Source: an uncultured Verrucomicrobiota bacterium
Lineage (GTDB): Bacteria; Verrucomicrobiota; Verrucomicrobiia; Verrucomicrobiales; Verrucomicrobiaceae
Assembly: GCA_903848465.1 (NCBI GenBank)
Contig: CAINGK010000122.1
Location: 1 to 64,000 of the forward strand
Reading direction: 5' to 3'
Length of the DNA: 64,000 nt
The notes beneath the pieces were generated by a model. That model saw only the letters and a list, made by a program, of their open reading frames with translations. It ran no database searches and was not told where the DNA came from. Positions 1-64,000 of the stretch are shown one piece after another. The first letter of the stretch is position 1; each line of letters opens with the position of its first letter. The position numbers and the translations under genes are program-made.

Positions 1-84
1 CCAACTTCGCAAAGCGGCCCTCCCACTTATTAACATCAAATTCAAAAGTACAGAGGAAACTTCAGCTTTTTTTGACTCAAGATG

Positions 85-234
85 TGTATAAAGACCAGGG
101 CGACAGCCCGCCCGTCCACCAGCGTACGGCTGGCTACATGGCGTAAGAACGTCCTCGCAGTCGGGCGGTTTGGCGGAGAGGTTTTTGCGTGTTGAAGGGC
201 GTTCTTTTTCGCCAAACACACCCAACCTACGGCC
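85..234. repeat. Dispersed repeat family R1, copy a
   Basis: A stretch of about 150 bp shares GGCGACAGCCCGCCCGTC near its left end and AGTCGGGCGGTTTGG in its middle with copies at 16264 and 46206. Its right end (CACACCCAACCTACGG) is close to the reverse complement of the left ends of the other two copies (GTAGGATAGGTGTGG and GTAAGATGGGTGTGG), so the family has imperfect terminal inverted repeats and an inner GC-rich stem. It codes for nothing recognisable and lies downstream of the eboD-like gene. Confidence 0.65.
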
Positions 235-257
235 GGAAAGCGCGGCGGCGCTTTCCC

Positions 258-1424
258 CTACTCCTCCACCACCGCGGCTCGCTTCTGCAGCTCCACCACG
301 GCATTGAGGATCTTCACGCGGTTCATCTCGTGGACTTCGAGCTTGGTGCCGATCTCGGGGACGAGGGTGACGGTGAGTTCGCCGCCGAGGTGTTCGCGGA
401 ACTCTTCCAGGCCTTCGAGGATGGCGGGCTCGCCGCTGCGGCCAGTGGTCATGAGATGATTCGATGAGGTGGCGAAGCCGATGCGCTCGATGAGCTTCAG
501 GATGCGCTCGCAGGTCTCGGCATCCAGGATGCCTTGCATGCGAGAATAGACGAGATCGACGGCCATGCCGATGGCCACGGCCTCGCCATGGGAGACGGCG
601 AATTTGGAAATCTGCTCCAGCTTGTGCGCGGCCCAGTGGCCAAAGTCCAGCGGACGGGCGGAGCCGAGTTCATAGGGATCTCCACCGGTGGCGATGTGCT
701 CCACATGCAGCTCGGCGCTGCGCTGGATGACCTGCTCCAGGGCTTCCTGCTTCAAGGCGGCAAGATCATCGGCCATGGCCTCGATCTGCTCGAAGAACGC
801 ACGGTCACGAATGAGGGCTACTTTGATGGCCTCGATGATGCCGTTGCGGCGCTCGCGCGCGGGGAGGGATTCGAGGAAGAAGAAGTCATTTATGACGGCA
901 AAGGGCACGGCGAAGTTGCCGACCCAGTTTTTCTTGCCGAAGTAGTTCACGCCGTTTTTGACCCCGACACCGCCATCGCCCTGGCTGAGCGTGGTGGTGG
1001 GGAAGCGCACATGGCGGATGCCGCGATGCGCCGTGGAGGCGGCAAAGCAGACCAGATCCAGCGCTGCACCGCCACCGATGACGAACACATAGCTGTGACG
1101 GTCCAGCGCGGCTTCGTTGATGGCGTCCCAGCAGCATTCGACGAGGCGGAAGTCATTTTTGCAGGCTTCGCCGCCGGGGATGACGATGGGGTCGTCCACC
1201 ATGGTGAAAGTGTCCGCATGCACCTGACCGTAGGCCATGATGTCGTCAATCAGATCGCGATTGGCGGTGGCGACGGCTTCATCCACAAAGACGAGCACGC
1301 GCGGGAGCTTGTGCGGCTGGTCGAGGCGGAGAAGATCACGAATGGTGTGGTTCCTGGGCGCGAAGACTTCTCTCGTGAACAAGATGCGGTGGGTATGCTC
1401 GAGCCGGATTATTTTTTCTAACAT
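258..1424 (-). CDS. 3-dehydroquinate synthase homologue, EboD-like
   Basis: A 388-residue member of the dehydroquinate synthase / iron-alcohol dehydrogenase fold. Visible motifs are PGGE (about residue 83), the nucleotide-binding GGGAALD (about 117), PTTTLSQGDGGVGVKNGVN (about 142, matching the PTTLLAQVDxSVGGKTGVN signature of AroB) and EAIKVALI (about 198). The altered signature and long N-terminus fit the EboD branch better than housekeeping AroB. EboD belongs to the ebo cluster, which is linked in cyanobacteria and other bacteria to handling or export of secondary metabolites. No other ebo gene adjoins it, but an EboC-like UbiA prenyltransferase lies 6.6 kb away. The start ATG is the first in the frame. 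A true AroB role in aromatic amino acid synthesis cannot be excluded. Confidence 0.75.
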   Translation of the reverse strand: MLEKIIRLEHTHRILFTREVFAPRNHTIRDLLRLDQPHKLPRVLVFVDEAVATANRDLIDDIMAYGQVHADTFTMVDDPIVIPGGEACKNDFRLVECCWDAINEAALDRHSYVFVIGGGAALDLVCFAASTAHRGIRHVRFPTTTLSQGDGGVGVKNGVNYFGKKNWVGNFAVPFAVINDFFFLESLPARERRNGIIEAIKVALIRDRAFFEQIEAMADDLAALKQEALEQVIQRSAELHVEHIATGGDPYELGSARPLDFGHWAAHKLEQISKFAVSHGEAVAIGMAVDLVYSRMQGILDAETCERILKLIERIGFATSSNHLMTTGRSGEPAILEGLEEFREHLGGELTVTLVPEIGTKLEVHEMNRVKILNAVVELQKRAAVVEE

Positions 1425-1726
1425 TAACGGGGGACGGTTCTTTGGCTCTGACCGGGGTTGAGGTCAAAGGGAAAGGGCAAACGTCTGTCGAACGCGTTTT
1501 CTAACCGGCAGCTCTGATTTCGCAATTGATGCAGCGCTTTTTAACTCCACCGCATGTCCAGCGGACCTCCACATGCCCCCGCGTCTGGCGGCCTCTGGAA
1601 ATAGCCTACCGGGGTGATTGAGAAGCACCCACGGCGGATTCAACTTCCCTATTGGCTATGACAACCTCGTCTTTCAACCCGTCGCCCAGCCCCATGGCGT
1701 CCATGGATGGCTGATGCCCTGAGCGC
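1425..1726. other. Intergenic region, no gene seen
   Basis: About 300 bp between the divergent eboD-like and histidine kinase genes. It should hold promoters for both directions, but I see no convincing -35/-10 pair, repeat or RNA. The 90-residue minus-strand ORF crossing its right end is a shadow of the kinase gene. Confidence 0.5.
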
Positions 1727-3130
1727 ATGGCCCCCACCCCAGTGACCTTCCCCCCCCCACTTCGCTTCTTGATTCCTGCCCTGCTCCTGGCGCTGGGACT
1801 GGTGGCCGCGTGGCTGGATTATGAACTGGATCTGGCCAATGACCTGGAACGAATTGCCACCGACGTGACCACCCAGGCGGAAGCCACTGGCACTCGCCTC
1901 ACGAAGGTGACTTGGCAGCACCTAGAGAAAGGCGAGATCCGGGCGCTGAATGACAGCCTCTCCGACTGGAAGCATGAACCCTGGCTGCGCATGGCCGCCG
2001 TGGTGGATGACCAAGGCAAGGTAGTGGCCAGTTCATCCTCCCAGTGGGTGGGACGCACAGCCGAGGCAACCCCGGCGGCGACAGCCTGGAAGCGCGCCAA
2101 ACAGAATTCTGGCAAGATCATGGAGTCCGCGACCTTGGAAGATGGCGACTTCATCGTCCTGGCGGCGTTTCCCATTGAGCTTGCCGGACAGACCCGGCAG
2201 TGGCTCCTGCTGGTCTATGACCGTGCTCATGCCGTCGCCAGTGCGCATCAGGATGCACGCCAGCGCATCGCCTGGACGGCTTCCGTCATCGCCTTCATGT
2301 GCCTCTGCCTTTGGGCCACCCTGCACTTTGGCATAGCGGCCCGGCTTGAGCGGCTGGCGCGCTCGGTCCGTGACTTCGGTGAAGGCCGGACGATCAGCAT
2401 CGAAGCGGTGAAGGGAGGTGACGAAGTGCATGAGCTTTCCCAGGCGTTCAGGAAAATGACCCGGCAACTGGCCGACCGTGAACGCGAACGCACCGAGCTG
2501 GAGCGCGCGGTGATCGACTCGGCTGAAAATGAGCGCCGCCGCATCGGGCATGAGCTTCACGATGGCATCGGCCAGCAGCTCACCGCCGTGCTGATGTCCA
2601 TCAACGGACTGCAGGATGAATTGCAGGCCAAAGCCCCCGCCTATGCAGAGCACGCCGAACATGCTGGCCAGAGCCTGCGTGAGGCCCTGGCAGAAGTGCG
2701 TGCTTTGTCCCATGGACTGGCCCCAGTGCCTTTGTGGGATCAGGGTCTAGAGCATGCCCTACAGGCGCTGGCAGACCTCACCACGCGCAGCTCCGGCATG
2801 CGGTGTGTGTTTGAATGCCCAGCACCCATCACGGAGATGAGCGAATCGACGGCATGCAATCTCTACCGTATCGCCCAAGAGGCGGTGAACAACGCGCTGA
2901 AGCACGCAGATGCTGGAGAAATCCGCATCGGGCTGGAGCAGCGCCAGCAATGCCTTGTGCTAGAGATTGACGATGATGGCTGCGGCCTGCCAGAGGAGCA
3001 GGCAGCGCGCGGCGGCATCGGGTTTCGCATCATGCAGCATCGTGCTGAAGTGATGGGCGGCAGGATGGAGCGCGGCGCTCCTCCCGCTGGTGGCACCCGC
3101 ATCGCCGTACATATTCCCATCTCTTCATGA
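1727..3130 (+). CDS. Membrane sensor histidine kinase, NarX/UhpB type
   Basis: A 467-residue sensor kinase. A membrane segment lies at about residues 12-30, followed by a periplasmic domain of about 150 residues, a second membrane segment (WTASVIAFMCLCLWATLHFG), a HAMP linker, and a HisKA_3 phosphoacceptor region with the NarL-partner signature ENERRRIGHELHDGIGQQL. The HATPase domain has NLYRIAQEAVNNALKHA and the G-box DDDGCGLPEE. The kinase should autophosphorylate on the HELHD histidine and pass phosphate to the response regulator encoded by the next gene, whose ATG overlaps its stop by 4 bases (ATGA). The periplasmic domain is not one I recognise, so the signal is unknown. The start is the first ATG before the first membrane segment. 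Confidence 0.9.
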   Translation: MAPTPVTFPPPLRFLIPALLLALGLVAAWLDYELDLANDLERIATDVTTQAEATGTRLTKVTWQHLEKGEIRALNDSLSDWKHEPWLRMAAVVDDQGKVVASSSSQWVGRTAEATPAATAWKRAKQNSGKIMESATLEDGDFIVLAAFPIELAGQTRQWLLLVYDRAHAVASAHQDARQRIAWTASVIAFMCLCLWATLHFGIAARLERLARSVRDFGEGRTISIEAVKGGDEVHELSQAFRKMTRQLADRERERTELERAVIDSAENERRRIGHELHDGIGQQLTAVLMSINGLQDELQAKAPAYAEHAEHAGQSLREALAEVRALSHGLAPVPLWDQGLEHALQALADLTTRSSGMRCVFECPAPITEMSESTACNLYRIAQEAVNNALKHADAGEIRIGLEQRQQCLVLEIDDDGCGLPEEQAARGGIGFRIMQHRAEVMGGRMERGAPPAGGTRIAVHIPISS

Positions 3131-3813
3131 CGCCAACACCCCCCAGTACCCAAACCTGCCGCATCGCACTCGTGGATGATCATCCATCCGTGATTAACGG
3201 CTATCGGTTCATCCTGCAGTCCCACCCTCAGTTTGAAGTCTGTGGCACAGCGACGAATGAAGCCGAAGCCCTGGCCTTAGTAGCGCAGGAGCAGCCCGAC
3301 GTGCTCATCACCGACCTCAGCATGCCGGGACGCGGGGGGCTGGAACTCATCAAAGACCTCTCCACCCTGCACCCCGGGCTGAAGATCATCGTGAGTTCCA
3401 TGCATGATGAAATGCTGTGTGCCGCGCGCGCGTTGCGTGCCGGAGCCAGTGGCTACGTCGGCAAGGACAGTCCTGGCAATGCGCTGCTGGATGCCATCCA
3501 AAAAGTGCTCGACGGTGGCGTGTATGTGAGCCAGCGGCTGGCCGCGCACCTGGCGTCCTCCTTTGCCTCGCCCCGGCCACGAGGCTCGACCGAGTCACCG
3601 TTGATCAAACTGAGCGACCGGGAGTTTCAAGTCTTTGAGCTGTTTGGCCATGGCAAGACCGCCAAAGAGATCGCAGCGCAACTGAATTTGAGTCCGAAGA
3701 CTGTTTCCGTCCATCGCGACCATATCAAAGAAAAGATGGAGTTTGTCACCAGTGCCGAGATGATCCGGCAGGCGGTGCGCTGGGTGGAGACCCAGCGGGA
3801 TGTGCTGCAGTGA
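3127..3813 (+). CDS. Response regulator, NarL/FixJ family
   Basis: A 228-residue two-domain regulator. The receiver domain has the acidic pair in LVDDHP, the phosphoacceptor Asp in LITDLSMPGRGG, the Ser in IIVSSM and the Lys in YVGKDSP. A GerE/LuxR helix-turn-helix follows near residues 160-220 (LSDREFQVFELFGHGKTAKE, LSPKTVSVHRDHIKEKM). It overlaps the kinase gene by 4 bases, so the two are almost certainly cotranscribed cognate partners. It should bind DNA when phosphorylated; its targets are not evident, although the ABC exporter/TPR genes downstream on the same strand are candidates by position only. Confidence 0.92.
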   Translation: MTPTPPSTQTCRIALVDDHPSVINGYRFILQSHPQFEVCGTATNEAEALALVAQEQPDVLITDLSMPGRGGLELIKDLSTLHPGLKIIVSSMHDEMLCAARALRAGASGYVGKDSPGNALLDAIQKVLDGGVYVSQRLAAHLASSFASPRPRGSTESPLIKLSDREFQVFELFGHGKTAKEIAAQLNLSPKTVSVHRDHIKEKMEFVTSAEMIRQAVRWVETQRDVLQ

Positions 3814-4190
3814 CAGGCCACCGGAGCTAGGAGCAGCGCCTAAACACAAACGGCAGCAACGATGATACCGCAAAAGCGAAATGCCCGCATGGTCTGATCT
3901 TCATCAACCTAACCGGCATTCAGCAACCATGAAATCGTCGTCGTACTTCCACGCCCAAAGCTGGGCGTCAGGCTATAACACTGCTCATTCGAGCTTTGCG
4001 GATGTTCATCAGCACCTGGATGATAATTCGCATCTCTTTGATGAAATGATCCAAAGTTCGCAGCTTGCTGCGGGACAAAAAGTGCCGCCCCACCAGCAGG
4101 CCAATGCGAAGGTTTTGTTCCAATTCTTTGATGGCAGGCCCTCGTCTGTCTCGTGAGTTTGAGCCGTTCCATGAAAGGCATCCATCAGCA
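3814..4190. other. Intergenic region with weak ORFs only
   Basis: About 380 bp between the response regulator and its degenerate paralogue. Overlapping ORFs run on both strands (91 aa plus at 3881, 90 aa minus ending at 3968), none with a recognisable motif or clear ribosome site. It may contain remains of a duplicated kinase or regulator segment, since the next gene looks like a decayed duplicate, but no homology to the kinase was visible to me. Confidence 0.4.
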
Positions 4191-4646
4191 ATGAGAATCC
4201 CCAACCGTATCGTCATCGTGGCTGACCATCCAGCCATCACCGCAGATTATTGCCAAGTGCTGGCTGCGCAGCCGGATCTTGCCCTGGCGGGTGTCGTGAC
4301 CTGTGCGTCCTGCTCATTTACAGCCGTGTCTGAGCAGCGGCCAGAGCTTGTCATTCTGAGCCTGAGCATGCCGTCCCATCGGATTTTGGAACTGGTGAAA
4401 GACCTCGCGGTGCTGCATGTAGGGCTGAAATTTCTCATCGTCACCAGCAGCGGCCAAAAACTCGATTCCGAACAGATCCTGCGCGCCGGAGCCCACGGCT
4501 GCGTGGTGAGCGGCTGTGGTTCAGCCACCAAACTTGCCGCCGCGCGCCAGATCCTGGCTGGCGGGCACTATTTCAGTTCGCCACCCGCCTCACGTCCAAC
4601 CGCAACCGACTGTGTGCAACAAGCGGCACTGGCCCTTGCGGGTTAA
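4191..4646 (+). CDS. Degenerate receiver-only protein (pseudo-receiver)
   Basis: About 151 residues from the ATG of MRIPNRIVIVADHP. It aligns along its length with the receiver domain of the upstream response regulator (SLSMPSHRILELVKDLAVLH versus DLSMPGRGGLELIKDLSTLH; ILRAGAHG versus ALRAGASG), so it is a paralogue from a local duplication. Key residues are lost: the acidic pair is VADHP instead of VDDHP, the phosphoacceptor Asp is Ser (ILSLSMP), and the KD motif (YVGKD) has become CVVSG. The LuxR DNA-binding domain is absent. It therefore cannot be phosphorylated in the usual way. It may be a phosphorylation-independent partner of the kinase/regulator pair or a gene in decay. The longer ORF from 4065 lacks receiver similarity before this ATG. 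Confidence 0.65.
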   Translation: MRIPNRIVIVADHPAITADYCQVLAAQPDLALAGVVTCASCSFTAVSEQRPELVILSLSMPSHRILELVKDLAVLHVGLKFLIVTSSGQKLDSEQILRAGAHGCVVSGCGSATKLAAARQILAGGHYFSSPPASRPTATDCVQQAALALAG

Positions 4647-4718
4647 TTGCAGCGCCAACGCGGACAATGATAAAAAGGGTTGCAGAAACAGGCAGCAGTT
4701 CCTTGTATCGAGGACTGC

Positions 4719-6671
4719 ATGAAGAAGGATGTTTTAAACCACCTCTATCAACTGGTTCAGCCGCATCGCGGCAGGTTCCTGGTCGTGGCGTTTATCACCT
4801 TGCTTAGCACCGGTGCGGGGCTGGTGGAGCCGCTGATCTACCGCGAGGCGATCAATGACATCGCGGGGCTGTTCGTCAAACACGCCAACGACAAGGCCAA
4901 AGCCGCTGTGGGCGAGGAACTGGAAACCAGCGACGGACCGTTGGAGGATTTTCTCCACAAAAAAATCGTGGCCGCGCACGCCAACGCCAAACCGCTGCCG
5001 CCGGCCACCAAAAAGACGCACGAAAAAAAGCCGCACACTCAAGCGCATGTGGCTGAGCGAACTCCGGGAGAGGCCATCCACACCCTGATCTACGCGGTGC
5101 TGCTGATGCTGGGCATCAATGTGATCAGCTACATCCTGTGGCTGTACGCCGAGAACAAAAAGGCAAAGCTCGACTGCGACATCGAGCAGGAGTTCATCCA
5201 GGGAGCCTTCGCCCATGTGCTGCGGCTGCCGCTGGCCTTTTTTGGCAAGCGCGCACCTGCCGCCATCGCCAAGCAGATTGATCAAAGTGAGGAGGTCAGC
5301 GCCATTGTCGGAGCGTTTTCGCAGCAGATCCTGCCGGAGATCATCAGCCTCTTCGGCATCATGGCCATCATGTTCTATCAGAACACCACGCTGGCCTTCA
5401 TTTCTGTGTCTTTGATTCCCATCTACCTGATCATTGCCTGGCGCTCCTCCCAAAAACTTGAGACGGGACTCAACACCTACTATGAACGCTGGGAAGATGT
5501 GAGCGCCCGCATTTCCACGGCGCTCGAAGGCATCAAAACCGTCAAGCTCAGCGGCGCGGAGGGACGCGAGGTCGCGGAATACCGCCGCATCTCCACCAGC
5601 GCGTATGACAACTACGTGGAGCGTAGCAAGCTCTCCAACAAGTTCGCTTTCTGGGAGGGGGTGCTCTGCCATCTGGCCACCACCATGGTGCTGGGCTGCG
5701 GCGGCTACCTGGCGCTCATCCACAAGCTTACCCCCGGAGATGTGGTCATGTTTGTCGCTTATTTGGACCGCTTGTACTCCCCGATTGATGAACTGTGCAG
5801 CCTGTGGGTCAACACCCAGCAGCACATCGCCTCGATCTCACGCGCCTTCCGTCTGCTGGAGAACAAGACCGGCGAGAAGATCGGCCAGCCGCTGCAAATC
5901 GAAAACGGCAGGGTGGAGTTCAAGGACGTGTGCTTCGCCTACGTCGAGGATCATCAGGTACTGCAGTCCATCTCGATGACTTTCGAGCCTGGAAAAATCA
6001 CCGCCATTGTGGGCGGCAGCGGTGCTGGCAAAACCACGGCGGTGGACTTGCTGCTCAAACTGTATGAGCCGCAGCAGGGCAAAATCCTCATCGACGGCCA
6101 GGAACTCAGCAAGCTGGATTCCTCCAGCGTGCGCGGCCACATCGGCATGGTGGCGGCGGACGGGGCCATTTTCCGTGGCACGCTTGCCTACAACCTACGC
6201 TACAAGCAGCCCAACGCATCCGATGCTGAGGTCATGAAGGTCGTGGAGCAGGCGGGCTTGAAAAACCTGGTGGAGCGCCTGCCGAATGGCTTGCAGACGC
6301 AGATCGGTCAGAACGGCATGGGCTTGAGCGTCGGCGAACGCCAGCGCGTGCAGATCGCCCGCGTGCTGCTGAGCCGCCCAAAAATCCTGGTGCTGGACGA
6401 AGCCACGGCCAATCTCGACTACAACACCGAAGCGGAGGTGAAGCATGCCATTCACCATCTGCGTGGCAGCAGTACCATCATCATCATCGCGCATCGCTTC
6501 AGCATGGTGCGTGATGCCGATCATGTGTACGTGCTTGGTGGCGGCGGCATCCTGGAACAGGGCACGCCCGAAGCATTGATCGAGGCCGGTGGCTGGTTTG
6601 CCGCCTTTGCCCATGCCGTCGAAGAAGAGGAAACCGAAGAAGAATACGCAGAAGAGGAAGCCGATGATTAA
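4719..6671 (+). CDS. ABC exporter, fused membrane and ATPase domains
   Basis: About 650 residues from the ATG of MKKDVLNHLYQL, chosen over the track start because AGGA precedes it and the first helix follows. The transmembrane domain has a long hydrophilic first loop (about residues 50-125) rich in Lys, His and Ala. The nucleotide-binding domain has Walker A GGSGAGKTTAVDLL, signature LSVGERQRVQIAR, Walker B ILVLDEATANLD and the H-loop IIIIAHRFS. As a half-transporter it should work as a homodimer in the inner membrane and export an unidentified substrate (lipid, peptide or drug). The C-terminus is strongly acidic (EEEETEEEYAEEEADD). The TPR gene begins 15 bases downstream and is likely cotranscribed. 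Confidence 0.88.
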   Translation: MKKDVLNHLYQLVQPHRGRFLVVAFITLLSTGAGLVEPLIYREAINDIAGLFVKHANDKAKAAVGEELETSDGPLEDFLHKKIVAAHANAKPLPPATKKTHEKKPHTQAHVAERTPGEAIHTLIYAVLLMLGINVISYILWLYAENKKAKLDCDIEQEFIQGAFAHVLRLPLAFFGKRAPAAIAKQIDQSEEVSAIVGAFSQQILPEIISLFGIMAIMFYQNTTLAFISVSLIPIYLIIAWRSSQKLETGLNTYYERWEDVSARISTALEGIKTVKLSGAEGREVAEYRRISTSAYDNYVERSKLSNKFAFWEGVLCHLATTMVLGCGGYLALIHKLTPGDVVMFVAYLDRLYSPIDELCSLWVNTQQHIASISRAFRLLENKTGEKIGQPLQIENGRVEFKDVCFAYVEDHQVLQSISMTFEPGKITAIVGGSGAGKTTAVDLLLKLYEPQQGKILIDGQELSKLDSSSVRGHIGMVAADGAIFRGTLAYNLRYKQPNASDAEVMKVVEQAGLKNLVERLPNGLQTQIGQNGMGLSVGERQRVQIARVLLSRPKILVLDEATANLDYNTEAEVKHAIHHLRGSSTIIIIAHRFSMVRDADHVYVLGGGGILEQGTPEALIEAGGWFAAFAHAVEEEETEEEYAEEEADD

Positions 6672-6686
6672 GGGAGGTTGAACGCC

Positions 6687-7445
6687 ATGTCCGAACGTCC
6701 TGCTGCATCGACAAAAGCCATCTGGCCCTACCTTGCCACGATCAGCAGCGCCTCGGTCATGCTGCTCGCCTTCTTCATTCCCTCCATCCAGGATCAGTGG
6801 GACCGCTACCACTCGCGCAAGGTGATCGGGCAGTATGAGACGCTGGGAGATGAGTTCATGGAGGAGGAGCGCTACGACATGGCCGAGAAGGCTTACGCAA
6901 AGGCGTTTGAACTCACCTTGCAGACCCGCCTCGAGATTGAGATGAAGCGGCTCAAGGCACGCGTACACCGCATGAGCATGCTCATCGAGTGGGGGGCTAA
7001 GCCGCCGGAAGACCTGGAGGACGTGGATTTTCAGCTCCTGCTGCACCTACAAACAGGCTCTGCACAAGCCAAGGAGCGCAGCTACACGCTGAACAGCTAT
7101 GCCTCTTTCCTCGCAGGCTCCAAAAAGCTCAAGGAAGCGGAAGCCGCGCTGCAGGAAGCCCTGCGCCTTGCGCCTGACAGCGCCATGCTGCATCTCAACC
7201 TCGGCAATCTGCAGGATCAGGCGGGAAGAAAAGACGAGGCACTGAAGTCCTACCTCAAAGCCCTCGAGCTTGATCCCAAAAGCCTGAACACCCACTACAA
7301 CCTAGGGCTGCTCTATGTCGAACTCGGCAAGAATCCGGAAGCTCGACAGGCTTTCGAGGCAGCACTGAAGCTGGCCCCCGAGGACATCGAGACCAAGAAC
7401 CAGCTCAGGCAGGTCATTCGGAATATGGGTGAAAATCCGCCCTGA
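6687..7445 (+). CDS. Membrane-anchored tetratricopeptide-repeat protein
   Basis: A 252-residue protein. The ATG at 6687 is preceded by GGGAGG at 9 bases; the track's TTG at 6678 sits directly against that site and is rejected. One membrane helix lies at about residues 13-33 (LATISSASVMLLAFFIP). TPR units follow, the clearest being AEAALQEALRLAPDSAMLHLNLG, DEALKSYLKALELDPKSLNTHYNLG and ARQAFEAALKLAPED, with a less regular unit near residues 60-80. It is probably a scaffold, and its tight coupling to the ABC exporter suggests it assembles with or regulates that transporter. No enzymatic domain is visible. Confidence 0.8.
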   Translation: MSERPAASTKAIWPYLATISSASVMLLAFFIPSIQDQWDRYHSRKVIGQYETLGDEFMEEERYDMAEKAYAKAFELTLQTRLEIEMKRLKARVHRMSMLIEWGAKPPEDLEDVDFQLLLHLQTGSAQAKERSYTLNSYASFLAGSKKLKEAEAALQEALRLAPDSAMLHLNLGNLQDQAGRKDEALKSYLKALELDPKSLNTHYNLGLLYVELGKNPEARQAFEAALKLAPEDIETKNQLRQVIRNMGENPP

Positions 7446-7495
7446 TCGCTGCTACGTCGCCATGCAGTTGGGACTCAAAGAGCGACAGAAAACAC

Positions 7496-7750
7496 AGTTG
7501 CTGGACTGCGGTGACAGAGATGCGCGGCGCAAGCCTGCATCGACGGCACCGCTTTCGCGGGGTGTAGTGTGGTGTCCGTCCGAAGCACTCTATCCGGCCT
7601 GCGAAAGCAGCAGCGCTTTCGCATGGTGTAGAGCGCTACTCCTCTTTACCCCACCCTCTAGCCTGCGAAAGCGGTGCCGCGCTAAAGCTTGTTACCGCAC
7701 TCCAAGACGCTGTCGCGCTCGCGTTAGCTCTGGACTTCTTACCGCGAATC
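7496..7750 (-). repeat. MITE-like repeat family R2, copy 1 (reverse orientation)
   Basis: The reverse complement aligns closely with the copies at 21501 and 36455: terminal CGCGAGCGCGACAGCGTCTTGGAGTGCG, then GCACCGCTTTCGCAGGCT, GGGTGGGGTAAAG, GCGAAAGCGGTGCCG and GCATCTCTGTCACCGCA. The terminus at the 7496 end is degraded. The short ORFs within it are repeat artefacts. Confidence 0.75.
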
Positions 7751-7833
7751 ATACTTGAGCCTGCATCTTGCAAAGACTTCGACTGCAGGGTTAAAGCTTA
7801 AACAAGCTTGCAGCCGCCAGGCACAACGCGAAT

Positions 7834-8004
7834 CCCCTCTCCCCGCCAAGGGTGTGGCAATGCCCAGGACGACCTTCGGGGAGAGGCAAGGGTGAGGGGC
7901 CATCCCATGCTGTGGCGGAGGCTCCTCGTCGTCCCCTCACCCCAACCCTCTCCCCGAAGAAAAAGCCCCCTGTCGAAGTGGGTCCAGGACGGGGAGAGGG
8001 AGAG
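7834..8004. repeat. Long inverted repeat of CCCTCTCCCCG type
   Basis: Outer arms CCCTCTCCCCG (7835-7845) and CGGGGAGAGGG (7990-8000) are perfect complements. Inner arms of about 26 bases (7874-7899 and 7933-7959, CTTCGGGGAGAGG and CCTCTCCCCGAAG at their ends) can also pair, giving a long foldable structure. It sits between the convergent TPR and UbiA genes, where it could terminate transcription. It looks like an intergenic palindromic element rather than a gene. Confidence 0.6.
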
Positions 8005-8064
8005 CCGCTTTAGCCGCCATGGCTTAATCGGCCCCACAATCATTTTGAATCTGGGTCGATCCCC

Positions 8065-8928
8065 CTACGTCGCCGCCACCCAGCGCTGCCAGAACCGCAG
8101 CAGCGGCGTCAGTGCGACAAAGCCAAGTGCCAACGGCACCGAGACCGAGGCAACCGCCAGGGCATCCACCACGGCGATGCCTGCGAGCAACCAGCCCACC
8201 GCATTGCCGATGGCGGGGCCGCCTTTGCGCAGGCTATGCGTGGCATAAGCCACCAGCATGGCAAACACCCCCAGCACCACAATCTGCAACGGACTGCCAC
8301 CGGCAGACGAGAACCGCATGGCGCAAAACACCGCCGGTGTGTACAGCAGGGCAAAGGCCAGCATGGCGGTCGGCACGGGCAAGACACCTTTCTTAGACTC
8401 TAGCCGAGCCGCCACGGAGATGCCTACGATGTAGCAACCCAGCGCCACGGCATAAGGCAGCACCAACAGGGGACCGGCGGCTTGAAACGGCACGACGGCA
8501 GAGGCCGCCATCAGATAGAGCAGCAGCCGACACGCCCCCATAATGATGACCGAGCCTGCCCACTTTTTGTGAAAGAGATTGTACAGCACAATGCCTGCCA
8601 CCAGAATGGCCGTGATCTTCGGGTGGGCACCTGAGAATGCTGCGATGGTGGCTCCCGTCAGGAGCATGACGACACCGACAGCCCATGCTGCGCGCAGGGT
8701 TATTTGGCCGCTGGGAATGGGCCGCTCTGGGCGATACTTGCGATCGAATTTAACATCCATCGCATCATTCAAGATCATGCCCCCAGTGTAGAGCAATGAA
8801 CCGGCGAAAAGGAGCCAAGCGAGACGCACATCGGCAAGCGCGCCTCCGGCAAGGAACCAAGCTGCGGTGACATTCGTCCACACAGTTGGCAGGTTGGAAA
8901 TACGGGCGATATGAAGCCAGGGGCGCAT
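8065..8928 (-). CDS. UbiA-family prenyltransferase, EboC-like
   Basis: About 287 residues, almost entirely hydrophobic helices. The N-terminus ISNLPTVWTNVTAAW and the first Asp-rich motif NDAMDVKFDRKYRPERPIPSG are typical of UbiA intramembrane prenyltransferases, which join a polyprenyl diphosphate to an aromatic or other acceptor. The usual second Asp-rich motif is not clear. The sequence resembles EboC-type members more than ubiquinone or menaquinone enzymes, and an EboD-like gene lies in the same window. The ATG at 8928 is preferred over the GTG at 8934 called by the track; neither has a good ribosome site. The acceptor is unknown. The gene is on the same strand as opcA and zwf, 39 bases downstream of opcA. 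Confidence 0.8.
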   Translation of the reverse strand: MRPWLHIARISNLPTVWTNVTAAWFLAGGALADVRLAWLLFAGSLLYTGGMILNDAMDVKFDRKYRPERPIPSGQITLRAAWAVGVVMLLTGATIAAFSGAHPKITAILVAGIVLYNLFHKKWAGSVIIMGACRLLLYLMAASAVVPFQAAGPLLVLPYAVALGCYIVGISVAARLESKKGVLPVPTAMLAFALLYTPAVFCAMRFSSAGGSPLQIVVLGVFAMLVAYATHSLRKGGPAIGNAVGWLLAGIAVVDALAVASVSVPLALGFVALTPLLRFWQRWVAAT

Positions 8929-8967
8929 GCTCACAGTGTTGAAACCAGCCGCAGCAATGTCGAACGG

Positions 8968-9978
8968 TTATTTCAGCATGCTGTGAACAAACGGCAGCAT
9001 GGAGGAGTAGAGCGTGCTGCCGTGGAAGCGGGACAGCAGTTCACTGACGAGTTCGGCGTCACTGTCCACATCGGCAGGGAGCAGGTCCTCCCGGCTGTTC
9101 TCCCCACAGGTCGCGCTGACCCGTACAAAGCAGGAGTCGCAGTCACGCCGCACCTCACCACGCACACCGGGGCCTTCCAGCACAAGTCCCTGTAGGGCGG
9201 GTCCGGTGTCCTTTTCGATCAGCTCGACGCTCAGGTTGGCATGCAGCCGTTGATTGATCCACACTGCGAGCAGCAGCGCCGTGGTGCGCTGGCCTTTGAG
9301 ATGGGTGATGCGAATGGTCTGCAGTTTGGCTAGGTTGTGGCAGGCGGTGGCGTCCTGAAAGCAGGTGGCCAGCGCGGTGCGCATGAAGTGCGAGCGCGTC
9401 CACGCCAGATCACGCACATCAAAGCCGCCGGTCTCGGCATTCATCGCGGCCAGCAGCGCATCAAACTCCCTAGCGGGGTCGCTCCACCGCGCACTGTCGA
9501 TGAACAGCGTGTCGATGCGGCTGTAGAGGCGTTCTTCAAAGTTTTTGGACAGGTCGGACTGCCACCAGACGACGAGCGGCAGATCGGAGTCGAGATGCGC
9601 GAAGACGATGTTTTGCACCTGCGCGGCATCACCACCTTCGAGGACAAAGCTGATCTGCTCGCTGCAGACGATTTGTTTACCCTGATAGGGGCGGCACAGC
9701 GCCTGAATCCAGGCCCGCGCACGCGGCGGCTGGGCCTCCGGCAGCGCGAGAATGAGCAAAGCCCGGCAGGCATGCCGCGCGGCCACATGGTCGAGCAGTG
9801 CGTTGTCTGCCATCAACTGCGAGCCATCCTCGGTGTAGATCGCCAGATTGATGAGTGAGGCCCGGGTCTTCGCTTCATCACTTTCCCACAACTGCTTCAA
9901 GGCACGATCAATGCGCCCAATGGGTGTTTCGAGACCAAGGCGGTCAAGGTCGGAGTCGTTAAGAATCGCTGGAGGCAT
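8968..9978 (-). CDS. opcA: OpcA, glucose-6-phosphate dehydrogenase assembly protein
   Basis: A 336-residue OpcA-family protein. OpcA assembles or allosterically activates glucose-6-phosphate dehydrogenase. Recognisable stretches are the N-terminal ALKQLWES-ASLINLAIYTED region, the central SDLPLVVWWQSDLS, DSARW-DPAREFDALLAAM, the C-terminal LLLAVWINQRLHANLSVELI and LLPADVDSDAELVSELLSRF. Context is strong: zwf lies upstream on the same strand, separated only by a toxin-antitoxin pair. This matches the zwf-opcA neighbourhood known in cyanobacteria and actinobacteria. It should act in the cytoplasm with Zwf. Confidence 0.88.
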   Translation of the reverse strand: MPPAILNDSDLDRLGLETPIGRIDRALKQLWESDEAKTRASLINLAIYTEDGSQLMADNALLDHVAARHACRALLILALPEAQPPRARAWIQALCRPYQGKQIVCSEQISFVLEGGDAAQVQNIVFAHLDSDLPLVVWWQSDLSKNFEERLYSRIDTLFIDSARWSDPAREFDALLAAMNAETGGFDVRDLAWTRSHFMRTALATCFQDATACHNLAKLQTIRITHLKGQRTTALLLAVWINQRLHANLSVELIEKDTGPALQGLVLEGPGVRGEVRRDCDSCFVRVSATCGENSREDLLPADVDSDAELVSELLSRFHGSTLYSSMLPFVHSMLK

Positions 9979-9990
9979 GATGATGGAAAA

Positions 9991-10293
9991 TCAGGATTTT
10001 TTGAGAGCTCGTTTGATCCAGCGCGGATCACGACGGCAATCTAAGATACGCAGGACTGCGGCATCGCCGTTGGGTTCCATACGATAATAAATGGCGTATG
10101 GAAAAGTGCCGCAAATGTGCCGCTGCCGACCATGCACCAGACGGTGAATGTCGGCGATGCTTTCGAGAGTTTCGAGTTCCTGTAGCATGGACTTCTCAAA
10201 GTAATCACCCAGTCCGTCCTCGCCTTGGTCTTCATAAAACTGCCTCCCTTCAATCAAATCGCCAAGAGCGCTTTCGGAAAGAATTACGCGCAT
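9991..10293 (-). CDS. ParE/RelE-superfamily toxin
   Basis: A 100-residue basic protein with a ParE-like layout: MRVILSESALGDLIEGRQFYEDQ at the start, a central region with HRLVHGRQRHICGTFPYAIYY, and a C-terminal strand AVLRILDCRRDPRWIKRAL. ParE-type toxins block gyrase and RelE types cleave mRNA; which applies here is not readable. Its ATG overlaps the end of the antitoxin gene by 10 bases, the usual coupling in such pairs. It lies between zwf and opcA, so it has probably been inserted into that operon. Confidence 0.8.
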   Translation of the reverse strand: MRVILSESALGDLIEGRQFYEDQGEDGLGDYFEKSMLQELETLESIADIHRLVHGRQRHICGTFPYAIYYRMEPNGDAAVLRILDCRRDPRWIKRALKKS

Positions 10294-10508
10294 TGTTTCA
10301 GGCCAGCCAAACGGCGTTTGACCTCCTCCAGAGAGACAAACTGCTCTTCACCAGCAGCCAGCCGCCGTTCCGTTTCCTCCAGCAGTTCCAGATGCCACGA
10401 AGGCGGCGGCTTGTCGTTTGTGACGGGAAACAGATCGTTCTCCAAGTCCATGAGCGCGCGCAGCTTTTCACCACGGCTCATTTGATCGAGAGGAAGCAGG
10501 GTGGTCAT
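10284..10508 (-). CDS. Addiction-module antitoxin, unstable-antitoxin family
   Basis: A 74-residue acidic protein with the arrangement of the TIGR02574/PF09720 family: an N-terminal segment (LDQMSRGEKLRALMDLENDLF), a PPPSWHLELLEETERRLAAGEE core and a terminal VSLEEVKRRLAGL. Antitoxins of this family pair with ParE/RelE-like toxins, and the toxin gene overlaps its 3' end. It should neutralise the toxin and probably autoregulate the pair. It lies 38 bases downstream of zwf on the same strand. Confidence 0.8.
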   Translation of the reverse strand: MTTLLPLDQMSRGEKLRALMDLENDLFPVTNDKPPPSWHLELLEETERRLAAGEEQFVSLEEVKRRLAGLKQCA

Positions 10509-10546
10509 GGGTCAAGTGTGGGTCAAAGATTCCGAAATACAAGACA

Positions 10547-12088
10547 TCAAAGCAGGCGCCACTCACGACCGTCCGCACGCAGCAGGTCATCCGCTTCCTT
10601 CGGCCCCCAACTGCCAGCGGGGTATTCGTGCATGACAGGTGGCGTGTCGGATTGATGCCAGGCTTTTTCGATTTCGTCGATGAACCTCCAGGCGTTCTCG
10701 ACCTCATCACGACGGGCAAACAAGGTGGCGTCACCGGCCATGGCGTCGAGCAGCAGACGCTCGTAGGCCTCGGGACTAGCCTTGCCAAAGCTCGATGAAT
10801 AACGGAAGTCCATCTTCACTTGCTGCATGCTCATCGCCTGTCCCGGCTGTTTGCACAGGATGCGCAGCGCGATGCCCTCATCCGGCTGAATGCGGATGAC
10901 GAGGGTGTTCTCGCTGTTTTTGAGCATCGCGGAAGTGGCAAAGGGCACCTGCGGCGGCTTCTTGAAATGCACGCTGATTTCCGTGGCTTTTTTGGGCAGT
11001 TGCTTGCCTACGCGGATGTAAAATGGCACGCCCTGCCAGCGCCAAGTGTCGATCATGAGACGCAGCGCCACATAGGGCTCGGTCGTGGACTCCGGATTCA
11101 CGCGATCTTCCTGCCGATAACCGACGCGCGGCACGCCATCGACGCTGCCTGCGGTGTATTGCGCACGAATCACATTTTTGCCAACGGCCTCAGGCCCCAC
11201 CAGCGGGCGCAGGGCGCGGATCACCTTCACTTTTTCATCACGCACACTGTCGGCGCTGAGATCAGTCGGTGGCTCCATGGCGACGAGAGAGACCAACTGC
11301 AAAAGATGGTTTTGCACCATGTCACGCAGCGCACCTGCGGTATCATAATAACCGCCACGGCCGCCTTCCATGCCGAGATTTTCCGCACAAGTGATCTGCA
11401 CGTGGTCGATGTAACGGCTGTTCCAGTTGGGTTCGAAAATCGAGTTCGCAAAGCGCAGCACCATGATGTTCTGCGCGGTTTCTTTGCCGAGGTAGTGGTC
11501 AATGCGGTAGGTGTCTTTTTCCGCAAAGGTGGCCGCGACCACCGCATTCAGGCCCTGTGCGGTGGCGAGGTCTTTGCCAAAGGGCTTCTCACAGACCACA
11601 CGCGCCCATTTGCCCTTTGTGCCGACATTCAACCCGGCGTCACGGATCATTTCCAAAATGGGTTTGAAGGCCTCCGGGGCGGCGGCGAGGTAGAATAGAC
11701 GGTTCGCTGGCGCACCGCGCTCGGCATCAAACTGGTCCAGCAGACGGCCCAGAGATTTGTAGCCTTCGAGGTCTTCAAACTCACTGCGGTGATAGTGAAT
11801 GCACTGGGAGAAGCTCTTCCAGAGTTCGTCATTGTGCCCCTGACGGCTGTTTTGGCGGTTCCCCACCTCCAGTTCCGACCGGAAGCCCTCGTCGGTCTTC
11901 TCGCGTCGGGCAAAACCCACCACCTTGAACTGCGGTGGCAGATCACCTTCTGCGGCGATGTTATAGATGGCGGGAATGAGCTTGCGATGGGTGAGATCGC
12001 CGGTGGCACCAAAGATGACCACGGAGCAGGGTTCCGCGCGGTGGCGGGAGAGCAGTGTCTCTTGAAAGGGATTTTCCAGTTCGGGCAT
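10547..12088 (-). CDS. zwf: Glucose-6-phosphate 1-dehydrogenase
   Basis: A 513-residue Zwf that oxidises glucose 6-phosphate to 6-phosphogluconolactone with reduction of NAD(P), the entry step of the oxidative pentose phosphate pathway. The coenzyme motif GATGDLTHRKLIPAIYN lies near the N-terminus, RVVCEKPFGKDL in the middle, and the substrate/active-site motif RIDHYLGKE near residue 200. The C-terminal EAYERLLLDAMAGDATLFARRDEVE is also typical. The ATG of MPELENPF is chosen over the TTG 27 bases upstream. The activator gene opcA follows on the same strand. Confidence 0.95.
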   Translation of the reverse strand: MPELENPFQETLLSRHRAEPCSVVIFGATGDLTHRKLIPAIYNIAAEGDLPPQFKVVGFARREKTDEGFRSELEVGNRQNSRQGHNDELWKSFSQCIHYHRSEFEDLEGYKSLGRLLDQFDAERGAPANRLFYLAAAPEAFKPILEMIRDAGLNVGTKGKWARVVCEKPFGKDLATAQGLNAVVAATFAEKDTYRIDHYLGKETAQNIMVLRFANSIFEPNWNSRYIDHVQITCAENLGMEGGRGGYYDTAGALRDMVQNHLLQLVSLVAMEPPTDLSADSVRDEKVKVIRALRPLVGPEAVGKNVIRAQYTAGSVDGVPRVGYRQEDRVNPESTTEPYVALRLMIDTWRWQGVPFYIRVGKQLPKKATEISVHFKKPPQVPFATSAMLKNSENTLVIRIQPDEGIALRILCKQPGQAMSMQQVKMDFRYSSSFGKASPEAYERLLLDAMAGDATLFARRDEVENAWRFIDEIEKAWHQSDTPPVMHEYPAGSWGPKEADDLLRADGREWRLL

Positions 12089-12252
12089 GGCTTTAAAGCA
12101 AGGACTACGCCACAAACGCGGCGCTGGACTGCCAGACTAGCCCGCCGCCCCGCGATGGCAACTAACGATGCCGCCAGCCAGAGCCCGAATGCATGAAATG
12201 ACTTCATGAACGGCATGAATCCGCCAAGGGCCATCATGCCCCTCCCCCGCGC

Positions 12253-12279
12253 AAAATGGGCGTCTCTTTCGCCCATTTT
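12253..12279. promoter_or_regulatory. Perfect 10-bp hairpin between divergent zwf and ECF sigma genes
   Basis: AAAATGGGCG (12253-12262), a 7-base loop and CGCCCATTTT (12270-12279) form a perfect stem. It lies in a divergent promoter region, so an operator or a bidirectional terminator guarding the two promoters is possible. The A- and T-rich stem ends resemble an intrinsic terminator in both directions. Confidence 0.5.
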
Positions 12280-12322
12280 CTCTACGTTTGCTGAGTTTCA
12301 ATGGTTTGACAGAGCGACTCAT

Positions 12323-12339
12323 CCGTTGAGAGTCAACGG
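12323..12339 (+). promoter_or_regulatory. Leader hairpin just before the ECF sigma start codon
   Basis: CCGTTGA, 3 bases, TCAACGG form a perfect 7-bp stem ending 3 bases before the ATG at 12343. No Shine-Dalgarno sequence is visible, so the stem may modulate initiation or be part of an operator. Confidence 0.35.
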
Positions 12340-12342
12340 GCA

Positions 12343-13023
12343 ATGAGCAAACCGGCACCAGAGCCAGACATTCCGATCCCGGAAGACGTGAAAAAAGACA
12401 AAGGCTTGTGGGAAAAAACCCGCAAAAGCCTGATCGAGCGTCTGAACAACTGGGAAGACCAGAAGACTTGGAATGAATTTTATCAGACCTACTGGCGCCT
12501 CATTTTCAGCGTCGGCACCAAGGCGGGCCTCACCCGTGAAGAAGCCTTTGACGTGGTGCAGGAAACCATCATCGCCATCGCCCGGCAGGTGCAGAAGGGC
12601 CAGTACGATCCGCGTGCAGGCTCGTTCAAGGCCTGGCTGCTGCAGATGACACGCTGGCGTATTTTGGATGTTTTCCGTGCCCGCAAGCGCCAGCCTTCCC
12701 TGGCCGACCAAGGCAATGCGGACACCGAGGACACCAGCGGCCAGGTCATTGACCGCCTCTCCCAAGACAAGGACAACCTGCTGGAAAACATCTGGGACCG
12801 CGAGTGGCGCGACAACATCACCGCTGCCGCGCTGGAACGCGTCAAAGCCAAGGTTTCGCCCCGGCAGTTTCAAATTTTCGACTGTTACGTGATGAAGGGC
12901 TGGGGGGTCAAAAAGACCTCCGAAGCCCTCGGAATCAATGCCGCACAGGTCTATCTGGCCAAGCACCGGGTCGGGGCGCTGGTGAAGAAAGAAGTGCAGG
13001 GGCTTGAGAATACGATGCTTTAG
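12343..13023 (+). CDS. ECF RNA polymerase sigma factor linked to a Ser/Thr kinase
   Basis: A 226-residue sigma-70 family protein. Region 2 is WNEFYQTYWRLIFSVGTKAG-EEAFDVVQETIIAIARQV with the -10 recognition segment SFKAWLLQMTRWRILDVFRARKR. Region 4 is VSPRQFQIFDCYVMKGWGVKKTSEALGINAAQVYLAKHR. No anti-sigma gene adjoins it. Instead a membrane Ser/Thr kinase gene starts 44 bases downstream, the arrangement of the planctomycete/verrucomicrobial ECF groups in which phosphorylation is thought to control the sigma factor. It should direct transcription of an unknown regulon. Confidence 0.9.
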   Translation: MSKPAPEPDIPIPEDVKKDKGLWEKTRKSLIERLNNWEDQKTWNEFYQTYWRLIFSVGTKAGLTREEAFDVVQETIIAIARQVQKGQYDPRAGSFKAWLLQMTRWRILDVFRARKRQPSLADQGNADTEDTSGQVIDRLSQDKDNLLENIWDREWRDNITAAALERVKAKVSPRQFQIFDCYVMKGWGVKKTSEALGINAAQVYLAKHRVGALVKKEVQGLENTML

Positions 13024-13067
13024 TGGGAGACTCCCGGGCGACTGCACTGGCCTGAACCGGCCTGAAC

Positions 13068-15587
13068 ATGCCGCCATCCTCCTTCCACGCCAGCTTCATG
13101 AGCGACTCCGCCGCCCAGCCCGCCGATCTTCCGCCTCACTCCGAGAGCGCGGATGAGGAAGCCGACGTACCCGTGATCGATGAAGCAGCACTTGAGGCAG
13201 ATTCATTCGAGATGGATTTGCCCGCCCCGCCCATCGCGGTACCGACGGCGCGTGACAAGGTCAAGAGCCGCGACAAAAACGGCCCGCCTTCCCACCGTGA
13301 TGACATCCTCATTCCCGACTACACGTTGCTAAAACGCATTGGCTCCGGGGCCTATGGCGAAGTCTGGCTGGCCCAGAGTGTGACGGGCGCACTGCGTGCC
13401 GTGAAGATCGTCTGGCGTGAGGATTTTGAACTCACCCGCACCTTTCACCGTGAGTTCCAGGGCATCCAGCAGTTCGAGCCGATCTCGCGCGGTCATCCCT
13501 GCCTCGTACACATCCTGCACGTCGGCTGGAATGAACCGCGTGGCTTCTACTACTGCGTGATGGAGCTGGCGGACGACGCCGAGGACGGCGCGCACATCAG
13601 CGACGTGAAGACCTACGTGCCGCGCACGCTCACCACCGACATGCGGCGGCACGGGCGGCTGGACCCATTCTTCTGCCGTGATGCGGGCGTGTACATGGCC
13701 GATGCGCTGCACTACATGCACAACCACGGCCTCACTCACCGTGACATCAAACCTTCCAACATCATCTTCGTGGGAGGTGTGTGCAAACTGGCGGACATCG
13801 GCCTCGTCGCTGCCTTTGGAGAGCGCACCTTTGTGGGCACCGAAGGCTTTGTGCCCCCGGAAGGCCCCGGCACGCCGCAGGCGGACATCTACAGCCTGGG
13901 CAAGGTGCTGTACGAAATGAGCAGCGGCAAAGACCGCATGGAATTCCCCGAAGTACCGGAGAATCTCTCCGACGAAGAATGGCCCTTTTGGATCGACCTC
14001 AATCGCGTGATCTGTCAGGCCTGCGAAGCCGATCTGGGCCGGCGCTTTGCCAATGCCTCGGACTTCGCCGAAGCCTTGCAGCACGTCGGAGACATCCGCC
14101 CGGAAAGCTTCGCCCGCCGCTTCAGCCGTGCAGCCATCATCACCACACTCGCCTCCTTCCTTTTGGCAAGTGGCCTAGTGATGGCGAAGCACCAGCGTGA
14201 ATGGAGCTATGAAATACCGCTGCCGGTGAAACCACTGCCAGTGCTGCCTGCACGTCCGCAGCAGCCAACCCCCGGCAAGCCCTGGGAGAACCGGCTCAAG
14301 CAATGGTTCACCTACAAGCAAGATCGCCATGTGGCGGACCTGCCGCTGGATGGCGTGCTCTTCCGCACCTTTCTGGAAGCCACCAACCGCGCCGCTGAAT
14401 ACGAAGTGATACCCATCACACTGCCGGACAAGACAACGTATTTTCCGGCGGTGATTCCTGCGGCGGAAGCCGACGCCTTCTGTGCCTGGATGACTGCCTC
14501 AGATCGTCAAAGTGGCCGTCTTGATCCCGCGCATGAATACATCTGGCGCAGCGCCAACCTGCCCCAGACACCCGGAACCTCCAAACCCAAGCCGGGGCAT
14601 AGCGCGATCCGCTGTGAAATCGTGACGGTGAAGTTTGGCAGCCTCAACATCGCCAGCACGCCAGCGGGCGCTGACGTCTATGATGGCGAGCGTCTCCTGG
14701 GCCGCACCCCCCTCATGCTGCCCAAGGTGCGGGCAGACGCCTTCAGCTACGAAATCAACCTTCCCGGCTACAAACCAGAAGTGGCCAGTGGCAAGCTCAA
14801 AGAAGGGCAAAGCATCAGCTTCAATCTCCGCCTGAAGGCAACCGGCTCGGTGGTATTTGGCAAACCATGGCAAAACAGCCTCGGCATCAAGTTCGTGCCG
14901 CTTGGCAAGGCCATGCTGGCCAGCACGGAGACACGCCGCAAAGACTTCGCGGAGTTTGCCAAAGCCACCAATCAACCACCGGTAGAGGGCCGCGTGCTGG
15001 ATGCCGAGCTTGATCTGCCCGTCAGCATGCTCAACCGTTCCGAAGCCGAGCAGTTCTGCCGCTGGCTGACGGATCGGGAGCGCGCGCAGGGCCTGCTTGA
15101 ACCGGACCAGGAATACCGCCTGCCCAGCGATGATGAGTGGAGCATGGCAGCCTATCTCTCCCGTGAACTCGGTGACACGCCCGCCGAACGCAGCCTGCGC
15201 ATCGAAGGCATCTACCCCTGGGGCTTCATCTGGCCACCACCCGCCAAATCCGGCAACTTCCTCGATAAAAGCGCTGATAAAACCGGCAAGCTCGCCGTCC
15301 CCAAGTATGACGACGGCTTTGCTGGACCCGCCCCAGTCGGCTCCTTCCGTGCCGATGGCCGTGGCTTGCACGATCTCTCCGGTAATCTCTGGGAATGGGT
15401 CTCCGACCCCTGGAACAACATGCCCGACCAGGGCGTCCTGCGCGGTGGGGCCTACACCACGTCTGAGCGGCAGGAATTGCTCGCCTCTTTCCGCCGCCAT
15501 GCCACCGCCGCCGAGCGCTACCCCGACGCCGGCTTCCGCCTGCTACTCTGGAACATCGGCCAGATGGCGCGTGAAGATGACGATTGA
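13068..15587 (+). CDS. Membrane Ser/Thr protein kinase with PEGA and formylglycine-enzyme-like domains
   Basis: An 839-residue protein. The kinase domain (about residues 80-345) has the glycine loop IGSGAYGEVW, the Lys in RAVKIVW, catalytic HRDIKPSN and DIG in place of DFG. A membrane helix follows (IITTLASFLLASGLVMA, about 355). Outside lie a partial FGE-like segment, a PEGA domain (GSLNIASTPAGADVYDGERL, about 525-590) and a C-terminal FGE-sulfatase domain (about 600-830; WEWVSDPW, GVLRGGAY). The Cys residues used by true formylglycine-generating enzymes are absent (LLASFRR), so this part is probably a sensing or binding module. GKPWENRLKQWF and GKPWQNSLGIKF show that the start of the FGE-like part is duplicated around PEGA. 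It probably controls the upstream sigma factor. A start at 13098 (MSDSAAQ) is equally possible. Confidence 0.88.
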   Translation: MPPSSFHASFMSDSAAQPADLPPHSESADEEADVPVIDEAALEADSFEMDLPAPPIAVPTARDKVKSRDKNGPPSHRDDILIPDYTLLKRIGSGAYGEVWLAQSVTGALRAVKIVWREDFELTRTFHREFQGIQQFEPISRGHPCLVHILHVGWNEPRGFYYCVMELADDAEDGAHISDVKTYVPRTLTTDMRRHGRLDPFFCRDAGVYMADALHYMHNHGLTHRDIKPSNIIFVGGVCKLADIGLVAAFGERTFVGTEGFVPPEGPGTPQADIYSLGKVLYEMSSGKDRMEFPEVPENLSDEEWPFWIDLNRVICQACEADLGRRFANASDFAEALQHVGDIRPESFARRFSRAAIITTLASFLLASGLVMAKHQREWSYEIPLPVKPLPVLPARPQQPTPGKPWENRLKQWFTYKQDRHVADLPLDGVLFRTFLEATNRAAEYEVIPITLPDKTTYFPAVIPAAEADAFCAWMTASDRQSGRLDPAHEYIWRSANLPQTPGTSKPKPGHSAIRCEIVTVKFGSLNIASTPAGADVYDGERLLGRTPLMLPKVRADAFSYEINLPGYKPEVASGKLKEGQSISFNLRLKATGSVVFGKPWQNSLGIKFVPLGKAMLASTETRRKDFAEFAKATNQPPVEGRVLDAELDLPVSMLNRSEAEQFCRWLTDRERAQGLLEPDQEYRLPSDDEWSMAAYLSRELGDTPAERSLRIEGIYPWGFIWPPPAKSGNFLDKSADKTGKLAVPKYDDGFAGPAPVGSFRADGRGLHDLSGNLWEWVSDPWNNMPDQGVLRGGAYTTSERQELLASFRRHATAAERYPDAGFRLLLWNIGQMAREDDD

Positions 15588-15652
15588 AGCCGCAACTTTG
15601 TGGGAATAAGCAATCTTCGCCGTTTCTCTCACGTATCAGCAAACCCAACGCC

Positions 15653-16249
15653 ATGAAACTCCGTCTCGCTCTTCTCTCCGCCCTCGCCGCCGTCTTCTGC
15701 ATCGCCCAGGCCGAGGATAAACCCAAAACCGACTCCAAAACCATGCCCAAGCCCGAAATCGTGAAGTCTGAAGATGAGTGGAAAAAACTGCTCTCCACCG
15801 AACAATATGAAGTGACGCGCATGCGCGGCACCGAACGCCCCAATGGCGCGATCTATCACGAGTTCGAGCAGCAGGGCGAAGGCACCTACTACTGCGTGTG
15901 CTGCGGCGCGGAACTCTTCACCTCGAAGGAAAAATTCCACTCCGGCTGCGGCTGGCCTTCCTTCTACGACTCCTCCAAAGCCAAAGGCGTCCTCGAAAAA
16001 GTGGACAACAGCCACGGCATGAAACGCATCGAAACCGTGTGCAAGCGCTGTGACGCCCACCTTGGCCACGTCTTTGAAGGTGAAGGCTTCAAAACCCCGA
16101 CCGACCGCCGCTTCTGCATCAATGGCGTCGCTCTGAACTTCGTGCCCAAAGGCGGAGCCGCCCCCAAGCTCCTCGAACTCGGTTCCGCCGCCGTACAGCA
16201 GAAGAAGGATGAAGTCGCCAAAGAAGGCGGCGTGGAAGTGAAGAAGTAA
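15653..16249 (+). CDS. msrB: Exported peptide-methionine (R)-S-oxide reductase
   Basis: 198 residues from the ATG of MKLRLALLSALAAVFCIAQA, a signal peptide; the longer track start is rejected because it would bury the signal. The MsrB fold is clear: WKKLLSTEQYEVTRMRGTE, zinc cysteines CVCC and CKRC, GCGWPSF, HLGHVF and the catalytic-cysteine motif RRFCINGVALNF. The enzyme reduces methionine-R-sulfoxide, so a periplasmic or outer-envelope repair role is expected. The Lys/Glu-rich tail (QQKKDEVAKEGGVEVKK) is extra. No MsrA is fused or adjacent, and the gene follows the kinase closely on the same strand. Confidence 0.92.
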   Translation: MKLRLALLSALAAVFCIAQAEDKPKTDSKTMPKPEIVKSEDEWKKLLSTEQYEVTRMRGTERPNGAIYHEFEQQGEGTYYCVCCGAELFTSKEKFHSGCGWPSFYDSSKAKGVLEKVDNSHGMKRIETVCKRCDAHLGHVFEGEGFKTPTDRRFCINGVALNFVPKGGAAPKLLELGSAAVQQKKDEVAKEGGVEVKK

Positions 16250-16263
16250 AGGGCAGTAGCAGG

Positions 16264-16352
16264 CGGGACGTAAGATGGGTGTGGCGACAGCCCGCCCGTC
16301 TGACAGCGTGTGATAACGCCACTTCGCTCGGTGCCCCCCAGAGTCAGTCTGC
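16264..16352. repeat. Dispersed repeat family R1, copy b (left half)
   Basis: ACGTAAGATGGGTGTGGCGACAGCCCGCCCGTC matches the left end of copy c (46206), and GCGACAGCCCGCCCGTC matches copy a exactly. Similarity fades after CCCAGAGTCAGTCTG, so this is a partial copy. It lies between the convergent msrB and DUF5069 genes. Confidence 0.6.
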
Positions 16353-16416
16353 TGCTTGAGCATCCCGACACTGGTGAAAGCAATTAGAGGAATACAGGCG
16401 CTCTGGCCTGCACCTC

Positions 16417-16944
16417 CTACATCCTCCCCGTCTTCGCAAAGTCGATGATCTTGCGGTCATCGTCTCCTGCCGCCCACGTCACGCGCAGAAAATCGGCAGG
16501 GTGCAGCTTGTGCTGCTCAAAGAAGGCGCGGTCACCACCGCAGCCAAACATCGTGTCGGGGTCCATCTCGCCGTGGAGTTTGGCCCGTGCCTTCACGATC
16601 AAACGCGGCAGCCACGGAATGCCATCCACCGCCGCCGGTTTGGGCGGCAGTGCGCTCGGCGGCACCATCTTGCCGGTGCGCTGACTGTGCTGCACCACGC
16701 GGAAGTAATCCCGCCGCACTGCCGCTACCAGGAGACTCGTCTCCAGAGAGGGCCCCTCGGCACCATAGCGGCAGTGATCATCGACGAAGTCGAAAAACTC
16801 CTGGGCTGTGTAGCCGATGCTGTCGAGAAAGGCCTTGTCCGCTGCCGTGAACCAGTTGGCCGCGCGGGTGTCGCCACCCCGGTGCAGTTTGGCGCAGCGC
16901 TCAAAGAGTTCGCGGAAAGTCGTGTCCCAGGTTTGATCGTTCAT
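16417..16944 (-). CDS. DUF5069 domain protein
   Basis: A 175-residue cytoplasmic protein. The C-terminal half has the DUF5069 pattern WLPRLIVKARAKLHGEMDPD-FGCGGDRAFFEQHKLHPADFL-WAAGDDDRKIIDF. The N-terminal half (residues 1-85) carries AADKAFLDSIGYTAQEFFDFVDD, similar in layout to the C-terminal half, suggesting two related small helical domains. DUF5069 has no established function. The gene stands divergent to the following sigma-factor gene. Confidence 0.75.
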   Translation of the reverse strand: MNDQTWDTTFRELFERCAKLHRGGDTRAANWFTAADKAFLDSIGYTAQEFFDFVDDHCRYGAEGPSLETSLLVAAVRRDYFRVVQHSQRTGKMVPPSALPPKPAAVDGIPWLPRLIVKARAKLHGEMDPDTMFGCGGDRAFFEQHKLHPADFLRVTWAAGDDDRKIIDFAKTGRM

Positions 16945-17030
16945 AATGGTAATCTACGCTTAACGACGGTGCCTTGAACGTCAAATATTCGCGCGCAACC
17001 ATTCCACCCCTCCTGTGGTTTACTTTGCGA

Positions 17031-17720
17031 ATGACCCTCGCTAGCATGGCAGGCACACTGCCTGCCCACCTCATGCCCGAACCGGAAAGGAACGCTCCCA
17101 CCCATGCACCGCAGGCAGACGCCAACGGTGTGGAGGAGTCTGCCGATGAGGAAAGCGTGCGCCTCATGCTGCGCGTCAAAGAGGGCGATGTGAAAGCCTT
17201 CGAGCGCCTGGTGGAAATGCATCAAAGCGCCATCATCGGCACCTGTGTGCGCATGCTGAACAACGTCGATGACGCCCACGACATCGCCCAGCAGGTCTTC
17301 ATTCGTGTCTGGCGGAGCGCCCCGCGCTACGAGGCCACCGCCAAGTTCACCACCTGGCTCTACACCATCACCCGCAACCTCGTCTTCAACGAAACCCGCC
17401 GCCGCTCCCGCCGCAAGGAAGTCAGCATGGAGCAAGAGAACGAGGACGAGCCACCGAAGTACTTTGCCGATCACAGCACACCCGGAGCCGACCACCTCAC
17501 CCAGCAGTCCGAGCTTGAGCAGGCGCTCGACAAAGCCATCGCCGCCCTGCCGGAGAAGCAGCGCATCGCCGTCATCATGCGCCGTCATCAGGACCTGCCA
17601 TACGAAGACATTTGCGCCGTGCTGAAGATGTCCCTGCCCGCCGTGAAGAGCCTGCTCTTCCGCGCCCGCACCGAATTGAGAAAGCACCTCGCCGCATATT
17701 TGGGTGAGGACGTGGAGTGA
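17031..17720 (+). CDS. ECF-type RNA polymerase sigma factor (RpoE/SigE-like)
   Basis: About 229 residues in a sigma-70 region 2/region 4 layout. Region 2 has EGDVKAFERLVEMHQSAIIG, DDAHDIAQQVFIRVWRSAP and the -10 contact FTTWLYTITRNLVFNETRRRSRR. An acidic linker follows, then region 4: ALPEKQRIAVIMRRHQDLPY-EDICAVLKMSLPAVKSLLFRARTELRKHL. The track start is a TTG and is unlikely; ATGs at 17031, 17046 and 17073 all precede the conserved part, and none has a clear ribosome site. No anti-sigma gene follows; the next gene on this strand is the PVC dehydrogenase. Confidence 0.9.
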   Translation: MTLASMAGTLPAHLMPEPERNAPTHAPQADANGVEESADEESVRLMLRVKEGDVKAFERLVEMHQSAIIGTCVRMLNNVDDAHDIAQQVFIRVWRSAPRYEATAKFTTWLYTITRNLVFNETRRRSRRKEVSMEQENEDEPPKYFADHSTPGADHLTQQSELEQALDKAIAALPEKQRIAVIMRRHQDLPYEDICAVLKMSLPAVKSLLFRARTELRKHLAAYLGEDVE

Positions 17721-17761
17721 AAGCTCCGTCCGCACCTCAACAATCAACAATCCTTGTTCAT

Positions 17762-17815
17762 CAATCGTCAATCGCGCATGCCCAGTGTGCTCCAAACCCA
17801 GAGGATTGACGATTG
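17762..17815. repeat. Perfect 12-bp inverted repeat
   Basis: CAATCGTCAATC (17762-17773) and GATTGACGATTG (17804-17815) are perfect complements around a 30-base loop. They lie between the sigma-factor stop and the PVC dehydrogenase start, followed by a T-rich stretch. It may be an attenuator, operator or short palindromic element. Confidence 0.5.
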
Positions 17816-17878
17816 TCGAGCAATCGATTTTTGATTTGAGAAGTTTCCCGCCTCCTTCGCCGTACTCTCCGCCCTCGC

Positions 17879-20800
17879 ATGAAATCTGTCCTGCTCGCCC
17901 TTCTCGCCCCCACGCTGCTGCTCGCCGCTCCGAAGCCGCTGTTCCAATCCAAGCTCATCACGAGCGCCACGCCAAACCACAGCGTGGACATTGATGTTTC
18001 GCTGGAGGGCGCGAAGGAACTCTTCCTCGTCGTCACCGATGGTGGCAACGGCTTCACCGCCGACTGGGCGGACTGGGCTGAGCCACGACTCATCCTGGCC
18101 GATGGCAGCGAGAAAAAGCTCACCGAGATCGAATGGAAATCCGCAGAGGCGGGTTGGAACAGCGTGCGCGTGAATGCCAACGCCGGTGGCACTGAACTGC
18201 GCAGTGCTGGCAAGGCCATCGAGTACGGCATCGGCACGCATGCGAACAGCACCATCGCTTTCAATCTTCCCGCTGGCACCAAGCGCTTCAAAGCCCGTGG
18301 TGCCCTGGATGAAGGCGGCACTAAGCAGGGAAGCGCCAGTGTCGAGTTCCGCGTTTACACCCAAAATCCTGGCCCCATCACCGCCAGTGATACCAGTTCC
18401 CATGATCCGGCGGATGCCGTGGATTCCCTCACCGTGCATCCCGAACTGCTGGTGCAGCTCTTTGCGAGCGAACCGATGATGGCGAGTCCTTCCAGCATCG
18501 ACATCGACCACCGTGGCCGCGTTTGGGTCTGCGAAGTGGTGAACTACCGCAAGCACCTCGGCGAACGCGCTGAGGGCGACCGCATCCTCATTCTCGAAGA
18601 CACGGACGGCGATGCCAAGGCGGACAAATCCACCGTCTTCCACCAGGGCCATGATGTGGACAGCGCCCATGGCATCTGCGTGCTCGGCAACAAGGCTCTC
18701 ATCTCCTGCGGCGACGATGTCTTCTGGCTCATCGACGACAACGGTGACGGCAAGGCCGACCGCAAGGAACTCATGTTCACCCACATCGGCGGCGCGCAGC
18801 ATGACCATGGCATCCACGCCTTCCACTTCGGACCCGATGGCCGCCTCTATTTCAATTTCGGCAACGCCGGCAAGCAGCTCTGCGACAAGGAGGGCAAGCT
18901 CATCACCGACATCCACGGCGTGAAATGCACCAACCAAAACAACCGCCCCTATCAGCAGGGCATGGTCTTCCGCTGCGAACTCGATGGTAGCAACGTCGAA
19001 GTCCTCGCCTGGAACTTCCGCAACAACTGGGAAGTCGCTGTCGATAGCTTTGGCACGCTGTGGCAGTCCGACAATGACGACGACGGCAACAAGGGCGTGC
19101 GCATCAACTACGTCATGGAGTTCGGCAACTACGGCTATTCTGATGAAATGACCGGTGCCGGATGGCAGACCCCGCGCCTGGGCTGGGAAAGCGAAATCCC
19201 GCTGCGCCACTGGCACCTGAACGATCCCGGCGTCATCCCCAACCTGCTGCAAACCGGTGCAGGCAGCCCCACCGGCATGCAGGTCTATGAAGGCGACCTC
19301 CTCCCCAGCATTTTCCACGGCCAGCCTTTGCATTGCGATGCGGGTCCGAACGTCGTCCGTGCTTATGTCACGCAACCCGATGGTGCTGGTTACAAAGCTG
19401 AAATCGTCAACATCCTCGAAGGCACAAAGGACAAATGGTTCCGCCCCAGCGACGTGGCTGTGGCTCCCGATGGCTCCTTGATTGTGGCCGACTGGTATGA
19501 CCCCGGTGTCGGCGGCCATGGCATGGGAGATGTGACGCGTGGGAGATTGTTTCGGGTGACGACGAAGGCGAGTTTGAAGTTTCAGGTTCCAAGTTTCAAG
19601 TTGGACACCGTCGAGGGTGCCGTGGCTGCTTTGAAGTCGCCGAATGAGGAGCAGCGGTATCTTGCGTGGATGGCGCTGAAAGGATTTGGATCAAAGGCCG
19701 AATCTGAACTCTCTAAACTGTTTGGCGATGCAAAAGCAGAGCCGCAGCATCGCGCGAGAGCTTTGTGGATGCTCGCCACATTGAGTACCGACGAAAGCGC
19801 CGGAGGACCGGCGCACTCCAAGACGCTGCCGCGAGACTCGAAAGCCCCCGAAGACGCGAAGCGTCCTGGAGTGCTCCAGCCCTCTGGAGCTTTCGAGCGT
19901 CTCCTGACCTCCGCTCTCACCGACACCGACCCCAACCTCCGCATCACCGCCATCCGCGCCGCCCGCCAGCTCTGGCAGCAGAAACAGCCGGAAAAGCTGC
20001 GGGAGGTGATGACGAAAATGTTTGAAGCCATGGATCCAGACACGGCCTTTGCCGACAATAAGGAGGCTGCAGTGCGCCGTGAGGCGGCAATCGCGTTGCG
20101 GTTTGATGAAAGCGAGGAGGCCAGTCTGCTGTGGGCAGGCTTGTGGATGAATTTGTTCCCCAATGACAAGTTCATGTCTGAAGCCTTGGGCATAGGTGCT
20201 GACCAGAATTGGGAATCCCGGCTTAAAGTATTGTCGGTGCCGCATGTGGAGCCTCGCAGCCAGTTGGCAAGCCTGCAGTTCATCCTAAGAGGCCGGCATG
20301 TGTCCACCATTGAAGGCATTGTTGATATCCTGACTCACTCCGAAGAAGTCTCGTTGGATGCGGCATCTACCGCCTGGGCTGCTCAGCATGAGACCGCGTT
20401 CCTTCGCTCCCTCCAACTCCTCTCCTACAAATACCCCAAGGAGGTTTCCGCCGCCGCGCTCACCATCTTCCACAAAGCAGCTCCCGAAACCGCCCTCGCC
20501 GCCACCGCGCTGCTCTCACGCGACCAGATCAATCAAGACCCCACTGGCAAAGCCCGCCTCGACTCACTGCTGAAACCCGTCATTGGCAAACCAGAATTCG
20601 TCTCCCTCGTCGAGCGCCTGAACCTCACCGGCTTCGAGAAGGAGTTGCTCGATTACATCGTCGCGAATCCCAACGCGCCGGAGTCCGTCAATGCGGCACG
20701 GCTCATCGCCGCGAATCGCGATGGCACGCTGCGCTTCCTCAAAGAGGCGGATGCCGCATCTGCCAAGGCCCTCACCGCCGCGCTGGGGCGTGTGAGCGAC

Positions 20801-21496
20801 CGCGCTTCTGTGGCGGTGCTGAACCAAGCGTTCTGGCCGGAGAAACGTGAGGACGTGCGCCACGTCATCATCGACGCCCTGGCGCTCAGCGGTGAAGGCG
20901 GACGCGCCATTCTCAAGTGGCAGGGCGAAGGCAAGCTGCCCGCTGAATTCAAAGACCAGGCCGCGCTGGCGCTCAGCCGCAGCACGGATGCCGGACTGCG
21001 GAGCGAGGCCGCCAAGGTGCTCCCCTTGCCTGCCGCGCAAGGTTTGGAAAACTTCCCCAAGCTGCCTGAACTCGTGAAGCTCAAAGGCGATGCCGCCAAA
21101 GGTCAGCCGATGTTCATGCAGGCGGGTTGCATTGCCTGCCACCGCGTCAAAGGCCAGTTCATCGACTTCGGTCCCGACCTCTCACAGATCGGTGCCAAAC
21201 TCTCCGCCGAAGGCCTCTTCACCGCCATCCTGTACCCGAGCGCTGCCATCGAGCACAGCTTTGTCGGCCAGCAGGTCACCACCAAAGAAGGCCAGACCAT
21301 CACGGGCTACCCGATCAGCGAAACCGATGCTGAATTGACCCTGCGCATTGCAGGTGGCGCGGCCACGCCCGTCAAGAAGTCGAGCATTGTTAAGAAGGAA
21401 GAGATGAAGCAGTCGCTCATGCCGCCGGGGCTTGCTGGAGCCATTGGGCCCCAGGGTCTCGCCGACCTCGTGGCATGGCTGCAGACGCTGAAGTAG
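17879..21496 (+). CDS. PVC-type membrane-bound dehydrogenase with C-terminal cytochrome c
   Basis: A 1205-residue exported protein. A signal peptide (MKSVLLALLAPTLLLAAP) is followed by an NPCBM-like domain (about 25-165; EYGIGTHANSTIAFNLP), a beta-propeller dehydrogenase domain (about 180-565; GRVWVCEVVNYRKH, GDGKADRKELMFTHIGGAQHDHG), helical HEAT-like repeats (about 575-1050) and a cytochrome c domain with the haem motif CIACHR near residue 1080 and a distal MPPGL methionine. It probably oxidises a carbohydrate-related substrate and passes electrons through its haem. This architecture is abundant in Planctomycetota and Verrucomicrobiota; substrates are mostly unknown. Two stretches within the HEAT region (about 565-575 and 645-675) look like in-frame repeat insertions. 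Confidence 0.88.
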   Translation: MKSVLLALLAPTLLLAAPKPLFQSKLITSATPNHSVDIDVSLEGAKELFLVVTDGGNGFTADWADWAEPRLILADGSEKKLTEIEWKSAEAGWNSVRVNANAGGTELRSAGKAIEYGIGTHANSTIAFNLPAGTKRFKARGALDEGGTKQGSASVEFRVYTQNPGPITASDTSSHDPADAVDSLTVHPELLVQLFASEPMMASPSSIDIDHRGRVWVCEVVNYRKHLGERAEGDRILILEDTDGDAKADKSTVFHQGHDVDSAHGICVLGNKALISCGDDVFWLIDDNGDGKADRKELMFTHIGGAQHDHGIHAFHFGPDGRLYFNFGNAGKQLCDKEGKLITDIHGVKCTNQNNRPYQQGMVFRCELDGSNVEVLAWNFRNNWEVAVDSFGTLWQSDNDDDGNKGVRINYVMEFGNYGYSDEMTGAGWQTPRLGWESEIPLRHWHLNDPGVIPNLLQTGAGSPTGMQVYEGDLLPSIFHGQPLHCDAGPNVVRAYVTQPDGAGYKAEIVNILEGTKDKWFRPSDVAVAPDGSLIVADWYDPGVGGHGMGDVTRGRLFRVTTKASLKFQVPSFKLDTVEGAVAALKSPNEEQRYLAWMALKGFGSKAESELSKLFGDAKAEPQHRARALWMLATLSTDESAGGPAHSKTLPRDSKAPEDAKRPGVLQPSGAFERLLTSALTDTDPNLRITAIRAARQLWQQKQPEKLREVMTKMFEAMDPDTAFADNKEAAVRREAAIALRFDESEEASLLWAGLWMNLFPNDKFMSEALGIGADQNWESRLKVLSVPHVEPRSQLASLQFILRGRHVSTIEGIVDILTHSEEVSLDAASTAWAAQHETAFLRSLQLLSYKYPKEVSAAALTIFHKAAPETALAATALLSRDQINQDPTGKARLDSLLKPVIGKPEFVSLVERLNLTGFEKELLDYIVANPNAPESVNAARLIAANRDGTLRFLKEADAASAKALTAALGRVSDRASVAVLNQAFWPEKREDVRHVIIDALALSGEGGRAILKWQGEGKLPAEFKDQAALALSRSTDAGLRSEAAKVLPLPAAQGLENFPKLPELVKLKGDAAKGQPMFMQAGCIACHRVKGQFIDFGPDLSQIGAKLSAEGLFTAILYPSAAIEHSFVGQQVTTKEGQTITGYPISETDAELTLRIAGGAATPVKKSSIVKKEEMKQSLMPPGLAGAIGPQGLADLVAWLQTLK
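19571..19606 (+). repeat. In-frame GTTTCAAG-type short repeat inside the PVC dehydrogenase
   Basis: AGTTTGAAGTTTCAGGTTCCAAGTTTCAAGTTGG is a run of near-repeats of (G)TTTCAAG/GTTTCAGG encoding SLKFQVPSFKL. It sits at the junction between the propeller and the helical repeats, where an extra peptide would be tolerated. Its composition differs from the GC-rich surroundings. Confidence 0.5.
19811..19901 (+). repeat. In-frame palindromic insertion inside the PVC dehydrogenase
   Basis: GCACTCCAAGACGCTGCCGCG (19813 onward) matches the terminal repeat of family R2 (GCACTCCAAGACGCTGTCGCG). It is mirrored by CGTCCTGGAGTGC at 19862, and CTCGAAAGC (19837) is mirrored by GCTTTCGAG (19891), so the segment folds on itself. 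It is read in frame as a low-complexity peptide (HSKTLPRDSKAPEDAKRPG) between two helical repeats. Confidence 0.6.
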
Positions 21497-21500
21497 TAGG

Positions 21501-21800
21501 CCCAGAGCTAACGCGAGCGCGAAGCGTCTTGGAGTGCGTGCGGCAAGCTTGGCGCGACGCCGCTTTCGCAGGCTGGAGGGTGGGGTAAAGTGAAGGAGCG
21601 CTCTCCACCACGCGAAAGAGCTGCCGTTTTCGCAGGCCGGACAGCGTGCTGAGGCCTCAGAGCATTCGATACCCCGCAAAAGCGGTGCCGCCGATGCAGG
21701 CTTGCGCCATGCATCTCTGTCACCGCACTCCAAGACGCTGTCGCGCTCGCGTGAGCGCTGGAGCTTCCCGCCGCGCTCTTTAGCTCTCTACTGCACGGTC
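21501..21800 (+). repeat. MITE-like repeat family R2, copy 2
   Basis: Left terminus ACGCGAGCGCGAAGCGTCTTGGAGTGCG and right terminus CGCACTCCAAGACGCTGTCGCGCTCGCGT are inverted repeats of nearly 30 bp, extending imperfectly outward (CCCAGAGCT and AGCGCTGGAG). The interior carries several CGCTTTCGCAGG and GCGAAAGCGG palindromic halves. The element lies between the convergent PVC dehydrogenase and L,D-transpeptidase genes. Similarity to copy 3 continues on the right through CCGCGCTCTTTAG to about 21800. No transposase is encoded. Confidence 0.8.
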
Positions 21801-21811
21801 ACGCCGTGGCA

Positions 21812-22630
21812 TCACTGATCCAAATAAATCGTGCTGCCACGCGGCGGTCTGCGCGACCAGTTAAACATGGAGCCAAATCCTGAAGGCTTGGAGACATTCA
21901 CAACGGCGCGCCGCACGGTTGTTTTGGGTTTATCCTGTGTTTTCGACTCGGCTGCCGCCGCAGCCTTCGCCATTTTGGCAGCACGCTTGGAGTCGCCAGT
22001 AGCCACGTCCATGACTTTGTCCGCCCCGATCGGAATTGCAGACTCCGTGGCCGCGAGAGAGCTTTGGCCCTCAATGACGACCGGTGTTCCCGGCGGCGTC
22101 TCCTTGAAGAAGATGGCGGCCATTTTGGTGGGCAGCCGGATGCAGCCATGCGAGGCCGGATAGCCAGGCAGGTAGCCCTCATGCATGCCGATGCCGCCGA
22201 CGATGCGCATGAAGTAGCGCATGTTGGCTCCCTGATAGGTCGTGCCGGGCGGTGCGTGGTCGGTGCGGCTGTCCACATCCCCCTGCACCACATTGCCTGC
22301 CTTATCCACGAAAGCGCCGAAGATCGAGGAACGATGGTCAATGTCCTTGTCCAGGATGCGGTAGGTCCCCGTCACTGTGCCAGTGCTCTCACGGCCCGAT
22401 GAGATTGGCGAGATTCCGACGCGTTTTTTGTCCCTGAAATACAGCAGGCGCTGCGTGCTCAGATTGATGAAAATCTTCGGTTTCCCCTCAATGCCATCGC
22501 CCCGCCACCAGGCGCGGCTACTGAGCGGATGCTCCCCCTGGTTTGAACTGGAGCAACTGAGGCCGCTCAAGGAGCAGCCCAAAACCAGCAGCCCAGTGCA
22601 AAGGCGAGAGAATGGAGGCCTTGATTTCAT
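21812..22630 (-). CDS. L,D-transpeptidase lipoprotein (YkuD family)
   Basis: About 272 residues from the ATG of MKSRPPFSRL. The N-terminus is a lipoprotein signal ending LSGLSC. The YkuD catalytic domain spans about residues 50-190, with IFINLSTQRLLYF at its start, GTYRILDKD and the catalytic His/Cys motif GYPASHGCIRLP. Such enzymes form 3-3 peptidoglycan crosslinks or attach proteins to the wall. The C-terminal 70 residues are Ala/Lys-rich and end with FNWSRRPPRGSTIYLDQ; this tail is not part of the family fold. It probably acts at the outer membrane or periplasmic face. Confidence 0.9.
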   Translation of the reverse strand: MKSRPPFSRLCTGLLVLGCSLSGLSCSSSNQGEHPLSSRAWWRGDGIEGKPKIFINLSTQRLLYFRDKKRVGISPISSGRESTGTVTGTYRILDKDIDHRSSIFGAFVDKAGNVVQGDVDSRTDHAPPGTTYQGANMRYFMRIVGGIGMHEGYLPGYPASHGCIRLPTKMAAIFFKETPPGTPVVIEGQSSLAATESAIPIGADKVMDVATGDSKRAAKMAKAAAAAESKTQDKPKTTVRRAVVNVSKPSGFGSMFNWSRRPPRGSTIYLDQ

Positions 22631-22691
22631 GCCGTGGGGAAGTTGCATTTAACGCGCCAATTTACCAACAGGAATTTTCCGCCGCAGCGCA

Positions 22692-23579
22692 TCAGGCATA
22701 CGTCACCGGGGTGCCGGTGCTGTTGGCCAGCGCCTTGAAGCGTTTCGTCAGCTCCTGCGTGAGCTTGCCGGGTGTGCCGTCGCCGATGGCGCGGCGGTCA
22801 TATTTCACGGCAGGGATGACTTCTGCGGCGGTGCCGGTGAGGAAGCATTCGTCGGCGGTGTAAATGTCAAAACGCGTCATGACGGACTCGATGCAGGGCT
22901 GGCCCATCTCTGCGAGGATTTCCATGACGGCACGGCGGGTGATGCCGTCCAGCGCGCCCGAGGAGATCGGCGGCGTGGAGACCTTGCCGTTCTTCACGAT
23001 GAAGACGTTGTCGCCGGTGCATTCGGAGACGAAGCCCTGATCGTTGAGCATGATGCCTTCGTCACATCCGGCCTGCAGACACTCGATCTTGGCCATGATG
23101 TTGTTGAGGTAGTTCAGGCTCTTGACCTGGGGGCTGAGGGCAGCGGAATTCGGACGGCGCGTGCCGCAGGTGATGAGCTCCAGGCCCTTTTCATAACGCT
23201 CTGCCGGATAGAGCGTGATGCTGCTGGCGATGACGATCACACTCGCCTTCGGGCACTGATAGGGATTCAAGCCGAGCGAGCCGACGCCGCGCGTGATGAC
23301 GAGACGGATGTAGCCGTCGCGCAGGTTGTTTGCGGCCACGGTGTCGAGAGTGGCTTTTTCCATTTCCTCAAAGGTGATTGGAATGGTCAGGCAGATCGCC
23401 TTGGCGCAGTCGTAGAGGCGGTGCAAATGCTCCGTCAGGCGGAAGACGCGGCCATTGTAAATGCGGATGCCTTCAAATACGCCATCACCGTACAGCAGGC
23501 CGTGGTCGAAGACGGAGATCTTCGCCTCGGATTCGGGGACGAGCTTGCCATCAAGGTAAATGAGGAGATTTGCGGACAT
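22692..23579 (-). CDS. ilvE: Branched-chain amino acid aminotransferase (class IV)
   Basis: About 295 residues from the ATG of MSANLLIYLDGKLV; the track start adds six unsupported residues. A fold-type IV PLP aminotransferase: SVFDHGLLYGDGVFEGIR near the N-terminus, YIRLVITRG, the PLP lysine in QVKSLNYLNN, GFVSECTGDNVFIVKNG and the late ECFLTGTAAEVIPAV. It should interconvert Leu/Ile/Val with their 2-oxoacids. D-amino acid aminotransferase or 4-amino-4-deoxychorismate lyase relatives share these motifs, but the EGIR and GTAAEV features favour IlvE. It is divergent from lsrF. Confidence 0.88.
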   Translation of the reverse strand: MSANLLIYLDGKLVPESEAKISVFDHGLLYGDGVFEGIRIYNGRVFRLTEHLHRLYDCAKAICLTIPITFEEMEKATLDTVAANNLRDGYIRLVITRGVGSLGLNPYQCPKASVIVIASSITLYPAERYEKGLELITCGTRRPNSAALSPQVKSLNYLNNIMAKIECLQAGCDEGIMLNDQGFVSECTGDNVFIVKNGKVSTPPISSGALDGITRRAVMEILAEMGQPCIESVMTRFDIYTADECFLTGTAAEVIPAVKYDRRAIGDGTPGKLTQELTKRFKALANSTGTPVTYA

Positions 23580-23692
23580 GGGGCGCGTAGAATCCACAGG
23601 AGGCAGGGTTTTGCAAGCTCTGGCAATGTGCTTGCGCAGAACCGATTCGCGCTCATCCTGCGCGCCCGTTTAACCCGCACCCCAGAAACACC

Positions 23693-24643
23693 ATGGCCGA
23701 CATCCAAACCAGCGCTGCAGACAAGAAGGAAAAGGAATTCTTCACCGACGTCCCCCAGGAGGCCCCCGGCTTCTTCCTCAAGGGCTGCCACCAGTATGAC
23801 TGGGGCCTCAAAAACCGCCTCGCCAAGGTCTTCAATCCCAAGGACGGCCGCACCGTCATGCTCGCCTTTGACCACGGCTACTTCCAAGGCCCGACCACCG
23901 GCCTGGAGCGCGTGGACCAGACCATCCTCCCCCTCGCCCCCTACGCCGACTGCCTCATGCTCACCCGTGGCATTCAGCGCTCCGTCATTCCTGCCTCCAC
24001 CACCAAGGCCATCGCCCTGCGCGCCTCCGGCGGCACCTCGATGATCAGCCCCATGGAAGAGTGGGAAGGCGAGATCGACGGCAAGAAGGCCAAGTTTGGT
24101 CGCCCCGGCTTTGAGCCTCTCTCCAACGAAAGCACCGCGCTCAACATCGAAGAAGCCATCCGCCTCAACGCCAGCGTGCTGGCTGTGCAGGTCTTCATCG
24201 GCAGCGCGTATGAGCGCCAGTCGCTGAAGAACCTCACCGACCTCGTCGATGCCGCCAGCCGCTACGGCATCGCCGTCATGGGCGTGACCGCCGTGGGCCG
24301 TGCGATGGCCCGCACGCCACAGTACTTCCGTCTGGCCACCCGCATCATGGCGGAACTCGGCGCGAACGTGGTGAAGTGCTACTACACCGACACCGAATTT
24401 GACACGGTGACGAGCTGCTGCCCGGTGCCGATCGTGATCGCCGGTGGCAAAAAGCTGCCAGAACTCGACGCGCTGCAGATGTGTGCCAACGCCATTGCGC
24501 AGGGTGCCAGCGGCGTGGACATGGGCCGCAACATTTTCCAAAGCGATGCACCTGTGGCAATGATGCAGGCGGTGCAAGGCGTCGTCCACGGCGGCCTCAG
24601 CGCCGAGCAGGGCTTCGCGTTGTACAACGACCTCAAGAAATAA
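23693..24643 (+). CDS. lsrF: LsrF-type aldolase/thiolase (DeoC/LacD superfamily)
   Basis: A 316-residue class I aldolase-fold enzyme. GLKNRLAKVFNPKDGRTVML, AFDHGYFQGPTTGLERVD and LTRGIQRSVIPA closely match LsrF, the 3-hydroxy-5-phosphonooxypentane-2,4-dione thiolase of AI-2 degradation. The Schiff-base Lys is expected in GANVVKCYYT and the phosphate-binding end in GASGVDMGRNIFQ. No other lsr gene is nearby, so an AI-2 role is not supported by context; a related aldolase role in sugar-phosphate metabolism is possible. A palindromic terminator-like element lies 32 bases after the stop. Confidence 0.82.
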   Translation: MADIQTSAADKKEKEFFTDVPQEAPGFFLKGCHQYDWGLKNRLAKVFNPKDGRTVMLAFDHGYFQGPTTGLERVDQTILPLAPYADCLMLTRGIQRSVIPASTTKAIALRASGGTSMISPMEEWEGEIDGKKAKFGRPGFEPLSNESTALNIEEAIRLNASVLAVQVFIGSAYERQSLKNLTDLVDAASRYGIAVMGVTAVGRAMARTPQYFRLATRIMAELGANVVKCYYTDTEFDTVTSCCPVPIVIAGGKKLPELDALQMCANAIAQGASGVDMGRNIFQSDAPVAMMQAVQGVVHGGLSAEQGFALYNDLKK

Positions 24644-24674
24644 GAGCCTGCAGTCCGAACGCGTTCACAGGAGG

Positions 24675-24700
24675 GGGGATCATCTTGATCCCCTTTCTTT
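24675..24700 (+). terminator. GGGGATCATCTTGATCCCC palindrome with T-rich tail
   Basis: GGGGATCA-TCT-TGATCCCC is a perfect 8-bp stem with a 3-base loop, followed by TTTCTTT, just after lsrF. It is shaped like an intrinsic terminator. The same palindrome recurs at 25442, 25494, 37055 and 37094, so it also belongs to a dispersed repeat family. Confidence 0.6.
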
Positions 24701-24890
24701 GTGCGCAGATGCGCAGACCTGTTGAAAATCACAAAGACCTTGCGTGCCAATCAACCTTTTGAGTACCTTTGTGCATTATGGAAACAAAACCGTCGGCTAT
24801 CAAGGCGTTGGGACAAAGCCGGCAATTTTGTTTACCATCCACCTGTTAGGCGATTCCTCGCGTCCCTAGTAACGAAAGCCAATCAATGCG

Positions 24891-25256
24891 ATGCCTTCCG
24901 AGCCAACAGTTCTTATCCACGGCGACGCGTGGAAGTGTGCCGATATCGCCGACCAGATTGCAGCGTGTCGCACACATACTTGGCGGCGCGAGCACTGGCA
25001 GCGGCGTCCAGCGCTTGTCCATCGCGTCGGAGGCACCGTGGCGCTTTATCACGGCCAGACTTTCGACCCCGCCAAGATTGACCTCGTGCCGTACGGTTGG
25101 AGTCACGACCATTGCGCCATCTGCTGGTGGACACTTCACGACTCAGGCAGCGACGAGGAGCTCATTGGCTACACCGACGAGCGCGGCGATTGGGTCTGTG
25201 CCGAGTGCTACCAACAGTTTCTCGACACCAACTCCAATGCGACCGGAAACGCCTAA
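24891..25256 (+). CDS. Hypothetical protein with two CxxC motifs
   Basis: A 121-residue protein I cannot name. The C-terminal half holds paired cysteines (HDHCAICWW and WVCAECYQQF), suggesting a small zinc-binding site; the N-terminal half is rich in His, Trp and Arg (CRTHTWRREHWQRRP). It is the only ORF in the cassette-like segment, and its stop codon TAA lies inside the attC-like site's first core motif (GCCTAAC), as is usual for cassette genes. No ribosome site is evident before the ATG, and the gene probably relies on an outside promoter. Confidence 0.6.
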   Translation: MPSEPTVLIHGDAWKCADIADQIAACRTHTWRREHWQRRPALVHRVGGTVALYHGQTFDPAKIDLVPYGWSHDHCAICWWTLHDSGSDEELIGYTDERGDWVCAECYQQFLDTNSNATGNA

Positions 25257-25374
25257 CCAAGCGCTGCAGAGAACAGCTCCGTGCGTCACGGCTGCTGCTT
25301 CCGCCACCGCCTTTCCGCCCACCACGTAGCTACCGCGCCGCACTCCACTGTCTCTGAGCTTTGGGTCGTTAGCG
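25251..25374 (+). other. attC-like recombination site
   Basis: The left end GCCTAACCAAGCGCTGCAGA and the right end TCTGAGCTTTGGGTCGTTAGCG pair imperfectly, with the outer cores (R''/R') GCCTAAC and GTTAGCG and the inner L''/L' parts CAAGCGCTG and GAGCTTTG. A variable centre of about 80 bases separates them, and the total length of 124 bp fits attC sites. The site has not been tested for recombination. Confidence 0.55.
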
Positions 25375-25441
25375 CCAAAGACGCGAGGCTGAGACCAGAC
25401 CATTTACCAGACGTTTACAGCTATTGGTCTCACTGTTGAGC

Positions 25442-25512
25442 AGAGGGATCATTTTGATCCCTCTAGCGTCCACTACACCCACCTCTCCCAAACGGGGATC
25501 AAGATGATCCCC
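25442..25512. repeat. REPIN-like doublet of GGGATCA palindromes
   Basis: AGAGGGATCA-TTT-TGATCCCTCT (25442-25464) and GGGGATCA-AGA-TGATCCCC (25494-25512) are two hairpins in opposite orientation about 30 bases apart. The reverse complement of the second (GGAGGGGGATCATCTTGATC followed by CCCGTTTGG) matches the copy at 37051 over about 29 bases. It sits just upstream of the DUF3817 gene, and the track's upstream start at 25504 lies inside it, so that start is rejected. Confidence 0.65.
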
Positions 25513-25566
25513 CTCCGCAAAATCCTTTCCAGCACGCGCCAACCAGTGCTACAGCCACGCTTCCCG

Positions 25567-25881
25567 ATGAAACACCCCGTCTCCTTCCTGCGCACCGTCA
25601 CCCTGCTCGAAGCCATCTCGTACCTCATCCTGCTCTTCGTGGCCATGCCATTGAAGTATGTCTGGGGCATGCCGCTGGCGGTGAAGATCGCAGGCTCGGT
25701 GCATGGCGGGCTGTTTGTCCTCTTCTGCATTGCGCTCATGCGTGTGCTCATGCAGACGAGCTGGCCCTTCAGCCGTGCGGTGATGCTCTTCATCGCCTCG
25801 CTGCTGCCGTTTGTGCCGTTCTTCATTGACCGCCGCATGCGTGCGTGGGCGGCGGCAGACTCCACCCAGACACCAGCGTGA
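25567..25881 (+). CDS. DUF3817 integral membrane protein
   Basis: 104 residues from the ATG of [20 protein letters not shown]. Three membrane helices are visible (about 8-30, 40-63 and 72-92), with the family-type motifs [24 protein letters not shown] and [14 protein letters not shown] near the N-terminus and [10 protein letters not shown] at the end. DUF3817 proteins are small inner-membrane proteins without an established function. Its TGA overlaps the GTG start of rnhA, so the two genes are translationally coupled. Confidence 0.8.
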
Positions 25882-26384
25882 AGAAGGTCCTCATTCATTC
25901 CGACGGTGGCTGCCATGGCAACCCAGGCCCGGGTGGCTGGGCGGCGGTGCTGGCGTATGGCAAGCATGTGCGCGAACTCAAAGGCGGCGTGCCGGCCACC
26001 ACGAACAACCGCATGGAGCTGCAGGCCGCCATCGAGGCCCTGCGCATTCTCAAAGAACCCTGCCAGATCGACTTCCACACTGATTCGCAGTACGTCAGGC
26101 AGGGCATCAGCCAGTGGATCGCTGGATGGAAGCGCAACGGCTGGCGCACCAGCGCCAAGCAGCCCGTCAAAAACGCCGACCTCTGGCGCGAACTGGACGC
26201 CGCCACTGCGCAGCATAAAATCCAGTGGCACTGGGTCAAAGGCCATGCCGGACACACCGACAACGAACGCTGTGATGAACTCGCGAACGAAGCCATTGCC
26301 GCCGTCAAAGCCGCACACACATCGCAGCAGTTGAAGGCGCTGCTCGAAGAATTCAAGGCGGAGACCGAAGCTCAGCTGCTCTGA
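25878..26384 (+). CDS. rnhA: Ribonuclease HI
   Basis: 168 residues from a GTG start that overlaps the upstream stop codon (GTGA). It removes RNA from RNA-DNA hybrids. All catalytic acids are readable: Asp in [17 protein letters not shown], Glu in [13 protein letters not shown], Asp in [11 protein letters not shown] and Asp in [11 protein letters not shown], with the conserved His in [11 protein letters not shown]. The basic handle region ([20 protein letters not shown]) is present. A short acidic C-terminal extension of about 20 residues ([17 protein letters not shown]) is additional. The longer track start at 25845 lies inside the DUF3817 gene and adds no conserved sequence. Confidence 0.95.
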
Positions 26385-26428
26385 CGGCTGCTTGCACTGC
26401 TGTGAGCATGAACTAAACACTCACACGC

Positions 26429-29089
<2,661 letters not shown>

Positions 29090-29112
29090 GACAACCTGTT
29101 CCATTTGCCTAT

Positions 29113-32967
<3,855 letters not shown>

Positions 32968-32971
<4 letters not shown>

Positions 32972-33738
32972 GACAGCATGTTTTTAGCAAAGGTTTCCGC
33001 GCGTGCCTCCAGGCCGCTCAGGCCAGTGAGCTGCGTGAAGAGCTGCTCCAGCGTATCCGCGCCATGTTGGTGCTGCAGTTCCTGCGGCGAGCCCTCCACC
33101 AGCAGCCGGCCCTGCGCCATGATAGCCACGCGATTGCACACACGCTCCACCACATCCAGCACATGCGAGCTGTACACGATCGTCTTACCTTCGCGCGCCA
33201 GGGTTTCCAGCAGCGCCTTGAAACCCACGGCGGCATTCGCGTCCAGCCCGTCCAGCGGTTCATCCAGCAGCACCACTTTCGGGTTGTGCAGCAGCGCGGC
33301 GGTGATGACGACCTTGCGCCGCATGCCTTTGGAGTAGGCCCCCAGCAGCTTGGTCGTGAGCGTCTGCTCATCCAGCTCAAAGAAGTCCAGAAACTGCCGG
33401 ATGCGCGGTCGCGCCTCGTCCTCATGGATGCCATACAGCGCCCCGATCATGAGGAGAAATTCCAGCCCGGTGAGGGATTCATACACCGCGCCCGAATCCG
33501 GCACAAAACCGAGCAGCCGCTTGGCCTCTATCGGGTGAGTGGTCACGTCCACACCGCAGATCAAAGCCCTGCCTGCGTCCGGTTGCAGCATGCCGGTGAC
33601 CATTTTGAGCGTGGTGGTCTTCCCTGCTCCGTTTGGCCCCAGCAGGCCCACGATCATGCCAGGTGGCACCTCCCAGTTCAGATGATCGACGGCAGTTTGC
33701 GCACCGAAGCGCTTGGTAAGGCCCTGAATGGAGATCAT
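32968..33738 (-). CDS. ABC transporter ATP-binding protein (ABC-2/CcmA type)
   Basis: 256 residues from the ATG of MISIQGLTKRFG; the 12 extra residues of the track ORF precede the conserved strand. Walker A is GLLGPNGAGKTTTLKM, the Q-loop region is LLGFVPDSGAVYESLTG, the signature is GAYSKGMRRKVVIT (GAYSKGM in place of LSGGQ, as is common in this class), Walker B is VVLLDEPLDGLDA and the H-loop is IVYSSHVLD. It drives the permease encoded by the overlapping downstream gene. Substrate unknown. Confidence 0.9.
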
Positions 33739-33830
33739 GGGGGCGGACCATCCATGACGTGCGGACGCTTGCAAGGCGGCATTCGAACCGGCGCTGGCAT
33801 CATGAATTTTAATAGATATTAACTAAATCC

Positions 33831-33858
33831 TTGCCGCTAAGGCTAAATTCAATATACT
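33831..33858 (+). promoter_or_regulatory. Likely sigma-70 promoter of the secretin gene
   Basis: TTGCCG (33831-33836), a 16-base spacer and TATACT (33853-33858) lie 18 bases before the secretin ATG, within a stretch of AT-rich sequence (AATAGATATTAACTAAATCC) that stands out from the GC-rich surroundings. The transcript leader would be very short. Confidence 0.45.
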
Positions 33859-33876
33859 GAGTGTAATTTCAATAAT

Positions 33877-36237
33877 ATGTCGCAATTCCCTTCCCACCTG
33901 CCCACGCGCCTGCGCTTTGCCGTGTTGTTGGTGCTTTTGATTCTCGGCATGCGCCAAGTTTCCAAGGCCCAGTCCCCCAGTTTGCCACCCACCGTGCCGC
34001 TGCCAGCGGCTGGCACCTACGTGCCCGTGGGTGAAGGCGCGTCCATCAAGGTCAATTTCCCCAGCGCACCCATCCAGGCCATCATCCCCTTTTACACCCA
34101 GCTCACGGGCAAAAAGCTCATCCTCGACTCCGCGCTGCAAGGCGAGATGCTCCGCATCATCTCCCCACAGATGCTCACCAAGCGGGACGCCATCGCGTTC
34201 ATTGAGGCCACGCTGCTGCTCAATGGCTACGCCATCATCAATGTCGATGCGACCACCGCCAAGCTGATCAACTACGGCGGCGGTAAAAGCCCCACCGCAA
34301 GCGGCTTGAAGGTGTACAATACCCTGCGCGAACTACCACAGAACGAGGAAATCTGCCACTACGTGCTACCGCTGCAATTCATCTCCGCCGACGACGCCTC
34401 CAAGGCCTTTCAGCAGGTGATTAAACTCAACAGCTTTGGCGCGATGACGCCGATCTCGAACGACTCCGCCCTCATCATCACCGAAAACAGCGCGACCATC
34501 CGCAGCATCTGTGAGATCGCCCTGATCATTGATGTCCCGCCAACAGAAACCGCCAATGAGATGATCAAGCTGGAGCGCTCCGATGTGGAACTCGTGGCCG
34601 AGATCGTGAATGAAATCTTCGAACAGGAGGAAAAGGCGAAAAAAAGCACGTCCGCACCCGCCCCAGCCGCCACACCCAATGCCGCCGCCCGTCCTGGTGC
34701 GCCTGCGGTACCCACCAATCCGGCGGGTAATACGAGTACCGCCGGGACCAATCCCGCCGCCTCGCACGTCAAAGTTTTTGCCTACCGCCGCACGAATGAA
34801 CTCCTCGTCATTGGCCGCCCGGTGGACATCACCTACATCAAGGGACTCGTCCAAAAACTCGACAAGCAGAGCGACGGCTCCAATTTCCTCAAGCGTCGTC
34901 TGAAGTACCTCGACGTGCTCGATTTCCTGTCCGTGGCCTACAATGCACTGGCCAAAGACACCGACATCCAAGGTAACAACGACGGGGCCGTCTCCGGCTC
35001 TCCCGGCGGTGGCGGCGGCGGAAGCAGTCGCCGTAAATCCGGTGCCTCCTCCACCGACGCCAACAACCGCAGCAATGCCAACAGCAGCGCCAGCAGCAAC
35101 AATGGCAGTAACTCAGGATTCGGTGCCAACACGGGCCTGGGTGGCACCTTCGGCAGTTCCACGGGCGGGCAAAACAACCTCAATTCCAATTCAAGCCGCA
35201 GTCTGCTCGACGATCCAGAAGCCATCGCTTCTCCTGAGTCGATGGTGGTCGGCAAGACACTGCTCATCGGCGACCCGCAGTCCAACAGCCTCATCGTTTC
35301 CGGCTCTCCCGAGCACATTGAGCGCATTGATCAACTGCTCAAGGAAATGGATGTCCGCCCCCAGCAGATCTACATTTCCGCCATCATCGGCCAGTTGAGC
35401 CTGGGCAAAAACTTCAATTACGGCGTCGATTTCCTGCAGTTGCTCAGTGATTTCAGTGTCAACCGTAACGGCGCTACGAGTTCAACCACCACAACCAGCG
35501 GCGGCACGACCACGACGACACCGGCCAACATCGTCCAGTTCCCCGCCAAATTTGGGCAGCTCAACTTTTACGGCCAAATTGGCTCGCTGAGCAACTACAT
35601 CAAAGTCATCGACAGCAACAACAACTTCAAGGTGCTCGCCACGCCGAGCATCTACGCCAAGAACGCGGCCAAGTCCGTCATCTCCTCCGGTCAGAGCATT
35701 GCCGTGCCTGCCAACATTCTCTCCAATGGCGGCTTTTCCGCCGGCATCGCTAGCACCAGCACCAGCGTCACTTATCGGGATGTCCTTCTCAAGCTGGAGG
35801 TCATTCCACTCATTAACTCCGACGACGAAGTCACCCTGCGCATCGCCCAGGTCAATGACAACATCATCGGCTCGCAGACCATCGGTAACAACACCGTGCC
35901 CACCATCGGTACCCAGAAGCTGCTTACCGAGGTGGCGGTGAAAAACGGTGCCACGGTCGTTCTCGGTGGGTTGATCACGGAGAAAACCACGAAAAACAAA
36001 AACGGTGTCATCGGACTCCGCCGCATCCCCATTCTGGGAAATCTCTTCGGCACCACGCAGAACCAAACCACCCGCGAAGAGCTGCTTATTTTCATCCAGC
36101 CCCGCATCGTGCGTTCGGACGATCCGCTCGACACTCCCAACAACATCGAAAGCGGCCGCAGCAAAGTCTATGACGAGGCCATGAAGTTCGCCTCCCCCGA
36201 CCTGGAAAACATCCCCCGCGCATTGCCTGCGCGGTAG
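33877..36237 (+). CDS. Type II/IV secretion secretin (GspD-like), orphan
   Basis: A 786-residue outer-membrane secretin. A signal region (LRFAVLLVLLILGMRQVSKA) is followed by an N0-like domain (KVNFPSAPIQAIIPFYTQLTGKK), N1/N2-type repeats (YVLPLQFISADDASKAFQQV; VKVFAYRRTNELLVIGRPVD), a Gly/Ser/Asn-rich linker of about 70 residues near 370-440, and the C-terminal secretin domain with VVLGGLITEKTTKNKNGVIG, PILGNLFG and EELLIFIQPRIV. Such proteins form the multimeric outer-membrane gate of type II secretion or type IV pili. No gspE/F/G or pil genes are in the window. The two Pro/Ala- and Ser/Gly/Asn-rich linkers are unusually long. Confidence 0.88.
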   Translation: MSQFPSHLPTRLRFAVLLVLLILGMRQVSKAQSPSLPPTVPLPAAGTYVPVGEGASIKVNFPSAPIQAIIPFYTQLTGKKLILDSALQGEMLRIISPQMLTKRDAIAFIEATLLLNGYAIINVDATTAKLINYGGGKSPTASGLKVYNTLRELPQNEEICHYVLPLQFISADDASKAFQQVIKLNSFGAMTPISNDSALIITENSATIRSICEIALIIDVPPTETANEMIKLERSDVELVAEIVNEIFEQEEKAKKSTSAPAPAATPNAAARPGAPAVPTNPAGNTSTAGTNPAASHVKVFAYRRTNELLVIGRPVDITYIKGLVQKLDKQSDGSNFLKRRLKYLDVLDFLSVAYNALAKDTDIQGNNDGAVSGSPGGGGGGSSRRKSGASSTDANNRSNANSSASSNNGSNSGFGANTGLGGTFGSSTGGQNNLNSNSSRSLLDDPEAIASPESMVVGKTLLIGDPQSNSLIVSGSPEHIERIDQLLKEMDVRPQQIYISAIIGQLSLGKNFNYGVDFLQLLSDFSVNRNGATSSTTTTSGGTTTTTPANIVQFPAKFGQLNFYGQIGSLSNYIKVIDSNNNFKVLATPSIYAKNAAKSVISSGQSIAVPANILSNGGFSAGIASTSTSVTYRDVLLKLEVIPLINSDDEVTLRIAQVNDNIIGSQTIGNNTVPTIGTQKLLTEVAVKNGATVVLGGLITEKTTKNKNGVIGLRRIPILGNLFGTTQNQTTREELLIFIQPRIVRSDDPLDTPNNIESGRSKVYDEAMKFASPDLENIPRALPAR

Positions 36238-36454
36238 GCGGGAACGGCGCAGAGGACTTCTGGCAAGCGCGTGCTGGGGGATGCTCTCGCTTAGCGAGCC
36301 CTGAATTGAAGATAGAAAGATTGAGGGTAGAAAGATTTCAGAATCAGAGTTCAGGAACATTTTCCGCCCGGCATCACCTGAATGACATTTTAAGCTGGAA
36401 TCATGCAGTCGAAGCCGTTGCATGAGTCAGGCTCAAACTCACCAGATGGTGAAG
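36238..36454. other. Gap after the secretin gene, no gene seen
   Basis: It holds GGCGCAGAGGAC, a fragment resembling the palindromic element at 31191, then AT-richer sequence with AGATAGAAAGATTGAGGGTAGAAAGATT direct repeats. No supported coding region. Confidence 0.45.
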
Positions 36455-36905
36455 GCTGGGGGCAGGAAGCCCAGCGCCCAGGCGAGCGAGAAGCATCTTG
36501 GAACCGGAGCGTAGCGGGTCGAAGACCGCCGCAGGCAAATAGACAGCCGCAGGCTGCCCGAAGGGTGAGCGCAGCGAGCCGAACGAAGTGAGACAGACGA
36601 CTGAAAGGAGCCCGCAGGGTGAGCACAGCGAATCAATCAATGCGTGCGACAAGCCTGGGCGCGACGCCGCTTTCGCAGGACGAACGGCGCGCTGAGGCCG
36701 GAGAACATTCTACAGCCCGCGATAGCGCTGCGGCTTTCGCAGCCCGAACGGAGTACTGCGGCCAAAGAACATCCTTCACCCCACGAAAGCGGTGCCGCCG
36801 ATGCAGGGTTGCGCCGTGCATCTCTGTCACCGCACTCCAAGACGCTCCGCGCTCGCGTGTGAGCGCTGGGCTTCCTGCCGCGCTCTTTAGATCCCTACTG
36901 CATGG
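36455..36905 (+). repeat. MITE-like repeat family R2, copy 3, interrupted
   Basis: The right end (CTGTCACCGCACTCCAAGACGCTCCGCGCTCGCGT) and interior (GGCGCGACGCCGCTTTCGCAGG; GCGAAAGCGGTGCCGCCGATGCAGG) match copy 2. The left end is GCGAGCGAGAAGCATCTTGGA, and outside it GGCAGGAAGCCCAGCGC is the inverse of the right outer flank GCGCTGGGCTTCCTGCC. A 138-bp segment found in no other copy separates left end and interior. Confidence 0.75.
36503..36640 (+). repeat. Insertion nested inside repeat copy 3
   Basis: Relative to copy 2, sequence between CTTGGA and TGCGTGCGACAAGCC is inserted here. It contains two imperfect direct copies of a GGGTGAGCRCAGCGA motif (AAGGGTGAGCGCAGCGAGCC and CAGGGTGAGCACAGCGAATC) and AGCCGCAGGCT palindromic pieces. 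It encodes no recognisable protein. Confidence 0.55.
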
Positions 36906-37050
36906 TTACGGTTGAGGGACCTCTTTGATTCATTCAGCCACAAGCTGAAACCTGTAGAAGCCTTGATTTCGATAAGGGAATAATGAGCAATGGAACGTGC
37001 CGGGAAAGGCATTCCTCGTCCAGTTTTCAGCACGCACGGCACAGTCTGAC

Positions 37051-37115
37051 GGAGGGGGATCATCTTGATCCCCGTTTGGAGTCCGGAATTGGTGGGATCA
37101 AGATGATCCCTCTCC
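37051..37115. repeat. REPIN-like doublet of GGGATCA palindromes
   Basis: GGGGATCA-TCT-TGATCCCC (37055-37073) and GGGATCA-AGA-TGATCCC (37094-37110) lie 20 bases apart in opposite orientation, 34 bases beyond the stop of mlaA (which reads on the minus strand). The arrangement equals the doublet at 25442. It may act as a terminator for the mla operon. Confidence 0.65.
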
Positions 37116-37143
37116 TGCGCGGCTTATCCTACACTCCGCCCAA

Positions 37144-37995
37144 TCACTTTTTGATGGCTTCAGCGCGGCTCTGGCTGTACGCGCTGCGTGCGGAGAGATA
37201 GGGGTCCACGGCTTCCTTCGTGATCGAGTCGTAGCGGTTGATCTGCGCAGGCAAGGCGCGCAGGGTGTTGGCCGAGGGGGGCGCAACGACCCAGTCATGC
37301 TTGGACCGGCTGCCATACCAATAGAGGTAAGGCCAGTTGACCGGATTGAGCGCATAGTCTCCGGCTAGGCCCACGGTATCGCGCAGAGAGCTGGGGCCGA
37401 GCAGGGGCAGCACGAGGTAAGGGCCGCTCGGAATGCCCCACTTGCCAAAGGTCTGCGCCGTGTCTTCATCTGGCAGGTTGGCGAGCGCCGGAATCTTCTC
37501 CGCTGGCCGGAAGATGCCGCCAACACCACCCACGGTGTTGACCACGAATTTGCCCGTCTCCTGCCCGGCTCGTTTGAACTTACCTTGCAGCGTGCAGTTC
37601 ACCACGCGGACGGGATACTTGACGTTCTCAAACGCATTGTCGATCCCCTTGCGCACCGGCCTTGGCAAAATCAACTCATAGCCTTTGGAGATGGGACGAA
37701 AGATGAGGGTGTAGAGCTTATCGTTTACCCAGAACGTCGCGCGATTGAGCGGTTGCAGCGGATCGGATACGTCCGCCGTCGTTGTGGCATATTCATCCAC
37801 TTCTTCGTCCTTGGCCGCGCCTTTGGTTGGCCCCGCTTTGTCCGCCACCTTGCTCTTCGCGGTGGTGGTGCCAACCGTGCTGGCTGCCGCAGCCGCAGGT
37901 TTCGCAGCGGTCTTAGATGCAGAGGAACTGCAGTCAGTCAGCAGCGGAGAGACTGCCAGCAACAACAGACGGACTGTGGATGCGCGGATTTTCAT
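37144..37995 (-). CDS. mlaA: MlaA lipoprotein, phospholipid-transport outer-membrane component
   Basis: A 283-residue VacJ/MlaA-family lipoprotein with a lipobox LLTDC near residue 22, then an Ala/Lys/Thr-rich linker of about 50 residues. The MlaA domain includes DPLQPLNRATFWVNDKLYTLIFRPI, VVNTVGGVGGIF, DEDTAQTFGKWGIPSGPYLVLPLLGPSSLRDTVG and the end ITKEAVDPYLSARSAYSQSR. In the Mla pathway MlaA removes misplaced phospholipids from the outer leaflet and passes them to MlaC. It is the last gene of the five-gene mlaEFDCA run and overlaps mlaC by 4 bases. Confidence 0.93.
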   Translation of the reverse strand: MKIRASTVRLLLLAVSPLLTDCSSSASKTAAKPAAAAASTVGTTTAKSKVADKAGPTKGAAKDEEVDEYATTTADVSDPLQPLNRATFWVNDKLYTLIFRPISKGYELILPRPVRKGIDNAFENVKYPVRVVNCTLQGKFKRAGQETGKFVVNTVGGVGGIFRPAEKIPALANLPDEDTAQTFGKWGIPSGPYLVLPLLGPSSLRDTVGLAGDYALNPVNWPYLYWYGSRSKHDWVVAPPSANTLRALPAQINRYDSITKEAVDPYLSARSAYSQSRAEAIKK

Positions 37996-38570
37996 TGGGG
38001 ACGGGAGACAGATTGCGTGAGGGAACTGATGACGGCATTGGCCCCGCCTTTTTTAAACTGCGCATCCAGTTGGCTGCGGTAATTGGCGATGAGGCTGACT
38101 CCTTCGATCACCACATCGGTGATGCGCCAGCCCAGTACTTGCTCCATGCGGTAGATCACGCTGTAGTGGCTACCCTGGTAAACCATATTCGTGGGCACAT
38201 CCACCCGGCCTGCCGCTGGCTCCACCGCCGCTAGGTAGGTGATGGTGGGGTGCTCTCCGGGGGTGAATTTGCTGCTGTAACTGCGGATGATCAGCGTGGA
38301 AAAAAGCTGGGTGGCCTGCTGCTGCTGCTCGGGCGTAAACTGTTTCCAGCCGGGGCCCACGGAGCGTTTGGTCATCGTTTCAAAGCTCACATACTTCTCC
38401 AACACCGGGCGCAACTTCTCTGGCAGGGCGCTGCGGTTTCCGGCGCGGTCGGCCACCGTCAGCACTTCCGTGATGGCTGATTTTAGCCGGACCTGGGCCT
38501 CGGCAAGTTGGGCGGACGCAGCCAGCGGTGCGGCAAGCAGGAGGAGCGGGAGCAGAAAACGTAGGGTCAT
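37992..38570 (-). CDS. mlaC: MlaC periplasmic lipid-binding protein
   Basis: A 192-residue exported protein with signal peptide MTLRFLLPLLLLAAPLAASA. The Ttg2D/MlaC pattern is visible: ALPEKLRPVLEKYVSFETMTKRSVGPGWKQFTPEQ, FSTLIIRSYSSKF, VIYRMEQVLGWRITDVVIEGVSLIANYRSQL. MlaC shuttles phospholipid between outer-membrane MlaA and the inner-membrane MlaFED complex. It overlaps mlaD and mlaA by 4 bases each. Confidence 0.93.
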   Translation of the reverse strand: MTLRFLLPLLLLAAPLAASAQLAEAQVRLKSAITEVLTVADRAGNRSALPEKLRPVLEKYVSFETMTKRSVGPGWKQFTPEQQQQATQLFSTLIIRSYSSKFTPGEHPTITYLAAVEPAAGRVDVPTNMVYQGSHYSVIYRMEQVLGWRITDVVIEGVSLIANYRSQLDAQFKKGGANAVISSLTQSVSRPQ

Positions 38571-39046
38571 GGGGCGGGGGGAGGGGCGTCTTTACCTTTT
38601 TCAACACTGCCAAAAGCCATCTTGCCAATTAACGACTCAAGATCGACCGAGGATTCGGTCATCGTGATGCGCGAACCAGCGGCAAGGTAAGTTTCATCCG
38701 CTCCCGGCGCAAGTGCGACATATTTATCCCCGATCAGCCCCGTGGTTTTGATCGAGGCCATCGTGTCCGTGGGCAGTTTCAGCCCCGCCTGCACGCGCAG
38801 CGTCACCATAGCGCTGTAGTCGGTGCTATCCACGCGGATGGCATCCACGCGCCCGACTGGCACGCCTGCGACCAGCACGCTGCTGCCCGCATTGAGTCCC
38901 CCGGCGTTGGTAAAGCGCGCCTCCATCACATAGGTGTCCCCTCCCAGCATGGCTCCAGTGCCGAGTTTCACGGTCAGATACACCACAGCGACGATCCCCA
39001 GGAGGACGAAGAGACCAACGTAAAGTTCCAGCTTGGATTGTTTCAT
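38567..39046 (-). CDS. mlaD: MlaD, MCE-domain subunit of the lipid ABC transporter
   Basis: A 159-residue protein with one N-terminal membrane helix (LYVGLFVLLGIVAVVYLTV) and a single MCE domain: YVMEARFTNAGGLNAGSSVLVAGVPVGRVDAI, MVTLRVQAGLKLPTD and IKTTGLIGDKYVAL. MlaD forms the periplasmic hexameric ring of the MlaFEDB complex. The C-terminus (MTESSVDLESLIGKMAFGSVEKG) matches the helix that packs into the ring pore. It overlaps mlaF and mlaC by 4 bases. MlaB is absent from this operon. Confidence 0.93.
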   Translation of the reverse strand: MKQSKLELYVGLFVLLGIVAVVYLTVKLGTGAMLGGDTYVMEARFTNAGGLNAGSSVLVAGVPVGRVDAIRVDSTDYSAMVTLRVQAGLKLPTDTMASIKTTGLIGDKYVALAPGADETYLAAGSRITMTESSVDLESLIGKMAFGSVEKGKDAPPPAP

Positions 39047-39852
39047 GAGTCTTCAGATTGCAGAGCTTCGCCACGACGGATGGCAGCAATTGTACGGCCA
39101 AGTGCGTCCGCGCTGTCGCGGAATTCACCCACCACGGTGGCTGCAGAGGCGGAAAATTCAGCAGGCGTGCCTTCAAAGCACATCCGCCCTTTGTCAAGCA
39201 GCGCCACGCGATCACTGGCGATCAGCGCTTCCGTCAGGTCGTGCGTCACCACCAGCGCGGTGAAGCCAAACTGCCGCTGATATTTGGCGATCATGGCAAA
39301 CACGGCATTGCGCCGCAGCGGGTCCAGCCCGGCGGTGGGTTCGTCAAACAGCACTAGCTCCGGCCGTGTGACGATGGCGCGTGCCAGCGCGAGGCGCTTC
39401 TGCATGCCGCCGGAAAGCTGGCTGGGATAGCGGTCCTGATGGACTTCGAGTTCGATCTGCCGCAGCGCTTCCAGACTGCGTTCGCGGATCTCCTTATCAG
39501 GCAAATCCGTCGTCTGCTCCAGCGGCAGCGCCACGTTTTCCAGGGCGGTCAGCGAATCAAACAGCGCATTGCTTTGAAACAGAAAGCTGCAGCGGCGGCG
39601 GAAATCGGCCCGCGCGGCGTCATGGCCCACCCCGAGCGGTTTGCCGTCAAAAAAGATGCTCCCAGCATCTGGGCGCACGACATCGGCCAGGCACTTCAGC
39701 AGCACGGACTTGCCCGCGCCGCTGCGCCCCAGCACGGACACCAGGCTCCCGCGTGCCACATTGAGACTGGCACCGTCGAGCACGACGTTTTCCTCGAAGT
39801 GCTTGAACAAGCCCTCGATGCGCAGCAGCGGTTGATTGGTCTCAGCACCCAT
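39043..39852 (-). CDS. mlaF: MlaF, ATPase of the lipid ABC transporter
   Basis: 269 residues from the ATG of MGAETNQPLLRIEGLFKHF; the 39 upstream codons of the track ORF are shadow sequence over mlaE. Walker A is VLGRSGAGKSVLLKC, the signature LSGGMQKRLALAR, Walker B LVLFDEPTAGLDP and the H-loop ALVVTHDLTEAL. GKSVLLK and GGMQKR are typical of the Mla/Ttg2A class. It powers phospholipid movement through MlaE/MlaD. It begins 2 bases after the mlaE stop. Confidence 0.93.
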   Translation of the reverse strand: MGAETNQPLLRIEGLFKHFEENVVLDGASLNVARGSLVSVLGRSGAGKSVLLKCLADVVRPDAGSIFFDGKPLGVGHDAARADFRRRCSFLFQSNALFDSLTALENVALPLEQTTDLPDKEIRERSLEALRQIELEVHQDRYPSQLSGGMQKRLALARAIVTRPELVLFDEPTAGLDPLRRNAVFAMIAKYQRQFGFTALVVTHDLTEALIASDRVALLDKGRMCFEGTPAEFSASAATVVGEFRDSADALGRTIAAIRRGEALQSEDS

Positions 39853-39854
39853 GA

Positions 39855-40631
39855 TCAGACGAGGAAGGAGGTGATGACATAATCTGCGGCCAGCACGATG
39901 ATGCTGGACTGCACGACGGCCCGCGTGGTTGACGCACTGACCGCGCGCGCTCCAGTGGCTGAGCTGCAACGGTGGGCATTAAACCCGTGGTAGGCGCACA
40001 GCGAAATCGTCAGCAGCCCGAAGGTGGCCGCCTTGGTGAAACACTCGCGCACATCCTGGGACTTGATCGCGTGCTCCACGGCGGACCAGTACACGCCCGG
40101 CTCCAGGCCCAGAAGTAGCGAACCCGACAAGCTGCCGCCCCACAAACCCACCACCACAAACAAGGCCGTCTGCATGGGATACACCACCAGCGCCGCGAGC
40201 AGACGCGGGGTGACGAGATAGGCGTGACTGCTCACGCCCATGGTCTCCAATGCGGCGATCTGCTCCGTGTTGCGCTGAATGCCCAGCTCCGCCGCTAGGG
40301 CGGACCCGGCCTGCCCCACCAACATCAGCGCGGCCAGCGCTGGCCCCAGCTCACGCACCAGGCTCAGGGAAACGAGGGCACCTAGCAAACTCTCCGACCC
40401 AAAGCGGTTCAGCACATAGTAGCCCTGTAGGCCCAGCACCAGCCCAGTGAACATGCCCACGATCAGGATCACCGGCAGGCAGCGCACGCCTTGCTCAAAG
40501 CCAGCACGCACCACGCGCCTACCAAGCCGCCGCGCGCCCACTGCGGAACGAAACGCCTGCCCAGTAAAAAGAGCGTAGTCGCCCAGTTCATGAACAATGG
40601 AGAGTGAGTAACGACCTAGGGCGCGCAACAT
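39855..40631 (-). CDS. mlaE: MlaE, permease of the lipid ABC transporter
   Basis: A 258-residue inner-membrane protein of the MlaE family. Typical segments are VIMLIVGMFTG-like LPVILIVGMFTGLVLGLQGY, VSLSLVRELGPALAALMLVGQAGSALAAELG, IQRNTEQIAALETMGVSSHAYLVTPRLLAA and the end VVQSSIIVLAADYVITSFLV. It is the first gene of the operon. An R2/R4-type repeat and about 240 bp of gene-free sequence lie upstream, where the operon promoter should be, but no clear -35/-10 pair is seen. Confidence 0.93.
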   Translation of the reverse strand: MLRALGRYSLSIVHELGDYALFTGQAFRSAVGARRLGRRVVRAGFEQGVRCLPVILIVGMFTGLVLGLQGYYVLNRFGSESLLGALVSLSLVRELGPALAALMLVGQAGSALAAELGIQRNTEQIAALETMGVSSHAYLVTPRLLAALVVYPMQTALFVVVGLWGGSLSGSLLLGLEPGVYWSAVEHAIKSQDVRECFTKAATFGLLTISLCAYHGFNAHRCSSATGARAVSASTTRAVVQSSIIVLAADYVITSFLV

Positions 40632-40719
40632 TCGGTGCGTTGATCTTCACCCACGCACCAGACTTGCGCAACGTCGTAGCGCAAACCACGACAAGATTCT
40701 TTAACTGAAAAACGAGAAT

Positions 40720-40873
40720 GGATGGCCTACTGAACACACGGAATACCCAGAAAGGAACCCTTCCCAGCGTTCTCCGTTCACTAAAGAGGTGGGGCACCAA
40801 ATAAGAGTTTGATTCTGATTTTCCGTCTGTTCCGTTTGTTCCGTAGGCCGTCACCTCCGGTTCTAGGCTCAAC
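40720..40873 (-). repeat. Dispersed repeat family R4, copy A
   Basis: Its reverse complement matches 54800-54945: CCTAGAACCGGA, GGCCTACGGAA, AACGGA, GGAAAATCAGA, a middle ending GTGCCCCA, then TATTCCGTGTGTTCAGTAGGCC. Ends GGCCTACGGAA and TTCCGTGT...TAGGCC form inverted repeats. It lies directly after the stop of the oxidoreductase gene. The ORF crossing it is an artefact. Confidence 0.65.
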
Positions 40874-40875
40874 AC

Positions 40876-42027
40876 TCACAGCTCGCCCACGGGCATCCAC
40901 TTGCGCTGCTCCCAGCTTTGCAGGCCCAGCTCCGCCAGTTGCACGCCTTTGGCACCTTCGCGCAGGGTCCAGGGGAAGGGCGTGTCCAGCACCACGTGTT
41001 TGAGGAATTCCTCCCACTGGATCTTGAACGCGTTGTCGTAGGTCGTGGTGTCGGGTACTTCCTGCCAGCCGCCGAAGAAGTCGATTGGCTGGTCGATGTC
41101 CGGGTTCCACGTCGGGCGCGGCGTGGTGCCGATGCTTTGCACCCAGCATTTGCGCAGTCCTACCACGGCACTGCCGTGCGTGCCGTCCACCTGCATGGTC
41201 AGCAGGTCATCGCGCCGCACGCGCACCGTCCAGGAGCTGTTGAACTGGCAGATCACGCCGCCTTCGCACTCAAAGGTGGCATAGCAGGCGTCATCGCTGG
41301 TGCAGGCGTAGGGCTTGCCGCGCTCGTCGATGCGCTTCGGCACATGCGTGGCCCCGATGCAGCTCACCGCCTTCACCTTGCCAAACAGATTGTCCACCAC
41401 GTAGCGCCAGTGGCAGAGCATATCGACGATGATGCCGCCGCCATCCTCCTTGCGGTAGTTCCATGAGGGCCGCTGCACGGGCTGGTCCCCTTCCTCGCCG
41501 GTGAAGACCCAGTAACCAAACTCGCCGCGCACGCTGAGGATGCGGCCAAAGTAGCCCTGGTCCCGCAGCATGCGGAATTTGCGAATGCCGCTGAGCCACA
41601 GCTTATCCTGCACCACGCCGTTTTTCACGCCCGCGTCTTCACACAGCTTGGCCAGACGCAGCGCCTCGCTCGTCTCCACCGCCGTCGGTTTTTCGCAGTA
41701 GATCGCCTTGCCCGCCTGCACCGCCTTTTCCACAAAACCCGCACGCTGCAAGGTGCCCGAAGCATCAAAGAAGATCGTGTCCTCCTTGTTCGCCAGCGCC
41801 GCATCAATGTCCGTGGTGAACCGCGTCACGCCCGTGCGTTCGGCCAGGGCCTTCAGCTTGTCATGATTCCGCCCCGTGAGAATCGGGTCCGGCATCAGCG
41901 TGAGATCATCGCTCACCTTGAGTCCGCCTTGATCGCGGATCGCCTTGATCGAGCGGATCAGGTGCTGGTTGGTACCCATGCGCCCCGTGACGCCGTTCAT
42001 GATGATGCCGATTCGTTTGGTTTCCAT
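40876..42027 (-). CDS. Gfo/Idh/MocA-family sugar oxidoreductase
   Basis: A 383-residue NAD(P)-dependent oxidoreductase. The N-terminal Rossmann region has RIGIIMNGVTGRMGTNQHLIRSI (a dihydrodipicolinate-reductase-like variant of the usual GxGxxG), then TIFFDASGTLQRAGFVEKAV and the family hallmark GKAIYCEKPTAVETSEALRLA. The C-terminal part (SWNYRKEDGGGIIVDMLCHWRYVVDNL) is the typical substrate domain with EDGGGIIVDMLCH. Substrates are usually sugars or inositols. An isomerase/epimerase gene is upstream on the same strand, supporting a short sugar catabolic operon. Confidence 0.88.
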   Translation of the reverse strand: METKRIGIIMNGVTGRMGTNQHLIRSIKAIRDQGGLKVSDDLTLMPDPILTGRNHDKLKALAERTGVTRFTTDIDAALANKEDTIFFDASGTLQRAGFVEKAVQAGKAIYCEKPTAVETSEALRLAKLCEDAGVKNGVVQDKLWLSGIRKFRMLRDQGYFGRILSVRGEFGYWVFTGEEGDQPVQRPSWNYRKEDGGGIIVDMLCHWRYVVDNLFGKVKAVSCIGATHVPKRIDERGKPYACTSDDACYATFECEGGVICQFNSSWTVRVRRDDLLTMQVDGTHGSAVVGLRKCWVQSIGTTPRPTWNPDIDQPIDFFGGWQEVPDTTTYDNAFKIQWEEFLKHVVLDTPFPWTLREGAKGVQLAELGLQSWEQRKWMPVGEL

Positions 42028-42062
42028 TTGAGTGAAGTTGGGATGTGGGTCGGAGGATTTCC

Positions 42063-42148
42063 AACCACTAATCGGACACTAATCAGACACTAATTTTTGA
42101 ATTCAGAGGCTCGGATATTAGTGTTTCATTAGTGGCCATTAGTGGTTA
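42063..42148. promoter_or_regulatory. CACTAAT triplet facing ATTAGTG triplet (large inverted repeat)
   Basis: AACCACTAATCGGACACTAATCAGACACTAAT is followed, after about 20 bases, by ATTAGTGTTTCATTAGTGGCCATTAGTGGTTAA. Three direct copies of CACTAAT thus face three inverted copies, giving a stem of about 30 bases. It spans the 118-bp gap between the isomerase and the oxidoreductase, and its last bases form the isomerase stop codon TAA. Terminator, attenuator or mobile palindrome are all possible. Confidence 0.6.
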
Positions 42149-42970
42149 AGAATGATGGTCATAAAGCTGGCGATAACGCGCTGCGATTTGATCGAGGAAT
42201 TCCCCCTGATCCATCGCCCACAGACGGTTTGAAAAAATCTCCACCTCGCGATGCCCCGTGAAGCCGGTCGCATCCACCCAGTCGCTGATTTCTCGGATGT
42301 TGATGCAGCCTTCGCCCATGAGACCGCGATCATTCAGCAGGTCGATAGTGGGCGTCCGCCAGTCGCAGATGTGGAAGGCATGCAGGCGTCCGGTTTGACC
42401 TGCGAGATCAATCTGCGCCTTCAGCTCGGGGTCCCACCACACATGGTACACATCCACCGCGATGCCGACTGCTTTGGGCGATCCGAGCGCCTCGCAAATC
42501 TCATGCGCCTGGCGCATCGTGTTCACCGCGCTGCGATCATCCGCATACATCGGGTGCAGCGGCTCGATGGCCAGTTTCACCCCCGCCTGCTCCGCCGCAG
42601 GCAGCACCGCCGCGATGCCCTCGGCGATCTGCTTGCGCGACTCCACCAGCGACTGCCCCGGCACCGCGCCGCACACCAGCACAATGAGCGGAGCGCCAAT
42701 GGCATGCGCCTGCTCGATGGCCTGCAAATTGTCATCAATCGCCGTCTGCCGCCCGGCCGCCGTCGCCGCTGGGAAAAATCCCCCCCGGCACAGGCTCACC
42801 ACCTCCAGCCCCGCGTCCCGCGTCTGCCGTGCCACCGCTCCCAGATCACGCCCTTCCAGCGCCTGCCGCCAGATGGTGATGCCGCTGACGCCCCGCTTGG
42901 GGAACTCCACCAGGCATTCTTCCAGGCTCAGCGGTTTGGTGGTGATGGTGTGGACGCAAAGTCGGCGCAT
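42146..42970 (-). CDS. Sugar phosphate isomerase/epimerase (AP-endonuclease-2 TIM barrel)
   Basis: 274 residues from the ATG of MRRLCVHTITTKPLSLEECL; the 29 extra codons of the track ORF are unsupported. A xylose-isomerase-like TIM barrel with metal-binding type motifs KLAIEPLHPMYADDRSAVN, GIAVDVYHVWWDPELKAQI, LHAFHICDWRTPT, GEGCINIREISDWV and HREVEIFSNRLWAMD. Relatives include IolE/IolI and hydroxypyruvate isomerase; the exact substrate is unclear. It lies upstream of, and probably partly cotranscribed with, the oxidoreductase. Confidence 0.85.
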   Translation of the reverse strand: MRRLCVHTITTKPLSLEECLVEFPKRGVSGITIWRQALEGRDLGAVARQTRDAGLEVVSLCRGGFFPAATAAGRQTAIDDNLQAIEQAHAIGAPLIVLVCGAVPGQSLVESRKQIAEGIAAVLPAAEQAGVKLAIEPLHPMYADDRSAVNTMRQAHEICEALGSPKAVGIAVDVYHVWWDPELKAQIDLAGQTGRLHAFHICDWRTPTIDLLNDRGLMGEGCINIREISDWVDATGFTGHREVEIFSNRLWAMDQGEFLDQIAARYRQLYDHHS

Positions 42971-42996
42971 GCGAGGATTCTGCGCGGCATTGGAGG

Positions 42997-43020
42997 ATTG
43001 GAAAAAGATTTCTTTCCAAT
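42997..43020 (-). promoter_or_regulatory. ATTGGAAA inverted repeat upstream of the isomerase gene
   Basis: ATTGGAAA (42997-43004), 8 bases and TTTCCAAT (43013-43020) form a perfect 8-bp inverted repeat 27 bases before the isomerase start; ATTGGAAAA recurs at 43028. It has the shape of a dimeric repressor operator for the sugar operon. Confidence 0.4.
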
Positions 43021-44168
43021 CACCACCATTGGAAAACCTGATGGTAAGCGCCACCAACGATCAAAAGACGCCCCCAGCCCCTTCGTTTCTCGTTTCCCCA
43101 CCAGGGGGCACAGTTATGGGAAACGAAGGGGGGTGAAATCAACCTATTTCATTGTTAGTCAATAAACTAAATGAAAAACAGAAGGAAACGAAGCACCCTG
43201 TTTTCATGGTGGTACTTGGAACAAGTCGCCCCCTTGGGCAGCCCGCACAAAGTCAAACAGCCCTTGCATTCCGTCAGTCAGGAGTGTATATATCATACAG
43301 TGGTATTAGATAATACCACTTCTTAACCCATGACGCAAGCCTGTGGCAGGTCCCACAGGAGGGGTGAGTGTGTACAGGATTTGTCCTGTCTTCCTTAGTT
43401 GGCCAACAAGGTGATTACCTGTTGGCAGGGCAGCCCCTGTGCCATCAGTAGTCCATGGCGTGACCCGCCCGCCGCCAAGGCCGGTGCGGCCAGGCAGCGC
43501 CAATTCACCACCTGACCTACCCCCACCACGAGTAACCAGGATGGTGCTCCGCCATGTTTCCCATATGGACTGCGGTTGCGCAGTGAGGAACGAACGGAGC
43601 TACCGCTTTCGCCGTGCAGGACGGCTCACGCTCACAATGCCATAACCGAAGGCGGAAACGGTTGGGTGGTCGCAGGCGGGTCAGCATACGAGTGCCACGA
43701 GACGCTCGAAAGCGGCTGCGCGCAGCCGCGCTCGTCTTGCGGCCATCTGCCCCCTGCCCCACCTTCGTTTCCACAAAATGTGCATATAGAGGGGGAAACG
43801 AGAAACAAAGTGCCTCAAAACCCATTTTACCCAGGGAAGACCGCCAACCGGGCGGCAACGGTGGAAACAAACAAGAAACGAAGGAGTCGCCCCGCCAACC
43901 AACCGCCGCGTTCCCTCCAGACTCTTCACCCCACGCCGCAGTCTCCGCCTTGAGCTTCACGAACGCCCCTTGCCCCAGGCGACCCACCCAAGAATGACAC
44001 CTCTCAGGCAGCCCCCCTCATTCGGCATTCGGCATTCGTCTCCCCAGCCTCCCGCACCGCCCCGCAACGCACACGCCCCCAGCTTCTATCGTGGGAAAAA
44101 TCAACGCTGTCAGTCGCGTTACTACATGACAGCCGCCATTCAGATGCTTGTTTTGCGGCGAGGTCGCT
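43021..44168. other. Gene-free region with hairpin run and GAAACGAAG motifs
   Basis: No ORF here is supported. GAAACGAAG-type sequence occurs at least five times on both strands (43081, 43120, 43185, 43763 and 43877), two of them as an 11-bp inverted repeat at 43079/43120. Between 43299 and 43426 four hairpins follow each other. A short AT-rich patch (GTGTATATATCATAC) precedes them. The rest resembles degraded coding sequence. It could be a remnant mobile element, a replication or recombination region, or a structured RNA. Confidence 0.45.
43299..43426. ncRNA. Run of four consecutive hairpins, possible structured RNA or DNA element
   Basis: AGTGGTATTA-GA-TAATACCACT (43299-43320, perfect 10-bp stem), CCTGTGG/CCACAGG (43340-43359), ACAGGA/TCCTGT (43374-43389) and GCCAAC-A-AGGT/ACCT-GTTGGC (43402-43426, one bulge) lie in a row. 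No protein is encoded. I do not recognise a known RNA family; direction of transcription is unknown. Confidence 0.3.
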
Positions 44169-46190
44169 ATGAACACCCCCCAAGTTTTGCAGATCTTCGG
44201 ATTTGTCGTCCCTTTCAAACGGGAAGAAAAGGCAACGGGCTGTCAGCAAGCGCGGACGCTGAACGCCGCCATCGTGGCTAGAATGAGTTTCCTGGGCTTG
44301 CTGCTCCTCATGCTGACTCCACAGCGCGCACCGGGCCAGGAGGTGGCAGCAAGTCAGTTCGCTGCCGCCCCTGCCCGACCTGCCGCAGTGGCCATTTATG
44401 AAAACACGCCAGTGGCGACCGTGCGCCAGCAGGCCGAGCTGGGCCATGTGGTCGCACAGCGGCTGCTAGGCCTGCGCCTGACCCAAGGCACGGGTGTGCA
44501 ACGCAATGCAGCAGAAGGCGTGCAGTGGCTGCGCCGTGCCGCCGAGCAGAGCGATGCCAAAGCCCAGTACGCCCTGGGCCGTGCATACCTCCTCGGCACC
44601 GGCGTGGCGCAGGACACAGCGGCGGGGGTGAAGTGGTATCGACTGGCCGCTGAGCAGGGCAATGCCGACGCCCTCTACGGTTTGGGCCGTTGCTGCGCCC
44701 GTGGCACCGGCATGCCGCAAGACGCCGCAGCAGCGGTGCAGTGGTACCTCAAAGCTGCCGACCATGGCGATGCCAGAGCGCAGATCGCTCTGGGGAATGC
44801 CTTCATGCACGGCAGCGGCGTCGCGCAAGACACAACGGAGGCCCTGCGGTGGTACTTCACCGCCGCCGAGCAAGGCGATCCCGAGGGTGAGGATGCCGTG
44901 GCTCACGCTTACCTCCAAGGCGTGGGCGTATCGCAGAATACCCTCGCCGCATTGAACTGGCACCACAAAGCCGTGGGCCTCAGCCAACGCCTGGAGAACA
45001 ACCCGGCAGAGACCGCCAAGTGGTCCCTCCGCGCCGCTGAGCACGGGGATGTCTTTGCCCAGGTGGATCTGGCCCGCGCCTACTTCCAAGGCGCTGGGGT
45101 GCAGCGGGATGAGGTGGAGGGACTCAAGTGGTTCCAAAAAGCCGCCGAGCGGGGCGCGGTCTGCGCCCAGAATGAACTGGGCTACGCCTACATGCGCGGC
45201 AAGGGCGTGCCGATGGACCCCGTGGAAGGCGTGAAGTGGTATCGCAAAGCCGCCGAGCATGGCGATGCCAATGCGCAGTATGCCCTGGGGGTGGCCTACA
45301 CTCAGGGCGAAGGCGTGCGGCGAGACCCCGTGGAAGCTTTGAAGTGGTACACCCGAGCCATCGATCACGGCACTGGCAGCTCGAAGAACGCCGCTCCAGA
45401 AACCTTGCTCTTGCGATACGCTGACGCCGATAAAGCCAACGCCGGAGCACGCACCGGCCACCACCTCGACAGCAGCGCGGTGGCCCGTGCTCCTGGAGAA
45501 AGCATGCGCTGGCTGCGCAAAGCCGCCGAGAGTGGCGATGCCATGGCGCAATACACGCTCGCCACCGCCTACGCCACCGGCGACAGCACCACCCCAGACG
45601 CCGCCACTGCAGCGCAATGGTACCGCAAAGCGGCAGACCAAAACCACGCGCTGGCGCAGCTTGAGCTAGGTCGCCTCTACTTCTCCGGCGAGGGCGTCCC
45701 CAAGGATGTGGCCCAAGCCGTGAAGTGGACACGCAAGGCGGCGGAGCGCGGCAATGCCCAGGCGCAGGACGAACTCGGCAACTTCCACATGACCGGCCTC
45801 GGCATGGAAAAAGCCCCGGCAGATGGGGCGAAGTGGTACCAGAAAGCGGCGGACCAAAAGTACGCCGAAGGCCAATACCACCTGGGCATCTGCTACCACG
45901 ACGGCGTGGGCCTGACCCAGGACCTCGCAGCCGCCGCGCAGTGGTTCCGCAAAGCCGCCGAGCAGGACCAAGCCAGGGCACAGTACTCGCTGGGCCAGAG
46001 CTACCTGCTGGGAGAAGGCGTGAAGAAAGACGCCGTCGAGGCCCTCCAGTGGTTCCTCCTCGCCGCCGCCCACGACACCCCCGACGCCATCACCCAGGCC
46101 GAACAGATCAAACGCAACCTCACCGCCCCCGAAATCTCCACCGCCGAGTCCCGTGTGGAAAAGTTCCGCGCAGGCCGAGCGAAGAAGTAA
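44169..46190 (+). CDS. Sel1-repeat protein, exported
   Basis: About 673 residues from the ATG of MNTPQVLQIFG, which has GAGG six bases upstream; an ATG at 44283 just before the hydrophobic helix (MSFLGLLLLMLTPQRAPG) is an alternative. About 13 Sel1-like repeats follow the pattern DAxAQYxLGxAYxxGxGVxxDxxEAVKWYRKAAEQG, broken once near residues 410-450 by an irregular segment. Sel1 proteins are alpha-solenoid scaffolds for protein binding, often in envelope or signalling complexes. No enzyme domain is seen. The repeat codons are highly similar, so length variation between strains is likely. Confidence 0.85.
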   Translation: MNTPQVLQIFGFVVPFKREEKATGCQQARTLNAAIVARMSFLGLLLLMLTPQRAPGQEVAASQFAAAPARPAAVAIYENTPVATVRQQAELGHVVAQRLLGLRLTQGTGVQRNAAEGVQWLRRAAEQSDAKAQYALGRAYLLGTGVAQDTAAGVKWYRLAAEQGNADALYGLGRCCARGTGMPQDAAAAVQWYLKAADHGDARAQIALGNAFMHGSGVAQDTTEALRWYFTAAEQGDPEGEDAVAHAYLQGVGVSQNTLAALNWHHKAVGLSQRLENNPAETAKWSLRAAEHGDVFAQVDLARAYFQGAGVQRDEVEGLKWFQKAAERGAVCAQNELGYAYMRGKGVPMDPVEGVKWYRKAAEHGDANAQYALGVAYTQGEGVRRDPVEALKWYTRAIDHGTGSSKNAAPETLLLRYADADKANAGARTGHHLDSSAVARAPGESMRWLRKAAESGDAMAQYTLATAYATGDSTTPDAATAAQWYRKAADQNHALAQLELGRLYFSGEGVPKDVAQAVKWTRKAAERGNAQAQDELGNFHMTGLGMEKAPADGAKWYQKAADQKYAEGQYHLGICYHDGVGLTQDLAAAAQWFRKAAEQDQARAQYSLGQSYLLGEGVKKDAVEALQWFLLAAAHDTPDAITQAEQIKRNLTAPEISTAESRVEKFRAGRAKK

Positions 46191-46205
46191 CACGCGCCAT
46201 CTGAA

Positions 46206-46350
46206 CCGTAGGATAGGTGTGGCGACAGCCATCCCGTCTCCGCGCGCCTGATGACGCCCCATGGCTCGGAGCCTCCCAGAGTCGGGCGGTTTGGGAAACA
46301 GGCTCTGGGTGTTGGAAAAACACAGCGCGCCAAGCGTACCCAACCCACGT
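46206..46350. repeat. Dispersed repeat family R1, copy c
   Basis: CGTAGGATAGGTGTGGCGACAGCC at the left and GTACCCAACCCACG at the right are imperfect inverted repeats. CTCCCAGAGTCGGGCGGTTTGG in the middle matches copy a. It lies between the Sel1 gene and the RAYT region. Confidence 0.65.
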
Positions 46351-46388
46351 CCAGAGTCGCGCTCTGAGAATTGAATGGCGAAGACGCA

Positions 46389-46506
46389 CAGAATGAGAAG
46401 GTGGTATCTCGTGGTGTGACGGCGGAGTCCGCCCGAAAAAATGGCACGGTGGCTTTTCTGCGGGTGCAGGACTGCCTTGCAAGAAGGTGCGGGCAGCATG
46501 CTGGCG
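46389..46506 (+). repeat. Upstream RAYT-flanking repeat (internally deleted derivative)
   Basis: 46389-46435 matches 47412-47458 (inside the RAYT gene) at 46 of 47 bases, including CTCGTGGTGTGACGGCGGAG. 46435-46506 matches 47702-47774 (downstream flank) at nearly all positions, including GCAAGAAGGTGCGGGCAGCATG. The two parts are 243 bases apart downstream but joined here. Hairpins GGCGGA-G-TCCGCC and CTTGCAAG lie within. Confidence 0.75.
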
Positions 46507-46640
46507 GAATGAGTCGTACATAATGCCAGGCATTTAGTTGTTGCGCCCGTGAATTTCCCCGCCACACTCCGCCCCCATGCAGCCCTCTCAATCCTCTGAT
46601 CCCCAGGCGCTCCCGCTCGAAGAACAGCTTGTTGGCGTGA

Positions 46641-47687
46641 ATGCGAAAACGGGGTTCTATCCTGGCGCGCGGTCATGGCAAGGGGCCGCTGGAGTCTTAC
46701 TGCTACCATGTCATGTCGCGCACCTGCGGCGGCGAGGTGTTCTTTGATGATGTGGAAAAAGAGGCGCTGCGCCGGGTGATGTGGCGCATGGCGGAGTTCT
46801 CGGGTCTCAAGGTGGTGACCTACTGTCTCATGAGCAATCATTTCCATCTGCTCGCCGAGGTGCCGCATCGCGGCACATGGTTGCAGCGCTTTGAGGGTGC
46901 GGATGGTGAGGTGAAGCTGCTGGAACACCTGAGCATCCTCTACAGCCGCGCTTACGTGGGCCTTTTGCGCGATGAATTGGCCGACCTACGCGCACGCGGC
47001 ATGGCCGTGCTGGCCGAGCAGCGAGTGGAGGCGCTTAAGAAGCGCTTCTGCGATCTCTCGCTGTTCGTCAAAGAGGTGAAGGAGCGTTTCAGTCGCTGGT
47101 TCAACAAACGGCGCGGAAGGCGTGGCACGCTGTGGATGGACCGCTTTAAAAGTGTGCTGGTCGAAGGCAAGGGTGAACCACTGCGCACGATGGAGGCTTA
47201 CATCGATCTCAATCCCGTGCGCGTTGGGTTGGTCAAAGACCCCAAGGAGTATCGCTGGTGTGGCTATGCGGAGGCACTGGGCGGCAGTCGCCGTGCGCAA
47301 CGTGGTTTGTGCAAAGCACTGGGCAAGCCGGTGGACGGCTGGAAGAGCGCGGACGCAGCAGCGGCGTATCGCTGCCTGCTGCATGCGGAAGGTCGCGAGG
47401 TGAAAGATGGGCAGAATGAGAAAGTGGTATCTCGTGGTGTGACGGCGGAGTCCGCCCGCGCCGTGCTGGCGGAGAAAGGCAAGCTCAGCCCTGCGGAGCT
47501 GGTGCGACTACGCGTACGCTATTTCACCGATGGCGTGGTTCTAGGCAGCAAGGAGTTTGTGGAAGGCATCTTTGACTCGCAACGCGAGCACTTTGGCCCA
47601 AAGCGCAAGCAAGGCGCGCGACGCATGACGGAATCAGACGCGCCGTTCTACACGCTGCGCCATCTGCGGCTTCGACCGCTGGGTTGA
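46641..47687 (+). mobile_element. REP-associated tyrosine transposase (RAYT, Y1/IS200-like)
   Basis: A 348-residue Y1-transposase-fold protein. The metal-binding HUH motif is HFH in CLMSNHFHLLAEV (about residue 65), and the likely catalytic Tyr lies in MEAYIDLNPVRVGLVKDP-KEYRWCGYAEALGG (about 190). MSRTCGGEVFFDDVEKEALRRVMWRM is the N-terminal strand region. RAYTs are usually single-copy relatives of IS200/IS605 transposases that mobilise REP palindromes. The C-terminal 90 residues (QNEKVVSRGVTAESARAVLA) include the sequence shared with the upstream repeat. The ATG at 46641 is the first in frame; a ribosome site is not clear. Confidence 0.8.
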
Positions 47688-47701
47688 CTGACGACAACCC
47701 C

Positions 47702-47774
47702 GAGAAAATGGCACGGTGGATTTTCTGCGGGTGCAAGGACTGCCTTGCAAGAAGGTGCGGGCAGCATGCTGGCG
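47702..47774 (+). repeat. Downstream RAYT-flanking repeat
   Basis: GAGAAAATGGCACGGTGG, TTTTCTGCGGGTGCA and GGACTGCCTTGCAAGAAGGT match the upstream flank at 46435-46506. GCAAGG-ACTG-CCTTGC is a small hairpin. It begins 15 bases after the RAYT stop and marks the 3' boundary of the element. Confidence 0.7.
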
Positions 47775-47858
47775 AGCCTGGATTTATTGAGCGTCTGCTT
47801 AAGCAAAAACTGAAGCAATGCTTGAACTGCTCTACCGATGGCCTCAGAGTCATCTGGA

Positions 47859-48044
47859 ATGAATGTGATGTGTCGCTGGATGATTCTTTTGGGGGGCTGC
47901 CTGCTGCCTGCGTGTGCTGAAACCCGGACGCAGTTGGATGATCTATGGCGTGTCGCCGATCCGATCGGGCACCGGCGCTCACATGCTGAACGTTATTACC
48001 CGTATGAGCGGTCCACGGGTTTGCGTCCGATCAAGGAAGACTGA
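47859..48044 (+). CDS. Possible small lipoprotein
   Basis: A 61-residue ORF from an ATG at 47859 (another at 47868). The start MCRWMILLGGCLLPACAETR resembles a lipoprotein signal with lipobox LLPAC, followed by a short polar tail (RRSHAERYYPYERSTGLRPI). I do not recognise the family, and no ribosome site is clear. It may be a genuine small envelope protein or chance coding in repeat-rich DNA. Confidence 0.35.
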   Translation: MNVMCRWMILLGGCLLPACAETRTQLDDLWRVADPIGHRRSHAERYYPYERSTGLRPIKED

Positions 48045-48151
48045 CGAAAGCGCGGCCTGGAAGGTTGGTGCGGGGCTATATGTGATGAGAGGGGTTGAGA
48101 TATGCCTGTGAAGCGCCGTAAGTATGAGTTCACTGTCCTTGTCCACTCTTC

Positions 48152-50344
48152 ATGCCACTACCCACCCTGCAACGCCGCCATATCTTGAAAATCGTCGTGC
48201 TGACCGTGTTCGGCACGCTGCTAGCGTGGTATTTGAGCGCGATCCTGAGCTTTGCGGGCAACTCCTACGGCTTTAATAACCGCTTTTCGGAGGTCGCCAT
48301 CCAGCATCACTGGTGGTTCCTTGTGTGGAGCAACCTGGTGGTGCTGAAGGGCTACCTGCTGGTGGCAGCAGGGTATGTGCTGCTGATCTATCCGCTGGTG
48401 CGGCTGTGGGGCAAGGTGCGGGAATTCGCGCGCTGGGGCGTGGTGTGGCGCACGTTGCTGTTTGCCGGGCTGCTGTACGGTTTTTTCATCTTCAAGCTCA
48501 TGCTGGAGAAGCCGTATTTCGGTGACTACAGCTACCTGCTGGGCTGGTACGATGCGCTCGGGCGGGTGTGCGGCACAGGAGTGCAAGATGCTTTGCATGC
48601 GCTGATCACGCAGGTGTTTCCCTTCACCGCGCTAGTAGCGGCGGCCGGGTTTTACCTCTTTGAGCTGCGCCGCTGGTTCACCCGCGCCGCGCGGCCATTG
48701 CTGTTCAGTTTTGCGGCGGTGGCGGGTATGTTGGCGTTGTTGGTGGTGAGCGGTTATGGGGTGAGCCGTGCGCCAGACATGGCAGAGCTGGCGGGCGGCA
48801 AGAAGCGACCCAAGAACATTGTCATCCTGGGCTCCGACTCGCTGCGGGCGGATCATCTTTCCTGCAATGGGTATCCCCGCCTGACGTCACCGAACATCGA
48901 CCGCATCGCGGCCAAGGGGGTGAACTTTGAGCGCTGCCTGACGCCGATCGCCTCCACGCTGGAGTCGCTCACCAGCATGTTTTCCTCGCAGTATCCGCAC
49001 ACGCACGGGGTTCGGCACATGTTTCCGAGTCGTGCGATGGTGGACCGGGCCAATCTGGAAGCGCCCGCCCTGGGCACGGAGCTACAGCGGCTGGGTTATG
49101 ACACTTCGGTGATCGGTGACTGGTGCGCCTGCGGGTTCAACGAACTGCCGATGGGCTTCAAAAGCATCATCGTCTCCGACTTTGACAACTTCCGTGTGTA
49201 CATGAGCGAGGTGGTCTTTCTGCATCATCAAATCCTGCCCTTGTTCTTCGACAATCGCGTGGGCCACATGCTCTTTCCCAAGCTCAAGTCGTTCGCCAAT
49301 TACATGACGCCGGAAGTCGTCACGGACCAGGTCATCGACCGGATCAAGCAGCGTGCGGCAGACCGGCAGCCGTTCCTGCTCCTCGGCTATTATTCCTGCA
49401 CACACCTGCCCTACAAGACGCCCACGCATTACGCCAAGCTGTGGACCGACCCCAAGTACGACGGCCCGCACAAGCATGAACTGGCACTGAATGTGGACGA
49501 GTTCATCGGCGGCACGGACATCAATGAAAAGTGGCGCAAGCTGCCGCCCCAGGAGGTGGCGCAGATCACCGCGCTGTATGACGGCTGCGTGCGCATGTTT
49601 GACGATTCGGTGGGCCGTGTGGTGGCCGAACTCGAAAAGCAGGGGTTGCTGGATGACACGATCATCTTGATCACCGGTGACCATGGCGACGATCTCTTTG
49701 AACCCAACTGCACCTTCGGTCACGGCACCACGTTCAATGGTGGTGATCAGGCCAATCATGTGCCAGCGATTCTGCATGTGCCCGGCCTGGCCCAGCCGCA
49801 GCGCCATCCGCAGCTTGCGCGCACGCTGGACTTTGCACCCACGCTGCTGGATCTCGTCGGCGCGCCTGCGCAGCCGCGCTTTGAGGGCACGAGTCTCGCT
49901 CCGCTCATTCGTGGTGAAAAGAAAAGCCTCGGCCTCACTTTCTTCGGCGAAACCAGCTACCTCTTTTTCCGCCGCACCATTCCGGGTGAAGAGCCGCTCT
50001 TCATCCCGCCGATGGATCAGACCACCTTCATCGACCCGGACTTTGATTTCCACTTCGTGCTCAAGGACAAATTTCAGGACGCCGTGCTGAAAACCAAGGA
50101 GCACTGCGTGCGCACCGAGCGCTTCAAATACATCCGCACCCCCGGCGCACAGCATTCCATCGAGCGCCTGTTTGATGTGCGTGCAGATCCGCATTGCGAG
50201 CATGATGTCAAAATGCGCTATCCCGAGGTGAAGGCACGACTCTCCGCTGCCATGAACCAGTGGCTCACCACCCACCAGCAGAGCACCACCGCAGAGATCT
50301 ATGGGATTCTTGGTGAGGACAGTCTTCAGCCCACCGCGCCATGA
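48152..50344 (+). CDS. Membrane-anchored sulfatase-superfamily enzyme
   Basis: A 730-residue inner-membrane protein. The first 225 residues contain about five membrane helices (for example LKIVVLTVFGTLLAWYLSAIL and LLFSFAAVAGMLALLVVSGYG). A periplasmic sulfatase/alkaline-phosphatase domain follows: NIVILGSDSLRADHLSCNGYPR, then PIASTLESLTSMFSSQYPHTHG where arylsulfatases have CxPSR, and IILITGDHGDDLFEPN. The Cys/Ser that becomes formylglycine is missing, and Thr/Ser occupies the site, as in lipoteichoic-acid synthases and phosphoethanolamine transferases. A phosphoglycerol or phosphoethanolamine transferase, or an alkyl-type phosphohydrolase, is more likely than a sulfatase. It overlaps the next gene by 4 bases. 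Confidence 0.8.
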   Translation: MPLPTLQRRHILKIVVLTVFGTLLAWYLSAILSFAGNSYGFNNRFSEVAIQHHWWFLVWSNLVVLKGYLLVAAGYVLLIYPLVRLWGKVREFARWGVVWRTLLFAGLLYGFFIFKLMLEKPYFGDYSYLLGWYDALGRVCGTGVQDALHALITQVFPFTALVAAAGFYLFELRRWFTRAARPLLFSFAAVAGMLALLVVSGYGVSRAPDMAELAGGKKRPKNIVILGSDSLRADHLSCNGYPRLTSPNIDRIAAKGVNFERCLTPIASTLESLTSMFSSQYPHTHGVRHMFPSRAMVDRANLEAPALGTELQRLGYDTSVIGDWCACGFNELPMGFKSIIVSDFDNFRVYMSEVVFLHHQILPLFFDNRVGHMLFPKLKSFANYMTPEVVTDQVIDRIKQRAADRQPFLLLGYYSCTHLPYKTPTHYAKLWTDPKYDGPHKHELALNVDEFIGGTDINEKWRKLPPQEVAQITALYDGCVRMFDDSVGRVVAELEKQGLLDDTIILITGDHGDDLFEPNCTFGHGTTFNGGDQANHVPAILHVPGLAQPQRHPQLARTLDFAPTLLDLVGAPAQPRFEGTSLAPLIRGEKKSLGLTFFGETSYLFFRRTIPGEEPLFIPPMDQTTFIDPDFDFHFVLKDKFQDAVLKTKEHCVRTERFKYIRTPGAQHSIERLFDVRADPHCEHDVKMRYPEVKARLSAAMNQWLTTHQQSTTAEIYGILGEDSLQPTAP

Positions 50345-50730
50345 ACGCCGCTGATCTGCCGCATCTCGTCATCGGGGCCTGCATGAACGTGCATCGCACC
50401 CTCGGCCCCGGCCTGACCCAGGACGCCTATGAGGAATGCCTCGCCATTGAACTGCGTGAGCTGGAGTTTGATTTCAAACGCCACGTGCCGCTGGAGTTTG
50501 ACTACCATGGGCGCACGGTGCAAACGGCCACGCGGCTGGACTTTGTCGTCGGTGATGGCTTGCTTTTGCTGGTTCGTTCCCAGGACGAAATCACCCGACT
50601 CCAGCAGCAGGAGCTGGAGTCCAAGGTCAGGCTGGGACGTTTCAATACCGGCCTGATCGTCAACTTCAACGTCGGCACGCTGCGCAAAGGGATCCATCAG
50701 ATCACCGTGAAGCGGCGGACGGAGAAGTAA
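50341..50730 (+). CDS. GxxExxY-family protein
   Basis: A 129-residue protein with the family layout: VIGACMNVHRTLGPGLTQDAYEECLAIELRE, VPLEFDYHGRTVQTATRLDFVV, LESKVRLGRFNTGLIVNFNVGTLRKGIHQI. The name-giving motif reads GxxQxxY here (GLTQDAY) because the usual Glu is Gln, which may affect the family's suspected nuclease-like activity. Function of the family is unproven. The gene overlaps the stop of the membrane sulfatase-like gene (ATGA), so they are coexpressed, although no functional link is known. Confidence 0.75.
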   Translation: MNAADLPHLVIGACMNVHRTLGPGLTQDAYEECLAIELRELEFDFKRHVPLEFDYHGRTVQTATRLDFVVGDGLLLLVRSQDEITRLQQQELESKVRLGRFNTGLIVNFNVGTLRKGIHQITVKRRTEK

Positions 50731-50882
50731 TAAAGAGCCATGCTGGAAGCGGCTCTTCCTGCTTGGCGGGGCGGAGTTGGCGCTGCTGAATAAGGGGTGC
50801 CCCGCCAAAAAACCCGCAGGGACGATGCAGGGATTGTGATGGATTGTGAAAAAGTTGTGTTTGAGGGCACGTTTGTTCGAGT

Positions 50883-53372
50883 ATGAAGAAACTCTTCGTC
50901 CTTCCCCTCTTAGCGTTCGTTTCGCTGTCTTCCGCCAAGGCAGCGGGCCAGACGGACATTGCTGCTGCTGCCAAGCAGATCGATGCGATTTTGGCCAAAG
51001 ACTGGGCGGCCAACAAGCTCAAAGGCAATCCGCAGAGCGACGACAATACCTTTGTGCGCCGTATCTATCTGGATGTCATCGGCCGCATCCCGACCACGCG
51101 TGAAACTGAGGAGTTTCTGAATTCAAAGGAAGCTGGCAAGCGCGCCAAGCTCATCGACAAACTGCTCGCCTCCGAAGCCTACGTGCAGCACTTCTTCAAT
51201 TACTGGGCCGATGTGCTGCGTGTCACCTCCAACGGCAGCCAGACGGGGGCCATCACCGGCACGGCCTATGCGAACTTCGTCAAAGACAGCCTGCGGGAAA
51301 ACAAGCCCTACGATCACTTCGTGCGCGACATGGTGGCCGCTCAAGGCAAGGCCTGGGACAACGGTGCCATTGGCTATTACATGCGAGATCGCGGCATGCC
51401 GCTGGACAATATGGCCAGCACCGTGCGCGTTTTCCTCGGCACCCGCATCGAATGCGCGCAATGCCACAACCACCCTTTCGACAAGTGGAGCCAGATGCAG
51501 TTCTATAAAATGGCCGCCTTCACCTTTGGCGTGCAGACGCAGGACTACGGTACTGGCACCATGGGCGGTGTGAGCGATCTGCTGCGCGAGAAGGAAAACG
51601 CCATCCGTGCCTCCTTCAAAGAGCCGCAGCGTCCGCAGCGCCCCAATTACAACGGTAAGCTGACCAAAGAAGAGCGGGGTGCCCAGGAGAAAAAATTCGC
51701 CGACGAGCTGAAGAAGTTCGACGAGCAGATGAAGGTGGTGAACAAGCAGCGCGAGGAAGCCCGTGAAAAGTATCGCAAAGAGCAGCGCGGCTATCAGGAG
51801 GCCATGCAGGATGTGCGCGACACCATGCGCTACACCTCCGTCAGCACGGTGCCACGCAAGCCGACACTGCCACATGACTACCAGTACAGCGATGCCAAGC
51901 CCAAGTCGGCGGTCGAGCCTGGCACGATGATGGGGCATGAGTGCATCACCCAGCCCGGTGAGACACCCCTGCAGGCCTATGCACGCTGGATGACCAGTTC
52001 GGAAAATCCGCGCTTCACCACCGTGATCGCCAACCGCCTCTGGAAACGTGTTTTTGGTCTGGCCCTCATTGAGCCGCTGGACGAGCTCATGGACACCACC
52101 GTGCCGATGATTCCCGACATGGAGAAGCATTTGGAGAAACTGGTGGTGGACATGAAGTATGACATGAAGGGCGTGCTGCGCGTGCTCTACAATACCAAGA
52201 CGTATCAGGCTCAGGTCACACGTGAGGAGTATGCCCCCGGCAATGTGTACCACTTCACCGGTCCGCTGCTGCGCCGCATGAGCGCCGAGCAGATGTGGGA
52301 TTCCTTTGTCACGCTCATCAACCCCAGCCCGGACATGATCAATCAGGCCAATCGTGAGGTTGCTGATCAGCGCATTCTGCAGGCGAAGAAGATCGCTGAC
52401 GGTGTCGAGTCTCTCACCCCCGAGGAAGCGCTTACCGGGCTCAAGAAAGCTGCGGACATTTACAGCAAGAACCGTGAGCGCACAAATGTGCAGCAGAAGC
52501 TCTTTAGCGAGGCCCGTATCGCCGCCAAGGACGCCCGCGAAGCGGCTGAAGCCCTGCCACAAGGCCCAGCCAAAGTGGCCGCTATGGAGAAAGCGGAGGA
52601 GCTGAAGAAAAAGGCCGACGTCATTCGCACTGAAGTCAACCGCATCCAAAACGAAGGCCGCACCGTGACCTTCGCGGAGGTCATTGCCCCAGGGGAGAAA
52701 AAGCTTTTTGAGAAAGTCACCGGCAAGCCCTACAAGACCGTCTCCATGAATACCAAAAGCAGTGGTGGCGCGGCTGCACCTGCCATGATGAGTGGTGGTG
52801 GCGACATGATGATGATGGCCGGTGGTGCCAAGGCGGAAAAGGTCATCGTTCCCGGCTATGACCGCAAGGAACTCAGCAAGGAAGAGGAGAAGGCCGTGGC
52901 CCAGAAGGTGCATGACGCCTATGCGGAAGAAGCGGACTTCTTTGGCATCAAAGATGAAAAGGAGCGCAAGTACTACATCAGCCAGCGCGCGAGGATCAGC
53001 CGTGAGACACTGCGTGCCGCTGAGCTGGAAAGCCCTGCTCAGCGCGGCCACTACTTGCGTGAGTTTGGTCAGAGCGACCGTGAGATCATCGAAAACGCCA
53101 ACAATGACGCCAGCGTGCCGCAGGCTCTCGCCATGATGAATGGCAGCCTCTTGCCACAGATCGCCAGCCAGTACAGCCAGCTCATGCTCACCGTGAAGAA
53201 GGCTCCGTATCCAGATGACAAAGTGGATGCCATCTACATGACCTTGCTCTCCCGCAAGCCTACCGCCGGTGAAAAGGCCGTCTGGCTCAAGGCACAGGAC
53301 AGCGGACTCACCAGCATGGAGGACCTCGTGTTCTCGCTGCTGAACACTCAGCAGTTCATTTTCATTCAGTAA
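50883..53372 (+). CDS. DUF1549/DUF1553 protein
   Basis: An 829-residue exported protein with signal peptide MKKLFVLPLLAFVSLSSAKA. The DUF1549 domain (about 25-220) has FVRRIYLDVIGRIPTTRE, YAYFVKD-like ANFVKDSLRENKPYDHFVRDM and a CxxCH motif in ECAQCHNHPFDKWSQ. A charged coiled-coil stretch follows (about 240-300), then DUF1553 (about 330-829) with MTSSENPRFTTVIANRLWKRVFG. The ending LNTQQFIFIQ is typical. The family is very common in Planctomycetota and Verrucomicrobiota and is paired with DUF1501 genes; function is unknown, possibly redox-linked polymer breakdown. An Ala/Gly/Met-rich linker (SGGGDMMMMAGG) lies near residue 640. Confidence 0.85.
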   Translation: MKKLFVLPLLAFVSLSSAKAAGQTDIAAAAKQIDAILAKDWAANKLKGNPQSDDNTFVRRIYLDVIGRIPTTRETEEFLNSKEAGKRAKLIDKLLASEAYVQHFFNYWADVLRVTSNGSQTGAITGTAYANFVKDSLRENKPYDHFVRDMVAAQGKAWDNGAIGYYMRDRGMPLDNMASTVRVFLGTRIECAQCHNHPFDKWSQMQFYKMAAFTFGVQTQDYGTGTMGGVSDLLREKENAIRASFKEPQRPQRPNYNGKLTKEERGAQEKKFADELKKFDEQMKVVNKQREEAREKYRKEQRGYQEAMQDVRDTMRYTSVSTVPRKPTLPHDYQYSDAKPKSAVEPGTMMGHECITQPGETPLQAYARWMTSSENPRFTTVIANRLWKRVFGLALIEPLDELMDTTVPMIPDMEKHLEKLVVDMKYDMKGVLRVLYNTKTYQAQVTREEYAPGNVYHFTGPLLRRMSAEQMWDSFVTLINPSPDMINQANREVADQRILQAKKIADGVESLTPEEALTGLKKAADIYSKNRERTNVQQKLFSEARIAAKDAREAAEALPQGPAKVAAMEKAEELKKKADVIRTEVNRIQNEGRTVTFAEVIAPGEKKLFEKVTGKPYKTVSMNTKSSGGAAAPAMMSGGGDMMMMAGGAKAEKVIVPGYDRKELSKEEEKAVAQKVHDAYAEEADFFGIKDEKERKYYISQRARISRETLRAAELESPAQRGHYLREFGQSDREIIENANNDASVPQALAMMNGSLLPQIASQYSQLMLTVKKAPYPDDKVDAIYMTLLSRKPTAGEKAVWLKAQDSGLTSMEDLVFSLLNTQQFIFIQ

Positions 53373-53407
53373 TACACGCTCAACCCAACACCCCACGCGC
53401 CCCTCCC

Positions 53408-54715
53408 ATGAAACAGGAACTCGCCACCAAACTCGTCCGCTCCGGTGAAATCACCCGGCGTGATTTCGCTGCCAAGACCGCCAGCTCCCTCCTCGGAGTC
53501 GGCCTGCTTGGCAATTCGCTCACCAGCAAGTCCTTTGCCGCTTTTGAGGGTTCCTCGAAGCTGAAGCAGGCAGCGACGGCGAAGAACGTCATCTATCTTT
53601 ACATGGGCGGTGGTCAGTCCCACATGGACACCTGGGATCCGAAGGAAGGCGTGGAAACCGCCGGCCCGACCAAGCCGATCAAGACCAGCGCCGCTGGGGT
53701 GCGCATCTCCGAATACCTGCCGCTCACCGCGCAGCAGATGCACCACGGCACGGTCATCAATTCGCTCTCATCCACCCAGGGTGCGCATGAGCAAGGGAAC
53801 TACATGATGCACACCAGCTACGAGATGCGCGGCACCATCCGCCATCCCGCCATGGGCGCGTGGCTCAATGTGTTCCAGGGCGGTGGCAACAGCACGCTGC
53901 CCAATTTCGTTTTCATCGGCAACGACAGCCGCCACCCCGGCGCGGGCTTCTTCCCTGCCGCCCAGGCTCCGCTGTTTGTCAGCAATCCGGAGAACGGACT
54001 GAAGAACATCAAAAACGGCAGCCCGGAGGAAAAATTCCAGGCGCGCATGAAGCTGGCGGATGAACTGGACAAGGACTTCCGCACCACCTTCCCGCACCGC
54101 AATGTGAAGGCCTATGTTGACATGTATGACGATGCCATCGCCATGATGAAGTCGGAAGACCTCAAGGCCTTTGACCTCAGTGAAGAGCCCGGCGAACTCC
54201 GTGCCGCCTATGGCAAGGAAGCCTTCGGCCAAGGCTGCCTGCTGGCCCGCCGTCTGGTGGAGCGCGGTGTCCGTTTCGTGGAGGTTTCCCTCGGCGGCTG
54301 GGACACGCACAACGCCAACTTCGTGGCCGTGCCTGATCGCTGCGATACGCTGGACAAGGGCCTCGCTACCCTCGTCGCTGATTTGCACAATCGCGGCCTG
54401 CTGGAAGACACTCTCATCGTGCTGACCTCGGAATTCGGCCGCACGCCGGACATCAACCAGAACGCTGGTCGTGACCACTATCCGAAGGCCTTCTCCGCCG
54501 TCATGTTCGGTGGTGGTGTCAAAGGCGGCTTCACCTACGGCAAGACCGACAAGGAAGGTCGCGAAGTCGTCGAAGACAAAGTCAAGATCATGGACTTCAA
54601 CGCCTCCATCGCCTACGCCCTCGGCCTGCCATTGGACCAGGTCATCTACAGCCCCAGCAAGCGTCCGTTCACCATCGCCGACAAAGGTCAGCCGATCACG
54701 AACCTCTTCGCGTAA
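53408..54715 (+). CDS. DUF1501 protein, Tat-exported
   Basis: A 435-residue protein with a twin-arginine-like leader ([22 protein letters not shown]). The DUF1501 domain, a sulfatase/alkaline-phosphatase-like fold, shows [76 protein letters not shown] and the end LGLPLDQV. It starts 35 bases after the DUF1549/1553 gene, as in the usual two-gene pair. The enzyme's substrate is unknown. A strong intrinsic terminator follows. Confidence 0.88.
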   Translation: [435 protein letters not shown]

Positions 54716-54740
54716 GCAGAGATCCAGCGTCCGTCATTCG

Positions 54741-54779
54741 AACACGCGATGCCGCAAGGTATCGCGTGTTTTGTGTTTT
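54741..54779 (+). terminator. Intrinsic terminator after the DUF1501 gene
   Basis: AACACGCGAT (54741-54750), 10 bases and ATCGCGTGTT (54761-54770) form a perfect 10-bp stem followed by TTGTGTTTTG. It lies 25 bases after the stop codon and ends the two-gene DUF1549/DUF1501 unit. Confidence 0.8.
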
Positions 54780-54799
54780 GGAGGGCAACCCGGAATGGA

Positions 54800-54945
54800 T
54801 CAACCTAGAACCGGAAATGGCGGCCTACGGAATACGCGGAACAAACGGAAAATCAGAACAAAAACACATTTCCGCAAACTCTCCTTTTGAGTGCCCCATG
54901 TGGAATGCTCCGTTCCGAGTATTCCGTGTATTCCGTAGGCCCTCT
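54800..54945 (+). repeat. Dispersed repeat family R4, copy B
   Basis: GGCCTACGGAATACGCGGAA (54822-54841) and TTCCGTGTATTCCGTAGGCC (54922-54941) are inverted repeats differing at one position. The segment matches the copy at 40720 in reverse orientation. It lies between the convergent DUF1501 and moaC genes. The ORF crossing it is an artefact. Confidence 0.7.
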
Positions 54946-55404
54946 TCAGCTTTCAGGCGTACCCTTCGTCTTCTTCACCAGCTTCACGCCCTCAATCCGC
55001 ATCTTCTTGTCCGCCGCCTTGCACATGTCGTAGATGGTAAGCGCCGCGATGCTGACGGCGGTCAGCGCCTCCATCTCCACCCCCGTCGGTGCCACGGTGA
55101 TGGCCGTCGCCGTGATGTGGACGGCTTTGGGACGCAGTTCAAAATCCACCTGCACCTTGCTCAGCGGGATCTGATGGCAGAGCGGAATCAGGTACTGCGT
55201 CTGCTTCGCGGCCTGAATGCCAGCGATGCGCGCGATGCTCAGTACGTCCCCCTTCTTCACCTGGTTTTTGCGGATCAAATCCAGCGTGGCAGGCTGGAGC
55301 AGGATGCGGCCTTCGGCGATGGCTTCACGCCGCAACGGCGGCTTGGCGGAGACATCGACCATGGCGGCTTCGCCTTTGCGATTGAGGTGCGTCAGTTGGC
55401 TCAT
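54946..55404 (-). CDS. moaC: Cyclic pyranopterin monophosphate synthase
   Basis: A 152-residue MoaC, which with MoaA forms cyclic pyranopterin monophosphate in molybdenum cofactor synthesis. Typical segments are MSQLTHLNRKGEAAMVDVSAK, KGDVLSIARIAGIQAAKQT, LIPLCHQIPLSKVQVDFEL, TGVEMEALTAVSIAALTIYDMCKAADKKM and RIEGVKLVKKTKG. No other mo gene is adjacent. It stands alone on the minus strand between the R4 repeat and a gap. Confidence 0.95.
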   Translation of the reverse strand: MSQLTHLNRKGEAAMVDVSAKPPLRREAIAEGRILLQPATLDLIRKNQVKKGDVLSIARIAGIQAAKQTQYLIPLCHQIPLSKVQVDFELRPKAVHITATAITVAPTGVEMEALTAVSIAALTIYDMCKAADKKMRIEGVKLVKKTKGTPES

Positions 55405-55777
55405 GAGGCGGTGATGCTAGGGCTGGGGATCGGCAGTTAAAGCGGTATTTTCCCGGCTCGCCTATACTGTGTGGGGGAACAGAGCGAGGGCGTAAAGTGC
55501 TCAGAGACGGGCGGGCTGTTCTGGGCGCAGCAACTCAATGCCGGGCATTCTTCATTCGACACCGGTGAATGAGATTTTTTTCTTTGCAGCGGACCGCCAG
55601 CCTGATTTAACCATGCTTGTGAGCAAACCCGTCAAGGTCATCTCTTGATGGATTCATTCACACTCAACTTCATCAACCTGACAGGCGTAAACGTGACACA
55701 GTTGCTGCAAGAGTGCTCCATGCCGCCTGCATAGTCCTCCAAAGTCCCTGCCATACTTTCCAACCCGCCCAACCACC
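55405..55777. other. Intergenic region, no gene seen
   Basis: About 370 bp between the divergent moaC and lipoprotein genes. An 87-residue minus-strand ORF over its right part has no recognisable motif. No repeat family of this window was found in it. Confidence 0.45.
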
Positions 55778-56521
55778 ATGCGCCTACACTCCTTGCTCTG
55801 CTTCACCTGCCTGCTGCTGGCAGCCTGCTCTGAGATTTCTCCCATCCTGGACTTTCGCCGGGTGCAGACGGAGTTTGACCAGGCTTTCCACACGGACCGC
55901 TTGTACACTGGCCGCATCTCCGCCGCACCTTCCGGCTATGAGGCAGTCATCAGCTCCCTCTCTCCTGCGGGCATTGCCAAACTCGAACCCGGTCAGCGCC
56001 CTACCGCCTGGATGATGCGGGCCGTTTCTGAATGGCGCACGGGGCTGTTCGCCAACGCTAATGCCAGTTCGGCCAGCGGTCTGGCGGCTTCTCCGACACG
56101 CCATTCGCGTGAGCAAGTCCTGCTAACCATGGTCCCTGCTCTCGTCTCGGATGCCGAGATCATCACCGCCTGGAAAGCCGCAGGCATGGCTTATACCGCC
56201 GGGCAGTACGCGGCGGTTGAAAGCTCCTACTTCAAAGCTTTGCAGTCCCTGGATGCCGCGCAGTCTGTCATCGACAAAACCACTCCCGAAGCTGTCCGCA
56301 ATTTTTACGCTTATCACAAATGGCGCATGCTTTTCAACTGGGAAACCATCGTGGTCAGCCTCAGCGGCGGCAAAGCCGTGGCGGATCAGGCCACCAGCAG
56401 CATCCGCACTCACTTTGAAGGTCACGATTTGCTGGATGTAGCGGATGCTGTACGCCAAACCGTTCCCGCAGGTGATCCTCTGCGCGTGATCATGGATGCC
56501 GAAATGGGCCGACGTCCCTGA
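55778..56521 (+). CDS. Hypothetical lipoprotein
   Basis: A 247-residue protein with a lipoprotein signal (MRLHSLLCFTCLLLAACSE; lipobox LLAAC). The mature part is mainly helical and Ala-rich with a layout like a degenerate TPR protein (AGQYAAVESSYFKALQSLDAAQ; ARAV-type spacing). I do not recognise a named family. It is convergent with the hybrid histidine kinase gene, separated by 17 bases. Confidence 0.55.
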   Translation: MRLHSLLCFTCLLLAACSEISPILDFRRVQTEFDQAFHTDRLYTGRISAAPSGYEAVISSLSPAGIAKLEPGQRPTAWMMRAVSEWRTGLFANANASSASGLAASPTRHSREQVLLTMVPALVSDAEIITAWKAAGMAYTAGQYAAVESSYFKALQSLDAAQSVIDKTTPEAVRNFYAYHKWRMLFNWETIVVSLSGGKAVADQATSSIRTHFEGHDLLDVADAVRQTVPAGDPLRVIMDAEMGRRP

Positions 56522-56538
56522 TGCTCCAGTGCAACGAG

Positions 56539-58752
56539 CTACAAGTGCATGGGAATCTGCGAGGCTTCCACTGCCAGTGAGGGCGGGATGACACGGCGGA
56601 AATCGTCGAGAGACACCGGCTTGGTGAGGAAGGCGTTCATACCGCATTCACGGCACTCTTCTTTGACTCCGGTAAGGGCATGCCCCGTCATGGCGATGAT
56701 GGCTGGCTGATTCTTGAGCTGGAAGTTGCCCCGAATGCGGCGGGTGGCCTCCACCCCACCCATGACAGGCATCTGCAGATCCATGAAGATGATGTTGTAG
56801 CCGCCCTGGGCGACCATGTTTACGGCCTCCTCCCCGTTGTTAGCGATGTCAATCCGCACGTAGCCGAGCCGCTGGAGCAGCATGGTGGCGATCTTCTGGT
56901 TCAGCGGCTGATCTTCGACGAGTAGGATGTGCGCTGGGTTCTGGCTGGCGAAGTTGTCAGCTTCTGCTTTAGCCGCCTTGGCGATGGCACGGTTGGTGGA
57001 CTGAGAGACCTCCACATCATGCCCGCCAGCAGCGGCACGCGCTGCCCCATGGTTGGAAATGGACGGCGGGGCGGGAGTTTCCAGCACTGAGGGAGAATCA
57101 AACGAAGCCACCATCTGGGGTTGGTAATAAGGCTGCGCCGCAGGTGCGGTGGCCGGGCGGAGAACCGGCATGGGTGCCTGCCCCATGGGAGTTGGGGCGG
57201 GGGCTGGGAAGCCCGGCGGTGCCGCCGCAGTGAGGACAGGCGCGAGAACCACCCGGCGCGGCATACGATAGAGTTCGGCCATGGTGCGCAGAAGTTCGCG
57301 GCGTTTGATCGGTTTGGACTGGCGTGAGTGCCGACTGCCGGCTGGCGGGCTGAAGCGCTCGCGGTCCAGCTTGGCGCTGGTGATGGACATGATGGTGATG
57401 ATGGCAGTGCCGCGCATGGCGGCGGCATTGAGCATGAGCACGGCCTCCTCATGCTGCAGGCCCGTGACATCAAGGATGAAGAGACCCGCCTCCTCGATCA
57501 CCGCATCCAGTTCAGCAAGTGAACGGTCCCGCAGCACTCTCACAGCCATGGACCACTGCATGAGCGATTGGTTCAGCACCTGCAATGTGGTGGGATGCGC
57601 ACTGTACACCGCCACGGGCCGGTTCTTGACCACATCGAGCCAAGCCAGCTCTTCTTCACGTGACTCATCATCAGGGGCAACAACGAGCGGCAGTTCAAAG
57701 AAGAAATCGGACCCCTTCCCTTCCTCGCTCACGACACTGATTTCCCCCTGCATGAGCTTGATCAGCTTCTTGGAGATGGCGAGGCCGAGACCGGTGCCAC
57801 CGTATTTGCGGGTGGTGGAGGTATCGGCTTGATTGAAGGCCTGGAAGAGCTGCCCGATTTTTTCCGGTGCGATGCCGATGCCGGTGTCCCGCACGGAGAA
57901 GTGCAAGAGCGTCCGATCCCCCTGCGGAGTCTGCCGCGAAACCTGGCGGACCAGAATGAGGATCTCGCCCTTTTCCGTGAACTTGATCGCGTTGCCGACG
58001 AGGTTGACGAGGATCTGCTTGATGCGCTGGAAGTCGCCCAGCACTTTGCGCGGCAGGGCGGCGTCGATGTGGACATTGAGTTCGATGTTTTTCTCGGCGG
58101 CCTTGTGGGAGAAGACATCCGTGGTCTCGCTGAGCAGTTTCTCGACGTCCACGGGGAATTTTTCCATGTCCATCTTAGCAGACTCCAGCTTGGAGAAATC
58201 AAGGATGTCGTTGATAACGTGGAGCAACGACTCGCCGCTGGAACGGATCATGCGGATCAGTTCCTCCTGCTCGGGGTCGAGTCCCATTTCAATGAGCAGA
58301 CTGGTGGTGCCAATGATGCCATTCATCGGGGTGCGAATTTCATGGCTCATGTTGGCGAGAAAGCTGCCCTTGGCAGCGGTGGCGGTTTCTGCCTGCCGCT
58401 TGGCACCTTCGTATTCCACAAGGAGGGTGTGCTTGCGCTGGTCTTCCTCCTGCACATGGGTGATCATCGTATTGAACTCCTCCTGTAGGAGGTCCAGATC
58501 ATCAAAGCCCCGGGCGGGGACGCGGACATTGAGATTGCCGGCACGCATGGCGCGAAAAGCGCCAATGAGTGCATGGGTTTTCTGGGTGATGCGCCGACCG
58601 ATGATGTAGAAGCTGAAAACGGCAAGGATGAGACCCGCGCAGGCACCGAGAATGGGCACGGTGAGACGCTGGGCATTGAAGAGATGGCGTAACTGAACCA
58701 GGGGCTGGCGCGCGATGAAGGCCCCCGCCACATATCCACTGCGGGTGTACAA
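56539..58752 (-). CDS. Hybrid sensor histidine kinase, apparently 5'-truncated
   Basis: At least 737 residues. From the N-terminus: the tail of an extracytoplasmic sensor domain ([17 protein letters not shown]), a membrane helix ([23 protein letters not shown]), HAMP, HisKA with [20 protein letters not shown], HATPase with [26 protein letters not shown] and [17 protein letters not shown], a degenerate middle receiver, a Pro/Ala-rich linker and a C-terminal receiver with [22 protein letters not shown] and FLTKPVSL. The track start is a TTG. Codons before it still read as sensor-domain sequence (HHWLISAAP) back to a stop at about 58858, with no ATG and no first membrane helix. The gene seems to have lost its 5' end, so it may be a pseudogene or start at an unusual codon. 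Confidence 0.75.
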
Positions 58753-59210
58753 TGGCGCGGCGCTGATGAGCCAGTGATGAGCTTGATGTTTTTCATAGTG
58801 TGTGGTGTGTGTTTGGCTGTTGGTATTGCTTCGAGTTGACCAGCTCTTGTGAATTGCTCAGCCTCGAATTATTAAAATTGTAATATGTTCTGAAATTATA
58901 TTCAACATCTTTTTTCATGTTTTTTACAATTGCCACAAATTAATCAAGGGCCTCCTCCTTTAATTCCTCTCCTTTTTACGTTTGAGAAAAAACTGCCCCT
59001 CACCTCTTGGCGGGCTTTTCAGAAGTTCGGAAATAGCACGCGGCCCCAGTGATTTTTCACTCTTCCCCTGCTTTCTGGCCTTCCCACAAACGCAATTACC
59101 CCCGATGTCGATGTCGGCTTCATCGAGAAATCGGCAGTGCCCTCACTTCATTTCACGATAATTTCCGGTTTAACTAGAATTAATAGAATCGAATTGATCT
59201 CGGCTATTTT
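58753..59210. other. AT-rich gap between the truncated kinase and ept genes
   Basis: The first 105 bases continue the kinase reading frame without a start codon. The rest is clearly AT-rich (for example TTATTAAAATTGTAATATG and TTTTATATTTAATGAAT), unlike the rest of the window. It probably holds the promoter of the ept genes. No gene is visible. The composition change suggests foreign or rearranged DNA. Confidence 0.5.
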
Positions 59211-61028
59211 ATGGATATTTTATATTTAATGAATATTAAGAATCTTTTCTCACCTCCCCTCTTCCCTGGGTTCACTAAAAATTATCGCTCTTGGTGCTCG
59301 GTGTTTTTAGCCCTCATTCTGGTCACCCTGCCCAATCTGGCCGCTTGCTTCGTCCCGTGTTTCACGTGGCTGGGATTTCAATTATGGATTTTGGGCATCA
59401 GCATGATTTTACTGCCGTGTGTTTTCGGCCTGCGTGTTCGTCTCATGCTCTGGCTGGCCGTTCCCGTGGTCCTGCTCGTCCCCGCCTGTCTGGCCTGCCT
59501 GTTCTCGATTCACAGTCTGCCCTCATCCTTCCTGATTCTCGCCGCGCTTGAAACGAATCAAAGTGAACTCGCGGCCTTGCAGGCACCGGTCATTTCTGCC
59601 GGGATAGGCACCGTGGTGCTTCTCATGCTCTATGTGTGGTTTGTCAAAAACCGCATCCCGGCCGCATTGCGGCTGGGTGCGGTAGGCAGGGTGCTGGTCC
59701 TCGCCGCCTTGCTCATCCCTGTCTGCCGTGACTGGACGACAGAGGGCCAGGAGGTAAGCCTGGCCCGCATCAAACAGCGTCTCTGGGCCACCTTCCCTTC
59801 AGCGACTATCTACGGCACTTATGAGGCCTTCGACATCCGTGCCCGTGTTCAAAACCGCAAGGACTTGGCGGAAAACATCACCGTCAGTCAGGAGAAGGAG
59901 TTCCAAGACGAGGCGAACCGCCAGGTACACATGCTGGTCATTGGTGAAAGCGCCAACAAAAGCTGCTTCGGGATCTATGGCTATCAACGCCAGACCACCC
60001 CCCTTCTCGATAATACCCCAGGTTTGATGACCTTCCGTGATGCCTCCTGCACCGCCCCATGCACACTGATCGCCGTGCCTTCCTTGCTCACGGCTTCACC
60101 GCCCGGCAGAGTACTTGAGGCCACACGGCAGGCCAGCATCCTCACCGCATATAAGAAGGCAGGCTTCCGCGTTTACTGGCTCTCCGCGCAAAAAAAACAC
60201 GGCACCTACGACACCCTGACCTCCATCTTTTCTGCAGATGCTGACGAAGACACCTTCGTGAGCGGAAAATTCGACAATCGCGGCATAGGGAGCTACCAGA
60301 CGGCACAGGACACCAGCATGCTGCCCCTGGTGCGTGGCATCCTACAGCGCAACGAGCCCAAAGTGCTCTTCGTGCTCCATACCATGGGCAGTCATGGCCC
60401 CTACCCAGTGCGCTATAATCGTGACTTCGTCCGCTTCCCTGCGGATCCGTTGGAGGCCATGGACGCCTTGTTTCGTATTTCCCTCGGCAATGCCTGTGAT
60501 CCCAAGGATCTGGAACTCGCGCAGAACTCCTACGACAACACCATCTGCGCCACGGATTACCTGCTGGGCAGTCTGATCAACGAACTGAAGAAAGTCCAGG
60601 CTTCCTCCTGGCTCTGCTACGTCTCCGACCACGGTGAAAACTCCTCCACGGCCCGCTTTGGAAAATTCATGCACGGCATGATCAGCCGTCAAATCGTCGA
60701 GGTGCCCATGCTCATGTGGGTCTCCCCCCTCTATGAGCAGTCCCATGCTGGCAAAGTCGCTGGCTTGAAATCCCACCTCAGCACCCCCTTCAGCGCCTCA
60801 TGCACCTTCCACACCCTGCTCGACATGGGCGGCCTCTCCTGCCCGAACTTCAAGCCCGAATACAGCACCGCCTCCCCACGCTTTGCTCCAGGCCCGCGCC
60901 TGGTATGCAACTCCAGTGGCGTGGTCTTTGATTACGACAAACAATTTCTCACTCAGCCCGCTGAAGTCCGCGGAGACCCAGAAGAGACCTCTGATAAGCC
61001 TCAAGATGTTGCGACAGGAGCGCAGTAG
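59211..61028 (+). CDS. Phosphoethanolamine transferase, copy 1 (EptA/CptA type)
   Basis: A 605-residue inner-membrane enzyme with five N-terminal membrane helices (to about residue 180) and a periplasmic sulfatase-fold domain. Motifs: HMLVIGESANKSCFGIYGY for the metal site, the expected nucleophile Thr in CTAPCTLIAVPSLLT, FVLHTMGSHGPYPVRY and CYVSDHGENSSTARFG. It should move phosphoethanolamine from phosphatidylethanolamine onto lipid A, core heptose or another envelope acceptor, a change that often lowers sensitivity to cationic peptides. The following gene is a close paralogue. ATGs at 59211 and 59229 are both possible. The upstream DNA is AT-rich. Confidence 0.87.
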   Translation: MDILYLMNIKNLFSPPLFPGFTKNYRSWCSVFLALILVTLPNLAACFVPCFTWLGFQLWILGISMILLPCVFGLRVRLMLWLAVPVVLLVPACLACLFSIHSLPSSFLILAALETNQSELAALQAPVISAGIGTVVLLMLYVWFVKNRIPAALRLGAVGRVLVLAALLIPVCRDWTTEGQEVSLARIKQRLWATFPSATIYGTYEAFDIRARVQNRKDLAENITVSQEKEFQDEANRQVHMLVIGESANKSCFGIYGYQRQTTPLLDNTPGLMTFRDASCTAPCTLIAVPSLLTASPPGRVLEATRQASILTAYKKAGFRVYWLSAQKKHGTYDTLTSIFSADADEDTFVSGKFDNRGIGSYQTAQDTSMLPLVRGILQRNEPKVLFVLHTMGSHGPYPVRYNRDFVRFPADPLEAMDALFRISLGNACDPKDLELAQNSYDNTICATDYLLGSLINELKKVQASSWLCYVSDHGENSSTARFGKFMHGMISRQIVEVPMLMWVSPLYEQSHAGKVAGLKSHLSTPFSASCTFHTLLDMGGLSCPNFKPEYSTASPRFAPGPRLVCNSSGVVFDYDKQFLTQPAEVRGDPEETSDKPQDVATGAQ

Positions 61029-61061
61029 CCCTCCCTCCTTCAATTCCCCAAAGCAGATGTT

Positions 61062-62843
61062 ATGAAAAAGTGGACCCAAACTGAAATCGCTCAAACCAGC
61101 CACATCTGGTTTTCAATCTTCATTGCCGTCAATCTGATCAACCTGCCAAATCTCATCGCCTGCTTCACCCCCTGCCTGGCCTGGGTCTCGGTCAAGCTTT
61201 GGCTCTACAGCATGGCCCTCACCCTGCTGGCCTGCGTCTTCGGCCTGCGGGTCCGTCTCATGCTCTGGCTGGCAGTTCCTATCGTCTTGCTGGTCCCCGC
61301 CTGCCTAGCCAGCCTGTTCTCGATCCAGAGTCTGCCCACCACCTTCTTGATTCTCGCCCTGCTTGAAACCAACCCGACAGAGCTGTCAGCCTTGCAAGGT
61401 CAGGTGATTCTTGCGGGATTAGGCACACTGATACTGGTCATGTTCTATGTCTGGTTCGTCAAAACACGGGTGCCTGTAAGTTTGCGGCTGGGCACCACTG
61501 GCCGGGTGTTAGTCATCCTATCCCTGCTCTCTCCAGTCAGCTACGATTTGGTAGCGCATGGCCACGTGGTCGGCCTCGCCGGTATCAAACAACGCCTCCT
61601 GTCCACATTCCCATCATCGACTTTCTACAGCGCTTATGAGGCTTTTGATCTTCGAGACCGTGTTCAAAACCGCCGGGATTTGTTGGGAACCCTAGCCGTC
61701 AATCAAGAGCAGTCATTCCAAGATGAGACGAACCGCCAAGTTCACATGCTGGTGATCGGCGAAAGCGCTACCAAAAACTGCTTCGGACTCTATGGCTATG
61801 GCCGCCAAACCACCCCCCTGCTGGAACGCACCCAGGGGCTGCTGACCTTCCGCGATGTGTCCTGCACGGCCCCATGCACGCTGATCGCCGTCCCTTCATT
61901 GCTCACCGCTGCACCTCCAGGCAAATTGCTTGAAGCCACGCAGCAGGCCAGCCTCCTCACCGCCTACAAAAAGGCAGGCTTTCGCGTTTACTGGCTTTCA
62001 ACGCAAAAAAAACACGGCACTTATGACACCCTGACTTCCATCTTTTCTGCCGATGCGGATGAAGACCGCTTCATCAGTGGAAAATTCGACAACGACGGCA
62101 GAGGCGCTTACCAGACCGCCTGGGATGTCAGTTTGCTGCCCTTGGTGACGCGCCTTTTGCAACGCAATGAGTCCAAAGTGCTCTTTGTACTGCATACCAT
62201 CGGCAGTCATGGACCTTATCCTGTGCGCTATCCGCCTGAACTCGCTCGCTTCCCGGCAGACCCACAAGCGGCTATAAACGCTTTGTTTCGTATTTCGCTG
62301 GATGGAAATGGCAGTCCTCAGGAAATGGAACTCGCACAAAACTCCTATGACAACACCATCTGCGCCACGGACTTTCTGCTGGCCAATTTGATCAACGAAC
62401 TGAAGAAAGTAAAAGCCTCCTCTTGGTTCTATTATGTCTCCGACCACGGTGAAAACACCGCCACCGCCCGTTTTGGAAAATACATGCACGGCATTGTCAC
62501 TCGGCAAGTCGTTGAGGTTCCGATGCTCATATGGCTCTCTCCCGCCTACGAGCAGGCGCATGCAAACAAGCTTGCCGCTTTGAAGGCCAACCTCAACACC
62601 CCCTTCAGCGCCTCCTGCACCTTCCACACTTTGCTCGACATGGGCGGCTTATCCTGCCCGGACTTTAAGAAGGAGTGGAGCACGGCCTCCCCGCACTTTT
62701 CACCAGGCCCGCGCATGGTCTGTGACGCCAATGGGAATATCATCGACTACGACAAAAAGTTCCCTCCTCTGCAAGCGGCCAGCAAGGTGACACCACCCAT
62801 GGAAACTACCCGCAGCATAGCCACGGGCGCATCACGCCCCTGA
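61062..62843 (+). CDS. Phosphoethanolamine transferase, copy 2 (EptA/CptA type)
   Basis: A 593-residue paralogue of the preceding gene, starting 33 bases after it. Shared runs include CVFGLRVRLMLWLAVPIVLL, HMLVIGESATKNCFGLYGYG, CTAPCTLIAVPSLLTAAPPG, KKHGTYDTLTSIFSADADED and YVSDHGENTATARFGKYMHG, so the pair arose by tandem duplication. All catalytic motifs are intact in both. Divergence is highest in the first membrane helices and the C-terminal tail, which may reflect different acceptors. Likely cotranscribed with copy 1. Confidence 0.88.
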   Translation: MKKWTQTEIAQTSHIWFSIFIAVNLINLPNLIACFTPCLAWVSVKLWLYSMALTLLACVFGLRVRLMLWLAVPIVLLVPACLASLFSIQSLPTTFLILALLETNPTELSALQGQVILAGLGTLILVMFYVWFVKTRVPVSLRLGTTGRVLVILSLLSPVSYDLVAHGHVVGLAGIKQRLLSTFPSSTFYSAYEAFDLRDRVQNRRDLLGTLAVNQEQSFQDETNRQVHMLVIGESATKNCFGLYGYGRQTTPLLERTQGLLTFRDVSCTAPCTLIAVPSLLTAAPPGKLLEATQQASLLTAYKKAGFRVYWLSTQKKHGTYDTLTSIFSADADEDRFISGKFDNDGRGAYQTAWDVSLLPLVTRLLQRNESKVLFVLHTIGSHGPYPVRYPPELARFPADPQAAINALFRISLDGNGSPQEMELAQNSYDNTICATDFLLANLINELKKVKASSWFYYVSDHGENTATARFGKYMHGIVTRQVVEVPMLIWLSPAYEQAHANKLAALKANLNTPFSASCTFHTLLDMGGLSCPDFKKEWSTASPHFSPGPRMVCDANGNIIDYDKKFPPLQAASKVTPPMETTRSIATGASRP

Positions 62844-62919
62844 TGCCACTTCAGGGCACATTGACAAGGCGTGAGTTCTGCTCGCCAACTCGACACAATC
62901 AGGCACATTCCCGCACCTC

Positions 62920-63357
62920 ATGAACTCATTCATCATGCCAGCGCTCCTGCTGTTCGGACTGTGCGCCGTTGCCAGCGCAGATGCGCCTCCCGGCAACCCC
63001 TCGCTCCCCCCGGCAGTGGTCATTCCGAAGGAAGTTCATGAAATCGCCCCTGAGCAGGTGGAACGCCAGCTCGTGGACCACCCCGACACGCTGATCATCG
63101 ACGTGCGGACCGAAGATGAGCGTCACACCCGGGGCGTCATTCTCAATGCCCTGAACTTCGACTACTTCCACGGTCAGAAGACGCTCGATGCCCTGGCCAA
63201 GCTGGACAAGACCAAGCCCTGCATCGTGTTCTGCGCCATCGGCGGCCGTGCGCAGTTCATCGCTGTGGAAATGCACAAACTCGGCTTTAAAAACATCCTC
63301 CTGCTGAAAGGCGGTTTCAATGCCTGGACTGCCAGCGGTCAGGCCGTGGCCAAATGA
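62920..63357 (+). CDS. Exported rhodanese-like protein
   Basis: A 145-residue protein with a signal peptide (MPALLLFGLCAVASA). The rhodanese fold is visible from about residue 43: LIIDVRTEDERHTRGVILNALNFDYF and the active-site loop VFCAIGGRAQFIAVEMHKLGFKNILLLKGGFNAW, with the Cys in CAIGGR. Rhodaneses move sulfane sulfur or act in thiol redox; the physiological role here is unknown. The 76-base gap after the ept pair allows cotranscription, but no functional link is apparent. Confidence 0.85.
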   Translation: MNSFIMPALLLFGLCAVASADAPPGNPSLPPAVVIPKEVHEIAPEQVERQLVDHPDTLIIDVRTEDERHTRGVILNALNFDYFHGQKTLDALAKLDKTKPCIVFCAIGGRAQFIAVEMHKLGFKNILLLKGGFNAWTASGQAVAK

Positions 63358-63361
63358 TGGC

Positions 63362-64000
63362 CTATCCTCCCTTTTTCATTTCCAGCTTCTCCCCACAGCG
63401 CATCACCCGAAACGGCTGCTCCAAGCGCCCGCAGGCGGTCACAAATTCATCCGGCGTCTCGGTGTTGAATTCGAACATGTCGTAATGGCAGGGCACCACG
63501 AGGCGCGCGCCGCCGACCTTGGCCAGTGCCGCCGCCTCGGTGCCATTGAGGTTTCCCGCCACCCGGCGCTCGGGTTTGTTGCCGTTGATGGGGAGGAGCA
63601 GCAGATCACAAGGATTCTCGCGCACCATCTTCACGATGTCTTCATGCCAGAGGGTGTCGCCGCTGTGGTAGATCGTGAATGGCCCGCACTTCACTAGAAA
63701 GCCTGTGTAGTGGCAGTTGTCATGCTCATCACGCAGCACCTCATTGTGTTTGGCAATGACTCCGCGCAGTTCCCACGCACCTTCGACATACACATCATGA
63801 TCCCCGATGCCGCAGTAGCTCACCGGGGCATCTCCCAGCCGCTTTCCCGCTTCGGGAATGATGGGGTGCGGCAGGTACAACCGGAAGCCCGGATTCGCCT
63901 CCGCCAGGGGGACCAGCGTAGCTCCGTCCAGATGATCGGTATGCACATGGCTAGCGGTCACGCGGCTGATGCCCGTGAGTTGGCGCGGGTCAATGCAGCG
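63362..64000 (-). CDS. Metallo-beta-lactamase-fold hydrolase, cut by the window edge
   Basis: The reading frame continues through the right edge (TGISRV before the track's first residue), so the N-terminus is missing; the track's start at 63961 is only a GTG inside the protein. The metal motif SHVHTDHLDG matches HxHxDH. Further features are FTIYHSGDTLWHEDIV (third ligand Asp), LLLPINGNKPERRVAGNLNG and VVPCHYDMFEFNT. The layout is that of the UlaG-like/Beta-lactamase_2 group of L-ascorbate-6-phosphate lactonase relatives. Substrate unknown. Confidence 0.82.
   Translation of the reverse strand, partial: RCIDPRQLTGISRVTASHVHTDHLDGATLVPLAEANPGFRLYLPHPIIPEAGKRLGDAPVSYCGIGDHDVYVEGAWELRGVIAKHNEVLRDEHDNCHYTGFLVKCGPFTIYHSGDTLWHEDIVKMVRENPCDLLLLPINGNKPERRVAGNLNGTEAAALAKVGGARLVVPCHYDMFEFNTETPDEFVTACGRLEQPFRVMRCGEKLEMKKGG

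Follow-up and report, generated by a model that had tools for sequence, protein, structure and literature searches.

The locus described here is probably a minimal integron that lacks an integrase gene of its own. Judged from its sequence, it combines a putative promoter with an attI site and a single gene cassette, and it would be served in trans by an integrase encoded elsewhere in the genome. It lies in the window, the stretch of 64,000 nucleotides analysed as a whole, in an intergenic part of the chromosome between a gene for a DeoC/LsrF-family aldolase and a DUF3817 gene. The observations comprise the identity of its attC site, the homology of its left flank to an attI adjacent to IntI, the recurrence of such units without intI, an intact intI ORF in the same genome, and differing contents at sites of this kind.

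The cassette, its attC site and its protein

An earlier note, drawn up from the letters of the window, had reported a GTTAGGC core, an ORF with paired CxxC motifs whose stop codon falls in GCCTAAC, a 124-bp attC-like site and a closing GTTAGCG, and all of these were found where it had placed them (Table 1). The promoter-like and attI-like region upstream (24730-24851) had been overlooked. The proposal that an integron cassette lies between chromosomal genes was borne out by a match to an attC model, and a tblastn search of the window detected no integrase (best E 0.74), as the note had also claimed. One ORF, which carries the motifs DHCAICWW and WVCAECYQ and is oriented as the attC site, fills the stretch from the crossover point to attC, as in a gene cassette. 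Local shuffling of the window produces the motif layout about 0.09 times per shuffle, so the layout alone is weak evidence.

Table 1. Features of the integrase-less unit in the window
Feature	Position	Strand	Remark
Promoter-attI module, full R2 match	24738-24851	+	R2 95.3 bits, E 8e-27; window among the model sequences
-35-like TTGCGT of putative cassette promoter	24740-24745	+	conserved CTTGC block; putative function
-10-like TACCTT, 18 nt after -35	24764-24769	+	family consensus TTAGCTTT
attI-like site, crossover G24845^T24846	24780-24851	+	homologous to attI beside IntI, G000:C110
Left core GTTAGGC	24845-24851	+	coordinates checked
Gene cassette, 523 bp	24846-25368	+	two GTT cores as bounds
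Cassette ORF, 121 aa, HxxCxxC + CxxC	24891-25256	+	zinc-ribbon-like by motif only
attC, 124 bp, GCCTAAC ... GTTAGCG	25251-25374	+	R3 model and covarying stem
ORF stop TAA	25254-25256	+	within GCCTAAC 25251-25257
Right core GTTAGCG	25368-25374	+	coordinates checked
TTAGCG of right core	25369-25374	+	presumed target sequence, from crossover geometry

attC sites are recognised by inverted cores (RYYYAAC...GTTRRRY) and a conserved stem, and the window site has both. Its right core deviates from GTTRRRY at the two final positions, a deviation to be expected since both would belong to the target site after crossover. The covariance model R3, built from seven attC sites of other genomes and none from the genome of the window, matched exactly the 124 bp listed in Table 1 with 120.6 bits (E 1e-29), so that the attC model search suggested in the earlier note gave a clear answer. 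Among 48 genomes of the genus, blastn detects homologues of this attC in 13 and the covariance model in 34; the same attC family is also present on integrase-bearing contigs of other genomes, e.g., G026:C179, G024:C26 and G009:C86. When twelve homologous sites were aligned, 37 stem cells had changed on both sides, compared with 16.7 ± 3.3 in shuffles and 2–7 in slid controls, and 83.6% of the stem cells were paired, compared with 28%–37% in the slid controls. Folding of the bottom strand as single-sequence DNA, another check named in the earlier note, was no better than shuffles (z −0.36), and neither strand stood out; single-sequence folds being uninformative, covariation was used instead. 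A search of Rfam gave no match for the site. Homology and covariation constitute the evidence beyond chance, and on these grounds 25251-25374 is assigned as an attC site.

A 9-bp inverted repeat, CCTCGCGTC / GACGCGAGG, is located at approximately 24855-24863 and 25382-25390, just inside the left end of the cassette and just outside its right end. Several further cassettes of the genus have CTCGCG in their leaders as well (L118, L192, L195, L115).

The cassette protein belongs to no Pfam, NCBIfam or PADLOC family, its PDB matches are weak, partial and without pattern, and AlphaFold run without an alignment gave a pLDDT of 38. Among 56 genomes searched, the ORF has a single, decayed relative (L061/L080, G010:C72), which is frameshifted, truncated at its 5' end, 75%–78% identical and accompanied by neither attC nor attI. 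The dN/dS estimated between the two, about 0.19 over 56 codons, shows purifying selection on the cassette ORF.

An ordinary conserved chromosomal gene followed by a chance attC-like hairpin would be compatible with the random expectation for the motif layout, but such an explanation is refuted by the attC homologues, the covarying stem and the covariance model; the gene is, moreover, absent at the same place in relatives and has only the decayed relative mentioned above. We regard it as having virtually no credibility. The earlier note had named the lack of an attC match, together with conserved neighbours of the ORF in other genomes, as grounds for abandoning its reading. Instead, the attC match is strong, and relatives keep the neighbouring genes but lack the cassette there.

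The left flank, the host genome and the insertion site

The sequence preceding the cassette (24735-24851) aligned with that upstream of the intI gene on contig C110 of the same genome with a local score of 75, which none of 1000 dinucleotide shuffles reached (maximum 43). The common core consists of ACAAAACC, GGCTAT, GACAAA, GCAAT, TGTT and ACCATCCAC, followed by the crossover TGTT. The window site thus has the homology to an intI-adjacent attI and the terminal crossover GTT by which an attI is recognised. Matches to the IntI-adjacent attI sites of other genomes are weak, with 4 (G020), 15 (G015) and 53 (G024) of 1000 shuffles scoring as well. In the window and its closest homologues, attI is preceded by an A-rich stretch, CTTGCG, 17–18 nt and TTAGCTTT, and the conserved stretch begins about 13 nt before the −35-like element. 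This conserved 5' edge is particular to the promoter-attI module, and intI-adjacent attI sites differ in this respect. The R2 model of the module comprises 12 sequences, the window among them, and homologues of the module in other genomes were also found independently by blastn.

By its homology, the left flank (about 24780-24851) is an attI homologue and not an arbitrary GTT site. The conserved block TTGCGT-18-TACCTT (24740-24769) is a putative cassette promoter (Pc); a generic promoter scan of the window did not call it, and TACCTT is a poor sigma-70 match. A transcription attenuator within attI (a GTTGGG/CCCAAC hairpin followed by a T-rich stretch) was considered and rejected, as the pairing is broken or relies on G-T pairs in several copies.

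The earlier note had named insertion at secondary sites as one of two possibilities. A lone cassette entering such an attG site off target is a known phenomenon (cited in PMC12901181) and would agree with a single intergenic attC and an intI located elsewhere in the genome. It is nevertheless improbable here, since attG targets are unrelated to attI, while the target in the window is homologous to the attI next to the genome's own IntI, is accompanied by a promoter-like block and belongs to a recurring module.

The window comes from a 101.8-kb contig in a draft genome of 6.05 Mb, and its aldolase, DUF3817 and RNase H neighbours are syntenic across the genus, which makes contamination unlikely. 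The intI gene of this genome, for which the earlier note had recommended a search along with further attC sites, resides on contig C110 and not beside the window attI, where a complete integron would have it. It is an intact, uninterrupted ORF of 328 aa that scores 378 bits against TIGR02249 (cut-off 265). The genome has another attC of the family on C70, and C167 carries a weak one. At about 9492-9600 of L058 (G000:C110) a 20-bp inverted repeat, TTTACCCTCCTATGCCGTTG...CAACGGCATAGGAGGGTAAA, has intI on one side and attI on the other; it is also found at L122 and L125 and is possibly a regulatory hairpin of intI.

In the minimal-integron reading, attC × attI recombination would have placed the cassette at the crossover point. 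The enzyme would be the IntI of C110 acting in trans; the attI beside its gene is a homologue of the window attI. The unit would have arrived already without intI, and the cassette ORF would be read from the putative promoter about 80 nt upstream of the crossover point.

The unit is absent from this spot in relatives with the same neighbours. At this position, those sampled have a terminator hairpin only, a RAYT gene, or another ORF accompanied by REP palindromes, and the exact insertion edges are consequently unreadable. REP palindromes surround the unit (24675-24693, 25444-25462 and 25494-25512), and at the orthologous spot of G025 (L035) a RAYT gene (Y1_Tnp) lies between the same palindromes, while G058 has another ORF there. 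Given that relatives lack the unit and that it sits within a REP framework, the unit was most likely gained in this lineage, at an insertion-prone spot. As for the palindromes themselves (GGGGATCATCTTGATCCCC), further copies occur at 37055-37111; in total, the window contains 10 matches on both strands, compared with 0.22 expected.

The palindromes on both sides, together with the RAYT gene and the other ORF found at this spot in G025 and G058, would suit REP/RAYT transposition that brought the unit as cargo. This is a highly improbable explanation, as at 17 other attI-unit loci the palindromes are absent in 15 and do not adjoin the unit in the remaining two, and the conserved edge of the module is at the promoter, not at the REPs.

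Integrase-less modules across the genus

Searching 48 genomes of the genus for full modules (R2 of at least 36 bits) yielded 32 in 11 genomes. The highest number, 8, is that of G020; weaker matches and matches to attI only were also obtained. When 190 genomes of the order were searched, all R2 matches at E ≤ 0.001 fell in the taxonomic family that includes the genus. Past the crossover GTT, the sequences turn into unrelated ORFs, several of which end in attC. Of 62 attI matches, 18 are followed within 3 kb by an attC that the model detects on the same strand, two have one upstream (in tandem units) and none has one on the opposite strand; about 0.02 would be expected by chance, given 71 attC matches over roughly 290 Mb (an estimated total). 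For 22 of the 32 modules the model found no attC within 3 kb, partly because other attC types exist. A second attC type follows the ORFs at L190 and L191 (TAACAAAACGGATGCAG... and similar); the R1 model covers it badly, so the attC counts are probably too low.

No intI was detected within 8 kb of any of the 32 modules, and tblastn upstream of them revealed no integrase trace. The promoter-attI unit without intI is a recurring kind of locus at many unrelated places, not one isolated relic; the unit in the window would be one of these dispersed modules, each with no, one or few cassettes. Two or three modules stand in tandem at L118, L119 and L115. At these loci and at L199, the tandem modules are about one cassette length apart and represent candidate attI-type cassettes. 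Tandem attI sites could offer a route for the spread of modules, although this is a suggestion only, as the window unit has no upstream cassette.

Contents differ behind attI sites at the same position. Between the genes for PEPCK and a ceramidase-like protein, five genomes (G002, G027, G029, G012 and G030) carry an attI, and the distance from it to the ceramidase-like gene is 0.66, 1.7, 3.0, ~4.9 and ~4.6 kb, respectively; the ORFs differ among the first three. Only 160 bp separate the two genes in G022. The genomes examined yielded no intI at this locus, and the region upstream of attI is also variable. Similarly, G067:C272 and G008:C3 have the upstream flank and attI in common and different ORFs downstream. 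Differing contents behind a common attI indicate that cassettes came or went at such sites. This turnover at fixed sites may reflect an integrase acting in trans or may predate the loss of intI.

The possibility that a complete intI-attI-cassette integron lost its intI by deletion in place, leaving a dead relic with no activity in trans, has to be weighed here. CALINs have been proposed to arise, among other ways, by losing intI (PMC8618304), and broken integron integrase genes lie beside otherwise normal attI sites at L121 and L125, in G008 and G032. In addition, the assemblies of 8 of the 11 module-bearing genomes contain no IntI that exceeds the cut-off, although most genomes are apparently MAGs with broken contigs, in which intI could be missed. 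For many units, then, action in trans may be past history. We nevertheless consider decay in place rather unlikely for the unit in the window, because no intI trace accompanies any of the 32 full modules, about 95 bp separate the aldolase stop codon from the start of the window module, the conserved 5' edge of the module is its own and unlike intI-adjacent attI, and the spot is free of integrons in relatives that share the neighbours. The old array that the earlier note had also envisaged comes nearer to these findings than its secondary-site insertion, but the lack of an intI trace and the recurrence at many places do not fit one relic. In the best reading, the modules are integrase-less mini-integrons that would be served in trans, some of them being relics by now.

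Relation to known integron systems

CALINs are common, and lost intI, off-target insertion and rearrangement have been proposed as their origins. Like a CALIN, defined as a cassette without intI (PMC8618304), the window locus has an attC and no neighbouring integrase. With its single attC it stays below the default CALIN threshold of two in IntegronFinder 2.0, which ignores single attC sites by default and does not seek attI outside class 1 (PMC9024848). CALINs are, however, defined by attC only, whereas the window unit and many copies in the genus retain attI and a promoter-like block. With sedentary chromosomal integrons, the unit has attI, a putative promoter, the attC × attI geometry and a chromosomal location in common, but it differs by the lack of a local intI, by very short arrays and by the presence of several separate attI loci in a genome.

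A further parallel is provided by the attI-type (delta-attI) cassettes of mobile integrons, in which a class 1 or 2 attI lies downstream of resistance genes; attI-ORF-attI units, which were excised efficiently by IntI1 in assays (PMC12901181), have counterparts in the tandems at L118, L119 and L115. Unlike that of delta-attI cassettes, the attI of the genus bears a promoter-like block, precedes the cassette and is scattered over chromosomes. Cassettes at attG sites are likewise lone, intergenic and away from intI, but the target in the window is an attI homologue. In the open-access literature, we came across no account of integrase-less attI units that are dispersed. What sets the locus apart is the retained attI with its promoter-like block and the multiplicity.

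A distributed integron, in which one remote integrase exchanges cassettes at many intI-less sites per chromosome, whose first cassettes are expressed and which possibly spread as attI-bearing circles formed at tandem attI sites, is a tentative extension of the minimal-integron reading that we hold to be possible, if doubtful. An integrase-less locus that keeps its attI and promoter-like block, recurs many times within a genome and varies in content at an orthologous position makes it directly testable whether a single integrase serves many attI sites in trans. A further suggestion is that surveys based on intI and attC overlook expressed landing sites, because attI is sought only in class 1 integrons. 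Integrase-less units of this kind are scattered through related Prosthecobacter genomes, so the landing pads of integrons can apparently exist at a distance from the enzyme serving them.
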